From contig NZ_CP036266.1 in NCBI RefSeq assembly GCF_007744075.1, forward strand, positions 4,635,748-4,699,747: DNA of 64,000 nt. Reading direction: 5' to 3'. This stretch comes from Gimesia chilikensis (GTDB lineage: Bacteria > Planctomycetota > Planctomycetia > Planctomycetales > Planctomycetaceae). The notes beneath the pieces were generated by a model, which was given only the letters and a program-made list of their open reading frames with translations, did not search any database and was not told where the DNA came from. A program made the translations under genes and the position numbers. Numbering within the stretch: position 1 is the stretch's first letter; the number at the start of each line of letters is the position of its first letter. Below are positions 1 through 64,000 of the stretch, piece after piece.

Positions 1-2122
1 TCCGCTCCCGGTTATTATTCAACGCCCCGACCAGCACACTGTACTTACCGATGTCAAAATCGAGCGTAAATGGTTCTCCACACTGTTTCCCATTTAAGAA
101 CACGGTGATCTTGCGGCCTTCGATCAGAATCAGTAACTGATCGATCTGGTTCACCCCGCGGGTCGGTGCCTCTTTCTCCAGTAGTTTGTACCCGGGCATC
201 AACGTATTCTTCCGATCCCCGAACAGAGAAGCTCGGGCGGCCATTTCCCCATCTTTCAATTCGATGAGAAAACCGATATCTTCAGAAGTATGCAGATTAA
301 CCAGCCAGCCGGCGCCTTCCAGCAGCTTCACATCCACCTGAATCAGCCCCGATCCGTTCCCGTCGATCCAGGGCCAGGCACCATCATAGGAGCCTGCATT
401 CATCTCGATCAACAGGCGACCGTCCCGGAAGGTGAGATTTGAAACATCAATCCGTTCCGGACCACGTTTAAAGTCAAACTCCTGAACCATGTCTGGCTTC
501 TGTCGCATCATCGCCAGCAGTCGGGCCAGCACGGGATCGGGTTCATTCAGGGGAGGACTTTCGCTGGCAGGTTTTGCCACTGGTTTTTCAACAGGTGGTG
601 CAGTCTGATCCAGCACTTCGATGACCAGCGGTTCGTTCCCGTTTTCCGCAACCACAAAATGAAACTGATCATAGCCTTTGACGATAGTCCCGTTGTGGGT
701 CACTGTCACTTCATGCGGGCCGATCGCCAGTTCGACCTCACCCTGCTTGCCTGAAAATCTGACTCGCTGTTTTCCATCGATGGTCACCACGGCTGACGGA
801 TCATCAATCGTCACCTGCACGGTCCGCTCACCGGCACGGAACAACAGGACGATCGCCCCCAGCAGAAATACGATCGGCAATGCAGCCGCCAGGAACACCG
901 CCCGACCTGACACAGAACCATTCCGGAAGTCAAACCAGTGAGACGCCGGTTGTCGCTCCGGCGTCAAAGATGACTTTCGCTTACTTTTGGCTGCAGAGGT
1001 CTGTCCTGATTTTTTAAGGAACGCAGTCAGCGCATCGACGACTTCCTGCATCGACTGATAACGATCGTCGATTTTCTTCGCCAGCATTTTCAGGCAGATC
1101 GCTTCGAGCTCGGGCGCCACTCCCTCTACCTCACGGGACGGGGGAACGGGCTCTGCCGTCAGAATTTGACCGATCAGAACCACGGCTGGTCCCTGGAATG
1201 GCAGCCGGCCCGTGAGCAGCTCGTACAAGATGATACCCAGGTTGTAGATATCACTCTGCGGTCCCACTGCATCAATGTCGCCGGTGACCTGTTCGGGAGA
1301 CATATACGCCGGCGATCCCATCACCATGCCGGTGACCGTCAGACGTTCCGCTTCCTGCTTTCCCAGTTGACGGGCCAGTCCGAAGTCCATAATTACGGGC
1401 TCGTTATCTTCATCCAGCATGATATTCGCCGGCTTGAGGTCGCGGTGGATCACTCCCTGCTGATGCGCCGCTTCGAGTGCCAGGGCCAGCTTGCGCATCA
1501 CGATCCCGATTTTCCGCTGCGAATTGATTATCCCCTGGGCGATACAAGTCGCCAGCGGCATCCCGGGAATAAAAGCCATGGAGATGTAACTCACTCCCTC
1601 CTCGCACCCGACATCATAGACGGGACAGATCCCCCGATGTCGCAGTGTGGCTGCGGAACGAGCCTCACGATAGAAACGCTCCAGCACCATTTCGGCCGAC
1701 TCGGAATCATCCAGCCTGGGCACTTTCAACGCCACCTGCCGTTCCAGTTCCAGATCCTCCGCCAGGTACACGGTGCCCATCGCCCCCTGTCCCAGCACCT
1801 TTTCAATCTGGTAGCGACCAAATCGCCCCTGCAACAACTGGCTCTCTATATCAGACTCAGAATGACCGCCCTGCCGATAATGGGCCGTCTGCTCTGCCTT
1901 CGCATTCCACTCGGAAGCATAACACTGCTCCGATGCAGTAGGGCCGGCCAGTTTTTCGATCAGTGCCACGTCAGCCAGATAAGCTTCGAGCTCTGCCTGC
2001 AGATGCGGATGATCCCTCACCAGCTGTTGAGCATCGATTTTCTCCCCCTGATCGATCTTCCGCATCAGACTGGCAATAATCTGATCCAGATCGCCTTCCA
2101 TCAGTTCGTGCTCTTCAGACAT
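1..2122 (-). CDS. Ser/Thr protein kinase with PEGA-like and C-terminal beta-rich domain (3' end cut by window)
   Basis: Planctomycete-type Ser/Thr kinase, open to the left window edge, so its C-terminus is missing (707 codons visible). The N-terminal ~100 residues form a helical region common to this kinase class. The kinase domain follows, with a glycine loop GQGAMGTVY near residue 109, VALK just after it, catalytic HRDLKPAN near 225 and DFGLA near 246, so the core residues are present. One hydrophobic segment near 405-427 should anchor it in the membrane with the kinase inside. Outside lie a PEGA-like beta region (about 430-500) and a second beta-rich domain (from about 525) resembling laminin-G/DUF1080-like folds. 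The ATG at 2122 opens MSEEHELMEG. The gene is divergent from the lipoprotein at 2501. The substrate is unknown. The kinase call is firm and the outer-domain calls are tentative. Confidence 0.93.
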   Translation of the reverse strand, partial: MSEEHELMEGDLDQIIASLMRKIDQGEKIDAQQLVRDHPHLQAELEAYLADVALIEKLAGPTASEQCYASEWNAKAEQTAHYRQGGHSESDIESQLLQGRFGRYQIEKVLGQGAMGTVYLAEDLELERQVALKVPRLDDSESAEMVLERFYREARSAATLRHRGICPVYDVGCEEGVSYISMAFIPGMPLATCIAQGIINSQRKIGIVMRKLALALEAAHQQGVIHRDLKPANIMLDEDNEPVIMDFGLARQLGKQEAERLTVTGMVMGSPAYMSPEQVTGDIDAVGPQSDIYNLGIILYELLTGRLPFQGPAVVLIGQILTAEPVPPSREVEGVAPELEAICLKMLAKKIDDRYQSMQEVVDALTAFLKKSGQTSAAKSKRKSSLTPERQPASHWFDFRNGSVSGRAVFLAAALPIVFLLGAIVLLFRAGERTVQVTIDDPSAVVTIDGKQRVRFSGKQGEVELAIGPHEVTVTHNGTIVKGYDQFHFVVAENGNEPLVIEVLDQTAPPVEKPVAKPASESPPLNEPDPVLARLLAMMRQKPDMVQEFDFKRGPERIDVSNLTFRDGRLLIEMNAGSYDGAWPWIDGNGSGLIQVDVKLLEGAGWLVNLHTSEDIGFLIELKDGEMAARASLFGDRKNTLMPGYKLLEKEAPTRGVNQIDQLLILIEGRKITVFLNGKQCGEPFTLDFDIGKYSVLVGALNNNRER

Positions 2123-2500
2123 GATCGCCTCGCAGTGAATGGCCCTCAGCATCAGACAGCAACTACTGCCTGAAATTACCGGTCGCTTAACCTGTGTCTC
2201 GTTTGTCCCTCTGCTTTGAAATGGAGAGATTCTCCCAGGCCCCGGAACCAGAAACTGCCCGGGCCGAATCAATCATTATGCACAAACGTCTCGCCCATGG
2301 AAACCGAATTCTCAGTTCGCAGACCGCGTCCACATCCTATCAGGCGTAATGCTTCGCGAAACCGGTCGGTGAAATATCTAGATTTTGAAAAAAAGCCGGA
2401 AAATGGCAGGTCGGCAAACGGCATTGATTCAATCGCCGGCACCTGAAACAATGTCCCAACACTCCCCATCAACTGGACAACCTGATGCCCGAGGTAAACC
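2123..2500. other. Intergenic region between divergent kinase and lipoprotein genes
   Basis: These 378 bases separate two divergent genes and must hold both promoters. I could not fix a convincing -35/-10 pair. Short open frames here have no ribosome binding site and no protein-like composition. A GAGG just before 2501 is the ribosome binding site of the next gene. Confidence 0.5.
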
Positions 2501-3382
2501 TTGCAATCTTCAATCTCCCGCTGCTCACTTTTAATAATGCTACTCTCGCTTATCGGCTTGACTGGCTGTTCAGACTCTGCCGATTCCGTAGCCACCGATC
2601 CCCCGCTGCCCGTCGCCCCGGCCAGTGACAATCAGGTTCCCGACGATCATTCATTGCCGTTAGCTGAGTACCTGGAAGCCGGAGTCCCCGCCCACGATCG
2701 CAACTGGACCGGCAGTGACATGCAGCAGGCGGCCGAAGCCCTGGGCAAGCTGACCAAAGAGGACGCTGCGCTGCTCCCGCGTTACCAGAGCCCTCAGTCC
2801 GGCAAGCTCTTCGAGCGGATCACCTCAGCCGAGAATCTGGACCTGTATCAGAACGAAGGTTCTCCCATCGAGGTCCGCGTGCATGAAGCCATCCTGCTGA
2901 TGCAGTCCAGTAATCAGATCCTGGTTCTCTATGCCACCGCATTTGCAGACCAGAAAGTCGCCGACAGCGAACTGATCGAAATGATCGGCTCCACTTTGCG
3001 CTTATCCGCCACCATTGTGCAGCTCATCAACGAATTTCTGCCCACACTGGATAAGAAGGATCCCACCTACCCCACGCGCATGGAAAGTCTGGACAACGTG
3101 CGAAAGAATCTGGCAACGGTGGTGATCGCCAATCTGAAAGTCCTGACCGAATCAGACCTTTATCGTACCTCGGAACTCAAAAGGCTCCTCGGCTACATGC
3201 AGAACACCTACCCGGTAATTCTGCCCGCTCTGCCAGAAGCCAGCCGCGCCGAAGCCCTGCAGCGTCTGCGGACATTAATTGAAGATCCAGAAATGCAGCC
3301 CCTGCGGCCGGAATTAAAATCGCTCTTAACGGCCGTCGAGCAGTCTCCCGAACAGACTGAGTCTGCACAGCAGGAGCAATAG
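2501..3382 (+). CDS. Putative lipoprotein, unknown function
   Basis: A 293-residue protein with a lipoprotein signal: a hydrophobic stretch LLIMLLSLIGLTGC with lipobox LTGC ending at Cys23, followed by an acidic Ser/Asp-rich stretch. The mature part is mostly helical and polar, with no family I recognise. The start is TTG at 2501, chosen because GAGG lies about 7 bases upstream and because it supplies the arginine expected in the signal n-region. An in-frame ATG at 2537 would leave a very short leader. The C-terminus is Gln/Glu-rich. It is divergent from the kinase at 1-2122 and may share its control region. It should sit on a periplasm-facing membrane. The role is unknown. Confidence 0.8.
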   Translation: MQSSISRCSLLIMLLSLIGLTGCSDSADSVATDPPLPVAPASDNQVPDDHSLPLAEYLEAGVPAHDRNWTGSDMQQAAEALGKLTKEDAALLPRYQSPQSGKLFERITSAENLDLYQNEGSPIEVRVHEAILLMQSSNQILVLYATAFADQKVADSELIEMIGSTLRLSATIVQLINEFLPTLDKKDPTYPTRMESLDNVRKNLATVVIANLKVLTESDLYRTSELKRLLGYMQNTYPVILPALPEASRAEALQRLRTLIEDPEMQPLRPELKSLLTAVEQSPEQTESAQQEQ

Positions 3383-3442
3383 AATTAAGTGACGTCTCAT
3401 TTTTCATTAATAACAGACTTGTGATCCGCCAGCAGAATCTCT

Positions 3443-3916
3443 TCAGATCTGTCCGCTTCGCGGCTTAATTGTGTCTTCGATTCCAGCAGGATTCACATCC
3501 GTTGATGGTTCATCATACTTCCTGATCATCTTCCACAGTTCAGCACTTAAATCCACAATCAGTTCGTCATCCATATCTTCCAGATACGTCTCCATAAGTG
3601 TCCCCTGCACGCGTATCCAGAGCCCGTGACCATAGCGGTTCTTACGCATTGCCACAATCTTCTTTCGCGGCCATTCAGTTTCGATTCGCTCTCCCAGTTC
3701 GGTGGCAACCAAAATCATACGAAACCGGTCGGCATCAATTTCAAACAGCGCCCGCAGCGGCGTCTCCTGTTGCAACAGCAGACGTTCTAGATACAACTCC
3801 ATTAAATTGAGCGATTTAAAAGGCATCTGCTGCATCCTCTTAATCAGTGGAGGCGTCGGCACCACCACTCGCACGCAATCCCCCTCGTAAGAGACAAGAA
3901 ATCGCTGTTCAGCCAT
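3443..3916 (-). CDS. Hypothetical protein, 157 aa
   Basis: A soluble 157-residue protein without signal peptide or membrane segment. It begins with a beta-like stretch (MAEQRFLVSYEGDCVRVVV), continues with amphipathic helices and ends in a polar tail. A good ribosome binding site (GGAG, 7 bases before the ATG at 3916) and neighbour-like codon use support it as a real gene. I do not recognise the family. It converges with the lipoprotein gene ending at 3382 and lies downstream of the acetyltransferase on the same strand (gap about 77 bases), so the two could share a transcript. Confidence 0.65.
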   Translation of the reverse strand: MAEQRFLVSYEGDCVRVVVPTPPLIKRMQQMPFKSLNLMELYLERLLLQQETPLRALFEIDADRFRMILVATELGERIETEWPRKKIVAMRKNRYGHGLWIRVQGTLMETYLEDMDDELIVDLSAELWKMIRKYDEPSTDVNPAGIEDTIKPRSGQI

Positions 3917-3993
3917 GTTAATGCTCCGAATATTTGACGGCGAATCACTTAACTGTATGGATCTGATTTTATCAGAACCAGATCAAACATTCA

Positions 3994-4521
3994 TTAACTT
4001 TTTTGCCCTGTGTATTCAGCCGCATGAATCCGATACAGCCAGCTCTCCATCCCCGATCCATCCGTTCGGCTGCCGTCACGAACTCCGCCGATCTTTTCCA
4101 CCGCCCGCTGCGAACGAATGTTTTCCGGACCGATCAGAAAGATCACCGCATCCACAAACTGAAATGCGTGCTGCAGCATCAGCTGCTTCATTTCGCCGTT
4201 AAACTGTCCGCCCCAGTGCGAACGCGCCAGAAAAGTCCAGCCGATCTCCACTTCGGAGGCACTCTCGTTATATCCGTGATAGCGCGAAGAACCGATCACG
4301 GCACCGGTCGCCTGATCGATCGCCAGCAACGCCCCGCCCGATTCCATCGCGTCCCGGAAGAATTTCTGAAACACTTCCGGCTGGTAACGGTCAGACGCCG
4401 GATGCTGTTCCCAGATCAACCGATCAGAGGCGACCGCAAACAAAGCGTCATAATCGTCCTCCTGCAGCGGACGCAGTTCCAGCAGTCTGCCGGTCAGTGT
4501 GGGTTGTGCCTCGAATACCAT
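3994..4521 (-). CDS. GNAT family N-acetyltransferase (RimJ/RimL type)
   Basis: An acetyl-CoA-dependent N-acetyltransferase of about 175 residues. It opens with the typical TGRLLELRPLQEDDYDALF (strand 1 then helix 1). It also has the strand IGSSRYHGY, EVEIGWTFLARSHWGG leading into the pantetheine-binding region, and the late ENIRSQRAVEKIGG, where an Asn and helix close the cofactor site. Members modify protein N-termini, antibiotics or small amines, and the substrate cannot be read from sequence. The ATG at 4521 is preferred because GAGAGG lies 8 bases upstream; an in-frame GTG at 4545 would add eight residues. It is divergent from the P-type ATPase. Confidence 0.88.
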   Translation of the reverse strand: MVFEAQPTLTGRLLELRPLQEDDYDALFAVASDRLIWEQHPASDRYQPEVFQKFFRDAMESGGALLAIDQATGAVIGSSRYHGYNESASEVEIGWTFLARSHWGGQFNGEMKQLMLQHAFQFVDAVIFLIGPENIRSQRAVEKIGGVRDGSRTDGSGMESWLYRIHAAEYTGQKS

Positions 4522-4713
4522 CTGTCTTGCCTCTCTGTATTTCACTCTGGTTCAACTTTAAGTTGACGAAAGCATCATAGTGGGACACCTCAGATTCGGA
4601 TAGACAAAAACAGTCTGCAGACGTGTCGGTCGAATTTCGGAATGCTATACTGAAATCAGACAGCGAACGTATCGGACCATCTTCCCCCGTTGATGTTTCG
4701 GAGAGCACCCGAG

Positions 4714-7293
4714 ATGAGTACTACCCAGCCCGCCTCCCGCAATCGTTCAGACAACTCACCAGACCTGGAACGGGAAGAACTGGACGTCGTATTTCAGCAG
4801 CTCCAGACCTCTCCCCAGGGACTGACCTCCACCGAGGCGGCGTCACGCCTGGCACAGTACGGCCGCAACGAACTGGAAGATCACCAGCTCAGCGATCTGC
4901 AGAAGTTCCTGCGTTATTTCTGGGGACCGATCCCCTGGATGATCGAAGCCGCCGCCCTGCTCTCGGCACTCATTGGCCACTGGCCCGACTTCGGCATCAT
5001 CATGGGCCTGCTGATCTATAATGCCGGCTCCGGATTCTGGCAGGAACGCAAAGCCAGCAACGCGCTGGCCGCCCTCAAGGCAGGCATGGCTCCCCGGGCC
5101 CGAGTGCTCCGCAACGGCCAATTCGCATCCATCGACGCCGCCGAGGTCGTTCCCGGCGACATTATCCGCATTAAACTCGGCGAAGTACTAGCAGCCGACG
5201 TCCGCTTCATTGCAGGTGACTACATCAGCATCGACCAGGCGGCGCTGACCGGTGAATCCCTGCCTGTCAGCAAGAAAGTCGGCGACAGCGGTTATTCGGG
5301 CAGCATCGCCAGGAAGGGAGAAATGACGGCCGTCGTCATCGGTACCGGGAATAAGACCTTCTTCGGCCGCACCGCCAGCCTCGTCGCAGCGGCAGGCACA
5401 GAAGCCTCTCACTCCCAGAAAGCAGTAGGCCAGATCGGCGACTTCCTGATTTTCCTCTCGATGTCCCTCGCCTTTGTATTGATGGGTGTCGAATTTTATC
5501 GGCAGGTCGTACTCCGGGATGACTGGCACCTGGAAGAACTGGTCAACATTCTGCGCATGGTTCTGGTCCTGCTCATCGCGTCCATCCCGGTCGCCATGCC
5601 CACCGTCATTACCGTGACCAACGCCCTGGGCGCCCTGGCACTCTCCCGGAAAAAAGCGATCGTCTCTCGACTGGAAGCCATCGAAGAATTAGCGGGCGTC
5701 GACATCCTCTGCTCCGATAAGACAGGCACCCTGACCAAAAACCAGCTGAGCCTGGGAGAGCCGATTCTGTTCGCCACCACCGATCCCCAGGAAGTCATCC
5801 GCGGCGGTGCCCTGGCTTCCAAACGGGACGACGACGATCCCATCGACCTGGCGGTCATCGCCGGTCTGCAACAGCCAGACATCCTCGATCAGTATCAGTT
5901 GCAGAAGTTCGTCCCTTTCGACCCGGTCAGCAAACGTACGGAAGCCACCCTGACCGACTCCCAGGGAACTTCCTGGAAATTCACTAAGGGGGCTCCGCAG
6001 GTCATCATCGAATTATGTCACCTCGACCCGGATACCCAACACCGCGGCGAACAGTCTGTGCTCGACCTCGCCTCCCGAGGCATGCGGGCTCTGGGAGTTG
6101 CCCAGTCGTCAGACGACGGAAAGAGCTGGACGTTTCTCGGCATCCTCTCGCTGCTCGATCCACCCCGTGACGATTCCCAGGAGACCATCCGCCGTGCCCA
6201 GGAACATGGTCTGGGCGTGAAGATGATCACCGGCGACGACGTGGCCATCGGCAGCGAAATCTGTCGTCAGCTCGGCATGGGCACACACCTGCAACCCGCA
6301 TCCGACCTGTTCACAAAAGAAATGGACATGAGCCACCTCCCCGAGTCGATCACCGCCTGCGTCGAACGGGCCGACGGTTTCGGACGGGTCTTCCCCGAAC
6401 ACAAGTACGGGATCGTGAAAGCCCTCCAGGACCGTGGGCATGTCGTCGCGATGACCGGCGACGGCGTGAACGATGCCCCCGCCCTCAAGCAGGCGGACTG
6501 TGGTGTGGCCGTCAGCGGCGCCACCGATGCCGCCCGGGCTGCTGCGGACCTGATTCTGACCGAGCCCGGTCTCTCCACAATCGTCGATGCCATCGACGAA
6601 GCCCGCAAGATCTTCGAACGCATCATCAACTATGTCCTGTTCCGGGTCACCATGACCCTCGACATCATGTTTGTCGTCGTGCTCTCGACCATCATTTTCG
6701 GCTTCTCCCCCTTAACGCCGGTCATGATCGTCTTCCTGGCACTCCTGGACGACGTCCCGATTATGACAATCGCTTACGACAATACACTGCTGCCCCCCAA
6801 ACCAGTCCGCTGGAACATGCGACGCCTGCTGTTGATCTCCAGTTTCATGGGACTGCTCTCAATCGTCCAGACGTTCGGCCTGCTCCTGATTGGCGAAGAA
6901 TGGATCACGAACCCCGACTGGATGGCCCGCATCAGCCTCAATCACGATCAGCTGCAAACCATCATTTTCCTGCAACTCGTCGCGGGGGGACACCTGCTGC
7001 TGTTCGTCATGCGTTCGCGAGGCGCGTTCTTCATGCCCCCCTGGCCGGCCCTTCCCCTGTTTTCGGCCATCGTCGGCACGCAGATCCTGGCCGTACTGAT
7101 GTGCGGTTTTGGCTGGTTCGTCACGCCCATCCACTGGAAGCTGATCGGTCTGGTCTGGCTCTATATGCTGGCCTGGATGGTCCTCCTCGATCTGGTCAAG
7201 CAGGTCATTTATCGCAAAATCTCAAACCACGAGAACGGTCGTCCGCCCTGGTATAAACGTTTTTTACACAGTCGCAGCGCAGGTCGAAAATAA
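4714..7293 (+). CDS. Plasma-membrane-type H+-transporting P-type ATPase (P3A)
   Basis: An ATP-driven proton pump of the P3A class, about 859 residues, in the cytoplasmic membrane. Visible motifs in order are TGES (near 177, actuator loop), the phosphorylation site DKTGTLTKNQ (near 334), MITGDD and GDGVNDAPALKQ (near 582). The M6 region LLDDVPIMTIAYDN carries an Asp at the position of the proton-binding Asp of plant AHA2, and the first membrane helix PIPWMIEAAALL is also plant-pump-like. The short N-terminus and lack of metal-binding CxxC argue against a heavy-metal pump. The start is ATG 4714 with GGAGAG upstream; an in-frame TTG at 4690 is less likely. A PPK2 gene follows after 50 bases on the same strand. 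H+ specificity is inferred from family. Confidence 0.93.
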   Translation: MSTTQPASRNRSDNSPDLEREELDVVFQQLQTSPQGLTSTEAASRLAQYGRNELEDHQLSDLQKFLRYFWGPIPWMIEAAALLSALIGHWPDFGIIMGLLIYNAGSGFWQERKASNALAALKAGMAPRARVLRNGQFASIDAAEVVPGDIIRIKLGEVLAADVRFIAGDYISIDQAALTGESLPVSKKVGDSGYSGSIARKGEMTAVVIGTGNKTFFGRTASLVAAAGTEASHSQKAVGQIGDFLIFLSMSLAFVLMGVEFYRQVVLRDDWHLEELVNILRMVLVLLIASIPVAMPTVITVTNALGALALSRKKAIVSRLEAIEELAGVDILCSDKTGTLTKNQLSLGEPILFATTDPQEVIRGGALASKRDDDDPIDLAVIAGLQQPDILDQYQLQKFVPFDPVSKRTEATLTDSQGTSWKFTKGAPQVIIELCHLDPDTQHRGEQSVLDLASRGMRALGVAQSSDDGKSWTFLGILSLLDPPRDDSQETIRRAQEHGLGVKMITGDDVAIGSEICRQLGMGTHLQPASDLFTKEMDMSHLPESITACVERADGFGRVFPEHKYGIVKALQDRGHVVAMTGDGVNDAPALKQADCGVAVSGATDAARAAADLILTEPGLSTIVDAIDEARKIFERIINYVLFRVTMTLDIMFVVVLSTIIFGFSPLTPVMIVFLALLDDVPIMTIAYDNTLLPPKPVRWNMRRLLLISSFMGLLSIVQTFGLLLIGEEWITNPDWMARISLNHDQLQTIIFLQLVAGGHLLLFVMRSRGAFFMPPWPALPLFSAIVGTQILAVLMCGFGWFVTPIHWKLIGLVWLYMLAWMVLLDLVKQVIYRKISNHENGRPPWYKRFLHSRSAGRK

Positions 7294-7343
7294 GTTTTTG
7301 AATTTCACCGCAGCAGCTGTCTGTCTATCAAGGAAAGCACGTC

Positions 7344-8186
7344 ATGGATTACATCAGCAGATTTCGTGTCGAACCGGGCAGCCAGGTCGATCTCTCGAAA
7401 ATCGATGCCAGCTTTAAAGACCAGCATGAATCACATCAGCACGCCTTGCCCGAAATCGAAACCTATCGCCAGCAACTCGCCGACCTGCAATACCTGATGT
7501 ATGCCGAAAACAAACGGTCGCTGTTGATCTGCCTGCAGGGCCGCGATGCAGCAGGCAAGGACGGCACCATCAAGCACGTGCTGGGGGCCATGAACCCGCA
7601 GGGCTGCAAGGTCGCCGCCTTCAAAGTTCCCACCAGGGAGGAAGCCGCCCACGATTTTCTCTGGCGTTACCATCGGGCCACCCCCGCGAAAGGGGAAGTC
7701 GCGATCTTCAACCGCTCGCATTACGAAGATGTGCTGGTCGTCCGCGTACACAACCTGGTGCCTCAGGATGTCTGGTCGCAACGTTACGCGCACATCAACC
7801 ACTTCGAGCAACAGCTGGCTGACAGCGGGACACACATCCTCAAGTTCTACCTGCACATCGATGCGGACGAACAACTGGCCCGCTTCAAGCAGCGAATCGA
7901 CGATCCCGCCCGCCACTGGAAAATCAGCGACAGCGATTATTCAGAGCGTCCCCTGTGGGACGAATACACGACAGCCTTCGAAGCCGCCCTCAGCCAGTGC
8001 AGCACACCCCACGCTCCCTGGTTCATCATTCCCTCCAATCACAAATGGTTCCGCAACCTGGCGATCTCCCGCATCGTATCCGAAACCCTGTCAGCGCTGG
8101 ACATGAAGTTCCCGGCCCCCACGGTCAACATCAACGAGATTCGCAAGAAGTACCATCAGATTGAAAAGGGGGAATCTCCCTCGTGA
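7344..8186 (+). CDS. Polyphosphate kinase 2 (PPK2), class III-like
   Basis: A cytoplasmic enzyme of 280 residues that transfers phosphate between polyphosphate and nucleotides. The P-loop GRDAAGKDG lies near residue 67, followed by the Walker B-like IFNRSHYEDVLVVRVHNLVP. The N-terminal pattern YRVxP and the C-terminal APWFIIPSNHKWFRNL match the Meiothermus-type class III group as I remember it, which can phosphorylate AMP to ADP and on to ATP. The ribosome binding site AAGGAA is 8 bases before the ATG. It lies 50 bases after the H+-ATPase on the same strand, so co-transcription is likely and a role in ATP buffering for the pump is possible. The class assignment is from memory, not alignment. 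Confidence 0.92.
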   Translation: MDYISRFRVEPGSQVDLSKIDASFKDQHESHQHALPEIETYRQQLADLQYLMYAENKRSLLICLQGRDAAGKDGTIKHVLGAMNPQGCKVAAFKVPTREEAAHDFLWRYHRATPAKGEVAIFNRSHYEDVLVVRVHNLVPQDVWSQRYAHINHFEQQLADSGTHILKFYLHIDADEQLARFKQRIDDPARHWKISDSDYSERPLWDEYTTAFEAALSQCSTPHAPWFIIPSNHKWFRNLAISRIVSETLSALDMKFPAPTVNINEIRKKYHQIEKGESPS

Positions 8187-8217
8187 TCTTGTACAGTGCC
8201 ATTTGATTCAGGTACCA

Positions 8218-11200
8218 CTACTCGGTTCGACTGGAAAATTCGAACCACCGCCGTGTCCCTTTTGCCTGGACCCCCACGGCCAGAGAATCCCCTGCGGCAC
8301 TGAAAACCAGGTCCACCAGTTCGCCGCGAGGCAGTGGCTCGTCGAGTACGAGATCCCAGGTGCGTGTATCAAAGATCTCCAGTTGCCCGTCACTGCGCGC
8401 GACCGCCAGTAACGGCTCGCGGGGATGAAACTGAGAATAAACTGCCTGCGCATCGGTTCCGATCTGATGCACCATTCGACCGGTTTCGACCTCGTGAATC
8501 TGCACAAGCCCCTCCCGGGTATCGATCGACAGCAGCCTGCTGTCCGGTGAAAACTTTATCGGTCGGTTCGTTTCAAAGGGTTGCTCAGCCGTCGGCTGCC
8601 AGGTTTTGGTGTCGATCCGTTTTCCGTAGATGAACAGGTATTTTCCATCCGGGGTAAATCGCAGCTTGCCATTTCCCTCCTCCATGAATTTGAGATCGTG
8701 ATTGCGATGAATGATCTTCTGCTCCAGAATCGACCAGATCACGAGTGCATCGGCGTGCCCCACTGCCAGCAGATTCCCGTCGGGATGAAAATCCAGGTCA
8801 GTATTGACGGGCCAGGGATCACAGCGAAGATGAGCGACCTGCTCACCGGTTCTCATCGAGAACAGATCCAGAAAATCATTACCGTTGATCAACGCCAGCA
8901 TCCCCGTGGGTGCGTGAAAGGCAACGCGACGAGCCTGTTCATAAAAGATATCCGAGGCATGCTTCAGACTGACAACCCGCGTTTCAAGGTCCACCGTATC
9001 CTGCCCCTGATCGTGGATCATTACCACCCAGGGTTCTTCCTGATCATAAAGGATATTCGGATAGACGCGATTTCGTTTGTGAGGCTGAACGGGCTCCCAT
9101 TTAGCCAGTTCAGTCTCCACAGTCTCTGAGTGAAACCGGCGGATGCGCAGTGGTGCCTCACGGATCCTGACCGCCTTAGCTTCGATGGTCGCGAACTGTT
9201 CGCCTGTTGGACTGACAGCCGTCCCCATCGCTTTTCCCAGGTATTCCCCGGTCTCTCTGTGCCACCAGCAGATCTCTTTTTTCTGGGGAACCGGACTTTC
9301 TGTGTTCCCCGAATTCAAAACCACGTAGCGATCGTTCGTGGAGAGCGCAAAACCACTGGCCTGGTTGAACGTATTCAAGGTCATGCTCTGCAGCTCCGCA
9401 TACTGGAACAGGGCATGCGCTACGGAATCGTCAGTTTCCAGTACCGAAATCATACGTGCCGGAAACTGCACAACCGCGGCCTGACCCGCGGGAACCATTT
9501 TATTGCGTCGGTTCCAGGGCCAGGGATCTCTGAGTTGCCCCACCACGTACTTCTGATCCTGGGAGACATTCCAGTGAGTCGCGCCCAGCCGGACCATGAT
9601 TGTCCGGGAAACCGTCTGCTCCTGGTCAGCCGAACCAATTGAGACCAGGTTTTTATGACGCAGTGCCAGTTCGGTTCCCTCCGGGTTCACGCTGAAATTG
9701 AAAGGCAAGCAATCCGGACCGGTCCCATGATCGACCTCTTTTCCCGTGATGAAGTTCCAGGACAGGTAATGCGCCTGCCCCTTCTCATTGATTTTCTGCA
9801 GCACGACCTGTTCGGACTCTAATCGGCTGGGAGAAAAATTGCGAATCTTCTCCCGAGTGGCAATGATTTTATTTTGCTCGACATCGTACACGCCCAGCTT
9901 CCCTTCGGAAGGCAGTCCGTTGGGCATCCGGTTCCGTAAATTCACCAGCAGATAACGTCCCCCTTTTGTGAAACCAATTCCCCCCGGCGCCACAAAATGA
10001 TAATCGTCTCCCACACGCTGCAGGAATTTTCCCGTACGGGCATCACAGATCCAGGTCACGGCGCGATCATCGACCACATGTGCCAGCGCCAGCTTCTCCC
10101 CTATGTCGTCAAAATAGACGTTCGCATTCTTAAACTCCTGTCCGTCCGGATGGGGAATCGTACACAACACGCGAGGAATCCGCGCGGACTGCAGTTTCCA
10201 GACCCAACCACGATCCTGCGGATCGACGGCTTTCAGCAGTTCTTCCGCTTCATAAAAGCGCCCTGCACGAATATTGTATCCCGCCAGCAACAGACTGTTC
10301 CGCGCCGACTCTTTACGCTGCTCCTCCGCCGCCACCAGGGCATTGTCCCGCTCGCTCACAGCCTCTTTTTCCTGAATTTCCGCGTAAGCCAGATTCTGCC
10401 GAGCTTCATCGCGGGCTTCGGATGCTGCAAACAGGGAAAAAGAAACAACCGTCAGACTGACCAGGAGTATCAGCGCACTGGAGAGAATCAGGCTGCTGAT
10501 CACCCTGTTTCGCTGACACCATCTGGTAAATCGTTCGATCTGCGATACGCGACGCACCGAAACAGGATGCCCGTCCAGCCAGCGACTGAGATCATCGGCA
10601 ATCGCCTGGCAGTCCGGATAGCGATCCTCGCGGGTGGGCTCCAGCATTTTCTGACAGACGGCAATCAAATCCACGGGGATCACTGTCTCGGGGCCTGCGA
10701 TCTCAGGGGGAGGCGGATCTGTCTGCAGTTGAAGCAGCACAGAGTGCGTCTTACCTGACCAGCGGGGGTTGCCCGTCAACAGTTCATAAAAGATCCCCCC
10801 CAGTGAATACTGATCGCTCTGTTTCCCCAGTTCCTGGGTCTGTCCCCGCGCCTGCTCGGGCGACATGTAGGCCGGAGTCCCCATAATCAGACCGTCGGAG
10901 GTCAGATCGAGTTCCTGGTCAATCCGCTTGGCCAGTCCGAAATCCATAATCATCGGACGCTGACGCGAGTTGATAATCACATTGGCCGGCTTCATATCCC
11001 GATGAATGATATTCTGCTCGTGCGCGTAAGCCAGCGCTTCTGCCAGATCCCGGATCCAGGTGACTGCCTGACGGATCGCAGGGCGTGTGCGATCCAGGTA
11101 CTCTTTCAGCGTTTCGCCCTGGACGTAAGCAGCGGAAATATAATACTGCTCCCCAACCTGTCCCCGCTCCCAGACAGCCACAATGTGCGGATGCTGTAAC

Positions 11201-11733
11201 TGGGCGGCAATCTGTGCTTCTGCCAGAAATCGATCGATACGCTCCCGATCCTGTTGATCGAAACGGGGCAGTTTCAATGCCACCTCGCGATCCAGTGTCG
11301 GATCGTAGGCCAGGAACACCGTCCCAAAGGCCCCCCGCCCCAATTCGGACTTGAGAATAAAGCGACCGAAGTGGGATTCAGTCGGTTCAGCGTTTTCCGG
11401 TTCCGCCAGGCTCTCTTCTGCGGATTCCAGACTGGATGAAACCAGCGTCGCCTGTGGTTCCGTCGCCGCTGTCTCAATCACCGCATCAATCGCCTCGCGA
11501 TATTCGGGATACAGCTTCAGGTAATCGAGGCGGGCTGCGGGAACACCTTTTAACTGCCGCAATTCGACATCCACCTTCAACAGTTCCAGGAAGGCAAAAC
11601 GCCGTAGCGGTACCGGGCACTGCTCAAGGACAGATTTCAACGTCAGCGCACTGTCCGGCGTCCAGCCCGATTCATACGCATCGCAGACCGAATCGATTTC
11701 CAGATAATCATCAAACCGCAGTTGATCAATCAT
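8218..11733 (-). CDS. Ser/Thr protein kinase with C-terminal WD40-like repeats
   Basis: A 1171-residue membrane-anchored kinase. The N-terminal ~130 residues are helical, then the kinase domain runs about 135-400 with GRGAFGTVF, VALK, HRDMKPAN and MDFGLAKR, all catalytic residues present. One hydrophobic segment (about 435-458, ISSLILSSALILLVSLTVV) is followed by a short coiled coil rich in Glu/Ala. About 650 residues of beta-propeller-like repeats follow, with recurring phrases such as FHPDGNLLAVGHAD and FTPDGKYLFIYGK. The propeller should lie outside the membrane and sense or bind partners. AGGA precedes the ATG at 11733 by 7 bases. It follows the repeat lipoprotein gene by 50 bases, probably in one operon, divergent from an ECF sigma gene. 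Confidence 0.95.
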   Translation of the reverse strand: MIDQLRFDDYLEIDSVCDAYESGWTPDSALTLKSVLEQCPVPLRRFAFLELLKVDVELRQLKGVPAARLDYLKLYPEYREAIDAVIETAATEPQATLVSSSLESAEESLAEPENAEPTESHFGRFILKSELGRGAFGTVFLAYDPTLDREVALKLPRFDQQDRERIDRFLAEAQIAAQLQHPHIVAVWERGQVGEQYYISAAYVQGETLKEYLDRTRPAIRQAVTWIRDLAEALAYAHEQNIIHRDMKPANVIINSRQRPMIMDFGLAKRIDQELDLTSDGLIMGTPAYMSPEQARGQTQELGKQSDQYSLGGIFYELLTGNPRWSGKTHSVLLQLQTDPPPPEIAGPETVIPVDLIAVCQKMLEPTREDRYPDCQAIADDLSRWLDGHPVSVRRVSQIERFTRWCQRNRVISSLILSSALILLVSLTVVSFSLFAASEARDEARQNLAYAEIQEKEAVSERDNALVAAEEQRKESARNSLLLAGYNIRAGRFYEAEELLKAVDPQDRGWVWKLQSARIPRVLCTIPHPDGQEFKNANVYFDDIGEKLALAHVVDDRAVTWICDARTGKFLQRVGDDYHFVAPGGIGFTKGGRYLLVNLRNRMPNGLPSEGKLGVYDVEQNKIIATREKIRNFSPSRLESEQVVLQKINEKGQAHYLSWNFITGKEVDHGTGPDCLPFNFSVNPEGTELALRHKNLVSIGSADQEQTVSRTIMVRLGATHWNVSQDQKYVVGQLRDPWPWNRRNKMVPAGQAAVVQFPARMISVLETDDSVAHALFQYAELQSMTLNTFNQASGFALSTNDRYVVLNSGNTESPVPQKKEICWWHRETGEYLGKAMGTAVSPTGEQFATIEAKAVRIREAPLRIRRFHSETVETELAKWEPVQPHKRNRVYPNILYDQEEPWVVMIHDQGQDTVDLETRVVSLKHASDIFYEQARRVAFHAPTGMLALINGNDFLDLFSMRTGEQVAHLRCDPWPVNTDLDFHPDGNLLAVGHADALVIWSILEQKIIHRNHDLKFMEEGNGKLRFTPDGKYLFIYGKRIDTKTWQPTAEQPFETNRPIKFSPDSRLLSIDTREGLVQIHEVETGRMVHQIGTDAQAVYSQFHPREPLLAVARSDGQLEIFDTRTWDLVLDEPLPRGELVDLVFSAAGDSLAVGVQAKGTRRWFEFSSRTE

Positions 11734-11783
11734 GGAGTTTCCTGAATGAATTGGAGCGAATGAGACAGGCCAGTTCTTCGGCT

Positions 11784-14126
11784 TTACTTCGTTTCCAGCA
11801 ACCGCAGATCAAGGTATTCCACATCGCCATGATCGTTCGTCCGCCCTGATAAGCGTTTCCCCGTCGCATCCAGGCGAAACTGCAACTGCGTGTCCCAGTT
11901 ACCAAATACATTTCCAGGCCCCGATACTTTCTGCTTTTTCTTCAATACCAGTCCAAAACCGTTCGTCCCTCGATCCGAAGTATCCAGGCTCCCCTCAAAC
12001 ACTACTTTTGCTTTCTGCTGAACCTTAGGCACCAGCTCCAAGGTAACCTGTTTTCCCTCTAATTCATAACCACGAACAATCATTTTCACTTCGGCCGTCT
12101 GTTTATGTTTCAGACTTCTGATGGTCCCTTCCCATATCTTCCCCGGAGTCAGTACTGTTTGCCAGACCTCTTTGCGTGCTTTGGTCGCCAGTTGATCTGT
12201 ACTTTCCACACTAGCATCCCGCTCCAGAGTCAACATTTCCCCTCCGGAACTCACGCCATACAGCTTCTTGCCATCGGGTGAGATACGAAAGACTTTTTTA
12301 TCTTCAGACTCCCAGCGGCTGAAGAAGACACCGAAGTAGTCGTGTTCATAAATCGTCGCCGCCCCATACTGCTGCATCACCAGACCGTAGCCATCAATCA
12401 TCCCGTTCCCGTTGAGCAGAGCCCCCTCGTAAACGACCTGCTGCACCGGTTCGTCGTCCCGGGCAAGAGTCAACCGCACATATTTGCCCTGGTCGCGCAC
12501 TTCCGCCACACGCAGGGTGACCTGCTTCACTGCTTCGTCTCGCCATTTGGTCACACCGCGCCACGCAGCGCCCGGCACCAGCGTATTCTGCCAGCGCTGT
12601 TCGGCAGTGATGACCTCAGATTCTCCGGAACGGCGTTCGAACATGACCTCCGCATCGGCAAACCGGCCCCGGAATCCCTGTTCGACGGGAATCAGTAACA
12701 GTTCACTGCGAGAATTATGGGTAAAGAGTCCCGATTTTGGTTTGCGCTGACTGGGATGCGTATGGCTGGTGACCTGCTGCAGCCGAATCGGGATTCCCAG
12801 ATGATGCGGTGCCTCCAGTTGCAACTTGCCTTCAAATACCGCAAAGGTAAAAGGGGTCTGCGCATCTTCAATGACCACGCGCATGTTCCCCGTTTCCGCT
12901 TCATAGCCGGTAATCGACATGACCACCGCCCGGTCTGCCTGGCCGACGATGGACTCGCGCCCCGTGTGTTGTGCCCCTTCCACGATTTCCTGCTCACGAC
13001 TTCTCCCCGCTAACGCTTGCGCCACCTCTGAATCGGTCGCCACCTGCAGCGTCTCGCTCCGGCGTGCATCGGACAGTTGATACAAATTACTGGCGGGATC
13101 GTAAAACAGAATCCGGTTTTCCCGCACCTTGCGTGCCATCCGCGAGAGACTGGGATCTTCGTTATTGAGGATCAACATCCAGCCGTCATGAACCCGGCGT
13201 AACTTCTGTGACGCGTCTGAATTCACTGGAGGCAGAGACAAGTCACCCCGAAAGACCACCCGTGACAGCGGATCTTTCTGATCGATGGCCACCGCATTCA
13301 AGCTGGTCTCAGTCTTCCCCCGTTCATGCAGGAAGACAACGGCTTCCGACTCCGACTGCGCTGGAAAGAGTTTTCCCGAAAGTGGCAGGGAATGTTGAAT
13401 CAGTTTTTCCAGGGCCTGCTTTTCCTTCAGCAGTCTGTGCTCCATCTCTGTACTTGCCTGCGCGACTCCCGCCACGAATTCTGCCTGCAATTCTCTATAT
13501 TGACGTAAGGGATCAAGCGGCCCCCCATCCGCCAGCACCGCCTCGGACGGCAGAGAGGAGCGGGCAATCAGATCGCGCACAGCCGTCCCATCCGACAGTT
13601 GCAGATCAGACAGGGTCATTTGAGTCTCTTTCCCCGATCGGTCCACAAGCACCGTCGCCTTCCATTTAACGGGCTCTCCCTTGCGGCAGCTCAGCTGAAA
13701 CAGTTCCGGAAAAGTAAACTGCTCGAGCTTGCGACTGTGCGGAATCCATTTCTGACTTTCGGGCGCACGTAAGTTCTGTAAGGTCTGAAGCGCAGCCTCG
13801 TACTTCTGCTTCAGAGAGTCCTCCCCCTGCAGTTCTGCTGAGGGATCCAGTTTCAGCAGCCAGTCTTCCTCGGGAGTCTCCTCGCATTCAATTTCCACAT
13901 TCCAGCGCTGGTCCCCGTCAGCTTCCAGCGACAGGATTGTCAGTTCCCGAGCGCTGATCGCCAGCGGGTGCGGAGCCTCACGCGACATCAACTCGGTCAG
14001 TTCCCCGGCCCCTGGTTTCCCGGAGCAGCCTGCGCCGATTCCCAGCAGCAGGAGCACAAGCAGCCCCCGCGAGAAACAGACGTTGATAAAAGACCAGAGA
14101 AATGCATGAAAACCTTGATGAGTCAT
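11784..14126 (-). CDS. Large lipoprotein with three internal repeats, unknown function
   Basis: About 780 residues. The leader SRGLLVLLLLGIGAGC ends in a lipobox (GAGC), so the protein should be lipid-anchored. The start is ATG 14126, with GGAGTAA upstream; the longer frame to 14201 has no site. The C-terminal half contains three related units (about 375-460, 505-590 and 645-730). The last two share W-x2-T-L-x-PG-x2-W-x-G, then a charged stretch, V-[YF]-EG-x-L and a G-[YF]-GLV ending. The first unit is more diverged. The repeats look like beta-sandwich or calycin-like units, but I do not recognise a family. It is first in a likely operon with the WD40-like kinase and is divergent from the ECF sigma gene, so a role as sensor or client of that signalling set is possible. 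Confidence 0.8.
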   Translation of the reverse strand: MTHQGFHAFLWSFINVCFSRGLLVLLLLGIGAGCSGKPGAGELTELMSREAPHPLAISARELTILSLEADGDQRWNVEIECEETPEEDWLLKLDPSAELQGEDSLKQKYEAALQTLQNLRAPESQKWIPHSRKLEQFTFPELFQLSCRKGEPVKWKATVLVDRSGKETQMTLSDLQLSDGTAVRDLIARSSLPSEAVLADGGPLDPLRQYRELQAEFVAGVAQASTEMEHRLLKEKQALEKLIQHSLPLSGKLFPAQSESEAVVFLHERGKTETSLNAVAIDQKDPLSRVVFRGDLSLPPVNSDASQKLRRVHDGWMLILNNEDPSLSRMARKVRENRILFYDPASNLYQLSDARRSETLQVATDSEVAQALAGRSREQEIVEGAQHTGRESIVGQADRAVVMSITGYEAETGNMRVVIEDAQTPFTFAVFEGKLQLEAPHHLGIPIRLQQVTSHTHPSQRKPKSGLFTHNSRSELLLIPVEQGFRGRFADAEVMFERRSGESEVITAEQRWQNTLVPGAAWRGVTKWRDEAVKQVTLRVAEVRDQGKYVRLTLARDDEPVQQVVYEGALLNGNGMIDGYGLVMQQYGAATIYEHDYFGVFFSRWESEDKKVFRISPDGKKLYGVSSGGEMLTLERDASVESTDQLATKARKEVWQTVLTPGKIWEGTIRSLKHKQTAEVKMIVRGYELEGKQVTLELVPKVQQKAKVVFEGSLDTSDRGTNGFGLVLKKKQKVSGPGNVFGNWDTQLQFRLDATGKRLSGRTNDHGDVEYLDLRLLETK

Positions 14127-14257
14127 TGACTTACTCCAAACCCGAAAGTGATAATTGAACTGACAGACGCAGTAAAAAGAAGCATTTTTTCTTCCCCTCA
14201 ATCAGTTACTGCCCAGAACAAATCCGCATCCGACAGTCTTTTTCCAATTTTTTAAAA
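14127..14257. promoter_or_regulatory. Divergent control region: lipoprotein-kinase operon versus ECF sigma gene
   Basis: These 131 bases lie between the lipoprotein-kinase operon (leftward) and the ECF sigma gene (rightward) and should hold both promoters. The right part is AT-rich (TTTTTCCAATTTTTTAAAAATG) just before the sigma start. No specific -35/-10 pair can be assigned with confidence. Confidence 0.4.
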
Positions 14258-14908
14258 ATGCAGCAACCACCAGACGACGTGTTCTCTGATGACTCTTCGC
14301 AGGACCTCTCGCTATTCGCGGAAAGTGTGCTGGAAGAGATGCAATCCACCATCTCGCCTCGCTTTGAGCATCTCTGGGATCGATTTCATCAGGTCCTGAA
14401 AGACTACGTGGAACGCCGGATTTCGCCTCAACTGCAACCGCATGTCGGTGCCAGCGATATTCTGCAAAGCGCGTTTCTCAGCCTGTGGAGAAGACTGGAA
14501 GATTCTTCGAAACCACCCCTCACCGACCAGGATGACCTCTGGGGATTTCTGATGACCATCGCCCGCCGCAAACTCGCCAGACGCTGGCGACAGATTCAGA
14601 CGCAGAAACGGGGAGCCGGAAATGTGATTACGGCGACTGACTATACCAGCTCCACTTCAGGAGCTGCATTTGAAGAGATTTTCTACGAGGAAGTCAATCA
14701 GCAGCTCAAACTGGAACTGGAAGAAGCCTCTGACCGGCTTGATGTGGAATGCCAGACCATTATCTCCATGAAGCTGACCGGCATGACCAATGCCGAAATC
14801 GCAAACGAATTGAAGTGCAGCATCCGACGTATCGAACGTAAAAACAACCTGATCCGCAAAGCATTCACGGACGCCGAGGCTGATTCCACTATCATCGCCG
14901 AAAGTTGA
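14258..14908 (+). CDS. ECF-type RNA polymerase sigma factor
   Basis: A 216-residue sigma-70 family factor of the extracytoplasmic-function type. Region 2 is visible as VGASDILQSAFLSLWRRL and DDLWGFLMTIARRKLARRWR. Region 4 is near the C-terminus, with the helix-turn-helix GMTNAEIANELKCSIRRIER. The linker between them (about 130-150) is Ser/Thr-rich, and there is no region 1 or 3. The factor redirects RNA polymerase to a small regulon. No anti-sigma gene of the usual membrane type lies beside it. The divergent lipoprotein and Ser/Thr kinase may instead control it, as proposed for planctomycete ECF groups linked to kinases. A sulfatase follows after about 75 bases on the same strand. Confidence 0.93.
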   Translation: MQQPPDDVFSDDSSQDLSLFAESVLEEMQSTISPRFEHLWDRFHQVLKDYVERRISPQLQPHVGASDILQSAFLSLWRRLEDSSKPPLTDQDDLWGFLMTIARRKLARRWRQIQTQKRGAGNVITATDYTSSTSGAAFEEIFYEEVNQQLKLELEEASDRLDVECQTIISMKLTGMTNAEIANELKCSIRRIERKNNLIRKAFTDAEADSTIIAES

Positions 14909-14983
14909 CGCAGCTCTTACATGCCACGACAATCAAACTGTTCCCGATTATTCGCGCCCGTATTTCAGGAAAGTAAACCCCCT

Positions 14984-16615
14984 ATGATTCCCGCATCGCC
15001 CCTCAGAAAGATATTCAGGTTCACGACCCTGCTTGTTGTCAGCGGCATACTGCTCCCCTCTGTCATTCCAACCGCTCAGGCCGCTCCCGCGACACGCCCG
15101 AATATTGTCCTGATCATGGCCGACGACCTCGGCTTCTCGGATCTCGGCTGCTACGGTTCGGAAATCAAAACACCCAACCTGGACCAGATGGCCAACGAAG
15201 GACTGCGATTCAAACGTTTCTACAACGCGGGACGCTGCTGTCCCACCCGGGCCTCGCTGATGACCGGCCTCTATCCGCACCAGGCAGGCATGGGCTGGAT
15301 GAACCGCAACGATAACCTTCCCGGCTACCAGGGAGAACTGGGCAAGAATTGCGTCAGTATCGCCGAGGTCCTCTCCGCCGCCGACTATCGCTGTTATCAC
15401 GTCGGCAAATGGCACCTGACCTATCGTATGCGGGAAGCCAATGAGAACTGGCCTCTGGGCAGAGGCTTTGACCGCGCCTATGGCACCGGCGGTGGGGGCA
15501 ATTATTTCGCACCGCGTCCGCTCTATGAAGACAATCAGCTGATCAAACCACCCAAAACGGGTTACTACATTACTGATGCCTTCAGCGACCGCGCGGTCGA
15601 CTATTTGAAAGATCACGCTGAGCAGCACAAAGCAGAACCTTTCTTCATGTATCTCGCTTATACGGCCCCTCACTTCCCGTTGCACGCACTTCCGGAAGAC
15701 ATCGCCCGTTATAAAGGACAGTATCGGGGCGGCTGGGATGCTCTTCGCAAACAACGACACCAGCGCATGCAGCAACTCGGGCTGATCAACTGCCCGCTCT
15801 CCCCACGTGATCCCGATGCCCAAGCCTGGGACAGTCTCTCGGAAAAAGAGCGCGAGGAATGGGATCTGCGCATGGCCGTCTATGCAGCCATGGTGACCAG
15901 CATGGATCGAGGCATCGGCCAGGTCCTGAAGCAAATTGACCAGATGGGCCAGAAAGACAATACCCTCGTGCTGTTTCTCTCCGACAATGGCGCGAGCGCT
16001 GAATACATCGACCGGGGACACCAGCCCGGCGCGATCACCGGCACCCGGGAATCGTTCCGCTGTGCTGAGGTCGGCTGGGCCAACAGCAGTAACACCCCCT
16101 TCCGCTTCCACAAAATGTGGGTGCACGAAGGGGGCATCTCCACGCCCCTCATCGTCCGCTGGCCCGACCAGATTCAGCAGACCGGAGGCTGGACCAACCA
16201 GGTAGGACACATTATTGATGTAATGGCGACCTGCGTTGACATCTCCGGTGCGAAATATCCCGCCACCAAAAATAATCAGGCCGTTTTCCCTTACGAAGGC
16301 AACAGCCTGCTCCCCACGTTTCAGCATCCGGAAACAACAAAGTCCCGCATGCTTTACTGGGAACACGAAGGTAACAAAGCCATTCGCCAGGGGGACTGGA
16401 AACTGGTAAAAGAAAACGGTCACAAGTGGGAACTCTACGATCTGAGTCAGGACCGCAGCGAACTGCAGAATCTGGTGAAAAGCGAACCGCAGCGGGTGGA
16501 AACCATGTCCCGCGAATGGGATGCCTGGGCCGAACGTGTCGGCGTCGTTCCCTGGGACGATCTGCCTCCCCCCGGCTACAGAAGTAAGGGGCCGGACTTC
16601 TACCGCAAGAAATAA
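14984..16615 (+). CDS. Arylsulfatase-type sulfatase, secreted
   Basis: A secreted sulfatase of about 543 residues that hydrolyses sulfate esters. A signal peptide (FTTLLVVSGILLPSVIPTAQA) precedes the mature start. ADDLGFSDLGCYG gives the metal-binding Asp pair. RCCPTRASLMTG (near residue 84) is the C-x-P-x-R motif whose first Cys is oxidised to formylglycine. HVGKWHL and the late FLSDNGA also match the family. The start is ATG 14984; the longer frame to 14921 would put a long polar stretch before the signal. The likely substrates are sulfated polysaccharides, judging from the planctomycete habit and a second sulfatase at 20675. It lies downstream of the ECF sigma gene. The exact substrate is not readable. 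Confidence 0.93.
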   Translation: MIPASPLRKIFRFTTLLVVSGILLPSVIPTAQAAPATRPNIVLIMADDLGFSDLGCYGSEIKTPNLDQMANEGLRFKRFYNAGRCCPTRASLMTGLYPHQAGMGWMNRNDNLPGYQGELGKNCVSIAEVLSAADYRCYHVGKWHLTYRMREANENWPLGRGFDRAYGTGGGGNYFAPRPLYEDNQLIKPPKTGYYITDAFSDRAVDYLKDHAEQHKAEPFFMYLAYTAPHFPLHALPEDIARYKGQYRGGWDALRKQRHQRMQQLGLINCPLSPRDPDAQAWDSLSEKEREEWDLRMAVYAAMVTSMDRGIGQVLKQIDQMGQKDNTLVLFLSDNGASAEYIDRGHQPGAITGTRESFRCAEVGWANSSNTPFRFHKMWVHEGGISTPLIVRWPDQIQQTGGWTNQVGHIIDVMATCVDISGAKYPATKNNQAVFPYEGNSLLPTFQHPETTKSRMLYWEHEGNKAIRQGDWKLVKENGHKWELYDLSQDRSELQNLVKSEPQRVETMSREWDAWAERVGVVPWDDLPPPGYRSKGPDFYRKK

Positions 16616-16828
16616 GTGCTGGCTGTCCGTCTGCTGTGCCCCCCACCAGTCTCAATACGAGGCCCCGGCAATCACACAGGAAAACAGCAGATCACTTGAA
16701 TCTGCAGGCCCGAAACGGGATAGTTGAAGAAATGTGACCTCAAGGTCGTCCATCAACCGGCTGGTGAGACCGCCACTCCTGCCTGCGTTGGTTTTTCCAA
16801 CCCTATCAATAGAGAATGTCAGCCTTTC

Positions 16829-18385
16829 ATGTCCACAGTCGCCTCTTCGCCGTTACTGAAACTGCACCCGGAAGATAACATCGCCATCGCCCGTAATTCT
16901 GTGGCAGAAAACCAGGAATGTGCGATCACCGACACCGAGAACGTGACCGCCCGGGAAAGCATCGATCTGGGACACAAGGTCGCCATTCAGCCCATCGCGA
17001 AAGGGGAACGGATCCGTAAATTCGGTCAGGTCATCGGTTTCGCGACCTGCGACATCGAACCCGGCGACTGGATTCACAGCCACAACCTGGCAGCAGGCGA
17101 ACTCAGCCTCGATTACGCGTTCTCCAGCGACGTCCCTGCACCGCCTGCACCTGTGGAGGGACGGACTTTCATGGGCTACCGCCGTCCGAACGGCAAAGCT
17201 GCCACTCGTAACTACCTGGCGATCATCAGTACCGTCAACTGTTCGGCCACCGCATCCAAGTACATCGCCCGGGAACTGGCCCAGACCTCACTGGCCGACT
17301 ATCCCAATATTGATGGCATCATTCCCCTGGTCCATAAAGGGGGCTGTGCGATGCAGTATGATGGAGAAGACCACCATCAGCTGATGCGGACTCTGGGGGG
17401 ATTTGCGAAGCATCCCAACATCGGCGCTTATGTTATTCTGGGTCTGGGTTGTGAAACGGGGCAAGGTTCTTTCCTCTCCGACAACGAAGGACTGGTCCAG
17501 TTGCAGAACCTGAAAGAGCCCGATCCCATGGAGCCGCTGGTCCTCAACATCCAGGATATCGGGGGGATCAGAAAGACCGTCGACTACGTTTCAGACGTGC
17601 TCAAGGACTATTTACCGAAGGTCAATAATGTCGTTCGGGAGCCAATCCCGGTTTCCGAGCTCATTCTGGGCACCGAATGCGGCGGCAGTGACGGGAACAG
17701 CGGCGTGACCGCGAACCCGGCCCTGGGAATCGCCAGCGACCTGCTCGTCGCTCACGGCGCGACCTCCATCCTGGGAGAAACCTCCGAAATCTATGGTGGC
17801 GAACACCTTCTGACACGTCGCGCCATCACGCCGGAAGTCGGTCAGAAACTGATCGAGCGGATTAAATGGTGGGAAGAATACACGGGCAAATTCGGCGTGG
17901 TGATCGATAACAACCCCTCACCGGGTAACAAAAGAGGTGGTCTGACCACGATTTATGAGAAATCACTGGGAGCCATCGCCAAGGGGGGCAGCACCGCGCT
18001 GCGAGCCGTCTACCGCTTTGCAGAACCGGTCACCGAAAAGGGTTTCGTCATTATGGATACCCCCGGCTACGACCCTGCTTCCGTCACCGGCATGGTGGCC
18101 GGAGGCGCGAATGTGGTCTGCTTTACCACAGGCCGGGGCAGCTGTTTTGGCTGTAAGCCAGTCCCCAGCATCAAAATCTCCACCAATACCCCTATGTTCG
18201 AACGCATGCAGGACGACATGGACCTCGACGCAGGTCGCATTCTGAACGGCACCTCAGTAGAAGAAGTGGGCCGCGAAATCTTCGAGTTAATCATCGAAGT
18301 CGCGAGTGGAAAAAAGACAAAAAGTGAGGCCCAGGGCATCGGTGATGAAGAATTTTGCCCCTGGAGTATTGGTCCGGTGCTCTGA
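16829..18385 (+). CDS. UxaA-family altronate/galactarate-type dehydratase, fused form
   Basis: A cytoplasmic dehydratase of sugar acids, about 518 residues, with both domains in one chain. An N-terminal SAF-like domain (about 1-95, with GDWIHSHNL) is followed by the C-terminal catalytic part. That part contains GTECGGSDGNSGVTANPALG, EIYGGEHLL and GRGSCFGCKPVPSIKI; its conserved Cys residues probably bind the metal. Members act on D-altronate (galacturonate breakdown), galactarate or related acids, and the exact substrate is uncertain. The start is ATG 16829, with AGAGAA some 12 bases upstream. A longer frame opening at TTG 16724 gives an implausible N-terminus. It sits between two sulfatases and may process uronates released from sulfated polysaccharides. 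Confidence 0.9.
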   Translation: MSTVASSPLLKLHPEDNIAIARNSVAENQECAITDTENVTARESIDLGHKVAIQPIAKGERIRKFGQVIGFATCDIEPGDWIHSHNLAAGELSLDYAFSSDVPAPPAPVEGRTFMGYRRPNGKAATRNYLAIISTVNCSATASKYIARELAQTSLADYPNIDGIIPLVHKGGCAMQYDGEDHHQLMRTLGGFAKHPNIGAYVILGLGCETGQGSFLSDNEGLVQLQNLKEPDPMEPLVLNIQDIGGIRKTVDYVSDVLKDYLPKVNNVVREPIPVSELILGTECGGSDGNSGVTANPALGIASDLLVAHGATSILGETSEIYGGEHLLTRRAITPEVGQKLIERIKWWEEYTGKFGVVIDNNPSPGNKRGGLTTIYEKSLGAIAKGGSTALRAVYRFAEPVTEKGFVIMDTPGYDPASVTGMVAGGANVVCFTTGRGSCFGCKPVPSIKISTNTPMFERMQDDMDLDAGRILNGTSVEEVGREIFELIIEVASGKKTKSEAQGIGDEEFCPWSIGPVL

Positions 18386-18768
18386 TTTCCCGGATTTGAG
18401 CAGAATTCCCGCTCCCGTTCGTACCTGACCTCTTCCAGGAGCGTTCCGAGCGGGTCTTTTGGCCCAGCATTCATCTTAACGTATTATGAAATAACCAGTT
18501 CCCTGGCTTGCTCTCTCTGTCGGATCAACCTCTAAATCAGTCAGGCCGACTTTCAAACACCCACCACAACTATACATTCAAACACACAAGAGCACCCTCG
18601 ATACAACCGCTAGAACTCTTGAAACAGGAAAATTCGGCATCTCCCGAATAATCGCTACAGTTTACCAGAAGCCCTGTCCGATATAACCAGCAACAGACTC
18701 CGCGCATTTCCGTTTTAGACGCGCGGATTGTTATCAGGTTTCCGCTGTTTGTTTGTAAGGACGTATAG
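18386..18768. other. Intergenic leader of the barrel-protein gene with two possible hairpins
   Basis: These 383 bases carry no credible gene. Near the left end CCCGCTC (18408-18414) can pair with GAGCGGG (18448-18454), followed by TCTTTT, a weak terminator candidate for the dehydratase gene. Near the right end TCCGCGC (18699-18705) and GCGCGGA (18721-18727) form a 7-bp inverted repeat about 40 bases before the barrel gene, probably in its 5' leader. Confidence 0.4.
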
Positions 18769-20583
18769 ATGCGGCTTCTTCATTGGCTAGCACCGGTTTT
18801 GAGCATCGTTCTGATCTCACACGCATACTCCACAGTACACGCGCAGGGATTTCCTCCAGCTGAAATGCAGTCGCGTATGATACAACCTGTATCATATAAC
18901 CCTGCCAGCTTCCCGGGATATCCCCAGAACGCTCAGGCCATGCCTGCACCCGTACAACCTGGATTCTTCCAGGCTGCGGCAGGCAGCAATGGTTATCCGA
19001 CTCCACCGGGAGTCCCCATGAATGCCGGACCCGAGTCGCCATTGAGTGCGTTCCCTCGGATCTCGCCGTTCGAGCACCAGTTCCAGCAGCACCGGGTTGA
19101 TAGTAACGGTCTCTGGTCTTACCGGGCCAGTAATAACGGTAAGCGGCACTTCCTGAGTATGGAAGCGTTGTTCGCCCGTTATCAGAACCCGGGTGGAGCC
19201 CTGATCGGTAATGTCGGTACTCAGTCCTACCTGGGCATGGTAGAAGACGAACTCATCGACGCCACCGACGAAGATTACTATGACCAGTTCAGTGAAAATA
19301 CCGGACTGCCTTACTTCGATCAGAAGTACTTCAATAATGTACCAAAACTGAATGCTCCCGGTTTCCGTCTCCGTTGGGGCTGGTATAACGATGATGAGAG
19401 TGGGTTTGAATTCACCGGCTGGTGGATTTCACAGGCTGATTCAGACTGGTCCGCGATTGAACAATCGACTCACAAACCGAATCCGGCGAATCAGGCCATC
19501 ATGGACATCCTGCTTTCTCCGCCTAACTTTATCGATCCAGCAGGTACTGGTGTGGTCTCTTCGATCCCCGGTGTGACTACTGCTCAGGTGAACGAAGTGC
19601 TGCAGAACGAACTGATGAACCTGGGTGGCCTGCCACTGGATGACGGTACTGTTGACGGTGTCACCGTACCTTACGACCTGGATTTCCGTGTCAAATCAGT
19701 CAGCCAGGCCTGGGGTACCAACGCCACCTGGTTGTCGACTCCGATTGTAGACAAGAAAGCCCTTAAGGTTCGTGGTCTGGCCGGTGCCCGCTACATGCAG
19801 GTACGCGAAGGCTTCAGCTTTGTCGGTCGCGACAGCGGTCTGCTCTACAGTGATGCTACTAACATCGCCGGTATCCGTCCTGACCTGAAACTCTTCTCGC
19901 TTCCCACCGGAACCGACGAAAACCAGGACGGAATCGTGGACAACGCTGGGGTTGTTGAAGATGACAGCACTGGTGGGGGAACCACAGGTACCTCAACCGC
20001 CTTCTTCGTTGCTCCTGTTGACCCGGTAACTGGTCAGCCCGTTCAGCCCTACACCACCTGGGTCAACAACACCGTTGATACTCATCTGGCTGGTCCTGAA
20101 GTTGGTTTCCAGTTTGATCTCGGTGGCGACAAGTTCAAGATCTGGGGTCAGACCAAAGTCGGTATCATGGCCAACCAGGAAAAGATTAAATTGAACGGTA
20201 ACAACGTGGGGATGGGCATTCGGGCCGACCCGGATGACATCGATCGTCCCAAGGCTCTGATTGATGCAACTCCAGGTAACCCAAACCCGAACGCCTTCAG
20301 CGATTCACAGAGTCACACCCACGTATCACCCATGTTCGAACAGTCGATCTTCATGGAAATGGCAATCTTCGACAAGGTGCCTGTCCTCAAACGCATGAAA
20401 ATGCTGGAAGAAGCGAAACTGAAAGTGGGTTACACCTACATCGTTGCCGGCGAAATCGCCCGCCCTTACGACAGCATCCGCTGGCAGGGTATGCCGACCC
20501 GCGGCCTGTTCCCCTCGATCGATGTCGAGCGTGAATCATGGAGTGTCGGTACCTGGAGTGTCGGTCTCGACTGGCTCTACTAA
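18769..20583 (+). CDS. BBP7-family outer membrane beta-barrel protein
   Basis: A 604-residue secreted protein. The signal peptide is LLHWLAPVLSIVLISHAYS with cleavage likely after VHAQ. A Pro/Gln/Met-rich linker (about 30-110) follows, then alternating aromatic/polar strands typical of a barrel, such as GFRLRWGWYNDDESGFEFTG, MEALFAR, LAGARYMQV, GPEVGFQFDLGG and WSVGTWSVGLDWLY. The protein ends in an aromatic residue, as outer-membrane barrels do. The BBP7 family is known almost only from Planctomycetes and its function is unknown. The ribosome binding site AAGGA lies 8 bases before the ATG, and a strong terminator follows at 20612. Codon choice looks less C-biased than in neighbours, with more T-ending codons, which may reflect high expression. 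Confidence 0.88.
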   Translation: MRLLHWLAPVLSIVLISHAYSTVHAQGFPPAEMQSRMIQPVSYNPASFPGYPQNAQAMPAPVQPGFFQAAAGSNGYPTPPGVPMNAGPESPLSAFPRISPFEHQFQQHRVDSNGLWSYRASNNGKRHFLSMEALFARYQNPGGALIGNVGTQSYLGMVEDELIDATDEDYYDQFSENTGLPYFDQKYFNNVPKLNAPGFRLRWGWYNDDESGFEFTGWWISQADSDWSAIEQSTHKPNPANQAIMDILLSPPNFIDPAGTGVVSSIPGVTTAQVNEVLQNELMNLGGLPLDDGTVDGVTVPYDLDFRVKSVSQAWGTNATWLSTPIVDKKALKVRGLAGARYMQVREGFSFVGRDSGLLYSDATNIAGIRPDLKLFSLPTGTDENQDGIVDNAGVVEDDSTGGGTTGTSTAFFVAPVDPVTGQPVQPYTTWVNNTVDTHLAGPEVGFQFDLGGDKFKIWGQTKVGIMANQEKIKLNGNNVGMGIRADPDDIDRPKALIDATPGNPNPNAFSDSQSHTHVSPMFEQSIFMEMAIFDKVPVLKRMKMLEEAKLKVGYTYIVAGEIARPYDSIRWQGMPTRGLFPSIDVERESWSVGTWSVGLDWLY

Positions 20584-20611
20584 AATCGTGGCGAATCAAC
20601 GAACCATCTTA

Positions 20612-20643
20612 AACGGTCGAGAATCATTCTCGGCCGTTTTTTT
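20612..20643 (+). terminator. Rho-independent terminator after the barrel-protein gene
   Basis: A 12-bp stem (20612-20623 with 20627-20638, one G-T pair) has a three-base loop TCA and is followed by a run of seven T (20637-20643). It sits 28 bases after the stop of the BBP7 gene and ends that transcript. Confidence 0.92.
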
Positions 20644-20674
20644 ATGCGCCTGACGCTCGCTAAAGTCCAACCGC

Positions 20675-22405
20675 TCAATCCAGCCGTTTGAGAATCACAT
20701 CACCCCGCGTACTGTTGTCGCCGGGATAGACACGATCGGCTCCCTCTTCCTGAAACCAGATATCCAGCATGCCGGTTCCCGACTGCAGTTCGAAACGGGC
20801 CGAGGCCTGATCTGCTGACAGAAATTCGTGCGATCGCTTCCCCTGCCAGTTGACAGTCAATTTGCCCGGTTTGGTATCAGCGCCCCGCTGAATTTCCACC
20901 TCATAGCGTCCGGGAGTCTCTACCTGAACCATCCAGCCCTCTGACGTTCCTTGCATGAAGGTTCCATCCTGGTACCGACACAACGTGGTCGGGTTCTCTT
21001 TGCCGCTGTTGATCACAATCAGGCCCGGTTGAAAATTGCGGGACTGTTTCACATCCGCAAACCAGCGTTCATAGTCCTTGCGTAAACCAGCGGCGATGTC
21101 GGGCTGTGTGGAGATCAGATTCTTCATCTCCCCGGGATCGCTGGTCAGATCGTACAGCTCCAGTACCGGCTCGGCATCGCGCATCAGGTTTTCTTCTCCG
21201 AAGGTGCCGGGATACCCTACCAGTTTGTACCGTTGTGTCACTACGGCGCAGTTTTGATAACGCTGCGGGGTCAATCCACGATGCACCTGGAAGAACAGCT
21301 TCCGTTCGGGCAGTGTCTTGACTTTCCCCGTCAGCAGGCCAGTCAGATCGATGCCATCCAGTTTTAATGATTTCGGTTTTGGGGTCCCCGTCATGTCGAG
21401 CAATGTCGGCAGAAGATCGATGTGTGCCGCGATCTGGGCACTCTGTGTCCCCGCGGGAATGTGTCCGGGCCAGGTCGCCACAAACGGCACGCGGATTCCC
21501 CCTTCATAAACCCACGACTTCCGCCCTCTCAGCCCCGCGGTATAACGTTTCTGCTGAGGACCATTGTCTCCCAGAAAGATCAGGATCGTGTTCTCCTTCA
21601 GTTTGGTCTGATCCAGATGCGCCATCAGACGTCCCAGGTTTTCATCCAGGTTTTCCACCATCCCATACACGCGGGCCGTCGTTTCATCCAGTCCCTGCTC
21701 TTGATAAGGCTTCCAATAGGAGTCCGCTATTTCCAGAGGCGTGTGCGGGGCATTGGTCGGCAGATAGACAAAGAATGGTTTCCCCGCCTGGGCCTGTCGA
21801 TCCATAAACTCCAGGGCAGCGTCAAAGAACAGATCTGTGCAATAGCCCTTGCCCTGCTCTCGCTGACCGTTCTTCCACAACCAGGGATCAAAATAACTGT
21901 TAGGTTTATCGGGAGCCTGACCAATGCCACCACTCCGATGCACCAGCGACTCCGCAAATCCCTGATCCTGCGGCCGCATCGGATAATTGTCACCCAGATG
22001 CCATTTACCGAAGATGCCCGTCGCGTAGCCTGCTCCCTGCAGCAGCTCGGCCAGCGTAGTCTCCTCGCCGTACATCTTCGCACCGCCGCGTGAGGTGTGT
22101 ACAACTCCCGATCGATAGTAATAACGTCCAGTCATCAGACTGGCCCGGGTCGGTGCACAAACCGGACTGCAGTAGAAACGTGTCAGCTCCATTCCCTGCC
22201 GAGCCAGTTCGTCCATGTGCGGGGTGCGGATCTGCGCGTTGCCATGAAAGCCGACGTCTCCGTAGCCCTGGTCATCGGTCAGCAACAGAATCACATTTGG
22301 CTGTTTCCCCTCTGCTGCCATCCCCTGTGAGAACCCAAAGATCAGGAAAACCAACAGCCCACACGGAATCAGTCCCCAGTTTCTCTGTAACAGTGCTCGC
22401 AGCAT
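20675..22405 (-). CDS. Sulfatase with C-terminal beta-sandwich domain, secreted
   Basis: A secreted sulfatase of about 576 residues. A signal peptide (LIPCGLLVFLIFGFSQGMAA) leads into NVILLLTDDQGYGD, which carries the metal-binding Asp pair. CAPTRASLMTG (near residue 80) holds the Cys to be oxidised to formylglycine, and FGKWHLG and IFLGDNGPQ complete the active site. After about residue 450 there is an extra domain (MVQVETPGRYEVEIQRGA onward) that looks like a carbohydrate-facing beta-sandwich. The start is ATG 22405, with AGGGGAA upstream, rather than GTG 22420. It converges with the barrel-protein gene. Together with the sulfatase at 14984 it suggests use of sulfated glycans. The substrate is unknown. 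Confidence 0.93.
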   Translation of the reverse strand: MLRALLQRNWGLIPCGLLVFLIFGFSQGMAAEGKQPNVILLLTDDQGYGDVGFHGNAQIRTPHMDELARQGMELTRFYCSPVCAPTRASLMTGRYYYRSGVVHTSRGGAKMYGEETTLAELLQGAGYATGIFGKWHLGDNYPMRPQDQGFAESLVHRSGGIGQAPDKPNSYFDPWLWKNGQREQGKGYCTDLFFDAALEFMDRQAQAGKPFFVYLPTNAPHTPLEIADSYWKPYQEQGLDETTARVYGMVENLDENLGRLMAHLDQTKLKENTILIFLGDNGPQQKRYTAGLRGRKSWVYEGGIRVPFVATWPGHIPAGTQSAQIAAHIDLLPTLLDMTGTPKPKSLKLDGIDLTGLLTGKVKTLPERKLFFQVHRGLTPQRYQNCAVVTQRYKLVGYPGTFGEENLMRDAEPVLELYDLTSDPGEMKNLISTQPDIAAGLRKDYERWFADVKQSRNFQPGLIVINSGKENPTTLCRYQDGTFMQGTSEGWMVQVETPGRYEVEIQRGADTKPGKLTVNWQGKRSHEFLSADQASARFELQSGTGMLDIWFQEEGADRVYPGDNSTRGDVILKRLD

Positions 22406-22571
22406 CACGTTCCCCTTCACACGCTAAGCAATATCAGCGAGCCCACTTACCCCCATTCGAGCTAAAGAATGCACGCGGGCAGGCGACGCTGGTTGAAAAA
22501 ACAGTTGTCCTCTTCGGCCTGAAATCATACGATAGAACAAAGCCAATCGTGTGACTCGGGAGGACGTACTG

Positions 22572-23189
22572 ATGAATCGTAAACTGACCTGCCTGTTAGT
22601 GTGCTGTGGAATGCTGGCTCTGATGAGTCTTCCCGCTCACGCACAGGTCCTGCGAATTCAACAACCCATCGTACAACAATTCTCGGTGGGAACAACAGTC
22701 ACAGTGCCGGATCGAGGTACCGCTCTGTTGGGAGGCGTCAGTTCCGGACGGATCCACTCCCGCCAGGTTGGTCCTTTTCGTCGTGGCTCAATTTATGGAC
22801 AGGAATTCCAGAGCACAACCAGCAGCGTAAGCGTCTATATACACGACTTCGAAGCCATGGACCGTTACCTGCTCAACTCCGCTCCACGCAGTATTCGTGA
22901 AGCAGCCGCTCATCCCAGTGATCACTGGCGAGATCAACTGCATGCCCCTGTGGCGCACAATCAGCCCGGTTCCTCAATCGCGCGAGAAAAGCAGGCTGCG
23001 TCGCAAGCCAGAACCCAGGCCAAAGCACAGCGGTTTTATGAACTGGGGAAGCAGGCCGAACAGAAACATGCCACGTCGAACATCGCAATCCTGCACTACA
23101 CCGCTGCCGCCAGGTACGGCAGCCTGCCGGCACAACAGCGACTCAAGGAACTGAAAGCCGAGTCGACCTCGATTTCAGCAACAGAGTGA
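22572..23189 (+). CDS. Secreted protein with Sel1/TPR-like tail, unknown function
   Basis: A protein of about 205 residues with a clear signal peptide (MNRKLTCLLVCCGMLALMSLPAHAQ). The mature middle is beta-like and Ser/Gly-rich. The C-terminal ~60 residues are helical, with YELGKQAEQ and ILHYTAAARYGSLPAQQRLKEL, resembling one Sel1/TPR-like unit. The start is ATG 22572, with GGGAGGA about 8 bases upstream. It is divergent from the sulfatase at 20675-22405 across 166 bases. I do not recognise the family as a whole. Confidence 0.75.
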   Translation: MNRKLTCLLVCCGMLALMSLPAHAQVLRIQQPIVQQFSVGTTVTVPDRGTALLGGVSSGRIHSRQVGPFRRGSIYGQEFQSTTSSVSVYIHDFEAMDRYLLNSAPRSIREAAAHPSDHWRDQLHAPVAHNQPGSSIAREKQAASQARTQAKAQRFYELGKQAEQKHATSNIAILHYTAAARYGSLPAQQRLKELKAESTSISATE

Positions 23190-23219
23190 TATCTGGCAGT
23201 GCTGATGCTTTGAGGGGAC

Positions 23220-23516
23220 CTAGGCGGCTTCTTCGTCGGCAAAGATGCGATTTGGCAGATTCACTTTCGCGTAGCGTTCGCCACGGGCATCGTAGAAATA
23301 GATCATGTTGGAGTCAGAAGCCCAGATGGCTCCCAGGCGAACCGAACGCGGACCGTTAATCGAAAACTGAAGTCCACATCCCCGACCCCGGCGTTGTAAA
23401 GCCATTTCAGACATCGTGAACTGCTCTTCGAGCAGGTTCTCTTTTTCACACAGTGTTTTGTGGATGTACTGACGTAGATCGTTTAGTGACTGGATATTAT
23501 CGACACTGATGCTCAT
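23220..23516 (-). CDS. Small hypothetical protein, 98 aa
   Basis: A small soluble protein. The N-terminal helix (NIQSLNDLRQYIHKTLCEKENLLEEQF) is followed by a beta-rich half with GCGLQFSINGPRSVRLGAIW and NMIYFYDARGERYAKVNL. The start is ATG 23516, with AGAGGT about 7 bases upstream; the frame extends to 23534 without a site. No signal peptide is present. The fold resembles small nucleic-acid- or ligand-binding sheets, but the family is not recognised. It converges with the secreted protein at 22572. Confidence 0.7.
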   Translation of the reverse strand: MSISVDNIQSLNDLRQYIHKTLCEKENLLEEQFTMSEMALQRRGRGCGLQFSINGPRSVRLGAIWASDSNMIYFYDARGERYAKVNLPNRIFADEEAA

Positions 23517-24052
23517 GCACGCTACCTCTTGCAAAGATTCTCGTTCACCTGTTTTTTCAGGTCTCTCCCCTGACTGTCAAAGGGGACCATTCTCGAATCG
23601 ACAGGTTGACCTCACGAGTATCGTCCAACCGCAGAGGCATCTGTCACAAGAGTTTGTGTGCCGTTGTCTTTGTTAAAATTTGAGAAGATTATGGAGTTCC
23701 ACTATTCGTTAACGGGACAGACTTTTTCCCTGTGCGATCCGCATTTTTAGAATTCCGACTGATGAATGCCCCCGCTGGCAATTCACTGAAGTCGTTTCCT
23801 GCCCCCTCAGAGGCATGGAATACCATGCCGCTTTTATCTAACCGGAACACTCCTGCTACATTGAAGCACCCTGCACAACGCGGATGCCGGGCTGCGTACT
23901 GATTTTTCTGCTCAACAGGAAAAATCGGACGATTCACTAAATTTACCGGATCTGGATTTGTTTGTATGATGAAGGCCAACGTCAGCTTTACATCAGTTAT
24001 GGCATGTAAATTTGCTCATTCAAACATCCATTAACATAGAGGGTCATCAGAA
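23517..24052. other. Intergenic region with an unproven minus-strand open frame
   Basis: These 536 bases lie between the small gene at 23220 and the dehydrogenase at 24053. A 96-codon minus-strand frame (23689-23979) opens at TTG without a ribosome binding site. It contains RCAGCFNVAGVF but has less GC-biased third positions than neighbouring genes, so I do not call it. A short inverted repeat TCCCCT/AGGGGA occurs near 23560. Promoters for both flanking genes must lie here. Confidence 0.35.
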
Positions 24053-25114
24053 GTGCCTGTTATCTCTGCCGAGTCGCTGCAAAAATTTACCGAAACGCTC
24101 ATGCTCAAAGGCGGCGCCAATGAAGAAGAAGCGCGCATCGTTTCCAAGAGCCTGGTCGACGCCAACCTGCTGGGGCACGATTCCCACGGCGTGATGCGTC
24201 TTCCCTTCTACATGGGCCGTGTCAAAGAAGGCATTCTCAAAGCCGGTGAAACTCTGAAGATCCTGAACGAAACACCGGCTGCAATCAACGGCGACGGCGG
24301 CTGGGGATTCGGTCAGACCGTGATGCACGATCTGATGAATCGCCTGATCGAAAAAGCGGGCAACCTGGGTGTCTCTGTCGGAACCCTGAAACACGCTTCG
24401 CACATCGGCCGCCTGGGAGAATATGCGGAAATGGCTGCCGCCAAAGGCATGGCATCCATCATCTGTGCCAACACACATGGCTCCGCCCCCCGCGTGGCGC
24501 CAGTGGGAGGCAAGCGTCCCCGTCTGGGAACCAATCCGATCTGTATCGGCATGCCCGGCGGAGAAAAGGGTCCCTTCGTACTCGACTTCGGCACTTCTGC
24601 CACTGCAGAAGGTAAAGTCCGCATCAAGAAAATTGCCGGCGAACAGGTTCCTCCCGGCCTGATTCTGGATCCGGATGGCAATCCCACTACCGACCCCAAT
24701 ATGCTCTATGGCGATCCTCCAGGGACAATCCTTCCCATGGGCGGCGATCAGGCTTACAAAGGTTTCGGTCTGTCTTTCATGGTCGAAATGCTCTGTGGTG
24801 CCCTCTCGGGTGGACAGTGTGCCTTCCCTGATCCTCCACCACCAAAGGGGAACTGTGTGTTTGTGGTCGTGATCGACCCCACTCACCTGGGAGGCCAGAA
24901 TCACCTGTTGAACGAGATTACCAATCTCGAAAAGTATGTCCGCAGCGTGCCTCTCAAGGATGGCGTTACAGAAGTCTTTCTGCCGGGCGACCCGGAAAAG
25001 AAAACCGCTGCCACCCGTAATGAAACGGGCATTTCCCTCGACAAAGGGAACTGGGAAGCACTGACCAAACTGGCTGAAGAACTCGACGTTCCCGTTCCGG
25101 AAGTCCAGGACTGA
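24053..25114 (+). CDS. Ldh2/malate dehydrogenase-family NAD(P)-dependent oxidoreductase
   Basis: A cytoplasmic NAD(P)-dependent 2-hydroxyacid oxidoreductase of the Ldh2/MdhB/YlbC family, 353 residues, the usual length. Visible features are the N-terminal helices with LLGHDSHGVMRL (substrate and cofactor site), HASHIGRLGEYAE, GTNPICIGMP, FVLDFGTSATAEGKV and a late AYKGFGLSFMVEML. Members use malate, L-lactate, ureidoglycolate or 2,3-diketogulonate, and the exact substrate cannot be told here. The start is GTG 24053, with GAGGG about 9 bases upstream. A strong 13-bp hairpin follows (25133-25170). Confidence 0.9.
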   Translation: MPVISAESLQKFTETLMLKGGANEEEARIVSKSLVDANLLGHDSHGVMRLPFYMGRVKEGILKAGETLKILNETPAAINGDGGWGFGQTVMHDLMNRLIEKAGNLGVSVGTLKHASHIGRLGEYAEMAAAKGMASIICANTHGSAPRVAPVGGKRPRLGTNPICIGMPGGEKGPFVLDFGTSATAEGKVRIKKIAGEQVPPGLILDPDGNPTTDPNMLYGDPPGTILPMGGDQAYKGFGLSFMVEMLCGALSGGQCAFPDPPPPKGNCVFVVVIDPTHLGGQNHLLNEITNLEKYVRSVPLKDGVTEVFLPGDPEKKTAATRNETGISLDKGNWEALTKLAEELDVPVPEVQD

Positions 25115-25132
25115 TCAGCCATCAATGACACA

Positions 25133-25170
25133 ACAGCCTCGCGAATTGACCAGACAGTTCGCGAGGCTGT
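25133..25170 (+). terminator. Strong hairpin after the Ldh2-type gene (probable terminator)
   Basis: A perfect 13-bp stem (25133-25145 with 25158-25170) has a 12-base loop, 18 bases after the dehydrogenase stop. The downstream tract CTGATTTC is only weakly T-rich, so it could be a terminator or a processing or stabilising hairpin ahead of the gene at 25208. Confidence 0.6.
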
Positions 25171-25207
25171 CTGATTTCAATCAGCCGACAAACCGGGAGC
25201 TTTAGCC

Positions 25208-25492
25208 ATGGCGAATGAAATGGATCCGAATTCGAACCAGCCCGCTCCCGAGCAGGATGCGCGGCTCTATGTGCCCATCAATGATGCAGAAAACATCACG
25301 ATTTTCGTGAAAACATCCTCGTCCAAGGAGTACTGCTTCTCCAAGTTTCCGGGCGAGGATCATTTTCACCTGCTGATGCATGGCGAGATCGTTGTCACTA
25401 ACGGCCATGACCTGCACTGCGTCGACTGTGCCCTTCGGCACGGATTTCTGACCCGCGATCGCCTCAACTGGCAGCATAAGTCCCGCAGTTAG
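25208..25492 (+). CDS. Small hypothetical protein, 94 aa
   Basis: A soluble 94-residue protein with no signal peptide. The N-terminal ~20 residues are polar and Pro-rich; the rest is compact, with ENITIFVKTSSSKEYCFSKF, GEDHFHLLMHGEIVV and a CVDCALRHGF segment that offers a CxxC pair and several His as possible metal ligands. A good ribosome binding site (GGGAG, 8 bases before the ATG) supports the gene. It lies just after the hairpin at 25133. The family is not recognised. Confidence 0.7.
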   Translation: MANEMDPNSNQPAPEQDARLYVPINDAENITIFVKTSSSKEYCFSKFPGEDHFHLLMHGEIVVTNGHDLHCVDCALRHGFLTRDRLNWQHKSRS

Positions 25493-25515
25493 AACGCTGT
25501 CGATCCAGGTATCAA

Positions 25516-27222
25516 TCAGACATTAACGGGTAGTACCGTCGTCGCTTTCAGATAATCGGACTCAAATTCGTCATCTTCGGAGACATGCTGTACCATATGC
25601 TCGGCTTCAGACCACCACGCGGATGCCTGGGCCTGGGTCCAGCTATTGACCTGTAACTGCTCCAGAGCTTCCAGCAGTTCGGCGGAGTTCTGGTAACGAT
25701 CGTCCGGCTTCTTCTCCAGGCATTTCATAATGATCTCTTCCAGTTCAGGAGAGACCTCCGGATTCAGTTCCCGCAACGGTTTCACGGCCTGGCTCGCATG
25801 GGCGAACATCACCTTCAAAGCGTTATCCCCTTCAAAGACCGGTTTCCCGGTCAGCAGGTAATAAGCGCTCGCCCCCAGTGAGTAAATGTCGGACCGCGGT
25901 CCGGGACTGCCATCTCCAGTGACCACTTCAGGACTCGTATACAGCGGAGAGCCCACCACGGCCCCTTCCATGGTTAACTCCAGCGAAACGTCATCGGTAC
26001 GATGATACTTCACCAGACCAAAGTCGAGCAGCTTAGCCACATCGAACAGACCGCCACGCTCGGCTGAGAAAATGTTCCCCGGCTTGATATCGCGGTGAAT
26101 CAGCCCTTTCTGATGTGCTTCCGCCAGGGCAGAACAGACCTGTCTGAGCAGATACACAACCCGCTCCTGGGGCAGAGGTCCAAACCGCTCCACGATTTCC
26201 TGCAGGTTCAGTCCGGGCAGGAATTCCATTGCATAATAGAATGTCCCCTCTTCGGTATGCCCGTAATCGTAAATCTCAATTGTATTCGGGTGCGTCAGGC
26301 CAGCAGTCGCCTGCACTTCGCTTTCAAAACGCAGCAGGACATTTTCATCATCGACCTTGTCCCGCCGGATCAGCTTGATCGCACAGGGACGCTTCAGCAA
26401 CCGATGCTCGGCCAGATAGACTTCGCCCATCCCGCCGCTGCCAATCTGTTTGCGGAGCGTGTACATCCCCACGCTTTTCAAATCGAAGGCTTCGCGCCTC
26501 AAACTGTCAACCCGATGCGAACCATAGACGGCTGTGCTCGCGGCAATCATCAGCAGGATGATTATCTCCGACAAACCGCCGCTATACAGTACTTCTGACA
26601 CCTGGGGCACCTGCATCCCGGTCATGATCGCGCCCACAATCGGGCTGATGACCATCAGGCTCACCACCGAGATCACGCCCTTCAGCGAGTTCGGAATGAA
26701 GATCCCGTAAGTGAAAATCAAGATCACCCAGGGAAATGCGGTTCGCAGGGGAAATTCAAAAGCGACTTTGCCCAGTAATACCGGATCGCAGGCGCAGAGT
26801 TCACTGAAGTGCCACCAGATGAAAAATCCGGCAGGCGCACCGAAGGTGATCGCCTCACAGATCCGCAGGCGGTATTTACAGAGACAGGGCTTCCACCACA
26901 GAAAGGCGGAGACGGAGAAAAGAATCACCGCCAGAACGCCATCCAGCAGCAGCATCTGACTGTCGTGGGGGTTCTTGTACTCACCCAGCCAGAAACCGCG
27001 GATCAGGAATGCAGTTGCCCCCAGGCCTAACAGCAGGGAAGCCATCCGCAGACGCTGGAGCAGCAACGTACGTCCCTGCTCCTGAAACATACTGCCTGAA
27101 CCACGAGAGACGACCCCGGCATGCGGACAGAATTTGCCGGCATCTTTTCTGATCTCCTTGGAAATCAGAGTAGGCATCGATTTTGTGTTTGCAGCAGAAT
27201 GGGGTGTTGGTTTTGAACTCAT
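25516..27222 (-). CDS. Ser/Thr protein kinase with six N-terminal membrane segments
   Basis: A kinase of about 568 residues with unusual order: a polytopic membrane part first, kinase last. After a polar N-terminus there are about six hydrophobic segments, including ASLLLGLGATAFLIRGFW, LLLDGVLAVILFSVSAFLWW, TAFPWVILIFTYGIFI and IIILLMIAASTAVYG. The kinase domain starts near 250 with GSGGMGEVY, CAIKLI, HRDIKPGN (near 375) and LDFGLVKY. Note GN rather than the usual AN after KP; the metal-binding Asn is kept. The start is ATG 27222, with GGGGAA upstream; the frame reaches 27264. The N-terminal part may sense membrane state. It is downstream of the KaiA-like gene after 272 bases. Confidence 0.93.
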   Translation of the reverse strand: MSSKPTPHSAANTKSMPTLISKEIRKDAGKFCPHAGVVSRGSGSMFQEQGRTLLLQRLRMASLLLGLGATAFLIRGFWLGEYKNPHDSQMLLLDGVLAVILFSVSAFLWWKPCLCKYRLRICEAITFGAPAGFFIWWHFSELCACDPVLLGKVAFEFPLRTAFPWVILIFTYGIFIPNSLKGVISVVSLMVISPIVGAIMTGMQVPQVSEVLYSGGLSEIIILLMIAASTAVYGSHRVDSLRREAFDLKSVGMYTLRKQIGSGGMGEVYLAEHRLLKRPCAIKLIRRDKVDDENVLLRFESEVQATAGLTHPNTIEIYDYGHTEEGTFYYAMEFLPGLNLQEIVERFGPLPQERVVYLLRQVCSALAEAHQKGLIHRDIKPGNIFSAERGGLFDVAKLLDFGLVKYHRTDDVSLELTMEGAVVGSPLYTSPEVVTGDGSPGPRSDIYSLGASAYYLLTGKPVFEGDNALKVMFAHASQAVKPLRELNPEVSPELEEIIMKCLEKKPDDRYQNSAELLEALEQLQVNSWTQAQASAWWSEAEHMVQHVSEDDEFESDYLKATTVLPVNV

Positions 27223-27494
27223 CCTCAAAGTTCCCCGGTAGAAACCTGGATTAGACAGGAGCATCGCTGGATACCGTCCGTGAGCGCCTCGTTGTCAGCC
27301 GCAGCGATCTGTGATTCCTGTCTGGTTTTCTTCAGGCTAGTACCGTCTGTTCGATATATCAAATAAACTGAACGTGGAGGGCAGCATATTGACAACTATT
27401 ATAGGTACTCGGAGATACGATTGACAGTAGTTTTTCTCCGGGAAGCTCAAATATGCGTGGGAGGGTATAAGCTGTTACAATCACGTAACTTATA

Positions 27495-28514
27495 CTACTC
27501 AGACAATCTCTTCTGGTAACACTCACCCAGGTGGACCATCATCTCCAGTGCCAGCAGGTCCGCCCGCGACATGACATGCCGTGAACTTCGGTTCCCCAGC
27601 CCCCGGACAATCGTCTCCACACACTCCAGATGGAACTCCAGCACCTGACGCGAGGTCAGTCGGGCTGCCGCCAGCAGTTCCGCGATCTGGATAATCTCGT
27701 CCTTCAGACTCCCGGAGCCCATAATGACATAGGTCCGCAGCAGCTCATGATAGTATTCCGGAATGTCAGCGGGAATCTGCGCATCCGACATCGACTCTTC
27801 GGAAAGACTCTGTTCAGCCGGTGCTTCTCCAGCAGACGGTTCCAGTTCTCCCGGGTAGACCAGTGTCTGCAGTTGTTCGACCATCGAGCGCTGCTGATTC
27901 AACAACCGCTCGGCTTCATCCCGTTCACGGACCAGGCGACGATGATTTTCAACCTGCAGACGATGATGGTCTTCCTGCAGTTGCTGAACCCACAATGCCC
28001 GTTGCACATAATCCAATAATGCGGGTGAGTCCCAGCCGGCGGGGGAAACCAGCAGTTCCGCCTGGAATTCGCAGGCAGCCAGAGACAGTCGATCATCGGG
28101 TACGGATGAAATCAGAACAATCGGTTCATCACAACCACTGACGCGAATCGCCTGCAGCAGTTCGCTGCAGTGATGACGTCCCTCAACGTCGGCCTGAATC
28201 AGCAGACAATCGTAGCTGTGATTGCTCAGCAGTTTGAGCATCTCTTCGGCATTCGAGGCCCACTCCAGACGGGGCTCCTCACAGCCGATGGCATCCAGCC
28301 GTAAAGCAAAGCCCACCCACTCGGGACGCTGGCTGCTTACAAACAGCAGACGAAAGCGGGGCGGAATCACGGAAGCATGATTTTGCTCAGAGGAGGCTTG
28401 AGAGTCATCTGTCGGCGAAAGTCGGTCTGACTGCGGAGACCGGGACTGTCTTTCTGCGAAATCCGCGAAAGCAGCTGCCCCTGTCTGGTTGTGTTCATCA
28501 TCCTGCACGTTCAT
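27495..28514 (-). CDS. KaiA-like protein: pseudo-receiver plus KaiA/RsbU-type helical domain
   Basis: A 339-residue soluble protein. Residues 1-50 are a polar tail. Residues 52-172 look like a response-regulator receiver fold (FRLLFVSS, YDCLLIQADV, PIVLISSVPD, ELLVSPAG), but the acidic pair after strand 1 is Ser-Ser. The phospho-Asp position is Gln107, and the conserved Lys before Pro is Ser157, so it cannot be phosphorylated normally. A coiled coil follows (about 174-218), then an acidic linker. The C-terminus (252-337) reads YYHELLRTYV, then LTSRQVLEFHLECVE and MMVHLGECYQKR. This matches the spacing of the KaiA C-terminal/RsbU N-terminal helical domain as I remember it. It lies 73 bases after pyrK. 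The gene is sure; the KaiA-like assignment is inference from pattern. Confidence 0.75.
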   Translation of the reverse strand: MNVQDDEHNQTGAAAFADFAERQSRSPQSDRLSPTDDSQASSEQNHASVIPPRFRLLFVSSQRPEWVGFALRLDAIGCEEPRLEWASNAEEMLKLLSNHSYDCLLIQADVEGRHHCSELLQAIRVSGCDEPIVLISSVPDDRLSLAACEFQAELLVSPAGWDSPALLDYVQRALWVQQLQEDHHRLQVENHRRLVRERDEAERLLNQQRSMVEQLQTLVYPGELEPSAGEAPAEQSLSEESMSDAQIPADIPEYYHELLRTYVIMGSGSLKDEIIQIAELLAAARLTSRQVLEFHLECVETIVRGLGNRSSRHVMSRADLLALEMMVHLGECYQKRLSE

Positions 28515-28587
28515 ATCCCGACCTGAAATCAGCCTGAACTATAGGGTTTTCCGTTCAAAACTGTCAATACGAGGTCGCGTTTCGCGT

Positions 28588-29460
28588 CTAAAATATCAGC
28601 TGCTCGGCGTTAAACACGGGCCCTTCTACGCAGGTTCGCCGATAGTCCCAGTCGTCGGCACCGACGCGGACTTTCGCCACACAACTGAAACAGGCGCCAA
28701 AGCCACAGGCCATCGGAGTCTCCAGTGACAGCCAGCAGGAAATCCCCGCTTCCCGGGCGAGCTTACTGACCGCTTCCATCATTGGTTCCGGACCACAACA
28801 GAAGATCGTTTCGGGAGGTGCAGCGCTTTCAATCCGCTGCTTGAGCAGTTCGGTGACATAGCCGGCATGTCCAAACGAGCCATCATCGGTAGCTACTTCG
28901 ACTTCCAGCCCATCGAGGCGAAAATCATCCAGCCCTGCCAGGTATGCTTCCGAACGAGCCCCGTAGAGCAGGCTCACCCGTTCGGGAAACGCTTCCAGTT
29001 TCCGCGCTGGTTCACCATACGTACGTTGTCCCAGTGCTTCCCGGGCGGTCGCCAGAAACGGCGTCTGTCCGATCCCTCCCGCCACCATGACCAGCGAACC
29101 GGAACCGGGCTGCGGGAAGCCATTCCCCAGCGGTCCCCAGATTTCGACCTGATCACCGGGTTGCCAGTGCGTCATGCGGGACGTCAGTTTTCCAACCACC
29201 ACATAACCAAAGTCCAGTCCGATCGGCTGTCCCGCTTCGTCCAGGCAGGTATCGTAGAGTGCGAAGGGACGCCCCAGCAGCGGATCGTTCACGCCCGGCT
29301 CGCGGACCATGAAGAACTGGCCCGGCAGAATCACCCGCGCAATTTCGGGACAGTGAATTCGCAGCCGCCAGGTATCCTTTGCCATCTGGACCTGTTCGGT
29401 GACGGTCGCTGCCAAATACTGGGGGGTTGCACAATCGCTGAATGCGTGAGTCTCTGTCAT
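28588..29460 (-). CDS. pyrK: Dihydroorotate dehydrogenase electron-transfer subunit-like protein (PyrK)
   Basis: An FAD and [2Fe-2S] electron-transfer subunit, 290 residues, that passes electrons from dihydroorotate dehydrogenase B to NAD+. Visible are the flavin-binding RPFALYD, the nucleotide-binding GGIGQTPF, and ETPMACGFGACFSC. Cysteines 252, 257, 260 and 277 (C-x4-C-x2-C-x16-C) ligate the iron-sulfur cluster, as in PyrK. No pyrD lies in the window, so the partner is elsewhere. A sulfhydrogenase-type FAD subunit is the alternative, but the cysteine spacing and length favour PyrK. It is 38 bases downstream of the pseudouridine synthase gene and 73 bases upstream of the KaiA-like gene, likely one transcript. 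Confidence 0.88.
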   Translation of the reverse strand: MTETHAFSDCATPQYLAATVTEQVQMAKDTWRLRIHCPEIARVILPGQFFMVREPGVNDPLLGRPFALYDTCLDEAGQPIGLDFGYVVVGKLTSRMTHWQPGDQVEIWGPLGNGFPQPGSGSLVMVAGGIGQTPFLATAREALGQRTYGEPARKLEAFPERVSLLYGARSEAYLAGLDDFRLDGLEVEVATDDGSFGHAGYVTELLKQRIESAAPPETIFCCGPEPMMEAVSKLAREAGISCWLSLETPMACGFGACFSCVAKVRVGADDWDYRRTCVEGPVFNAEQLIF

Positions 29461-29498
29461 GTTTGCTTTCCTTGCCGGCGCTCAGTGGTGCCCGTTCA

Positions 29499-30485
29499 TC
29501 AATCGCCGATAATACGGCGTCCAGTAGACTTCTTCTGAGCGGGTTTCTTGGGAACCGCAGAGGCCCCTCGTTTTCCTTTATTGCCGACAGACCGTTTTTT
29601 TCCACCTGTCTCTTTGTCTGAAATATTTTTTCCCGCACCACGCCGGGCCGGTTTTCCACGACTGGGAGCCGCTTTCTTCTTGCTTTTGCGTTTGCGGAGA
29701 TCGGGGGAATGCTGCTCATTCAGCATCTCCCGCAGTTTTTTAAGTTCGGTATCCGACAGCCGTCGGTATTCGCCCGATTTGAGTTTCCCCAGGTTCAGCG
29801 GACCAAAGCGGACGCGAATCAGCTGCATGACTTTATGGCCGATCCTGGCCATCATTCGCCGGATCTCACGGTTCTGTCCTTCGTGCAGCGTCATTTCCAG
29901 AAAGGTACTTTTCCCCTGCTTTTTCAACGGTTTTAAACCGGAAACGCGGAAGACACCTTCTTTGAACCGCACCCCTTTTCGCAGTTCGTCCAGCTTTTCC
30001 CGAGTCGGATGACCGGCGACCTGCACATGATAGGTTCGTGCGACGCGATAACGCGGATGCGCGAGACGCTGAGCCATCGCACCGTCATTGGTCACCAGCA
30101 GCAGGCCTTCACTGTTTTCATCCAGCCGACCGACGGTAAACAGCCGCTGCCCTTCGCCGGGAAACAGGTCAATCACCCGTCGCCGTCCCGCCGGATCCTG
30201 GTTCGTACAGAGAAAACCGGACGGTTTGTTCAACAGAAAATAACGACGGGGTTCCATCCGGGCCCGCTCGCCATCCACGGTGATGACCTGCGTTTCAGGG
30301 TCGATGCGGGCGCCCAGTTCAGTCACGATCTCCCCGTCGACGGTCACGCGTCCGGTTTCGATGTACTCTTCACAATGACGACGGGAACCCAGACCGGTCG
30401 CTGCCAGATATTTCTGCAAACGAATCAGGTGGCTGTCGTCTGTGGGGGAATCGGATTCGGACGGGGTGGGGTTATCGGAACTCAT
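29499..30485 (-). CDS. RluB/RsuA-family rRNA pseudouridine synthase with basic tail
   Basis: A 328-residue enzyme that converts a uridine in rRNA to pseudouridine. An S4 RNA-binding domain lies at about 21-60 (IRLQKYLAATGLGSRRHCEE). The catalytic domain has FLLNKPSGFLCTNQD and GRLDENSEGLLLVTNDG with catalytic Asp122, then EGQNREIRRMM. The last ~70 residues form a disordered Lys/Arg-rich tail that would contact rRNA and is longer than in Escherichia coli RluB. RluB (large subunit) is more likely than RsuA, but the target nucleotide is not certain. It heads a leftward set rluB-like, pyrK and KaiA-like. Confidence 0.9.
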   Translation of the reverse strand: MSSDNPTPSESDSPTDDSHLIRLQKYLAATGLGSRRHCEEYIETGRVTVDGEIVTELGARIDPETQVITVDGERARMEPRRYFLLNKPSGFLCTNQDPAGRRRVIDLFPGEGQRLFTVGRLDENSEGLLLVTNDGAMAQRLAHPRYRVARTYHVQVAGHPTREKLDELRKGVRFKEGVFRVSGLKPLKKQGKSTFLEMTLHEGQNREIRRMMARIGHKVMQLIRVRFGPLNLGKLKSGEYRRLSDTELKKLREMLNEQHSPDLRKRKSKKKAAPSRGKPARRGAGKNISDKETGGKKRSVGNKGKRGASAVPKKPAQKKSTGRRIIGD

Positions 30486-30599
30486 GATCTTTCAACTATG
30501 GTAAAATTTTCAGGTCAAAGCAGGCCTGCTGGCCGCGTACCTTATACCACAGCGGAGAGATGATACCAATTATGCAGAACCGATTTCTTGGCAGGGAAC

Positions 30600-31652
30600 T
30601 CAAAGGATTTCAGAAATATCCGGTATTTCCAGACTCTGCTCCTCAATCACGTCCCGCATCCGCTGCAGCGAGCGGATGGTCAGTTGACGCACCCGTTCGG
30701 TACTCACGCCGAAGTCTTCCGCAATTTCGCGGAACTTTTCAGGCACCTCGGCCGGCGGCAGTCCAAAACGACGTTTGAGAATCTGTTGCTCGCGTTGGCC
30801 CAGGGAACACAGTACCTGTTCGAGGACCTGTTCAATCGACTTATGATAGGTTTCCTGCGAACGCATAGTCGAACGAATATCACTGAGGCCCAAGGCGAGG
30901 GTCTCAGCCCCGTTGACAAAGTTCTTGCGGTACTTTCGCCCTTTTTTCGTAGTACGAAACAGATAATTTCGCACTGCCCAGGTTCCGTAAGTACTGAACC
31001 GGTTACCGCGATCGATATCGAAAATCTCCACCGCCCGAATCAAAGGCATATAGCCGTCACTGACAATATCTTCGAATGAATTTGCCCGATCGGTCAGATT
31101 TTTGGCAATCGAGACCACCAGCCTCAAATTCGCCTGAATGATGTAGTCCCGCAGGCTGTTCGCATCTTTCAGTTTCTGCTCGATCCGGTCCAGCACACCA
31201 ACGCAGGGTGCTTTGAGATCAACCTGTTTTTGCAGCATCGCCGCTCGATACTTCAGATAATTCATCCCGCGGAAGAGAATGATTTCCTGCTCTTTGCTCA
31301 ACAGGGGAACCGCATACAGACGCGTCTGCAGCAGACCCGCATCGCTGGTCAGGTCATCCTCGGTATCCGGCTTAAGTTCCGCACAGAGTTGCTGCAGGGG
31401 AATCAGCACCTGATCCATGGCTTCGGGTTGATCGAAGCGTTCGCTGTGAACGTACTCGATTTCTTTTGAGTACAGACGCTCAGCACGAGCCTGTAATTCA
31501 CGTGTCACACAGACTTTTCGCATCCGCGCCGCCTTTTTGACCGCCAGCAGTTCGCACTGGCAGGACTGCGACTGGTCCAGGTGCACAGCACGTTCGCCCA
31601 GATCGGAAAATGTGTCCAATTCTGATGCGGGATAACTTGGTTCGTATGACAT
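30600..31652 (-). CDS. Sigma-70 family RNA polymerase sigma factor apparently lacking region 3
   Basis: About 350 residues. Region 1.2 is visible as EQEIILFRGMNYLKYRA. Region 2 is visible as NLRLVVSIAKNLTDRANSFEDIVSDGYMPLIRAVEIFD, then GNRFSTYGTWAVRNYLFR (2.3-2.4). Region 4 is visible as LGQREQQILKRRFGL and FGVSTERVRQLTIRSLQRMR (helix-turn-helix). Only about 40-45 residues separate regions 2.4 and 4, too few for a normal region 3. The N-terminal ~100 residues are specific to this type. The start is ATG 31652 (MSYEPSYPASELD); the frame extends to 31757 without better support. It is divergent from the pyruvate dehydrogenase operon across 666 bases. It is probably an alternative rather than the housekeeping factor. 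Confidence 0.9.
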   Translation of the reverse strand: MSYEPSYPASELDTFSDLGERAVHLDQSQSCQCELLAVKKAARMRKVCVTRELQARAERLYSKEIEYVHSERFDQPEAMDQVLIPLQQLCAELKPDTEDDLTSDAGLLQTRLYAVPLLSKEQEIILFRGMNYLKYRAAMLQKQVDLKAPCVGVLDRIEQKLKDANSLRDYIIQANLRLVVSIAKNLTDRANSFEDIVSDGYMPLIRAVEIFDIDRGNRFSTYGTWAVRNYLFRTTKKGRKYRKNFVNGAETLALGLSDIRSTMRSQETYHKSIEQVLEQVLCSLGQREQQILKRRFGLPPAEVPEKFREIAEDFGVSTERVRQLTIRSLQRMRDVIEEQSLEIPDISEIL

Positions 31653-32318
31653 ATATCCGAGACTCACTGAGAGAAATTTTCTGGCATATCGATTCTGTAA
31701 AACAGAACCTGCGGGTCCTATCTTAGAGAATTGGATCCAATAAAACAATTTTAACAATCTAAATTGCTTAAATTGGACAATTTTTATACAGACGTTTCAC
31801 ATCGATTATGACTGATGTATTTTATTCCCATCCCGAGCACACATTAACACAAGCACACAGGAACACCACTCGAAATTCCAGTCAGACTCACGCCCTCTCA
31901 CCTCAAAAGCCGATCATATCAACAGGGATACTCTTCCCGGCCCGCCTGAAAACCCACGAAAAACCTGCCTCATTTCCTTCAAAAAGCCTGTCTCCGGCGC
32001 CGTCTCAGCTATATATGACGTTTGCTATGTCTATTAAAGAGTTTAGACCGGTTGCTATCACTCGCAAAACCGAGGGAAATCAGCTAACATTTCGATTAAC
32101 GAGATCAGTCACCGCTTTCGCGATGTATTCCAATCTGAATCTGCGGCGGGATGGCCTCAAAAAAGCCCCGGTTTAGTTCCCTTAACAGCGGTGCATTCCT
32201 AGAATTGTTTTATTACTCAGCTGCGTGATTTCTTCCAGATCGTGAACTGGTTAGTGATCTGAGAGAAGTTACGCTCAACGAACGAATATACTCAGTCAGG
32301 TTGAAAGAACCTTATCTC
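31653..32318. other. Long AT-rich intergenic region between sigma factor and aceE
   Basis: These 666 bases are divergent upstream sequence for the sigma gene and aceE. The first ~150 bases are AT-rich. A 122-codon plus-strand frame (31808-32176) has Ser/Thr/Pro-rich, non-domain-like composition, and I do not call it. Near aceE there is a long inverted repeat (32229-32268, entered separately). A promoter pair could not be fixed. Confidence 0.45.
32229..32268 (+). promoter_or_regulatory. Inverted repeat in the aceE leader (possible operator or hairpin)
   Basis: Arms 32229-32241 and 32256-32268 are complementary at 10 of 13 positions, with the inner six (CAGATC/GATCTG) perfect and a 14-base centre. 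It lies about 50 bases before the aceE start, so it could be an operator or a leader hairpin. No T-run follows, so it is not a normal terminator. Confidence 0.35.
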
Positions 32319-35012
32319 ATGGCAGAACAGACAGTTACAGGTGCAGTGCCTGGAGTCGATCCGGCAGAACTGGAAGAATGGTTTGAGTCACTGGATGATC
32401 TCATCATCCGCTATGGAAAGGAACGCGTACAACACGTTCTGGCTACTCTTCAGGAACGTGCCTATCGTCAAGGCGTGACGATGCCTTTCACTGCCAATAC
32501 GCCTTACATCAACACCATTCCGCAGGATGATCAGCCTCTCTTCCCCGGCAACCGGGAAATCGAGCGGCGGATCAAAAGTATCATCCGCTGGAATGCGATG
32601 GCGATGGTCGTTCGTGCCAACAAAGATCATGACGGCATCGGCGGTCACATCTCTACCTACGCGTCTGCAGCCACACTCTGGGAAATCGGATTCAACCACT
32701 TCTTCCACTCTCGGACAGAAGACCATTCCGGAGACGTCGTCTACTTCCAGGGTCACGCTTCTCCCGGTGTCTATGCCCGTGCCTTTGTCGAAGGACGACT
32801 GACCGAAGAAAACCTGCAGCGGTTCCGCCAGGAACTCCCGCGCGGTGGTGGACTCTCTTCCTACCCGCACCCCTGGCTCATGCCTGACTTCTGGCAGTTC
32901 CCCACCGTATCGATGGGCCTCGGTCCCATCATGTCCATCTACCATGCCCGCTTCCTGCGTTACCTGCACAACCGCGGCATTATGGATACATCACAGTCGA
33001 AAGTCTGGTGTTTCGTTGGTGACGGGGAAACTGATGAACCCGAAACCCTGGGTGCGATTACCCTCGCCTCCCGCGAGCATCTGGACAACCTGATCTTCGT
33101 CATTAACTGTAACCTGCAGCGTCTGGACGGACCGGTTCGCGGGAACGGAAAGATCATCCAGGAACTCGAAGCCGCCTTCCGCGGTGCCGGCTGGAACTGT
33201 CTCAAAGTCATCTGGGGCAGCGACTGGGATCCCCTGCTCTCCGAAGACGAAGACGGCCTGCTCGTCAAACGCATGGGCGAAGTCGTCGACGGTCAGTATC
33301 AGAAATACGTCGTCGAATCCGGGTCTTACATCCGCGATCACTTCTTCGGCGAAAACCCCGAACTGCTCAAGATGGCCGAGCATCTCTCTGACGAACAGAT
33401 TAAGAAGATGAACCGTGGCGGTCACGATCCGGAAAAAGTTTACGCTGCCTTCAAAGCAGCCACGGAACACACCGGTTCGCCTACGGTCATTCTCGCCAAA
33501 ACCATCAAAGGCTACGGTCTGGGTGAAGCCGGTGAAGGCCGCAACGTGGCTCACAACGTGAAAAAAGCCAACGAAGAAGAACTGCGCGACTTCCGCTCCC
33601 GCTTCGGTATTCCCATTCGCGACGAAGACGTCAAGAACACACCGTTCTACCGTCCCGAAGAAGGCAGCCCCGAAATGCAGTACCTGCAGGAACGGCGGAA
33701 AGAACTCGGCGGTTACCTGCCCGAACGGAAACCCACGGAAGAACGCCTGGAAACTCCCACGCTCGAATCGCTGGGCAAGTTCATGGACTCCATGGCCGGC
33801 AAAAAAGGTTCTACCACCGGTGCCCTGGGCATCCTGCTGGCCACCCTGCTCCGTGACAAAGTCGTCGGCAAACGTATTGTGCCGATCATCCCCGACGAAG
33901 CCCGTACCTTCGGTATGGAAGGCCTCTTCAAGCAGTGCGGTATCTATGCCAGCCAGGGACAATTGTACGAACCGGTCGACCGCGATCAGCTGATGTACTA
34001 CAAGGAAGCTAAAGACGGCCAGATCCTCGAAGAGGGGATCAACGAAGCCGGTGCGATTTCCTCGTTCATCGCTGCAGGAACCGCGTACTCGAACCAGGGC
34101 GTGAACATGATTCCGTTCTACGTCTACTACTCGATGTTCGGCTTCCAGCGTGTTGGCGATCTCGTCTGGGCCGCCGCTGATTCCCGTACCAAGGGCTTCC
34201 TGCTCGGCGGTACTTCCGGCCGCACCACCCTCAACGGAGAAGGTCTGCAGCACCAGGACGGGCACAGCCACATCATGGCTTCTACCGTTCCCACCCTGCA
34301 CGCCTACGATCCTGCTTACGCTTACGAGCTGGCGGTCATCATTCAGGACGGCATGCGACGCATGTATCAGGAAGGCGAAGAGATCTTCTACTATCTCTCC
34401 GTCTACAACGAAAACTACGAAATGGCTCCGATGCCCGAGGGCGACGACGTCGTCGATGGGATCATCAAAGGGATTTATAAATTCCGTTCTCTGGAAGCCG
34501 ACAAACCAGCCGTCGACGCTCGTCCGCAGCTGTTCGGCAGTGGTCCGATTCTCCGCGAAGTACTGCGAGCCCAGGAAATCCTGGCCGAGAAATACCAGAT
34601 CGCTACCGATGTCTGGAGCGTCACCAGCTACAACGAGCTGGCCCGTGACGTGAAAGATGCGGAACGTTACAACCGTCTGCACCCTGATGCAGAACCGCAG
34701 AAATCCTTCCTGGAAACGACCTTTGAAGGCGTCGCAGGCCCCTTCATCGCTTCCAGTGACAATATCAAAATTGTCGCCGACCAGATCCGTGAAGGTATCC
34801 CCGGTAACTACTGTGTACTGGGAACCGATGGCTTTGGTCGCAGCGAAACCCGTGAATCGCTCCGCCGTCACTTCGAAATTGACGCGGAAAACGTGGTGCT
34901 GGCAACACTCGTCGAACTGGCCGACGAAGGCAAGTTCGATAAATCGAAGTTAGCCGCCATCATCCAGGACCTGGGTATCGATCCGGAGAAAGTCAATCCC
35001 CGGCTGGCCTGA
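32319..35012 (+). CDS. aceE: Pyruvate dehydrogenase E1 component, homodimeric type
   Basis: Thiamine diphosphate-dependent E1 of the pyruvate dehydrogenase complex, about 897 residues, the single-chain AceE type rather than the two-chain alpha/beta type. It decarboxylates pyruvate and acetylates the lipoyl group of E2. Visible are SYPHPWLMPDFWQFPTVSMG, the ThDP-Mg motif GDGETDEPETLG followed later by NCNLQRLDGPVRGN, GYGLGEAGEGRNVAHNVKK, and the second-domain IIPDEARTFGMEGLFKQ. C-terminal VLGTDGFGRSETR is also typical. The start is ATG 32319 (MAEQTVTG); an in-frame TTG at 32301 is less likely. It is followed by aceF (70 bases) and lpdA, a complete PDH operon. Confidence 0.97.
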   Translation: MAEQTVTGAVPGVDPAELEEWFESLDDLIIRYGKERVQHVLATLQERAYRQGVTMPFTANTPYINTIPQDDQPLFPGNREIERRIKSIIRWNAMAMVVRANKDHDGIGGHISTYASAATLWEIGFNHFFHSRTEDHSGDVVYFQGHASPGVYARAFVEGRLTEENLQRFRQELPRGGGLSSYPHPWLMPDFWQFPTVSMGLGPIMSIYHARFLRYLHNRGIMDTSQSKVWCFVGDGETDEPETLGAITLASREHLDNLIFVINCNLQRLDGPVRGNGKIIQELEAAFRGAGWNCLKVIWGSDWDPLLSEDEDGLLVKRMGEVVDGQYQKYVVESGSYIRDHFFGENPELLKMAEHLSDEQIKKMNRGGHDPEKVYAAFKAATEHTGSPTVILAKTIKGYGLGEAGEGRNVAHNVKKANEEELRDFRSRFGIPIRDEDVKNTPFYRPEEGSPEMQYLQERRKELGGYLPERKPTEERLETPTLESLGKFMDSMAGKKGSTTGALGILLATLLRDKVVGKRIVPIIPDEARTFGMEGLFKQCGIYASQGQLYEPVDRDQLMYYKEAKDGQILEEGINEAGAISSFIAAGTAYSNQGVNMIPFYVYYSMFGFQRVGDLVWAAADSRTKGFLLGGTSGRTTLNGEGLQHQDGHSHIMASTVPTLHAYDPAYAYELAVIIQDGMRRMYQEGEEIFYYLSVYNENYEMAPMPEGDDVVDGIIKGIYKFRSLEADKPAVDARPQLFGSGPILREVLRAQEILAEKYQIATDVWSVTSYNELARDVKDAERYNRLHPDAEPQKSFLETTFEGVAGPFIASSDNIKIVADQIREGIPGNYCVLGTDGFGRSETRESLRRHFEIDAENVVLATLVELADEGKFDKSKLAAIIQDLGIDPEKVNPRLA

Positions 35013-35082
35013 TCCCGGTGCACCTGACCCAGTGACAACGGTTCAAACCAAACATTACCATCATCAGATAGAACGATAAGAC

Positions 35083-36405
35083 ATGGCTACTGAATTTAAA
35101 CTTCCAGAAGTAAGCGAGGGCGTGGAAACCGCCGATGTCGGACAGATCTCTGTTGCCGTCGGCGATACCGTCGAACAGGGACAGCTCCTGATGGACATCG
35201 AGACCGACAAAGCGGTCGTCCCTCTTGAATCTCCTTATGCAGGCGTGATCAAAGAACTGAATGTCTCCGAAGGGGACTCCGTCGCAATCGGCACCGTGCT
35301 GCTCTCCATTGATGAATCCAATGGCGCAGCTCCTGCTAAGGAAGAAGCCAAAGCAGAAGCGCCAGCTGAAGCAAAAGAGGAAAAGCCAGAACCGGCAGAA
35401 TCCAAATCGGCTCCCGCAGCGGAAAGCAAACCGGAACCGACACTGTCTGCACCTGCCAAGTCGCAGCCTCAACCGGCTGCCGGATCTTCCGACGACAAAG
35501 CTCCTGCACCGGCAGGTCCCGCGACCCGGAAAATGGCCCGCAAACTGGGTGTCGATCTCTATAAGGTCGCCGGCTCCGGCCCCGGTGGTCGTATCACTCA
35601 GGAAGATGTCGAAAACTACGTCAAGAACCTGATCGCCAACGGCGGTTCCTCAGGCGGCGGTGGTGGCATTGCTGTACCGCCCCTGCCCGACTTCAGTCAG
35701 TTCGGCGAAATCGAACGCAAGAAGCTCAACAAGCTCTCACGCGTTTCTGCCCAGAACCTGAGTCTTTCCTGGCAGGTCGTGCCCCACGTCACTCAACATG
35801 ACCTGGCGGACATCACCGATCTGGAAACGGCCCGTAAGCTCTTTATCTCCAAACCCAAGTACTCCGGTCCCAAGGTCACCATGACCGCCCTGGCGATGAA
35901 AGCCATCGCCATCGCGCTGCACGAGTTCCCCGTCTTCAACTCCAGCTTCGATACGGAAACAGAAGAGATCATCTACAAGCAGTACATCAATATCGGCGTC
36001 GCCGTCGATACCGAAAACGGCCTGGTTGTTCCCGTGGTCAAAGATGTTGATAAGAAAAACATCATCACCATTGCCAATGAAATGAACGAACTGGCCGTCA
36101 AGGCCCGTGATCGTAAACTGGAAATGAGTGACATGCAGGGCGGCACCTTCACCATCACCAACCTGGGTGGCCTCGGTGGTACCTCGTTCACACCGATTGT
36201 GAACTATCCCGAAGTCGCCATTCTGGGCATGTCCCGCTCACGCCATGAATTCCAGCTGATCGACGACAAACCGGTTTCGCGGCTCATGCTGCCCCTGTCG
36301 CTTTCCTACGATCACCGGGTGATCAACGGTGCCGACGCTGCACGCTTCATCGTGCGACTCTCCGGCCTGCTGTCTGATCCGTTCAACCTGCTGGTCGACT
36401 GCTAA
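35083..36405 (+). CDS. aceF: Dihydrolipoamide acetyltransferase (PDH E2)
   Basis: The core of the pyruvate dehydrogenase complex, 440 residues. One lipoyl domain (about 1-76) carries the lipoylated Lys in DIETDKAVVPLE. A long Ala/Pro/Glu/Lys-rich hinge (about 83-145) is followed by the peripheral subunit-binding domain, with RKMARKLGVDLYKVAGSG. A second Gly-rich hinge leads to the acetyltransferase domain, ending in SYDHRVINGADAARF, which gives the catalytic His and Asp. E2 partners of AceE-type E1 often have two or three lipoyl domains; this one has a single one. It lies 70 bases after aceE and 50 before lpdA. Confidence 0.97.
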   Translation: MATEFKLPEVSEGVETADVGQISVAVGDTVEQGQLLMDIETDKAVVPLESPYAGVIKELNVSEGDSVAIGTVLLSIDESNGAAPAKEEAKAEAPAEAKEEKPEPAESKSAPAAESKPEPTLSAPAKSQPQPAAGSSDDKAPAPAGPATRKMARKLGVDLYKVAGSGPGGRITQEDVENYVKNLIANGGSSGGGGGIAVPPLPDFSQFGEIERKKLNKLSRVSAQNLSLSWQVVPHVTQHDLADITDLETARKLFISKPKYSGPKVTMTALAMKAIAIALHEFPVFNSSFDTETEEIIYKQYINIGVAVDTENGLVVPVVKDVDKKNIITIANEMNELAVKARDRKLEMSDMQGGTFTITNLGGLGGTSFTPIVNYPEVAILGMSRSRHEFQLIDDKPVSRLMLPLSLSYDHRVINGADAARFIVRLSGLLSDPFNLLVDC

Positions 36406-36455
36406 GCCCCGAGACATTGCTACCACGTTAAAGCATCAATAGACAAAGAAAGTTA

Positions 36456-37892
<1,437 letters not shown>

Positions 37893-37984
37893 ACATTGAA
37901 CAGGGCAGCATTTGACACTTCAGAGTCTGACTGTCGAATGCCTGCCTGCCAACGGGAACTTAACTCAAGAAAGGGCGTTTCTGC

Positions 37985-39085
37985 ATGCGATTTCACAATC
38001 GATCTTCAACGCCCTCTTACTTCAGTCGCCGGGACCAGGTCCGGCTCTTTCGCCTGGTGGCCGCCCTCGGAGTGATCCTGCTGGCGATCCTCTACGCCTC
38101 CCGCGAATCAACCTGGTACTGGCTCACCGGTCCCCCGACAGAGCAGCGTCAGGGAGAGCAACAACTCGATCCCGATCGCGACGTCGATTACAACGTCAAA
38201 GAAGACTCAGCCCTCAGACCGGGCGAGTTCCGCTCCCAGCCGGAACCGGAAGTGGATATCCCCGAGTCGGTCAATCCGCAGCTGGAAAACGGCGAATACG
38301 ACGTTCGCGTCGATCCTCGTCTGCTCAAACAGGTCACCGACAGTGTTTCGGGCATCCGGCCCTATGAAGCCAATGCCCTGTATTATCTCCTCGCGAAAGC
38401 AGCGTCGATTCCGCAGAACGTCCTCGAACGCTCCGCCGAACCCGCACCTCCGTTCGTCGTGCTCATGAACGAGTCCAGTAAATACCGGGGCGAACTGATG
38501 ACCGTCAAAGGTCAGCTCAAACGCCTGGTGCCTCTCAAGCCGGAAGAGAATAAGTTCGGCATCAAAACCCTCTACGAAGGCTGGTTCTTTTCCAAAGATT
38601 CGGGCACCCATCCCTGGCGATTTCTCTGCACGCAGTTACCCGAGGGGATTCCCACCGGTCCTGATCTCCAGGAGATGCCTTCCGTCCAGATCACAGGTTA
38701 TTATTTCAAGAAGTACGGCTACCCCTCTCAGGCAGGTAAGCTGCAGACGGCGCCCCTGTTGATTGCAGGCCAGATCCGCTGGTTCCTTGCCTCCGAGACG
38801 CCACAGGCTCCCAGCTCTTCCGGAGCCGTGAAATACATCGTCATTCTGTTTCTGGTGATCAGCATCACCCTCGCTTTTCTGATCTGGCGTTTCACCATCA
38901 ACGACCAGGAATTTGCCCGCAGCAAGACGGCCAAGCTGATGGAACGTCCCGACATGTCGATGGACGATCTGAAAAACATCAAAACCGTCGATATCGGCGA
39001 GGTGCTCAAACAGCTCGGAGAGCAGGCGGATTCAGACTCAACCGATAAGCCCGGCAAACCCGACCCCGACTCTGACAAACCCTGA
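37985..39085 (+). CDS. Membrane protein with two membrane segments, unknown function
   Basis: A 366-residue protein. A basic N-terminus leads to one membrane segment (LFRLVAALGVILLAILYAS), then about 240 residues outside, then a second segment near 288-308 (YIVILFLVISITLAFLIWRF) and an acidic Asp/Lys/Pro tail inside. The outer part contains a beta-like core with MNESSKYRGELMTVKGQLKRL, QLPEGIPTGP and VQITGYYFKKYGY, reminiscent of OB-type folds. AAAGGG precedes the ATG by about 9 bases. It follows lpdA after 92 bases on the same strand. Its stop codon abuts the bioA stop codon (TGATCA shared by the two strands). The family is not recognised. Confidence 0.75.
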   Translation: MRFHNRSSTPSYFSRRDQVRLFRLVAALGVILLAILYASRESTWYWLTGPPTEQRQGEQQLDPDRDVDYNVKEDSALRPGEFRSQPEPEVDIPESVNPQLENGEYDVRVDPRLLKQVTDSVSGIRPYEANALYYLLAKAASIPQNVLERSAEPAPPFVVLMNESSKYRGELMTVKGQLKRLVPLKPEENKFGIKTLYEGWFFSKDSGTHPWRFLCTQLPEGIPTGPDLQEMPSVQITGYYFKKYGYPSQAGKLQTAPLLIAGQIRWFLASETPQAPSSSGAVKYIVILFLVISITLAFLIWRFTINDQEFARSKTAKLMERPDMSMDDLKNIKTVDIGEVLKQLGEQADSDSTDKPGKPDPDSDKP

Positions 39086-40453
39086 TCAGGCTACCTGCAG
39101 GCTGATTGCTTTATCGATGGCCGCAAACACCACATCGCACAACTCGTGGATCTGCGCGGCCGGCATGCCTGGCGCTGGCATCAGAATCACCACGTCTCCC
39201 AGAGGTCGAATGATAACACCCTGCTCACGCGCTGCCAGGGTCACCTGGTGTCCCATGCGGCGGTCGGCAGGAAAGGCTTCCCGGGTTTCCCGGTTCGCCA
39301 CCAGTTCGATCCCCACCATCGTCCCTTTGTGACGAACTTCTCCCACGTGCGGATGGTCTTTCAACTCCGCCAGCCGTTCTGCGAGAATCTGTTCGTTCGC
39401 TTTCACATTCTCCAGCGTGTTCTGAGAATCGAACAGCTCCAGCGTCGCCAGAGCGGCCGCACAGGCCAGGGCGTTCCCGGTGTAAGTATGCCCGTGGTAA
39501 AACGCATTGTAGTCGGTATGCTCACCTTCAAAGGCAGCCGCGATTTCATCGGTAGTCATCGTCACCGCCAGGGGCAGATAGCCGCCTGTAATCCCTTTGG
39601 CCAGGCAGAGGAAATCGGGCGTCACCCCTTCCTGCTCGCAGGCGAACATGGTCCCCGTGCGTCCCAGTCCGACTGCCACTTCGTCAGCAATCAACGGAAT
39701 GCCATAGCGGGTCGTGAGTTCCCGTACCCGTTTCAGATAACCGGGCGGATGCATCTGCATGCCGGCGGCTCCCTGCACCAGCGGCTCGATCACAAACGCC
39801 GCCAGTCGTGTATGGTTTTCTGCCAGCAGTCGTTCCAGTTCCGCGTAGCAGTGTGCGTGATAGTCAGCTTCGCTCATCCCTTCAGGACGATGATACGCCG
39901 CCGGACAGGGCATCTGCACCGAATGGAACAGCAGCTTCCCGAAGATCTCGTGGAAAATGGAAATCCCGCCCACACTCACCGAACCGATTGTGTCGCCGTG
40001 ATAAGCGTGCTGCATGCAGGCGAACAGATCCCGCGACTGAGCATCGGGGTTAGGCTTCTGATTGTGATACTGGAACGCCATCTTGAGGGCGATCTCCACT
40101 GCGGTGGAGCCACTGTCCGAGTAAAAGACTTTGGTCAGCCCTTCCGGCGCCCGTTTAACCAGCTCTCCCGCCAGCTCGATGGAGGGCACACTTCCCAGCC
40201 CCAACAGCGTGGAATGGGCGATGCGGTCGAGTTGATCCCGGACTGCCTGATCCAGTTCCGGCACACGATGCCCGTGCACGTTACACCACAGTGAAGAGAC
40301 GCCATCCAGGTAGCGTCGTCCTTCGACGTCGATCAGGTAAAACCCGTCCCCGGATTCAATCAGGGGGACGTTTTCTGCACGATGCCCCCGCATCTGGGTA
40401 AACGGATGCCAGAGGTGTTCGTTATCGATTTGGCGTAATTCTTCAGGCTGCAT
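39086..40453 (-). CDS. bioA: Adenosylmethionine--8-amino-7-oxononanoate aminotransferase (BioA)
   Basis: PLP-dependent enzyme of biotin synthesis, 455 residues, converting KAPA to DAPA with S-adenosylmethionine as amino donor. N-terminal [11 protein letters not shown] is typical of BioA and separates it from other class III aminotransferases. Also visible are [48 protein letters not shown] and the Schiff-base Lys in [31 protein letters not shown] follows. No other biotin genes are nearby. It lies 105 bases downstream of mdh on the same strand, but a terminator separates them, so it has its own promoter. Its product could supply biotin, but not directly to PDH. Confidence 0.95.
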
Positions 40454-40491
40454 GAGCGTCTCACATCGAGAATTCAGAAAAAACAGTAAGT

Positions 40492-40533
40492 GTAAAAAGA
40501 GAAAGAGCCACGCCGGGAGATCGTGACTCTTTC
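40492..40533 (-). terminator. Rho-independent terminator after mdh
   Basis: Read leftward, a 12-bp stem (40533-40522 with 40512-40501, one G-U pair) and 9-base loop are followed by TCTTTTTAC. It lies 26 bases after the mdh stop and separates mdh from bioA. Confidence 0.85.
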
Positions 40534-40558
40534 ACTAAGACTGAAACGCGAAACCGAA

Positions 40559-41551
<993 letters not shown>

Positions 41552-41795
41552 CTCTTTATCGCTCCTTAACTTATGAATGTGGCTCAGTGAACCTGTCTCC
41601 AGGTGGAAGTTCGCAGATTTATTCTGTTTTTTGTACCTCCACACTGCCGGATCGGCAACCGACTGAGGGCATCAGTTTCCAATTTCTGAAGACTCGTCGC
41701 AAATGCGATGCTCCCGCGCGTCACAGCCTGTGAAAATAGACGATTTCTACCCGTTCTGACCCCAGACGAACACGATCCTTGCCGGACCCAATCGA

Positions 41796-42971
41796 TCATT
41801 GATTGAACAGATAAGCGCCTCCGCCGATGCCCAGGGCAGCCGCCAGGCAGGCCAGCGTAATTTTGATCCAGCTGTAAGGCCGCTCTCCGTTCACTTCCCC
41901 CGTCGCTGCATTGACGGCCACCTGGTACAGTTTGCCTTTATACTTGTAGCTCATCAGCCAGAGAGGCAACAGCAGATGTTTATAGGTAATCGCATCATAC
42001 TGGCTCTGCACCGTATCCACCCGTTGGGTGTCCCCGCCAATCCTGCTGCAGACTTCCGAATACAGGGCATCGTCCATCCGCTGCTTCCCCAGCACAAATC
42101 CGTCTTTGAGCTCAACATCGTATGTCCGTGCCGTAAAGCCCGCCAGATACGCGTGTTTGAAGGGGACCAATAGATGCATGGGAAACGGTTCCAGCGCCCG
42201 AATCAGCGGTCGCGGCAGTCCCCATGATGCCAGAATTACCACATCGTCAAAGAAACGCTGAAAGTTGCCGGAGGCGGGATACCAGCGGGTCCTGCGTTCG
42301 CGCCGTCGATTCTTCCCGGTCCCGACCGTCACGTAATAATATTCGCCCCGTTGTCCGGAGTAATAGGTGCTCGTCAGGCTGTCAAAAGTGAAGTAAGGCA
42401 GATAGACGCCGTGAAACTGACCTTCGGCCCCCTTCTCCACAAAATCGTTTGGTGCAAACCAGAGTGACTTCACCCAGGCCTTGAGATTCAGCCGCGATCG
42501 ACCTTCATCCACCTGGAACGGCAGCACCGCATCCACGGGCACCCGCTTCTCCGAGGTGTGCACTTTATCCAGCTGAATCGGCGAGGCACAGTAGGGACAT
42601 TCCGAACTGGTCAGCGTTCCGACAAAGCGGAGTGTCGCCCCACAACTTTCGCAGCGGACCTCCTGCTCTTCCTCGTTTTCCACATCTAACTGCTGTTCGC
42701 GCAGCTCCTGCAGATGGGCCAGCATCCCGTAGAAATCCTGCTCTTCGATTTCCTTATCAGGATCGATGCCGATCACTTTTTCAAACCCGCAATGCTGGCA
42801 CTTCAGCTTCTGGGTATGGATATCGAAAGTCAGATCAGACCCGCAGCCTTCGCAGGGGAAGATATGCCCCTTTTCGCCATCAATCCGCTCTCCTTCTTCC
42901 CCGAACGGCTCTTCGAGAAAGATCGGCTCATCAGCATCATGCGGAGGCAGAGGCGGTGGTTGCGGACTCAT
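41796..42971 (-). CDS. Zinc-ribbon protein with C-terminal membrane anchor, unknown function
   Basis: A 391-residue protein with two zinc ribbons. The first has CEGCGSDLTFDIHTQKLKC then CGF (near 40-62). The second has CESCGATLRF then CPYC (near 105-130). A beta-rich middle (GVYLPYFTFDSLTSTYYSG) and a C-terminal hydrophobic segment (ITLACLAAALGIGGGAYLF) follow. A Pro/Asp/Glu-rich N-terminus precedes them. Such proteins are often annotated as primosomal or TFIIB-like because of the ribbon, but nothing here supports DNA replication. The ATG at 42971 has AGGGA close upstream. It lies between truA and mdh on the same strand, with gaps of about 96 and 244 bases. Confidence 0.75.
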   Translation of the reverse strand: MSPQPPPLPPHDADEPIFLEEPFGEEGERIDGEKGHIFPCEGCGSDLTFDIHTQKLKCQHCGFEKVIGIDPDKEIEEQDFYGMLAHLQELREQQLDVENEEEQEVRCESCGATLRFVGTLTSSECPYCASPIQLDKVHTSEKRVPVDAVLPFQVDEGRSRLNLKAWVKSLWFAPNDFVEKGAEGQFHGVYLPYFTFDSLTSTYYSGQRGEYYYVTVGTGKNRRRERRTRWYPASGNFQRFFDDVVILASWGLPRPLIRALEPFPMHLLVPFKHAYLAGFTARTYDVELKDGFVLGKQRMDDALYSEVCSRIGGDTQRVDTVQSQYDAITYKHLLLPLWLMSYKYKGKLYQVAVNAATGEVNGERPYSWIKITLACLAAALGIGGGAYLFNQ

Positions 42972-43067
42972 AATTCCCTTTTGGTCTGATTAAAACACGT
43001 GTTGGCGATCACCGGTCAGTGGTTCAACGTCAATTCAGGACGCCTGGATTAATCTACTTTGAAAAAA

Positions 43068-43868
43068 TCAGTCGCCGTAGTCAACCTGAACCAGATAGAG
43101 ACCGCTCGCTGGCGCCGTAGCTCCCGCCTGGGAACGATCCATCGACTCGACAATCTCCCGCACTTTCTCGGGAGACCAGCGTCCCACGCCTACCTCGAAC
43201 AGGGTCCCCACAATCGCCCTCACCATATTGTACAGAAAGCCGTCCGCGACAATATCGACCGTAATAAACTCCGCCGGCGAATTCGAGGCACTTTGTGACA
43301 GCCCGGGATTCGCGCCCCACACCGGCCAGACCGAAGTCCGCTGTACCGTCAGTTCCTTCACCGTCCGTATGCTTGTCGCCTTGTTCGGGAAATGCGATTC
43401 AAAGCAGCGGAAATCATGTTTGCCTAAGAGATGCTGGCCCCCGACATGCATCTGCTCCGCATCCAGCGGCCGCCCGAACTCACAGACATACCGCTTCAGA
43501 AACGGAAAGCTGACGCTGCTGTTATGAATCACATAGCGATACCGCTTTTGTACCGCCGAGTATGTCGCGTGAAAGTCCGGAGCAACCTCGGCCACTTCCC
43601 GAACACAAATGCTGTCCGGCAGAAACCGCTGCAACCCCGTCTGGAGATTCTTGCAGGGAATCTTCGACTCGGTCTGAAAACTGGCCACCTGCCCCAGCGC
43701 ATGCACGCCGGCATCGGTGCGTCCCGCGACCAGTACTCCGGTTTTCTGCTGTGTCAGCTTTTCGATCGCCGCTTCCACGCAGCTCTGGACCGAAACACCG
43801 TTCGGCTGGACCTGCCAGCCCGCATATTCCGATCCGTCATAAGCCAGTGTCAGTTTGATATTTCTCAT
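43068..43868 (-). CDS. truA: tRNA pseudouridine(38-40) synthase TruA
   Basis: Makes pseudouridine at positions 38-40 in the tRNA anticodon arm; about 266 residues. Visible are the N-terminal IKLTLAYDGSEYAGWQ, the catalytic Asp in VAGRTDAGVHALGQVASF, TYSAVQKRYRYVI and the C-terminal FLYNMVRAIVGTLFEVG. The stretch between about 182 and 206 (SVWPVWGANPGLSQSASNS) looks like a lineage-specific insertion. The ATG at 43868 is chosen from the family N-terminus; an ATG at 43874 is equally close to a weak site. It follows argH after about 33 bases on the same strand. Confidence 0.95.
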   Translation of the reverse strand: MRNIKLTLAYDGSEYAGWQVQPNGVSVQSCVEAAIEKLTQQKTGVLVAGRTDAGVHALGQVASFQTESKIPCKNLQTGLQRFLPDSICVREVAEVAPDFHATYSAVQKRYRYVIHNSSVSFPFLKRYVCEFGRPLDAEQMHVGGQHLLGKHDFRCFESHFPNKATSIRTVKELTVQRTSVWPVWGANPGLSQSASNSPAEFITVDIVADGFLYNMVRAIVGTLFEVGVGRWSPEKVREIVESMDRSQAGATAPASGLYLVQVDYGD

Positions 43869-43901
43869 GACCATTGCTTCGTCGGCACCAGTCAGTCTGA
43901 C

Positions 43902-45281
43902 TTAGAGACCGAGCTTCTCTTTCCAGTAAGCGGTCTGCTCCTGTACCGGCTTTTCGCCCCCCGAACCAAAGCTGCAGAGTGCCGCCATCGCGTTCCGGGC
44001 GCCCAGCACCTGGTAGATATCCTCTTCGATATCGGGACACGCCTGCTGCAGTTCTTCCAGAGACAAATCTGCCAGCCGGATACTCCGCGATTCACACAGC
44101 GACACCAGTTTCCCGACGATCCCGTGCCCGGTCCGCATCGGCGTTCCTTTTTTGATCAGGTACTCCATCAGGGCAGTCGCATCGAGGAAGCCGTCTTCCA
44201 GCTTGGCGTTGATCGTCTCGACCTGCAGTTCCGCCCCTTCGACCATCGCAGCCGCCAGCTCCAGACAGGCGGCGACTGTGTCGTAAGCGTCGAACATTGC
44301 CAGCTTGTCTTCCTGCATGTCCCGGTTGTAGGCCATCGGCAGACCCTTTAACAGCACCAGTGTCTGCTGCACATCGGCAATCGGTCGGGCCGACTTACCG
44401 CGGATCAGTTCCAGCACATCCGGGTTCCGCTTCTGTGGCATGATGGACGACCCCGTGGTGAAGGCATCGGGCAGCTTGATGAAGCCGAACTCAGTCGAGA
44501 ACCAGGCGATCCATTCTTCGGCCCAGTTACTCAGGTGTGTGGCGATCATCGCCATGCAGAAACAGAATTCAGCCAGGTAGTCGCGGTCACTCGAGATATC
44601 CAGACTGTTCCGGGCTACGTCAGTGAATTCCAGCAGTTCCGCAGTAAAGTGCCGGTCAATTGGCAACGAGCTTCCCGCCAGTGCCGCCCCGCCCAGCGGA
44701 GAAACATTCACACGGGTAAGACAGTCGGCCAGTCGCTGACGATCCCGGTCGAACTTCTCGCAGTAAGCGAGCCAGTAATGAGCGGCTTTGACCGGCTGTG
44801 CCCGCTGCAGGTGAGTAAAGCCGGGCAGCACCTGATCGGCGTCACGCTCACAACGCTCGACGAACGCCACCTGCAGATCCTTGAGCAGGCTGTCAACCCG
44901 TTCGATGGCACCCCGGGTATAAAGCTTGAGGTCGGTCGATACCTGGTCGTTCCGGCTGCGGCCAGTGTGCAGTTTGCGACCGATGTCGCCGATCCGTTCG
45001 ATCAACGCACTTTCGATGTGCATGTGGATGTCTTCGAGTTCAAAACGGAATTCGAATTTCCCGTCAGCGATCTCGGCACCGATCTGATCCAGCGTTTCCA
45101 CGATCTGCCGGCTTTCGTCAACCGTGATCAGTCCCACTTTGGCCAGCATCTGGGCGTGTGCCTGCGAGCCCTGGATATCAACAGCCGCCAGCCGACTGTC
45201 AAAACTGATTGATTCCGTAAACGCTTCAACGCGGGCATCGGTCTGCTGTTGAAATCGTCCTCCCCAGGCTTTTGCGGCCAC
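43902..45281 (-). CDS. argH: Argininosuccinate lyase
   Basis: Last step of arginine synthesis: cleaves argininosuccinate into arginine and fumarate; about 459 residues, cytoplasmic homotetramer. Visible are the N-terminal [52 protein letters not shown] and the signature [12 protein letters not shown], with the flexible catalytic Ser loop. The GTG start at 45281 is chosen because GGAGA lies 6 bases upstream and because ArgH proteins begin with this motif; a TTG at 45299 is less likely. It is followed closely by truA. Confidence 0.96.
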
Positions 45282-45549
45282 GGTCTGTCTCCACTGCAAG
45301 TCGTTAAAATAGTTCGGTTTCGCTCGGGCTCCGCATTCTCAAAGAGCCCTGCATAGGCAGAGTAATCTGCCAGACAGCATCCATCAAGCCGCCCACGCGC
45401 CCGGAGCCCGAATGACGCCATAATTTATCCCTTTTTCCGCATCGCAGCGGGAAATATGTTGGTAAATGGTCCAAAGGCCCCTCTAGGATGGAAAGTTGAG
45501 TCACTCTCTTTTGAACACGAGTCAATAACCTGAAGTCCTCCAAAGAGCC

Positions 45550-46224
45550 ATGAAACTGAACCTGACACTAACCCTCGTCTGCGCCGCCCTGCTGAGTGGC
45601 AGCCTGCTGCAATCTAGCCGGGCCGCAATTGAAGCCCCGAAACCCAAACTGACGGACACAGAAAAGACTCCGCAACTCAAAGCACCAGGCAAAGCCGCTT
45701 CGGCCGATACCTGGACCATCGAGATCACTCCTGCCCCGGGCTTGAATTCCTATGCGACAAAAAAAGTTCAGGTTCCCCTGCAGCAAACGCAGACAGCCTC
45801 AGCCGAGAACACTGCTGATACCATCGTGATTGTGCCTCGTGACATTCCCCAGATTCCTGAGCAGGAATGCGAGCACTGCAAAGCACCGCACCGTTCCATT
45901 CAACGGATGGCGGCCCAATACGGTTTCGGCAGCTGGCCCCTGGCCTCCAACGGCTATTTTGCCAATCTGCAATCCGTGCCGGCCCTCTACATGTATAGTG
46001 ACCTGATTCGCTCCAACTGGTTCGGTTCTCCTTATCGCGGTCACACTTTTTACTACAACGGTTATCGTCCCTCGTTCCGCTTTGGCTCGCTGCAGTACCG
46101 CGGCTTCGGGAATTATGACCGCATGTACAACCCGCGGGTCATCCCCTTCGGATATCAGTATTCCGGCGCCCGCGATTACTACCGGATTCTGGCCCTGACA
46201 TCGATGCTGGCCAACCTTCCCTGA
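45550..46224 (+). CDS. Secreted Tyr/Gly-rich hypothetical protein
   Basis: A 224-residue protein with a signal peptide (LNLTLTLVCAALLSGSLLQSSRA). A Lys/Pro-rich linker (about 30-60) and a short CEHCKAPHR segment precede an aromatic-rich C-terminal half, with FGSWPLASNGYFANLQ, GHTFYYNGYRPSFRFGSLQY and GYQYSGARDYYRIL. No family is recognised. Aromatic- and Gly-rich ends of this kind occur in surface or scaffold proteins, but that is a guess. It is divergent from argH across about 268 bases in which I see no further gene. Confidence 0.72.
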   Translation: MKLNLTLTLVCAALLSGSLLQSSRAAIEAPKPKLTDTEKTPQLKAPGKAASADTWTIEITPAPGLNSYATKKVQVPLQQTQTASAENTADTIVIVPRDIPQIPEQECEHCKAPHRSIQRMAAQYGFGSWPLASNGYFANLQSVPALYMYSDLIRSNWFGSPYRGHTFYYNGYRPSFRFGSLQYRGFGNYDRMYNPRVIPFGYQYSGARDYYRILALTSMLANLP

Positions 46225-46339
46225 TTGATCTGATTTTCAGGCAACAGCACGACTGCTCTGGATCACATGCATTTTCGTTGATATAATCAGCCACAGCTCT
46301 TGAGTTCTCCGTCACTCCCAGCCATTCCAGGGGGCCCGC

Positions 46340-47743
46340 GTGATGACTGAAATGACTACGGGTGGCATGTGTGCGCCACACCTGCTGAATCGACGACAGG
46401 CGATGCAGATCGGCGTCGGTCTGTTCGGCCTGAATCTGCCGCAGTTACTCCAGGCGAAACAGTCCGACGGCAAAGAATCGGGTAAGCAGGACATCTCCTG
46501 TATCTTCATCTTCCTGGCAGGTGGTCCGAGTCATTTTGAGACCTTTGATCCCAAGCCCGATGCCCCCGCCGAAATCCGTGGCCCGTGGAAACCGATCGAC
46601 ACCAACGTACCCGGCATTCAAATCTGTGAGAAGCTCCCCCTGTTGGCGCAACGGATGGACAAGGTCGCGCTGATCCGTTCCTGGCAGGGAAAGAGCGGCT
46701 CACACAGCACCGGCTCTCAGCATGTCGCCAGTGGATTCAAACCGACGGGCAAACAGTATTTCCCCAACTTTGGTTGTCTGGTTTCGGCCCTGTACGGCAG
46801 CCGCGTTCCCGGCGTCCCACCCCATCTGGGCCTGCCGGTCGCCGCCCGATATACCGATCCTCCCGGCTACCTGGGCACCGCTTTTTCCGCCTTCGATCTC
46901 AAAGGGGATCCCAGCAAACCGGAAATGGAACTGGGGGGCCTGAACCTGTCACAGGTCCGTTTCGAAAACCGCCTGGAAATGCTCTCGCAGCTGGAAAACC
47001 TGAGTCGCCTGCAGGAGATTCAGAACTCGCAGTTCGAATCGGTCGACAAATTCACCGACGAAGCCATCGCCATGCTGACCAGCGGCGCAATGCAGAAAGC
47101 AGTGAACCTCGAAGAAGAACCGATACAGACCCGCGAGCGCTACGGCGATAACATTTACGGGCGACGCGTCCTGCTGGCCCGGCGCCTGGTGGAAGCGGGA
47201 GCCCGCTTCGTAACGATCAACCAGGCCGTCCAGGGCGGCCTGTTCGGCAATGCCAAAACCAATGGCACCTGGGATAACCACGGCTGGCTCTTCGATTCGA
47301 TGATGACCTTCTCCAAACCGCCCGCAGACCTGCCCAAAGGCAAACGCTGGCACAGCTATGCCGGCCCCGGAAACGTTCCTCAACTGGACATGTCGCTCTC
47401 TGCTCTGCTGGACGACCTGGATGAGCGGGGACTACTCGACACAACTCTGGTTGTCGCGATGGGTGAATTCGGACGCACACCGAAAATCAACGCCACCGCT
47501 GGCCGCGATCACTATCCCAATGCAGGTAGTGTCCTCATGGCAGGCGGACCGGTGCAACGAGGAACAGTGATTGGAGCCACCGACCGCAATGGAAGTCTGC
47601 CCAGCACGCGTCCCTGGCGTCCCGAGGACTTTGCCACCTCCATTTATCACGCGCTGGGCATCGACGCCCACCAGACCTATTTCCCCCGGCTCGCCCGCCC
47701 CACGCCAGTCGCTGCTGGTGAACTGATCGAAGGCCTGTTCTAA
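46340..47743 (+). CDS. DUF1501 domain protein with Tat-like leader
   Basis: A 467-residue protein of the DUF1501 family, which belongs to the alkaline phosphatase/sulfatase-like fold. A Tat-type leader is visible (LNRRQAMQIGVGLFGLNL), so it should be exported folded. FIFLAGGPSHFETFDPKP is the first metal-site motif. SWQGKSGSHSTGSQHV, the EFGRTPKINATAGRDHYPNA segment and HALGIDAH near the end match the family. In Planctomycetes DUF1501 genes often pair with DUF1553/DUF1549 genes; none is beside this one. GTG 46340 and ATG 46343 are both possible starts. The function is unknown. Confidence 0.9.
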   Translation: MMTEMTTGGMCAPHLLNRRQAMQIGVGLFGLNLPQLLQAKQSDGKESGKQDISCIFIFLAGGPSHFETFDPKPDAPAEIRGPWKPIDTNVPGIQICEKLPLLAQRMDKVALIRSWQGKSGSHSTGSQHVASGFKPTGKQYFPNFGCLVSALYGSRVPGVPPHLGLPVAARYTDPPGYLGTAFSAFDLKGDPSKPEMELGGLNLSQVRFENRLEMLSQLENLSRLQEIQNSQFESVDKFTDEAIAMLTSGAMQKAVNLEEEPIQTRERYGDNIYGRRVLLARRLVEAGARFVTINQAVQGGLFGNAKTNGTWDNHGWLFDSMMTFSKPPADLPKGKRWHSYAGPGNVPQLDMSLSALLDDLDERGLLDTTLVVAMGEFGRTPKINATAGRDHYPNAGSVLMAGGPVQRGTVIGATDRNGSLPSTRPWRPEDFATSIYHALGIDAHQTYFPRLARPTPVAAGELIEGLF

Positions 47744-47872
47744 GTCGGATTACGGAAATTCAACCTGGGAACCAGAAATCAGGCGTGTATTTCAGCCCAG
47801 CGATTGCATCCGTCTACCACTCCTGCTAGGTTTCACTTTTTAAGCGCACGATCTCTGCAGGAGTGTTTTTTT

Positions 47873-48568
47873 ATGTCATCCGCTGCCCCCCGCGCCGTTG
47901 TGCTCGTCAGTGGCGGTCTCGATTCCGCGACCACGCTGGCCATCGCCGCCGATGCCGGTTTTGAACTGTATGCTCTCTCCTTCGACTACGGACAGCGGCA
48001 CCGTCACGAGCTGGACGCCGCGAAAAAAGTCTGTCAGGCTTTCGATGCACAACACTTCGTCACTTTCCCGCTGGATCTGCGTGTCTTCGGTGGCTCGGCA
48101 CTCACCGCCGACATCGAAGTCCCCAAGGACCGCTCGGATGATGACCTGGAAGCCGGCATCCCCATCACCTACGTCCCGGCCCGGAATACGGTATTCCTCT
48201 CGCTGGCACTCGCCTGGGCCGAAACATTGAATGCTTTCGACTTGTTCATCGGCGTGAATGCCGTCGATTACAGCGGCTATCCCGACTGCCGCCCCGAGTT
48301 CATCGAGTCGTTCGAGAAAATGGCCAACCTCGCCACCAAATCGGGAGTGGAACACGGCGGGACCTGGAAGGTGCATACGCCATTGATTTCACTCACCAAA
48401 GCGGAGATCATCCAAAAAGGGATGGAACTCGGCGTCGATTACGGCCTAACCCACAGCTGCTACGACCCGCTGCCCGATGGCACGCCCTGCGGTCACTGTG
48501 ACTCCTGCCAGCTCCGCGCCAAAGGTTTCGCGGAAGCCGGCTTTGATGATCCGGCCCTGAAAAAATAA
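47873..48568 (+). CDS. queC: 7-cyano-7-deazaguanine synthase QueC
   Basis: Converts 7-carboxy-7-deazaguanine to preQ0 with ATP and ammonia in queuosine synthesis; about 231 residues. Visible are the PP-loop [44 protein letters not shown], the [17 protein letters not shown] stretch and the zinc site [18 protein letters not shown] (four Cys). ATG 47873 is used, with AGGAG upstream; a longer frame from 47804 overlaps noncoding sequence. No queD, queE or queF lies in the window. It converges with the nitrilase gene, seven bases apart. Confidence 0.96.
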
Positions 48569-48575
48569 TTCGCGT

Positions 48576-49532
48576 TCAACTGGAGGGCTTCAACTCCCAC
48601 CCCGGTTGTGTCACGGGAGGTTCCGCAGGAGGCTCCACGAGCTTGCCGTACAGATCGGGACGCCGGGCGCGGATGTAACGTCGCCCACTGGCCTGCGACA
48701 GTTTTTCCTCGGTGCACAACGCGATCGCGATGTCATCTCCGAGGTTCGTACACTCGGCGATGATCTCTCCAAACGGATCGAGAATCATCGAAAGGCCCGG
48801 CTTGACTTCCTGGTCATCCATGCCGACCGGGTTCGTGAAGATCGCATACACGCCGTTGTCATAAGACCGCGCGGGCAGCCAGCGCATCAGCCAGCCTTTC
48901 CCCTTGGGCCCCTGAAATTCCTGTCGCAGCCGTACCGGATCGCGTTCCCGGTTCTCCCACAGTTTCGGATCCACGAGCCCCCGCCCGGGCATCACCGATG
49001 GGAGGCAACAGGTCACATGCGGCATAAAGATGATCTCGGCACCCAGCATGGCTGTCATCCGCACGTTTTCGATCAGGTTGTTGTCGTAGCAGATCAAGAT
49101 CCCACAACGACACCCCCGTAGATCGAAGACCGCGTATTCACTGCCGGAAGAGAGATGCGAATTCACAAACGCATGCAGCTTGCGATAGCGGGCCACCAGT
49201 TCATCCCCATCAACACAGACGTACGTGTTATACACGTCCCCCTGATCCTCTTCGAACAGGCCGGCCAGAATGGGCACGCCGACTTCCCGGGAGATTGACA
49301 TCAGTTCCTGTGTACTCGGTCCGGAAGGCACCGGTTCAGCCAGCGCCAGCAGTTCTTCTTTGGAGAACGATTGCACGAATGTGTAAGCGGGGATACAACA
49401 TTCATGAAAGCTGACAATCTCAGCCCCCTGGTCGACCGCCTGTTGAGCCAGCTCACGGATTCGCTGCAGATTATATGCCTTGTCTCCGTTACGATGTTCA
49501 AACTGGACGGCAGCGATCCTGATGTCTCTCAT
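48576..49532 (-). CDS. Carbon-nitrogen hydrolase (nitrilase superfamily)
   Basis: A cytoplasmic amidase or nitrilase-like hydrolase, 318 residues. The catalytic triad is visible: Glu44 in SFHECCIPAY, Lys118 in ARYRKLHAF and Cys148 in GILICYDNNL. The superfamily cleaves amides, ureido groups and nitriles, and the substrate is not readable; N-carbamoyl-amine or omega-amidase activity is possible. AAGGA lies 8 bases before the ATG at 49532. It is divergent from pepA across about 84 bases and could be linked with it in amino-acid recycling. Confidence 0.92.
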   Translation of the reverse strand: MRDIRIAAVQFEHRNGDKAYNLQRIRELAQQAVDQGAEIVSFHECCIPAYTFVQSFSKEELLALAEPVPSGPSTQELMSISREVGVPILAGLFEEDQGDVYNTYVCVDGDELVARYRKLHAFVNSHLSSGSEYAVFDLRGCRCGILICYDNNLIENVRMTAMLGAEIIFMPHVTCCLPSVMPGRGLVDPKLWENRERDPVRLRQEFQGPKGKGWLMRWLPARSYDNGVYAIFTNPVGMDDQEVKPGLSMILDPFGEIIAECTNLGDDIAIALCTEEKLSQASGRRYIRARRPDLYGKLVEPPAEPPVTQPGWELKPSS

Positions 49533-49616
49533 TGGGTTTTTCCTTCCGATTTGCTATGCTGTGAATTCACCCATCTTAATCTGATGTTTTCCAACGATAA
49601 AGGGATTTTAAAACTG

Positions 49617-51101
49617 ATGGCGACACAATTGACGAATGACGCACTCTCCGCAATCGAAGCAGACTGGCTGATTATTCCCCTGGCCGAGGCAGCCCCGCTC
49701 CCCGCTGAGGTTTCAAAACTGGACGAAGCGATCGGTGGCCAGATCAGCCGCCTGATCGAAGCTGAAGACTTCACCGGCAAACTGGCGTCGACCGCCACCC
49801 TGCTCGGATTAAGCGGCATCAAAACCCCACGCATCCTGCTGGCGGGACTGGGCCCCGCAAAAGACCTCTCGCTGGCAGCGCTGGAAAAATCCCTGATGAC
49901 CGCCGCCCGTGCCATCTCAATTAAAAAAGAGATCCGCGCCGCGGTCCTGCTCCCCGAAGTGTCAGAAAGCTCACTCTCTGCAGCCCAGATCGCCCGTCAG
50001 ATCAGCACCGCCATGACCGTCGGTTCGGTGGGACAGGACCTGTACCGGGCCGAACCCGGCCGCTTCCCCTTCCAGGAAGTGTCGATCGCGGGCGCAGACT
50101 CTGCTGAAGTTCAGCAGGCGATCACAGAGGGATCGATCCTGGGCGAAGCCGTTAACCTGGCACGCGAAGTGGTCAACCGTCCCGCCGGCGATATCTTTCC
50201 GGTCAGCTTTGCCGACAAGGTTTTGGAAGTCGCGAAGGAATGTGGCCTGGAAGCAGAGATCCTCGACGAAAAACAACTGGCAGATGAAAAGATGGGCTCC
50301 ATGCTGGCCGTCGCCCAGGGCAGTGATCAGCCTCCCCGCCTGGCGATTCTGAAACATCAGGGCGGCGCTGCCTCCGCTCCTACGCTGGCCCTGGTCGGCA
50401 AAGGGGTGACCTTCGACAGCGGCGGACTTTCACTCAAGCCCAGTGACGGCATGAAGACCATGAAATGCGACATGGGTGGTGCAGCCGCGGTCCTCGGCGC
50501 GATGACGGCGATTGCCCGCCTCAAGCTGCCCGTGAATGTCGTGGGCTACATGGGACTCGTGGAAAACATGGTCAATGGATCGTCTTACAAACTGGGTGAC
50601 GTCCTCACAGCCCGGAACGGCAAGACCATTGAAGTTCTCAACACCGATGCCGAAGGACGCCTGGTTCTGGCCGACGTCCTCACGCTGGCTGTCGACCGCG
50701 GGGCCTCGAATCTGATCGATCTCGCCACCCTGACCGGAGCCTGTGTCGTCGCCCTGGGTGAAGATGTAACCGGCGTCTTCTCTAACACCCCGGCCTGGTC
50801 TCAGGCGGTTCAGGACGCCGCCAAAACCACCGGTGAATCGGTCTGGGAAATGCCCATGTTCCCCGAGTTTGGCGAGCAGCTGAAAAGCGACGTTGCAGAC
50901 CTGAAAAACGTCGGTCTTCGCTGGGGTGGTGCCATCACCGCCGCCAAGTTCCTGGAAAACTTCGTCAGCGAAACCCCGTGGGTCCACCTCGATATCGCAG
51001 GCCCGGCTTTCGCTTCAGCCAATCTGCCTCACCGTGAAGGTGGCGCTACCGGCTGCATGGTTCGCACCCTGGTAGAAGTTGCCCGCGAGTACAAAGGCTA
51101 A
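49617..51101 (+). CDS. pepA: Leucyl aminopeptidase (PepA, M17 family)
   Basis: A cytoplasmic metallo-aminopeptidase, about 494 residues, that removes N-terminal residues from peptides. After an N-terminal domain (about 1-165), the catalytic domain contains GKGVTFDSGGLSLKPSDGM (Lys and Asp ligands), DMGGAAAVLGAM, and the family signature NTDAEGRLVLADVLTLA with the second metal site. ATG 49617 (MATQLTND) is preferred; an in-frame ATG at 49584 is possible. The open frame upstream runs antisense into the nitrilase gene and is not real. Confidence 0.95.
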   Translation: MATQLTNDALSAIEADWLIIPLAEAAPLPAEVSKLDEAIGGQISRLIEAEDFTGKLASTATLLGLSGIKTPRILLAGLGPAKDLSLAALEKSLMTAARAISIKKEIRAAVLLPEVSESSLSAAQIARQISTAMTVGSVGQDLYRAEPGRFPFQEVSIAGADSAEVQQAITEGSILGEAVNLAREVVNRPAGDIFPVSFADKVLEVAKECGLEAEILDEKQLADEKMGSMLAVAQGSDQPPRLAILKHQGGAASAPTLALVGKGVTFDSGGLSLKPSDGMKTMKCDMGGAAAVLGAMTAIARLKLPVNVVGYMGLVENMVNGSSYKLGDVLTARNGKTIEVLNTDAEGRLVLADVLTLAVDRGASNLIDLATLTGACVVALGEDVTGVFSNTPAWSQAVQDAAKTTGESVWEMPMFPEFGEQLKSDVADLKNVGLRWGGAITAAKFLENFVSETPWVHLDIAGPAFASANLPHREGGATGCMVRTLVEVAREYKG

Positions 51102-51118
51102 GCAAAAGACAGCAGAGG

Positions 51119-52567
51119 TTACTCTTCGGATTCTCGTTCCAGCGCCCCCAGGTCACTCAACGATGCTGCGGGGCGTTGTTTCATTCCCCGGGGGCCTTTG
51201 AACTCCTGTTTTACGGGGAAATTTGCTTTGACAGCTTCCGGTAGAGCGCCCGCTTTATTCAGGCAGGCGGACTTGGCAGTGAGGAAGAACAGGTTCTTCT
51301 CTTCGTCCTGAAATCCCGGATCGGCACCGGAATGGATTTCGTCTTCCGCACTGACCTTGCCGAAGCGAGTAGAGTGCGCGGCTTTCCAGCCCCGTTTGAT
51401 CCAGTTATGACTCAGACTCGCGGTTCCCTCTTCATCAAGAATCGCCAGGCTGCTGCCATCATGCGAGGTATAAAGAATGTTATTCCGGCAGTCCAGGTGT
51501 TCGCTCGCGGTTGACAGACGCACCAGCGTAGTGGACGCCCGCCGGGAAACCATCGTGTTGTTGTAGAGAAACAATGTCCCCTTGCGATAATTGTCTTCGT
51601 CGCCGCTGTCGCCGCCGTAGTGAATCATCTGCGTGTTTGAATCTTCCTTGCGTTTCACCAGCACATTGCCGTACACATAGGTAGAGCGGTAGCGTGGATC
51701 AAAGCGAATCGTATCGCTGCCCTCGGCATCGACCAGATCGAGTTGACGGTTGCCGCTTTCAATCCAGTTGTAGCGCACGACCAGGCCGGCAGAGCGATCT
51801 TTGAGATTGTTCCCCAGGCAGTTTTCGCGAAGCGGACCGAGGTAGTTCCCCTGAAAGATCATCCCGGCGGCTTCAGTATAAACGTTGTGTTCGTAATAGC
51901 TGTCGGCGATCCCGTTATGATAGATCGCACAGTTCTCGACGAGGATCTCTTTTGAGTCGGGGGCGATAAACAGACCGTTGCCGCAATCGTGCAGGAAGCA
52001 GTTGCGGATCGTAATGTGTTCCCCTTTTTCAATGAAGATCGCCGCGGCATTCTGAAAATACTTCTGCAGTCCGTCCGAACTGAAATAGAAGAAGGAGGGA
52101 CGCGCACTGCGGATGTCGAGGTTTTCGATCACAATGTGTGCGGGCATCGTATCGGCTGGATCGCGGGCACCACCAATTTTGATGATCCCCCGCTGTTCGC
52201 CCCAATAGCGGAGCTGCGGTCGCGTGACGGCCCGCCGACCATCGATGACAGGCAGATCCCCTTTGTCGGAGGGGATGCCTTTGATAACAATCGGCTTCGC
52301 CTGCGTCCCCCGGCGACAGAGTACCCATTTACTTCGATAAGTCTGCGCCCGCCAGTGAATCTGGACCTCATCCCCCGGAGAAAGACTCTCCCAGGGAACT
52401 TTTTCCAGCAGAGTATACTTTTTATCGGGGCCTACTTCGTAAAGTTCCGCCTGACACTCCGTCGCCCTGGCAGAAACCAGAACCACTATGAAGCATGCCA
52501 GCAGACAGTTCAGAAGTCGAACAGACAGAGAACCGGTTCCCTGCATTGGAGTTTCAGTTCGCTGCAC
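51119..52567 (-). CDS. Secreted right-handed parallel beta-helix protein
   Basis: A 482-residue exported protein. A leader with a long polar n-region ends in LLNCLLACFIVVLVSARA. The mature part has typical beta-helix rungs, such as HIVIENLDIRS, HITIRNCFLHDCGNGLFI and EILVENCAIYHNG, followed by LFLYNNTMVSRR and LDCRNNILYTS. Such proteins are often polysaccharide lyases or epimerases, but I see no specific catalytic motif. The GTG start at 52567 has AGGGA 7 bases upstream; an ATG at 52546 is also possible. It converges with pepA. Binding or cleaving a polysaccharide fits the two sulfatases in the window, though they are distant. Confidence 0.85.
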   Translation of the reverse strand: MQRTETPMQGTGSLSVRLLNCLLACFIVVLVSARATECQAELYEVGPDKKYTLLEKVPWESLSPGDEVQIHWRAQTYRSKWVLCRRGTQAKPIVIKGIPSDKGDLPVIDGRRAVTRPQLRYWGEQRGIIKIGGARDPADTMPAHIVIENLDIRSARPSFFYFSSDGLQKYFQNAAAIFIEKGEHITIRNCFLHDCGNGLFIAPDSKEILVENCAIYHNGIADSYYEHNVYTEAAGMIFQGNYLGPLRENCLGNNLKDRSAGLVVRYNWIESGNRQLDLVDAEGSDTIRFDPRYRSTYVYGNVLVKRKEDSNTQMIHYGGDSGDEDNYRKGTLFLYNNTMVSRRASTTLVRLSTASEHLDCRNNILYTSHDGSSLAILDEEGTASLSHNWIKRGWKAAHSTRFGKVSAEDEIHSGADPGFQDEEKNLFFLTAKSACLNKAGALPEAVKANFPVKQEFKGPRGMKQRPAASLSDLGALERESEE

Positions 52568-52663
52568 GGCAGGGTCCCTTCCCTTTCGGATCTGTTCTCA
52601 ACTCAGGCCGGCACGTTCATTGTTGATCGACGACCTGAGATTTCTGCTCCACACCGGGGCTGC

Positions 52664-53395
52664 TTAGTGAACCTGAGCTGGCACCCACCGTACCGGACGG
52701 GCTCCCTGACCGGGCTGAGCCGAGCTGGGAATGTTGGTCGGAGCATACAGCATGGAAGGCGGAACGGAAGACATCGGCTCTTCGGCAGCAGGTGCAGGCG
52801 CTGGTTTCTGGATGGCTCCCTTAGGTCCGTGATCGGGCGTAGGGGCAATCTTCTGAGGGACCACAGTTGCAGGACCAGAGGGAGTACCGTGTCCTTCCGG
52901 AACGAATCCGCCGTGGTAATCACCTTGATACTCACCTTCGTAGGTTTGCGGAGATTCATAGTACTGCCCCTGTCCTCCCTGCGGACCACAGGTCGGGCAG
53001 TTGGACTGGGAAGAGAAGTTCGGCGTGGGGTACGATTCCATGGGATAGGTTTCCATGGGACCTTCATCCCAGCCACCATAGCTGAAGGTTCCCGAAGCCA
53101 GAGTGGAAGGGAACTTCTTACCAAAACCATGCTTCTTAAAAGGACCGCAGGTATTGCAGCCACCACAGGGATCACAGGTATTGCACGGATCACAGGAATT
53201 GCAGCATAGCTTTTGCATCCGCTGTGCGCGGTGCTTTGACAGCGAACATTTGATATCATCCATAAAGTTGGTGGGTCCGTACATCTCACCACCGCAGACC
53301 ATGCCGGTCGACGGATCGTAATAACCTGGTCCGGCGCAGCCGGTCAGAGGAAGACAGAGTAAAATACCCACACTTAATTTCAGTAACGAATTCAT
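52664..53395 (-). CDS. Lipoprotein with period-three cysteine tract
   Basis: A 243-residue lipoprotein: KLSVGILLCLPLTGC, lipid-modified Cys20. After a short region it has eight cysteines between residues 64 and 83, seven of them spaced exactly three apart (65, 68, 71, 74, 77, 80, 83) in CNSCDPCNTCDPCGGC-type units. A Gly/Pro/Gln/Tyr-rich low-complexity region follows (about 90-243, with another CPTCG near 128). The Cys tract could bind metal or form stacked disulfides. The ATG at 53395 is used. It lies about 96 bases upstream of the beta-helix gene on the same strand. The family is not recognised. Confidence 0.78.
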   Translation of the reverse strand: MNSLLKLSVGILLCLPLTGCAGPGYYDPSTGMVCGGEMYGPTNFMDDIKCSLSKHRAQRMQKLCCNSCDPCNTCDPCGGCNTCGPFKKHGFGKKFPSTLASGTFSYGGWDEGPMETYPMESYPTPNFSSQSNCPTCGPQGGQGQYYESPQTYEGEYQGDYHGGFVPEGHGTPSGPATVVPQKIAPTPDHGPKGAIQKPAPAPAAEEPMSSVPPSMLYAPTNIPSSAQPGQGARPVRWVPAQVH

Positions 53396-53611
53396 TTGGA
53401 AAATCCGGTCAATCTCAGTTCTTAAAAGTGGTCGTCACTCGCGGAGTGACAGTCGCAGGATCCCCTGCAGAGAGAACCCTCTATCTCTGAGATCGTCATT
53501 TCCCAATGTTAACCTTTAATGATTATAGGAATTTTAACGATTTTTATTGTCGTTCAGCTGCCAGAGGTTCGCGTTGTCGTAAGCCGTTGTGATAGAACAG
53601 ATTAAATAGAC

Positions 53612-54517
53612 ATGAACAAATCCGAACAACTTGATCTGAGTAAAATCGGCTTTCTCGCGATGTGGAAATTAGGGGGCCTGACTCCCTGGGATCTGGTCCG
53701 ACGTGCCTTTATCGGCTACAACCAGCACCGCCTCAGTGCCCAGAGTGCACAGTTCGCCTATTACGCCATCTTTACGCTCTTCCCACTGCTGATGGTCCTG
53801 ATCGGCTGCGTAGCTCAACTCCCGATCGAGGGCCTGATTCGCAGCATGGAAAACGCCATCAATATGGGACTGCCCCATGATCTCTCCCAAATCCTGTTCG
53901 ACCAGATCGCTGACATCCAGAAGAAAACCACCTTCAGTCTGATCATGGGAGGCGTGGTCCTTTTATCCTGGGGGGGCATGCGCCTGTTCCTCACGATGGG
54001 TAAAGGACTGGATGCCGTGTTTGAAGTCGATCATCGCAGAAAGTTACTCAAAGCGGGCGGACTCTCCCTGTTGCTGACATTTTTTGTGCTGTTCCTGTTG
54101 TTACTTGCCATGATTCTGCTGGTGGTCGGCCCCGCGATGGCCCGCCTGCTGCTGTCAAATTTTGATATGCCCTGGCTGCATGTCCTGCTCTCTGCCGGTA
54201 CCCGCTGGTCAGTTGCCTGCGGCTTCATGCTGATTTCGACCTCGGTCATCTACTGGGCCGTTCCCAGTGTCAGACTTCCCTGGAACATCATCACTCCGGG
54301 CAGCCTGTTTGTTGTTGTCAGCTGGGTGGTCATGTTGCTGGGCTTTCGCGAGTATGTCGAAAATTTTGCACACTACAACGAAACTTATGGGACCCTGGGG
54401 GGATTCATTGTGTTACTCGTCTGGTTGTATATGACCGGAGCGATTCTGATGATGGGGGCTGAGATCAACGGCGTAATTTATCGGGCGGCGAAAGAGAAAT
54501 CCGCAGCCATCAGCTGA
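53612..54517 (+). CDS. YihY/UPF0761 (BrkB-like) inner membrane protein
   Basis: A polytopic cytoplasmic-membrane protein, 301 residues, of the YihY/BrkB family. About six membrane segments are visible, including FAYYAIFTLFPLLMVLIG (with the family signature just before it, QSAQFAYYA), LIMGGVVLLSWGGMRLF and LLTFFVLFLLLLAMILLVVG. TPGSLFVVVSWVVMLLGFREYV and a closing YGTLGGFIVLLVWLYMTGAILMMGAEINGV are also family features. The function is debated: a transporter-like fold without proven substrate; the old ribonuclease BN name is a misassignment. It stands alone before the DUF1501 gene at 54663. Confidence 0.93.
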   Translation: MNKSEQLDLSKIGFLAMWKLGGLTPWDLVRRAFIGYNQHRLSAQSAQFAYYAIFTLFPLLMVLIGCVAQLPIEGLIRSMENAINMGLPHDLSQILFDQIADIQKKTTFSLIMGGVVLLSWGGMRLFLTMGKGLDAVFEVDHRRKLLKAGGLSLLLTFFVLFLLLLAMILLVVGPAMARLLLSNFDMPWLHVLLSAGTRWSVACGFMLISTSVIYWAVPSVRLPWNIITPGSLFVVVSWVVMLLGFREYVENFAHYNETYGTLGGFIVLLVWLYMTGAILMMGAEINGVIYRAAKEKSAAIS

Positions 54518-54662
54518 CCGTCCTGCTTCGTTGTTTGCTCTCTCCCCCTGATTCCCGCTCTCTCACTCGAAACAGAGCGCTTCCTTATTGACGAAACCAG
54601 AGAGAGGATTCTAAAATACATCAACGTCCACTTATTTCTTAGTCGCGTTCTGGAGCGCAATT

Positions 54663-56042
54663 ATGTTCCGTGTCGAGTTTGGCAAAAGCGGCAAATATTG
54701 TGACGGTCTCAGCCGTCGTCACTTCCTGCAGGTCGGTATGGCTGGCATGGGCTCGGCCAGTCTCTCACAGATCCTGCATGCGAAAGCAAACGCAGCTCAG
54801 AACGGCATCCCGGCGAAAGACACCTCCGTCATCTTGCTCTGGCTCGATGGCGGACCAAGCCACCTCGACACCTATGACATGAAGCCCGAAGCCCCCAGCG
54901 AATACAGGGGCATCTGGAATCCGATTCACACCAACGTCCCCGGCATGGACATCACCGAGCTGTTTCCGCTCCAGGCGAAATGTGCGGACAAGTTCTCGGT
55001 CGTCCGCTCTCTACATCATAATACCGGTGACCACTTTACCGGCGGACACTGGATGCTCACCGGACGGGGAGGCGTCAGCGGTGGCAGCACACCCGGTCGG
55101 AATCCGTCCATCGCCTCAATGGCCACCAAGGTCCTTGGTCCGCGTGATCCGGGAATGCCGGCCTATGTCTCCGTCCCTTATGCATCGAGCATCGGATTGC
55201 GTCCCGGCTACTTCGGCGGCAACTTCCTGGGCGTGCAGTACGATCCCTTCGAAACCGGCTCGGATCCCAACAACCAGAATTTCCAGGTCCAGAACCTGAG
55301 CCCCATTAACGGGCTCTCACTCCAGCGGCTCAAAGACCGCAAAGACCTGCTCAAAACATTCGATCGCCTCCGCAGAGATGTGGACCAGTCGGGCATGCTC
55401 GATTCCATGGATCGCCTGGACCAGAAAGCTTATGACATGGTCACTGGCGAAAAAGCCCGCCGCGCATTTGATCTTAAATCCGAAGACGAAAAGCTCCGCG
55501 ATCAATACGGACGCCACACCTGGGGACAGAGTGTCCTGCTGGCCCGCCGTCTGGTGGAAGCGGGAACCACCTTCGTCACCGTGCACTTTGGTGGCTGGGA
55601 CCATCACTGGAACCTGCAGAGCGGAATGGAAAGCTATCTCCCCCGCGTCGACCAGGCCGTGAGTGCTCTGTTTGAAGACCTCGCACAACGTGGTCTCAGT
55701 GAAAAGGTGCTGGTCGTGTTGTGTGGTGAATTCAGCCGCACTCCCCGCATGAACGATGGCGGCAACGGTGGACCTCCATTAAGCCAGGGAACGCCCGGCC
55801 GCGACCACTGGGGCAACTCCATGTTCTGTCTGCTGGGCGGCGGAGGTGTCAAAGGGGGCCGGATTGTCGGCGCCACCAATCGTCTGGGTGATGCCCCTGC
55901 GGACCGTCCCGTCCGTCCCGGTCATATTCATCATACGATTTACCGTGTTTTAGGCATGGATCCGGAAATGCACTTCCCGGATCACTCTGGAAGACCTACG
56001 ATAGCCGTAGATCACGGTGAAGTGATCAGCGAACTCTTTTAG
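54663..56042 (+). CDS. DUF1501 domain protein with Tat leader
   Basis: A 459-residue second DUF1501 protein. The Tat motif is clear (LSRRHFLQVGMAGMGSASL), then ILLWLDGGPSHLDTYDMKP with the metal-binding Asp and His, RSLHHNTGDHFTGGHWMLTG, WDHHWNLQSGMESYLPRVD and EFSRTPRMNDGGNGGPPLSQ. GRDHWGNSMFCLLGGGG follows and HTIYRVLGMD is near the end. GGAG lies 8 bases before the ATG. Its stop overlaps the next gene's start by one base (TAGTG), so the two are translationally coupled. The function is unknown; exported, probably metal-dependent. Confidence 0.92.
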   Translation: MFRVEFGKSGKYCDGLSRRHFLQVGMAGMGSASLSQILHAKANAAQNGIPAKDTSVILLWLDGGPSHLDTYDMKPEAPSEYRGIWNPIHTNVPGMDITELFPLQAKCADKFSVVRSLHHNTGDHFTGGHWMLTGRGGVSGGSTPGRNPSIASMATKVLGPRDPGMPAYVSVPYASSIGLRPGYFGGNFLGVQYDPFETGSDPNNQNFQVQNLSPINGLSLQRLKDRKDLLKTFDRLRRDVDQSGMLDSMDRLDQKAYDMVTGEKARRAFDLKSEDEKLRDQYGRHTWGQSVLLARRLVEAGTTFVTVHFGGWDHHWNLQSGMESYLPRVDQAVSALFEDLAQRGLSEKVLVVLCGEFSRTPRMNDGGNGGPPLSQGTPGRDHWGNSMFCLLGGGGVKGGRIVGATNRLGDAPADRPVRPGHIHHTIYRVLGMDPEMHFPDHSGRPTIAVDHGEVISELF

Positions 56043-56344
56043 TGCCTCTATCAGTCAGCGTACCAGTGCCTCACGATTGTCCAAAATCTGATTCCCCAGA
56101 CGACTCTGCCGGTCTGCGCCGGCGCTGGTCAAGCTTTTTACTGGTAACCGGTGCCCTTGGCCTGGTCTGGTTCGTTGCACTCCCCCGCATCGCCCGGGTC
56201 CCGCAGATCCGTGCGAAAATTGAACACCTGGAAGCACACCAGATCGATCCCAGTGCGATGTACTACACCGATCTGGAAAAAGTCGAAGACACGGTACAGC
56301 AAATCCACGACTTTCACCGCGAACATCCGAACGCGTTATGGTAA
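56042..56344 (+). CDS. Small single-span membrane protein coupled to DUF1501
   Basis: A 100-residue protein with one hydrophobic segment (SFLLVTGALGLVWFVALPRI, about 31-50) after a polar N-terminus, then a helical Glu/His/Asp-rich tail. It starts at GTG 56042, which overlaps the TAG stop of the DUF1501 gene by one base. No family is recognised. The tight coupling suggests it works with the DUF1501 protein, perhaps as an anchor. Some other DUF1501 genes also stand beside small membrane genes, but I cannot compare here. Confidence 0.65.
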   Translation: MPLSVSVPVPHDCPKSDSPDDSAGLRRRWSSFLLVTGALGLVWFVALPRIARVPQIRAKIEHLEAHQIDPSAMYYTDLEKVEDTVQQIHDFHREHPNALW

Positions 56345-56398
56345 ACTGGCACTCAGCAGTTAATGAAAACCTCTCAGTGTCAAATCAAAGAGCGCATC

Positions 56399-56935
56399 AT
56401 GGATCAGATCCCCTTTCAGGAAGCACTCGCGGCGTTCCCTTCCTCCCGTGGCAGGACGCTGTCAGACCTCTCCAATGAGGCCCCCGTACTCGTCGTGTTC
56501 CTCAGGCACGGCGGCTGCCCTTTCTGTCGCGAGGTTCTGGCCCAACTGCAGTCCCTGTCCGCTGAACTCACCAAACGCGGCCTGCAACTCGCCATCGTCC
56601 ATATGATGGAACCTCAACAGGCAAGCCAGTTGCTGGCCCGCTATCAACTGCAGGACGTCCACTCTTTCAGTGATCCGGAGCGCAAACTGTATGAGCTCTT
56701 CCAGGTCAAACGCGGCACGCTTTCTGAAGTCGCCGGACCTGCGATCTGGTGGTCCGGCTTCAAGACCACGATCCTCTCCGGCCATCTGCCAGGCATCCCC
56801 GGTAAAGATGTGCAACAGCTGGGAGCAGCGCTGATTCTTGACAAGGGGCAGATCGTCGCCAGCCATTTTTCCCAGAACTCGGCTGATCAACCCGACTGGG
56901 ATCAACTGCTAGCCTGCGAACTTCCCCCGCATTGA
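56399..56935 (+). CDS. SelL-like/AhpC-TSA thioredoxin-fold redox protein
   Basis: A thioredoxin-fold protein of about 178 residues related to the SelL-like peroxiredoxin-type family. The active site is VVFLRHGGCPFCREVLAQL, with Cys40 and Cys43 in a CPFC motif where some relatives have selenocysteine. Downstream QLAIVHMMEP and the late AALILDKGQIVASHF also fit. It probably reduces disulfides or peroxides in the cytoplasm; no signal peptide. ATG 56399 is used, with AAAGAG 6-7 bases upstream; an ATG at 56363 is possible. It lies 54 bases after the small membrane gene. Confidence 0.82.
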   Translation: MDQIPFQEALAAFPSSRGRTLSDLSNEAPVLVVFLRHGGCPFCREVLAQLQSLSAELTKRGLQLAIVHMMEPQQASQLLARYQLQDVHSFSDPERKLYELFQVKRGTLSEVAGPAIWWSGFKTTILSGHLPGIPGKDVQQLGAALILDKGQIVASHFSQNSADQPDWDQLLACELPPH

Positions 56936-57064
56936 GCTTTGATTTGTAAGCATTTCCGGTACGTTTCCATTTCCGGGAGAAACCTGCCATAATGCTTAGG
57001 AACCTTAAGATATTGAACCCGATTTCATATCGCTCCCACACGACCACAAACGCCCAGGGACACC

Positions 57065-58105
57065 ATGCCTCAGGAATTTCCCGAAACAATTGAGAACGTC
57101 GCACAACTCGAAGAACTACTCAGCCGCCCCACCCCCGGCGTGATGGAAGCATTGCAACAGACTCCCGGCGATCTGATTCTGCTGGGCATCGCAGGCAAAA
57201 TGGGACCAACACTGGCACAGATGATCCTCCGTGCGGATGAAGCCGCCGGAATCACCCGCCGCGTGATTGGTGTCAGCCGCTTTTCAGATGAATCGAGCCG
57301 TCAGCCTCTGGAAGACCTCGGCATTGAAACGATCAAAGGAGATCTGCTCGATAGCGATTTCATCCAGAGTCTGCCCGACGTTCCCAATGTGATCTACATG
57401 GCGGGCATGAAATTCGGCGCCACGGGCAACGAATCGCTGACCTGGGCTATGAATACCTATCTTCCTGCCCTGGTCTGTAACAAGTACCGAAACAGCCGCA
57501 TCACCGCATTTTCCACGGGCAATATCTACGGACTCGTCCCTGCGAACGGCTCGGGTTCGGTCGAAACCGATCAGCCCGATCCCGTGGGTGAGTATGCGAT
57601 GAGTTGCCTGGGTCGCGAACGAATGTTCGAGCATTTCAGTCGCACGCTGGAAATTCCAATGACGATCATCCGCCTGAACTACGCCACCGAGTGCCGCTAC
57701 GGTGTACTCGTCGACCTGGCACTTCAGGTCTACCAGGAACAGACGATCGATGTTTCCATGGGTTACGTCAACGTGATCTGGCAGGGTGACGCGAATGCGA
57801 TGACGCTCTGCTCACTACCCGATGCCACCACCCCACCGGCTTACCTGAATGTCGCCGGTCCGCGGATCCTCAAAGTGCGCGAGGTCTGCGAACGATTTGG
57901 GGAACTCTTTGGAAAACCGGTTCAGTTCACAGGCAGTGAAGCGCGGGACGCCCTGCTGAATAACGGCCAGTATGGTCATCAGAAGTACGGAGCCCCCCTG
58001 GTGGATGTCGAACAGATATTCGACTGGATCGCACACTGGATTCAAACCGACGGCCCCCTGCTGGGCAAGCCGACTCACTTTGAATCGCGTAGCGGCAAAT
58101 TCTAA
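57065..58105 (+). CDS. NAD-dependent epimerase/dehydratase-family protein with altered YxxxK motif
   Basis: An extended-SDR-fold protein, 346 residues. After about 35 residues of helical lead, the dinucleotide site LILLGIAGKMGPTLAQ (G-x2-G-x2-G) is visible. Then come VIYMAGMKFGATGNE, a Ser/Thr motif AFSTGNIYGLV, and the Tyr motif GEYAMSCLGRERMF. The usual YxxxK lysine is Cys181 (Tyr177-Ala-Met-Ser-Cys), so normal SDR catalysis may be changed. AGGGA lies 5 bases before the ATG. The gene is followed after about 49 bases by a DHDPS-like aldolase, likely one operon. The substrate is unknown. Confidence 0.87.
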   Translation: MPQEFPETIENVAQLEELLSRPTPGVMEALQQTPGDLILLGIAGKMGPTLAQMILRADEAAGITRRVIGVSRFSDESSRQPLEDLGIETIKGDLLDSDFIQSLPDVPNVIYMAGMKFGATGNESLTWAMNTYLPALVCNKYRNSRITAFSTGNIYGLVPANGSGSVETDQPDPVGEYAMSCLGRERMFEHFSRTLEIPMTIIRLNYATECRYGVLVDLALQVYQEQTIDVSMGYVNVIWQGDANAMTLCSLPDATTPPAYLNVAGPRILKVREVCERFGELFGKPVQFTGSEARDALLNNGQYGHQKYGAPLVDVEQIFDWIAHWIQTDGPLLGKPTHFESRSGKF

Positions 58106-58154
58106 AGACAGCTGACTATCACCTCCTCGCTTTGAATCAGGATGCAAACGAACT

Positions 58155-59216
58155 GTGACCCCGTCCATCATTACGAAAACACTCCAACAGGGAACCGCCA
58201 TCCCGGCACATCCCCTGGCCCTGAATGCCTCCCGCCAACTGGATGAACGCCGGCAAAGGGCGCTCTCGCGTTATTATATCGCCAGTGGTGTAGGCGGACT
58301 GGCAGTCGGCGTGCATACCACACAGTTTGAAATACGCGAACCGGGTATCGATCTGTTTCAACCCGTTCTGGAACTGGCCAGCGAAGAGATGGATCGGGCC
58401 GACGCGACGCGGCGCGTCCCCCTGATTCGCGTCGCGGGGATTTGTGGCCCCACCGATCAGGCCACCCGGGAAGCCAGTATCGCCCGCGAGGCCGGCTACC
58501 ATTATGGTCTGCTCAGCCTGTCAGCTCTGAAGGAAGCGGATGAAGAGACGCTGATTCAACATTGTCGCGCCGTGGCTGAAATCATTCCCGTCTTCGGATT
58601 CTATCTGCAACCCGACGTGGGCGGACGACTGCTCCCCTACTCCTTCTGGCGGCGGTTCTGTGAGATTGAAAACGTGGCTGCGATTAAGATGGCCCCCTTC
58701 AACCGCTATCACACTCTGGACGTGATCCGCGCGGTGGCAGAATCGGGCCGCGAAGATATCGCCCTGTATACGGGGAACGATGACAACATCGTGCTCGACC
58801 TGGTCACGCCGTTCCGCTTTCGTTCGGGAGAGAATGCCCTCGAACGCCGCATCCGGGGCGGCCTGCTCGGACACTGGGCTGTCTGGACCAGTCGTGCTGT
58901 GGAAATTCTCGATGAATGTCAACAGATCGCGTCCCGCGGCGAAGCCATTCCGCTTTCCATCCTGCAGTTGAACACCGAAGTAACGGACTGCAACGCGGTC
59001 TTCTTTGACGTCGCCAACCGGTTCCAGGGTTGCATCCCCGGCATTCATGAAGTGCTGCGTCGTCAGGGACTGCTCGAGGGAACCTGGTGCCTGAATCCCC
59101 AGGAAACCCTGGGCCCCGGTCAGTTGGCCGAGATCGATCGGATCTATGAAGCTTACCCGCATCTGAATGACGATGCCTTCGTGGCGGAGCATCTGGACGA
59201 CTGGCTCAGTGGTTGA
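58155..59216 (+). CDS. Dihydrodipicolinate synthase-family aldolase
   Basis: A class I aldolase/lyase of the DHDPS/NAL superfamily, 353 residues. The Schiff-base Lys lies in VAAIKMAPFNRYHTLD (near residue 178) and the Tyr of the active site is in FGFYLQPDVGG (near 150). The sequence lacks the exact DapA signatures, so it is more likely a sugar-acid or keto-acid lyase than lysine-pathway DapA. The start GTG 58155 is used. It is paired with the Cys-substituted epimerase upstream, which suggests an unassigned carbohydrate or keto-acid pathway. Confidence 0.85.
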   Translation: MTPSIITKTLQQGTAIPAHPLALNASRQLDERRQRALSRYYIASGVGGLAVGVHTTQFEIREPGIDLFQPVLELASEEMDRADATRRVPLIRVAGICGPTDQATREASIAREAGYHYGLLSLSALKEADEETLIQHCRAVAEIIPVFGFYLQPDVGGRLLPYSFWRRFCEIENVAAIKMAPFNRYHTLDVIRAVAESGREDIALYTGNDDNIVLDLVTPFRFRSGENALERRIRGGLLGHWAVWTSRAVEILDECQQIASRGEAIPLSILQLNTEVTDCNAVFFDVANRFQGCIPGIHEVLRRQGLLEGTWCLNPQETLGPGQLAEIDRIYEAYPHLNDDAFVAEHLDDWLSG

Positions 59217-59432
59217 GCCCCGTTAAATCCAATCTCGCCATGCGTCCCAAAAAGGCAAATAACTTGAGTCAAATTCTGGTAAAACGGTTCGAAACCCAAG
59301 TTTGAGATCGGTCTTGACGATAATAACTATGTCGGGTAAGAAGTGCTTCTCTTCACCGGGCCAACCTGCTCACAGACACAATCTCCCCTAAACACAAGAT
59401 GAAAAAGCATTTAGCGACGAAGGACCGTCTTC

Positions 59433-59816
59433 ATGTTTGACGAGAATATGACTCGGATTCTGCAGGAAGCAGTCAACGAGATGTTAGTCTGGGTTGGTTT
59501 TGGCACTCTGGTAGGTCTGGCTGCCAAAGCGATCATGCCCGGAAAAGATCCAGGCGGTGCCGTCAGTACCATGCTGATGGGGATCGGCGGCAGTGTCGTC
59601 GGTTGTGGCACCCTGATGTTTTTCTGGGACGGAGCCCGCGTCACGCCGATCAGCTCGATCGGTTTCCTGGCAGCCACCGGTGGTGCCTTCATTCTGCTGT
59701 TTTTCTATCGCCTGCTCTCCGGTTCCTTTTTTTCCGAAGCCGAAGATGGCGAACGCTGGTTGCACCGTCGTCGCAGACGCCGTCGTGCCCGTGACCTGGC
59801 TGACGAGACCTATTAA
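59433..59816 (+). CDS. Small membrane protein, transglycosylase-associated (GlsB/YeaQ-like)
   Basis: A 127-residue membrane protein. About three hydrophobic segments: MLVWVGFGTLVGLAAKAIMP followed by GKDPGGAVSTMLMGIGGSVVGCG and then SIGFLAATGGAFILLFFYRLL. The spacing and the Gly/PGKDPGG loop fit the GlsB/YeaQ/YmgE family of stress-linked small membrane proteins. The tail is Arg-rich (HRRRRRRRARD). AAGGA lies 8 bases before the ATG. The function of the family is not established. Confidence 0.75.
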   Translation: MFDENMTRILQEAVNEMLVWVGFGTLVGLAAKAIMPGKDPGGAVSTMLMGIGGSVVGCGTLMFFWDGARVTPISSIGFLAATGGAFILLFFYRLLSGSFFSEAEDGERWLHRRRRRRRARDLADETY

Positions 59817-60048
59817 ACCGGGTTCAATCAGCTCGATCAGCAATCGACACTAACCTCTTCCTTCTATCTGCTCACGAAGGTAGTTTCGAGAATACGTCCC
59901 CACCTGACCAGCATGCTGATTCACTCATCTGAGACAGTGAAACGCATTGACAAATACGCGAATGTTCACCAGAATTGTAAGCTGACATCTGCTCAGTCCC
60001 TTTGATCGCGAGCGGGCTGACGACAGGCTACTCAGCTGAGGACGATTC

Positions 60049-60672
60049 ATGAGATTCTTATCTCCCCACCCAGGAGATCCCAACTGGTTTCTACTGGCGA
60101 AAGCCCTGATTGGTGCCGCCATGGTCATCGGGGCACCGTTTCTGATCAAACCGACATTCAAGAAAATCAGCGAAGCCAGACAAAGTGCGAACTGGCCGCA
60201 AACAGAAGCGGAAATCACACGATCTGAGGTCAAGACCGGTCAAAATCGTGGCAGACCTTCCTGGGATCCCATCGTTTCTTATCGCTATTCGGTCGATGGA
60301 AAAAACTATACGAGTTCAGACATCGCCTTTCGCGGTTATTCGACTCCCATTCCCTCCCACGCCGAAGAGGTCGTCGATAAATACCCCGTGGGCTCAAAGC
60401 ACCCGGTATATTATTCTCCGGAAGATCATTCCAAAGCGGTCCTGGAAAAAGGGTCGAACTGGCTCGTAAACCTGAGCCCATTGATCCCTCTCGTGCTATT
60501 GATCGCGGGCGGTTATTCCGCCTATGACAACTATATTTTTCTGCGTTCCCGCTTGAGCCAACCGAAGAAAAAGAAGAAAAAAAAACGAGCATCAACCGGC
60601 ACATCCTCCTCTCCCGATTCGGCTTTGCAACGCCGCAGACGACGCATCAGGAAAAACCAGGACGGTGGTTAA
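60049..60672 (+). CDS. DUF3592-domain membrane protein
   Basis: A 207-residue membrane protein. Two membrane segments (LLAKALIGAAMVIGAPFLI near 15-33, and LIPLVLLIAGGYSAYDNY near 145) flank a beta-rich outer domain. That domain has WPQTEAEITRSEVKT, YRYSVDGKNYTSSDIAF and YPVGSKHPVYYSPEDHSKAVL, which are DUF3592 hallmarks. A Lys/Arg-rich tail closes the protein (KKKKKKKRAS). GAGGA lies 6 bases before the ATG. The role of DUF3592 is unknown. Confidence 0.85.
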   Translation: MRFLSPHPGDPNWFLLAKALIGAAMVIGAPFLIKPTFKKISEARQSANWPQTEAEITRSEVKTGQNRGRPSWDPIVSYRYSVDGKNYTSSDIAFRGYSTPIPSHAEEVVDKYPVGSKHPVYYSPEDHSKAVLEKGSNWLVNLSPLIPLVLLIAGGYSAYDNYIFLRSRLSQPKKKKKKKRASTGTSSSPDSALQRRRRRIRKNQDGG

Positions 60673-60709
60673 CCTTTTTTTTGATTGAGTAGAAAAGCAG
60701 CTGAACCTG

Positions 60710-60734
60710 ACCAGACCAATCAGTCTGGTTCTTG
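60710..60734 (+). terminator. Possible terminator between the DUF3592 gene and tRNA-Leu
   Basis: ACCAGAC (60710-60716) pairs with GTCTGGT (60723-60729) over a six-base loop, followed by TCTTG. The stem is short and the T-run weak, so this is tentative; it would insulate tRNA-Leu from upstream transcription. Confidence 0.35.
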
Positions 60735-60770
60735 GCGGGGATTCAGGCCCCCTGTTTTTCCGGTTCTCGC

Positions 60771-60799
60771 TTGCAATACATAACCTAATAATCTATATA
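60771..60799 (+). promoter_or_regulatory. Putative sigma-70 promoter of tRNA-Leu
   Basis: TTGCAA (60771-60776) and TATATA (60794-60799) are separated by 17 bases. They stand 13 bases before the tRNA 5' end, which is the right distance for a short leader. An overlapping TATACT (60796-60801) is a second -10 choice. Confidence 0.55.
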
Positions 60800-60812
60800 C
60801 TCTTAAAGTCAT

Positions 60813-60897
60813 GGCCGAGTGGCGGAATTGGCAGACGCACGGGACTTAAAATCCCGGGTCCGTAAAGGGCGTGCGGGTTCGAGTCCCGCCTCGGCTA
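60813..60897 (+). tRNA. tRNA-Leu (anticodon UAA)
   Basis: Folds as an 85-nt tRNA with a long variable arm (class II). Acceptor stem GGCCGAG (60813-60819) pairs with CTCGGCT (60890-60896), with one G-U at the first pair and discriminator A at 60897. Anticodon stem CGGGA/TCCCG encloses loop CTTAAAA, giving anticodon UAA. The T-arm is GCGGG TTCGAGT CCCGC. The 3' CCA is not encoded. It reads Leu codons TTA and TTG. Confidence 0.97.
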
Positions 60898-61010
60898 TTA
60901 CTGTTTCTCTTTGCAGAACTGCTTTCTGCTTCCCCCCACCTCAGGTGCTTAGCTTTCGCATTGACCTGCGCAGTGTCTGCCCTCTGCCGGTTACTGATAC
61001 TCCTGCCTCC

Positions 61011-61059
61011 CTGTTTCTATCTGATAGAGAAACCCAGTACATAATTCGGGGTTTCTCTA
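61011..61059 (+). promoter_or_regulatory. Alternative hairpins in the leader before the PAS kinase
   Basis: A perfect 11-bp stem forms between TAGAGAAACCC (61025-61035) and GGGTTTCTCTA (61049-61059). The left arm can instead pair with the preceding GTTTCT (61013-61018), so two exclusive hairpins are possible. The tract CTGATAGAGA (61021-61030) recurs at 61085-61094. Confidence 0.35.
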
Positions 61060-61191
61060 AAAACCAAAATCAGACATAATCCTCCTGATAGAGACGCTTC
61101 ACACAGACTTGAACAGTTCATGGCCTGAACTCAAGCTCCCTCTACATGAGGCACAGGGACCAGGTCGGTCAGCCCTTCAACACAGCACAGA

Positions 61192-62832
61192 ATGCGAAAC
61201 CAGCACATGGATGTTGCTACGACCACGATTCAGGGGCTCAATTTTCTCCCCGAACTGCTTCCGCCTTCCACGCGCGTACAGATCAATGAAAAACTGCGAC
61301 AGGAGATGCTGGAACAACGGGAGACAGAGCGGTCTGCCCAGTTACAAATGATTCTGGATGTGAATCCGGATCTCTATTTTCATCTGAATTTACGAGGTGT
61401 CATTACCCGCTTCGTGAATGAAAAGAATCAGCATCACTTTCTGCCGGTCGAAACGGTACACCAGAGACATCTGCACGAGATCTTCCCCTCGTCTGTTGCC
61501 AGCCAGTTTGAAACGGCACTACAGGAACTGATCCAGTCCCAGGTACCAGTCACTTTTGAATACGCGCTGGAAATCACTCAGGCGATGCGCTGGTTCCAGG
61601 CCCGACTGCTCCCTTATCAGCCAGAAGAGACGCTGGTGATTATCCAGGACATCACACAAAGAAAAACCGCAGAAATTAAATTACAACACGTGCATGCCCG
61701 TCTGTCAGAAGCACAGCGACAGGCCCACATCGGCAGCTGGGAATGGGATACCCGGGAGAACACACTCTGGTGGTCGGAAGAGATCTATCGCATCCTGGGT
61801 CTGGGAGACCTCGATTTCCATCCCACAACGCAGACCTTCATGGAAATGGTGCATGCTGAAGACCGGAAGCTGGTCACCCGGGTGATCACCAACACTCTTG
61901 ATAACAGGCTGCCGTTCAGTTTCGAACATCGTATCGTGCGGCCCCAGGGAGAGATTCGATACGTCCATCTGCAGGCAGGGTTCAAGCCGGACGCCACGGG
62001 AGAAAGCCAACTCATGTACGGCACCATTCAGGACATCACCGAAAAAGTTGAGGCCAGCAGAATTGCCCAGGAATATCGGGATGAACTGGCCCATGTTTCC
62101 CGTCTGGTCGTGAAAGGGGAACTCATCGCCGGGCTGTCACATGAACTGAATCAACCTCTCACAGCGATCGCCAATTACTGTGGTGCGATGAAGACACTGA
62201 TGGAACAGGGAGAAGATGTCAGTCAACTCCGCGATAAAATTGAAAGACAGGCACTGCGTTCCGGCGAGATTATCCACAGACTCAAAGCATTCACTCAAAA
62301 ACAGCCGCAACAAAAGTTTCTGTTTAATATTCACGACAGCATCCGCAGCGCTCTGCAGATCATCAACTACCAGATCCGCCTGAAACAGATCGAAGTCAAA
62401 ACCTGCTTCAAGCATAAGTTTACGACCGTCTATGCTGACCGTGTGCAGATTGAACAGGTGCTGGTCAACCTCTTTAAAAACGCGGTAGAAGCCATGGAAC
62501 ATTCCCCGGCTCCCCGCACGTTGACCATTTCGACGGCTTCCACCCCTGACAGAATGATTCAAATCTCCGTCTCAGATACCGGCTGCGGCGTTCCCGAAAG
62601 CTTCCGCAGTAAGCTGTTTACTCCTTTCGCGACAAGTAAACAGTCCGGACTGGGAATCGGCCTGTCACTCAGCCGCTCACTGATCCAGGCCGCGGAGGGA
62701 AAAATGTGGTTTCTTCCCAACCCCCGCAAGGGAGCAACCTTCTGTATCCAGTTGCCTGCCTGTCAGAAGCCCCTCGAACGTCCTCGTACTGAGCTCAATC
62801 GGCATTTCAGAGCCGACGCGGCTCACGACTGA
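61192..62832 (+). CDS. PAS-domain sensor histidine kinase
   Basis: A soluble sensor kinase, 546 residues, without membrane segments. Two PAS domains are visible (about 48-160, with LQMILDVNPDLYFHLNLRGV, and 175-285, with HIGSWEWDTRENTLWW). A phosphoacceptor domain follows with GLSHELNQPLTAI (phospho-His). The ATPase domain has QVLVNLFKNAVEAME (N box), SDTGCGVPE (G1) and GLGIGLSLSRSLI (G2). The HELNQPL form and the NAVEAM box place it in the FixL-like group. No response regulator gene is adjacent. The start is taken as ATG 61192; ATG 61207 is an alternative. Confidence 0.93.
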   Translation: MRNQHMDVATTTIQGLNFLPELLPPSTRVQINEKLRQEMLEQRETERSAQLQMILDVNPDLYFHLNLRGVITRFVNEKNQHHFLPVETVHQRHLHEIFPSSVASQFETALQELIQSQVPVTFEYALEITQAMRWFQARLLPYQPEETLVIIQDITQRKTAEIKLQHVHARLSEAQRQAHIGSWEWDTRENTLWWSEEIYRILGLGDLDFHPTTQTFMEMVHAEDRKLVTRVITNTLDNRLPFSFEHRIVRPQGEIRYVHLQAGFKPDATGESQLMYGTIQDITEKVEASRIAQEYRDELAHVSRLVVKGELIAGLSHELNQPLTAIANYCGAMKTLMEQGEDVSQLRDKIERQALRSGEIIHRLKAFTQKQPQQKFLFNIHDSIRSALQIINYQIRLKQIEVKTCFKHKFTTVYADRVQIEQVLVNLFKNAVEAMEHSPAPRTLTISTASTPDRMIQISVSDTGCGVPESFRSKLFTPFATSKQSGLGIGLSLSRSLIQAAEGKMWFLPNPRKGATFCIQLPACQKPLERPRTELNRHFRADAAHD

Positions 62833-62845
62833 AGCGAATTCCAGC

Positions 62846-64000
62846 TCAGTTATGATTCAGTTGCAGCATCGCCCGGGCGGGAAGGTAGCGTTGCACCATC
62901 TCATACAGGACATCGAATTTGACCGGTTTGCTGAGATAGTCAGTGCAGCCGGCAGCAAGGCATTTTTCCCGGTCGGCAACCAGGGCATGCGCCGTGATCG
63001 CAATCACGGGAACCGGTATTTCCTGTTCCCGTAAAAGCCGTACCGCCTCATAACCGCTCATCACAGGCATCTGCATGTCCATCAGAATCAGATCGAATGC
63101 AGCATTCTGTGCCACAGCGGTTCGAATCTGATCCACGGCCTCTTTTCCATTGGATGCCGTTTTGACATTCAACCCCATCTTGTTTAACAAATATGTAAAC
63201 AGACGACGGATCTCCGGAGTATCATCGACCAGCAGAATCTTCTCCGCATTACCACAGGACCGCTGGTCCATTTCAGGGCTTGTGATGTCCTTCCTGTTTG
63301 AGTCAGCAGTTTCGAACTGGAATCCCAGTCCATGAGACAAGAGCTGATCTTCATCCGGTTCCAGATGCAAGGTGACGGTGAAGACACTGCCCCGATCCAG
63401 GGTAGACTGCACGGTCAGATTACCGCCCAGGATCTGTACCAGCTTGCGACTCAGCGTCAGTCCCAGTCCGGTACCACCATAGTTTCGCGATGTTGAACTG
63501 TCGGCTTGGGTAAATGGCTCGAAGATGGTTTTCAGTTTCTCAGCAGGGATTCCGATCCCTGTATCACTCACACTGAACTGCAGAATCCGATCCAGGGGAG
63601 ACTGAGCAGACATCCGCACATCCAGTTCAATATGCCCTGTATTCGTAAACTTGATGGCATTACTGATCAGATTCGCCAGAACCTGTTTCAATCGCGCCGG
63701 ATCAGTCTGAATCGACTCGGGTATTGATTTCTGGTACCGCGTCTGAAGACTGAGCCCCTTCTGAGATGCCTGGGGCTGATATTCGTCAATCACTTCCCTC
63801 AGGACCCGTAGCGGAGAACAGTGAACTTTCCGGATGGCGAAGTCCCCCATTTCGATCTTGGAGAGGTCCAGGATATCGTTGATGACCTGCAGCAGATGCG
63901 CGCCATTATTCTGAATAATCTCAATCAGTTCCTGCTGCTCCTGACCGTTGGAATGCGCTTTCAGGAGATCGGAGTATCCCAGAATGGCCGTCATTGGAGT
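62846..64000 (-). CDS. Hybrid sensor histidine kinase/response regulator (5' end cut by window)
   Basis: The frame is open to the right window edge, so the N-terminus is missing; the visible part has 384 codons. It begins inside the phosphoacceptor domain (TPMTAILGYSDLL), just after the phospho-His, which lies outside the window. The ATPase domain follows (QVLANLISNAIKF, SDTGIGIPAE, GGTGLGLTLSRKLV). A linked receiver domain ends the protein, with LVDDTPEIRRLF, phospho-Asp in LILMDMQMPVMSGYEA and the Lys in YLSKPVKFD. The apparent start Met at 63994 is internal, not a real start. It converges with the PAS kinase, 13 bases apart. Confidence 0.93.
   Translation of the reverse strand, partial: TPMTAILGYSDLLKAHSNGQEQQELIEIIQNNGAHLLQVINDILDLSKIEMGDFAIRKVHCSPLRVLREVIDEYQPQASQKGLSLQTRYQKSIPESIQTDPARLKQVLANLISNAIKFTNTGHIELDVRMSAQSPLDRILQFSVSDTGIGIPAEKLKTIFEPFTQADSSTSRNYGGTGLGLTLSRKLVQILGGNLTVQSTLDRGSVFTVTLHLEPDEDQLLSHGLGFQFETADSNRKDITSPEMDQRSCGNAEKILLVDDTPEIRRLFTYLLNKMGLNVKTASNGKEAVDQIRTAVAQNAAFDLILMDMQMPVMSGYEAVRLLREQEIPVPVIAITAHALVADREKCLAAGCTDYLSKPVKFDVLYEMVQRYLPARAMLQLNHN

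Follow-up and report, generated by a model that had tools for sequence, protein, structure and literature searches.

The open frame at 27495-28514 on the minus strand of the window (the whole 64,000-nucleotide stretch of Gimesia chilikensis DNA that was analysed) encodes a protein of 339 amino acids that we call RK, for receiver-KaiA-type, a working name for the family. Its layout, as read from the open reading frame, its translation, its relatives and a predicted structure, is that of a pseudo-receiver followed by a long helix and a KaiA/RsbU-type domain. The AlphaFold2 model, made with an alignment of 28 relatives (mean pLDDT 78.9, pTM 0.52), has a receiver fold at residues 54-165 (28020..28355, minus strand), an unbroken helix at residues 166-219 (27858..28019, minus), possibly a coiled coil or dimer stalk, and four helices at residues 250-338 (27501..27767, minus), while residues 1-46 and 225-243 are of low confidence. 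A fold search with the whole model listed receivers only, and the C-terminal part was therefore folded and searched separately; folded by itself, it reached a pLDDT of 92.3 and a pTM of 0.83. In the single protein, Pfam matched Response_reg at E 0.0072, which is under the cut-off, and no other domain, so that no phosphatase domain was matched in the 339 amino acids. An NCBIfam search of the protein gave no match. An earlier reading made from the letters of the DNA (the sequence-only reading) had placed the frame exactly, leaving the strand unstated, and the residues and motifs that it quoted are present in the translation: Gln107 at the position of the phospho-Asp, Ser157 at that of the conserved Lys and, towards the C-terminus, YYHELL at 254-259, LTSRQVLEFHLE at 286-297 and HLGECYQKR at 328-336.

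Between 25516 and 31757, the minus strand of the window carries, in this order, genes for a sigma-70-type factor, a pseudouridine synthase, a PyrK-like reductase, RK and a kinase, and the order from sigma factor to kinase is kept in the four loci of the same genus that were compared (L001, L038-L040). The upstream neighbour of RK on the same strand (28588..29460) encodes a FAD/NAD-binding reductase with a DHODB Fe-S domain, as seen by Pfam and by synteny in these four loci. Directly downstream, after a gap of about 230 bases, lies the gene for a membrane Ser/Thr kinase (25516..27264, minus; Pfam Pkinase E 1.1e-45), in which four hydrophobic stretches of 19 residues precede the kinase domain. 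The Ser/Thr kinase that the sequence-only reading had noted next to RK is confirmed by the Pfam match. At one of the other loci (L040:7376-9162), the kinase sequence beside RK can be read as two open frames that overlap. The idea of a conserved RNA in the space between RK and the gene after it was dropped, since Rfam at gathering scores found no RNA in ten whole loci and in the window between 25000 and 32500.

Distribution of RK and its neighbouring genes

Of 101 genomes from the taxonomic family of the window, 51 have an RK match, the window's genome among them, and RK is therefore a real gene. The best matches range from 100% to about 31% identity, many of them covering the query only partly, and one of those listed (G049) has an internal stop. 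At the level of the class, a full RK profile matched 81 of 248 genomes. These comprise 58 genomes from 11 families with an E-value below 1e-20 and 23 with weak matches, of which 22 fall within the receiver or the helix and one (G455) is confined to the C-terminal part. When a profile of the C-terminal domain was run over 294 genomes of the phylum, 12 were matched, all in the window's own class. Searches of the open-access literature returned no paper that we recognised as describing the RK family, none that pairs "Gimesia" with "KaiA", and none with three of the terms KaiA, KaiB, Gemmata and Isosphaera. The comparisons below use 66 aligned members, that is, the window and 65 loci, with several genomes sharing one genus and one duplicate locus dropped.

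A search with the N-terminal part of the kinase showed it to follow RK immediately, in the same orientation, in nine of the 66 loci, the window included. These belong to four genera (four g1 genomes, G035 of g36, G044 of g44, G051 of g51, where a contig end cuts the gene, and the loci L001 and L003), and the kinases beside RK are 48-89% identical where the kinase domain is present. Such an arrangement would fit the idea that RK serves the adjoining membrane kinase, either as its substrate or as a dimeric regulator. However, in 57 of the 66 loci no kinase of this kind adjoins RK, and its N-terminal part is also matched at sites that are not next to RK or in genomes that lack RK (e.g., G050, G013), such that we give this explanation little credence. 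The kinase as a universal partner of RK was rejected, since it adjoins RK in only four genera.

A gene for a MazG-like pyrophosphohydrolase, identified by Pfam PF12643 (60.5 bits for the gene of L109), follows RK immediately and in the same orientation in 20 of the 66 loci, from 17 genera and 7 families (for example L127-L131, L139 and L140); the window has no such gene. The count is made up of 14 loci counted by script, with 13 to 207 bases between the last codon of RK and the match, and of six in which the two touch or overlap, and it leaves out L118, where the gene is 1.1 kb away. It is not directly downstream in the remaining 46 loci, two of which have less than 500 bases of downstream sequence. 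Among the 13 loci in which a start could be placed, five have the two reading frames overlapping by a single base and two more have longer overlaps of 8 and 26 bases, which suggests that the translation of RK and of the MazG-like gene is coupled. A profile of the MazG-like protein, run over 1.14 Mb (175 loci and the window), matched 32 loci, all of them RK loci, in a body of sequence that is itself largely RK neighbourhood. On the other side of RK, a divergently oriented upstream gene, which we take to be LarC, was seen in seven genera (L107, L109, L110, L116, L117, L120, L122, L128, L129); no functional link of this gene to RK was seen.

The pseudo-receiver and the C-terminal domain

The N-terminal fold of RK is that of a receiver. 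Receivers came up at Z 13.6-15.1 among the 50 best rows in the fold search of the RK model, and a profile search of the PDB matched the entry 3kht at E 1.3e-4. With the phospho-Asp column set from alignments to the receivers 3kht and 3m6m, none of the 66 members has Asp at column 107, and none has Lys at column 157. Asp does occur just after the phospho-Asp column, at the first, second and third position beyond it in 8, 13 and 4 of the 66 members, respectively, and we take these to be loop residues. Since both residues are missing across 66 members, the degenerate receiver that had been described from the one sequence is a property of the whole family.

The assignment of the C-terminal domain requires family profiles. 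A single RK protein as query reached KaiA at E 0.44 to 0.59, Pfam KaiA scored 16.1-16.6 bits on the window's domain and did not reach the curated cut-off of 22.2, and the matches of single RK sequences to KaiA and RsbU are mostly under the Pfam cut-offs. When 18 C-terminal domains were searched, Pfam RsbU_N was matched by 13 and KaiA by 8, with six other families appearing once each. Among 36 diverse domains drawn from the 66 members, RsbU_N and KaiA were each matched by 21 (best 8e-7 and 2.9e-6, respectively) and the next family by three. The profile of these 36 members, run against the PDB, had the eight KaiA sequences as its top eight (E 5.3e-5 to 5e-4), with RsbU structures at E 0.4 to 0.8; the four rows in between, namely two designed helical repeats (E 0.02), PurE (0.08) and a lectin (0.4), are taken as chance.

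Comparison of profiles by HHalign gave 92.8% for RK against KaiA over 85 columns (best of 150 column shuffles 9.95%) and 94.4% for RK against planctomycete RsbU_N domains over 69 columns (best of 150 column shuffles 1.1%), with small sets of two KaiA and four RsbU_N sequences, while reversed sets gave about 1%. RsbU_N and KaiA compared directly, with the same four and two sequences, gave 1.3%, so that RK, as far as such small sets can tell, bridges the two. In structural searches with the C-terminal model, both Foldseek and VIA-align ranked KaiA C-terminal domains first, the best match having a Z of 11.1 over 89 residues of the 94-residue model (rmsd 2.3, 21% identity). The RsbR N-domain (Z 10.0, 9% identity) came next, together with sporulation-inhibitor and globin folds, and others followed at Z 8 to 10. 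Since the best Foldseek E-value was 0.055 and other helical folds are close behind, structure by itself would not settle the identity of the domain; RsbU structures are missing among the listed rows of the fold search, which is no evidence against RsbU.

Within the family, mean pairwise identity over 66 rows is 52% for the KaiA-type domain, 38% for the helix and 32% for the receiver, and Tyr255 and His295 are invariant in all 66 members. His328 of RK, a position that is His in 49 of the 66, aligns with His271 of Synechococcus KaiA. Its equivalent in Thermosynechococcus KaiA, His270, sits in the KaiC-binding cleft. As the best match in sequence and in fold is KaiA, we are very confident that the C-terminal domain belongs to the KaiA/RsbU helical superfamily. 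Profile search and structure prediction, which the sequence-only reading had named as the way to check its proposal, thus bear out, together with the controls, the combination of a pseudo-receiver with a helical domain of this type.

The likeness to RsbU raises the question whether RK works in a partner switch of the RsbU/RsbT type, with the C-terminal domain binding an RsbT/RsbW-like serine kinase of the GHKL type and thereby linking the pseudo-receiver to an anti-sigma pathway. The frequency of RsbU_N matches among RK members and the HHalign value against planctomycete RsbU_N domains are in line with this, and a single HATPase_c_2 gene of the window's genome passes the cut-off (93 bits; RsbW-like, L084), adjoining a gene read by eye as a STAS protein. 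However, RK has no phosphatase domain that we could see, tblastn, which detects near relatives only, found no relative of the HATPase or of the STAS protein in the 66 RK records, and the RsbU matches cover 56-69 columns as compared to 85-90 for KaiA, though the RsbU_N model itself is shorter. A partner switch of this type is improbable in our view. Four of 294 phylum genomes encode longer proteins, with PAS, GGDEF and histidine-kinase-like parts as judged by eye, that carry an RsbU_N-type domain at their N-terminus (L070-L073).

Clock genes and a second planctomycete KaiA type

The sequence-only reading had also entertained a KaiC-type regulator and had named a search for kaiC and kaiB homologues as a check. 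Neither kaiB nor a two-domain kaiC was found in the complete genome from which the window comes. The KaiB model gave no match there, while it detected a planctomycete KaiB at 91 bits as a control, and the KaiA model gave no match over the cut-off. Four proteins were matched by the KaiC model, one of them a single-domain ATPase and the other three reading by eye as RecA, DnaB and a kinase/phosphatase-like protein.

For the family as a whole, KaiC was counted as present if a match exceeded 100 bits, which was the case in 27 genomes (26 with frames of 446 amino acids or more, and G013 with a frame of 195 amino acids). Such a match is found in 10 of the 51 genomes with RK, leaving 41 of them without, as compared to 17 of the 50 genomes without RK (Fisher p 0.12), which leans against an association. 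Where RK and a strong KaiC match occur together, they are on different contigs in nine of the ten genomes, many of these being fragmented assemblies, and 0.95 Mb apart in the tenth (G018). A tblastn search of the 66 RK records (736 kb, window included) found no kaiB, kaiC or single-domain KaiC, while the positive controls were found; 51 of the 65 RK loci have 3 kb or more on each side, and some have much less. A two-domain KaiC as a hidden partner was also considered and rejected, on account of its absence from the window's genome and of the above distribution among genomes with and without RK. With no kaiB and no two-domain KaiC found in the genome and no association over 101 genomes, the proposal of a KaiC-type regulator is not supported, and we are confident that RK is independent of canonical KaiC.

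A variant of this proposal would have RK act on the single-domain KaiC-family ATPase of the window's genome (L034), in a reduced clock or timer. This ATPase matches Pfam KaiC over its full length at 65.7 bits, and many genomes of the family have, among the matches listed, a similarly weak KaiC match in a frame of about 300 amino acids. However, the KaiC model matches 100 of the 101 genomes as well as all 14 control genomes, RecA-type proteins included; as it is thus near-universal and RK is present in 51 of the 101, the model shows no link to RK. Furthermore, some 3.6 Mb separate L034 (L089:6027-6971, G000 near 1061500) from RK, the genes around L034 seem unrelated, it has one ATPase domain in a genome without a KaiB match, and no gene like it was found by tblastn in the 66 RK records. 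We regard this variant as quite unlikely.

The independence of RK from KaiC is to be seen next to a different group of KaiA-type domains in planctomycetes. In G025 (L074, 2-3433), a protein with a receiver and a KaiA-type domain (E 1.5e-10) is followed by KaiB (the 91-bit control), a two-domain KaiC (392 bits) and a PAS protein. Nine other KaiC loci were likewise scanned with the C-terminal profile of RK, which matched nothing of the kind within about 1.5 kb. When the G025 and G455 proteins were made into a two-sequence profile and run over 397 genomes of the class, 109 of these had a single match, which was strong in 17 (E 1.6e-17 or better) and weaker in 92 (3.2e-10 or worse). The 17 strong matches (L146-L162), G025 included, come from three families, and all sit beside clock genes, 12 of them just before kaiB-kaiC and five just before kaiC. 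Their front ends vary and are receiver-like, PAS or longer, or missing, as judged by family search for two of them and by eye for the others. Of the 92 weaker matches, 13 were checked and proved strong to the RK profile (1e-36 or better), and the rest are taken as RK from their place or length; some genomes with RK, such as G018 and G550, were missed by the two-sequence profile. In the window's own genome, the RK gene was the sole match returned at E up to 0.001 (E 1.1e-4).

HHalign gave 98.0% for RK against the 17 kaiBC-linked proteins (best of 150 shuffles 4.1%), and these in turn scored lower than RK against both the two cyanobacterial KaiA (21%) and RsbU_N (25%). In a tree, the two KaiA sequences fall together with the 17 kaiBC-linked proteins (97/100), with RK outside and not forming one clade, but it was built from only 92 columns for 89 rows, its bootstrap was unsettled and its RsbU branches are very long. 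The KaiA-type gene before kaiB-kaiC or kaiC probably marks a native planctomycete operon of the kaiABC type. In this context, KaiA and a kaiABC operon have been reported, according to an excerpt of PMC8113500, in "Planctomycetaceae bacterium TMED241". That in 17 planctomycete genomes it is this other group that precedes the clock genes also speaks against RK as their regulator.

That RK is a degenerate but otherwise ordinary response regulator, its helical tail being unrelated to KaiA and resembling it by a chance similarity between bundles, is hardly credible: helical bundles can reach a Z of 11 from their arrangement alone, and RsbR-type, globin and other folds indeed follow KaiA closely in the fold search with a weak Foldseek E-value, but KaiA is first in the PDB by sequence, most members match RsbU_N and KaiA, shuffled controls fail to reproduce these scores, and the profile made from kaiBC-linked proteins finds RK in return.

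Possible role and comparison with known systems

On balance, we lean towards RK being a KaiC-independent adaptor of the KaiA/RsbU type that controls a partner enzyme. In such a mechanism, RK would be a dimer held together by the long helix and the C-terminal domain, and its pseudo-receiver would sense a ligand or a protein instead of accepting a phosphate. The signal would alter the binding of the partner enzyme by the C-terminal domain and in this way switch the enzyme, which may be likened to the action of KaiA on KaiC and to the binding of RsbT to RsbU. The most likely partner would be the enzyme that is encoded next door. Gene linkage by itself does not prove an interaction, and we list the MazG-like enzyme or the kinase as a candidate for the direct partner of RK while being rather doubtful that either will turn out to be so. 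Tentative as well is the broader notion that the RK family, which is present in at least 11 families of the class, keeps a KaiA-type output domain free of KaiC and KaiB and coupled to a MazG-like nucleotide pyrophosphohydrolase, or in some genera to a Ser/Thr kinase. If this is the case, the KaiA domain would be a general module for the control of enzymes.

Discussion of KaiA mostly centres on its action upon KaiC in the clock. RK, which mostly occurs without a strong KaiC match and is often linked to an enzyme gene, thus offers a testable route to other targets of the KaiA domain and to the origin of KaiA and, as a sequence link between KaiA and RsbU, may tell of the function of the domain prior to its use in the clock. 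Furthermore, two planctomycete groups can now be set apart, namely that with the probable kaiABC operon, in which rhythms can be tested, and that with RK.

Among known systems, KaiA3 (Sll0485 of Synechocystis) resembles RK in having a receiver-type N-terminus and a KaiA-like C-terminal four-helix domain, and it also occurs outside the cyanobacteria. According to an excerpt of PMC11372060, such receiver-KaiA chimeras are found in five non-cyanobacterial genera, so that a KaiA-like protein "outside cyanobacteria", as the sequence-only reading had put it, is in itself not new. As compared by its description in the same excerpt, KaiA3 keeps the phospho-Asp in all species except Pleurocapsa, whereas RK has it in none of the 66 members, and the KaiA3 gene adjoins kaiB3 and usually kaiC3, whereas neither kaiB nor kaiC was found in the 66 RK records. 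RK thus has neither of the two features, a receiver with phospho-Asp and adjoining kaiB3/kaiC3 genes, that characterise KaiA3.

Cyanobacterial KaiA (PDB 1R8J, 1V2Z, 5C5E) has the same order of a pseudo-receiver and a four-helix domain, with 20-21% identity to RK over the latter, and its pseudo-receiver is reported to bind oxidised quinones (excerpt of PMC11372060). It acts on KaiC, however, while most genomes with RK lack a KaiC match over 100 bits, and RK falls short of a KaiA clock protein both in its Pfam KaiA score and in the absence of kaiB and a two-domain kaiC from the window's genome. The kaiBC-linked planctomycete proteins share with RK a homologous C-terminal domain, and several of them also a receiver-like front domain; they differ in their place just before kaiB-kaiC or kaiC and in the variety of their front ends.

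RsbU consists of an N-terminal helical domain with a phosphatase domain after it, whereas RK carries its helical domain at the C-terminus, without any enzyme domain that we could see and hence without the PP2C phosphatase domain that follows in RsbU. Nevertheless, the domain of RK belongs to the same helical superfamily as the N-terminal domain of Bacillus subtilis RsbU (PDB 1W53, 2J6Y), the protein that, according to an excerpt of PMC12143880, starts the stress response upon binding of RsbT.
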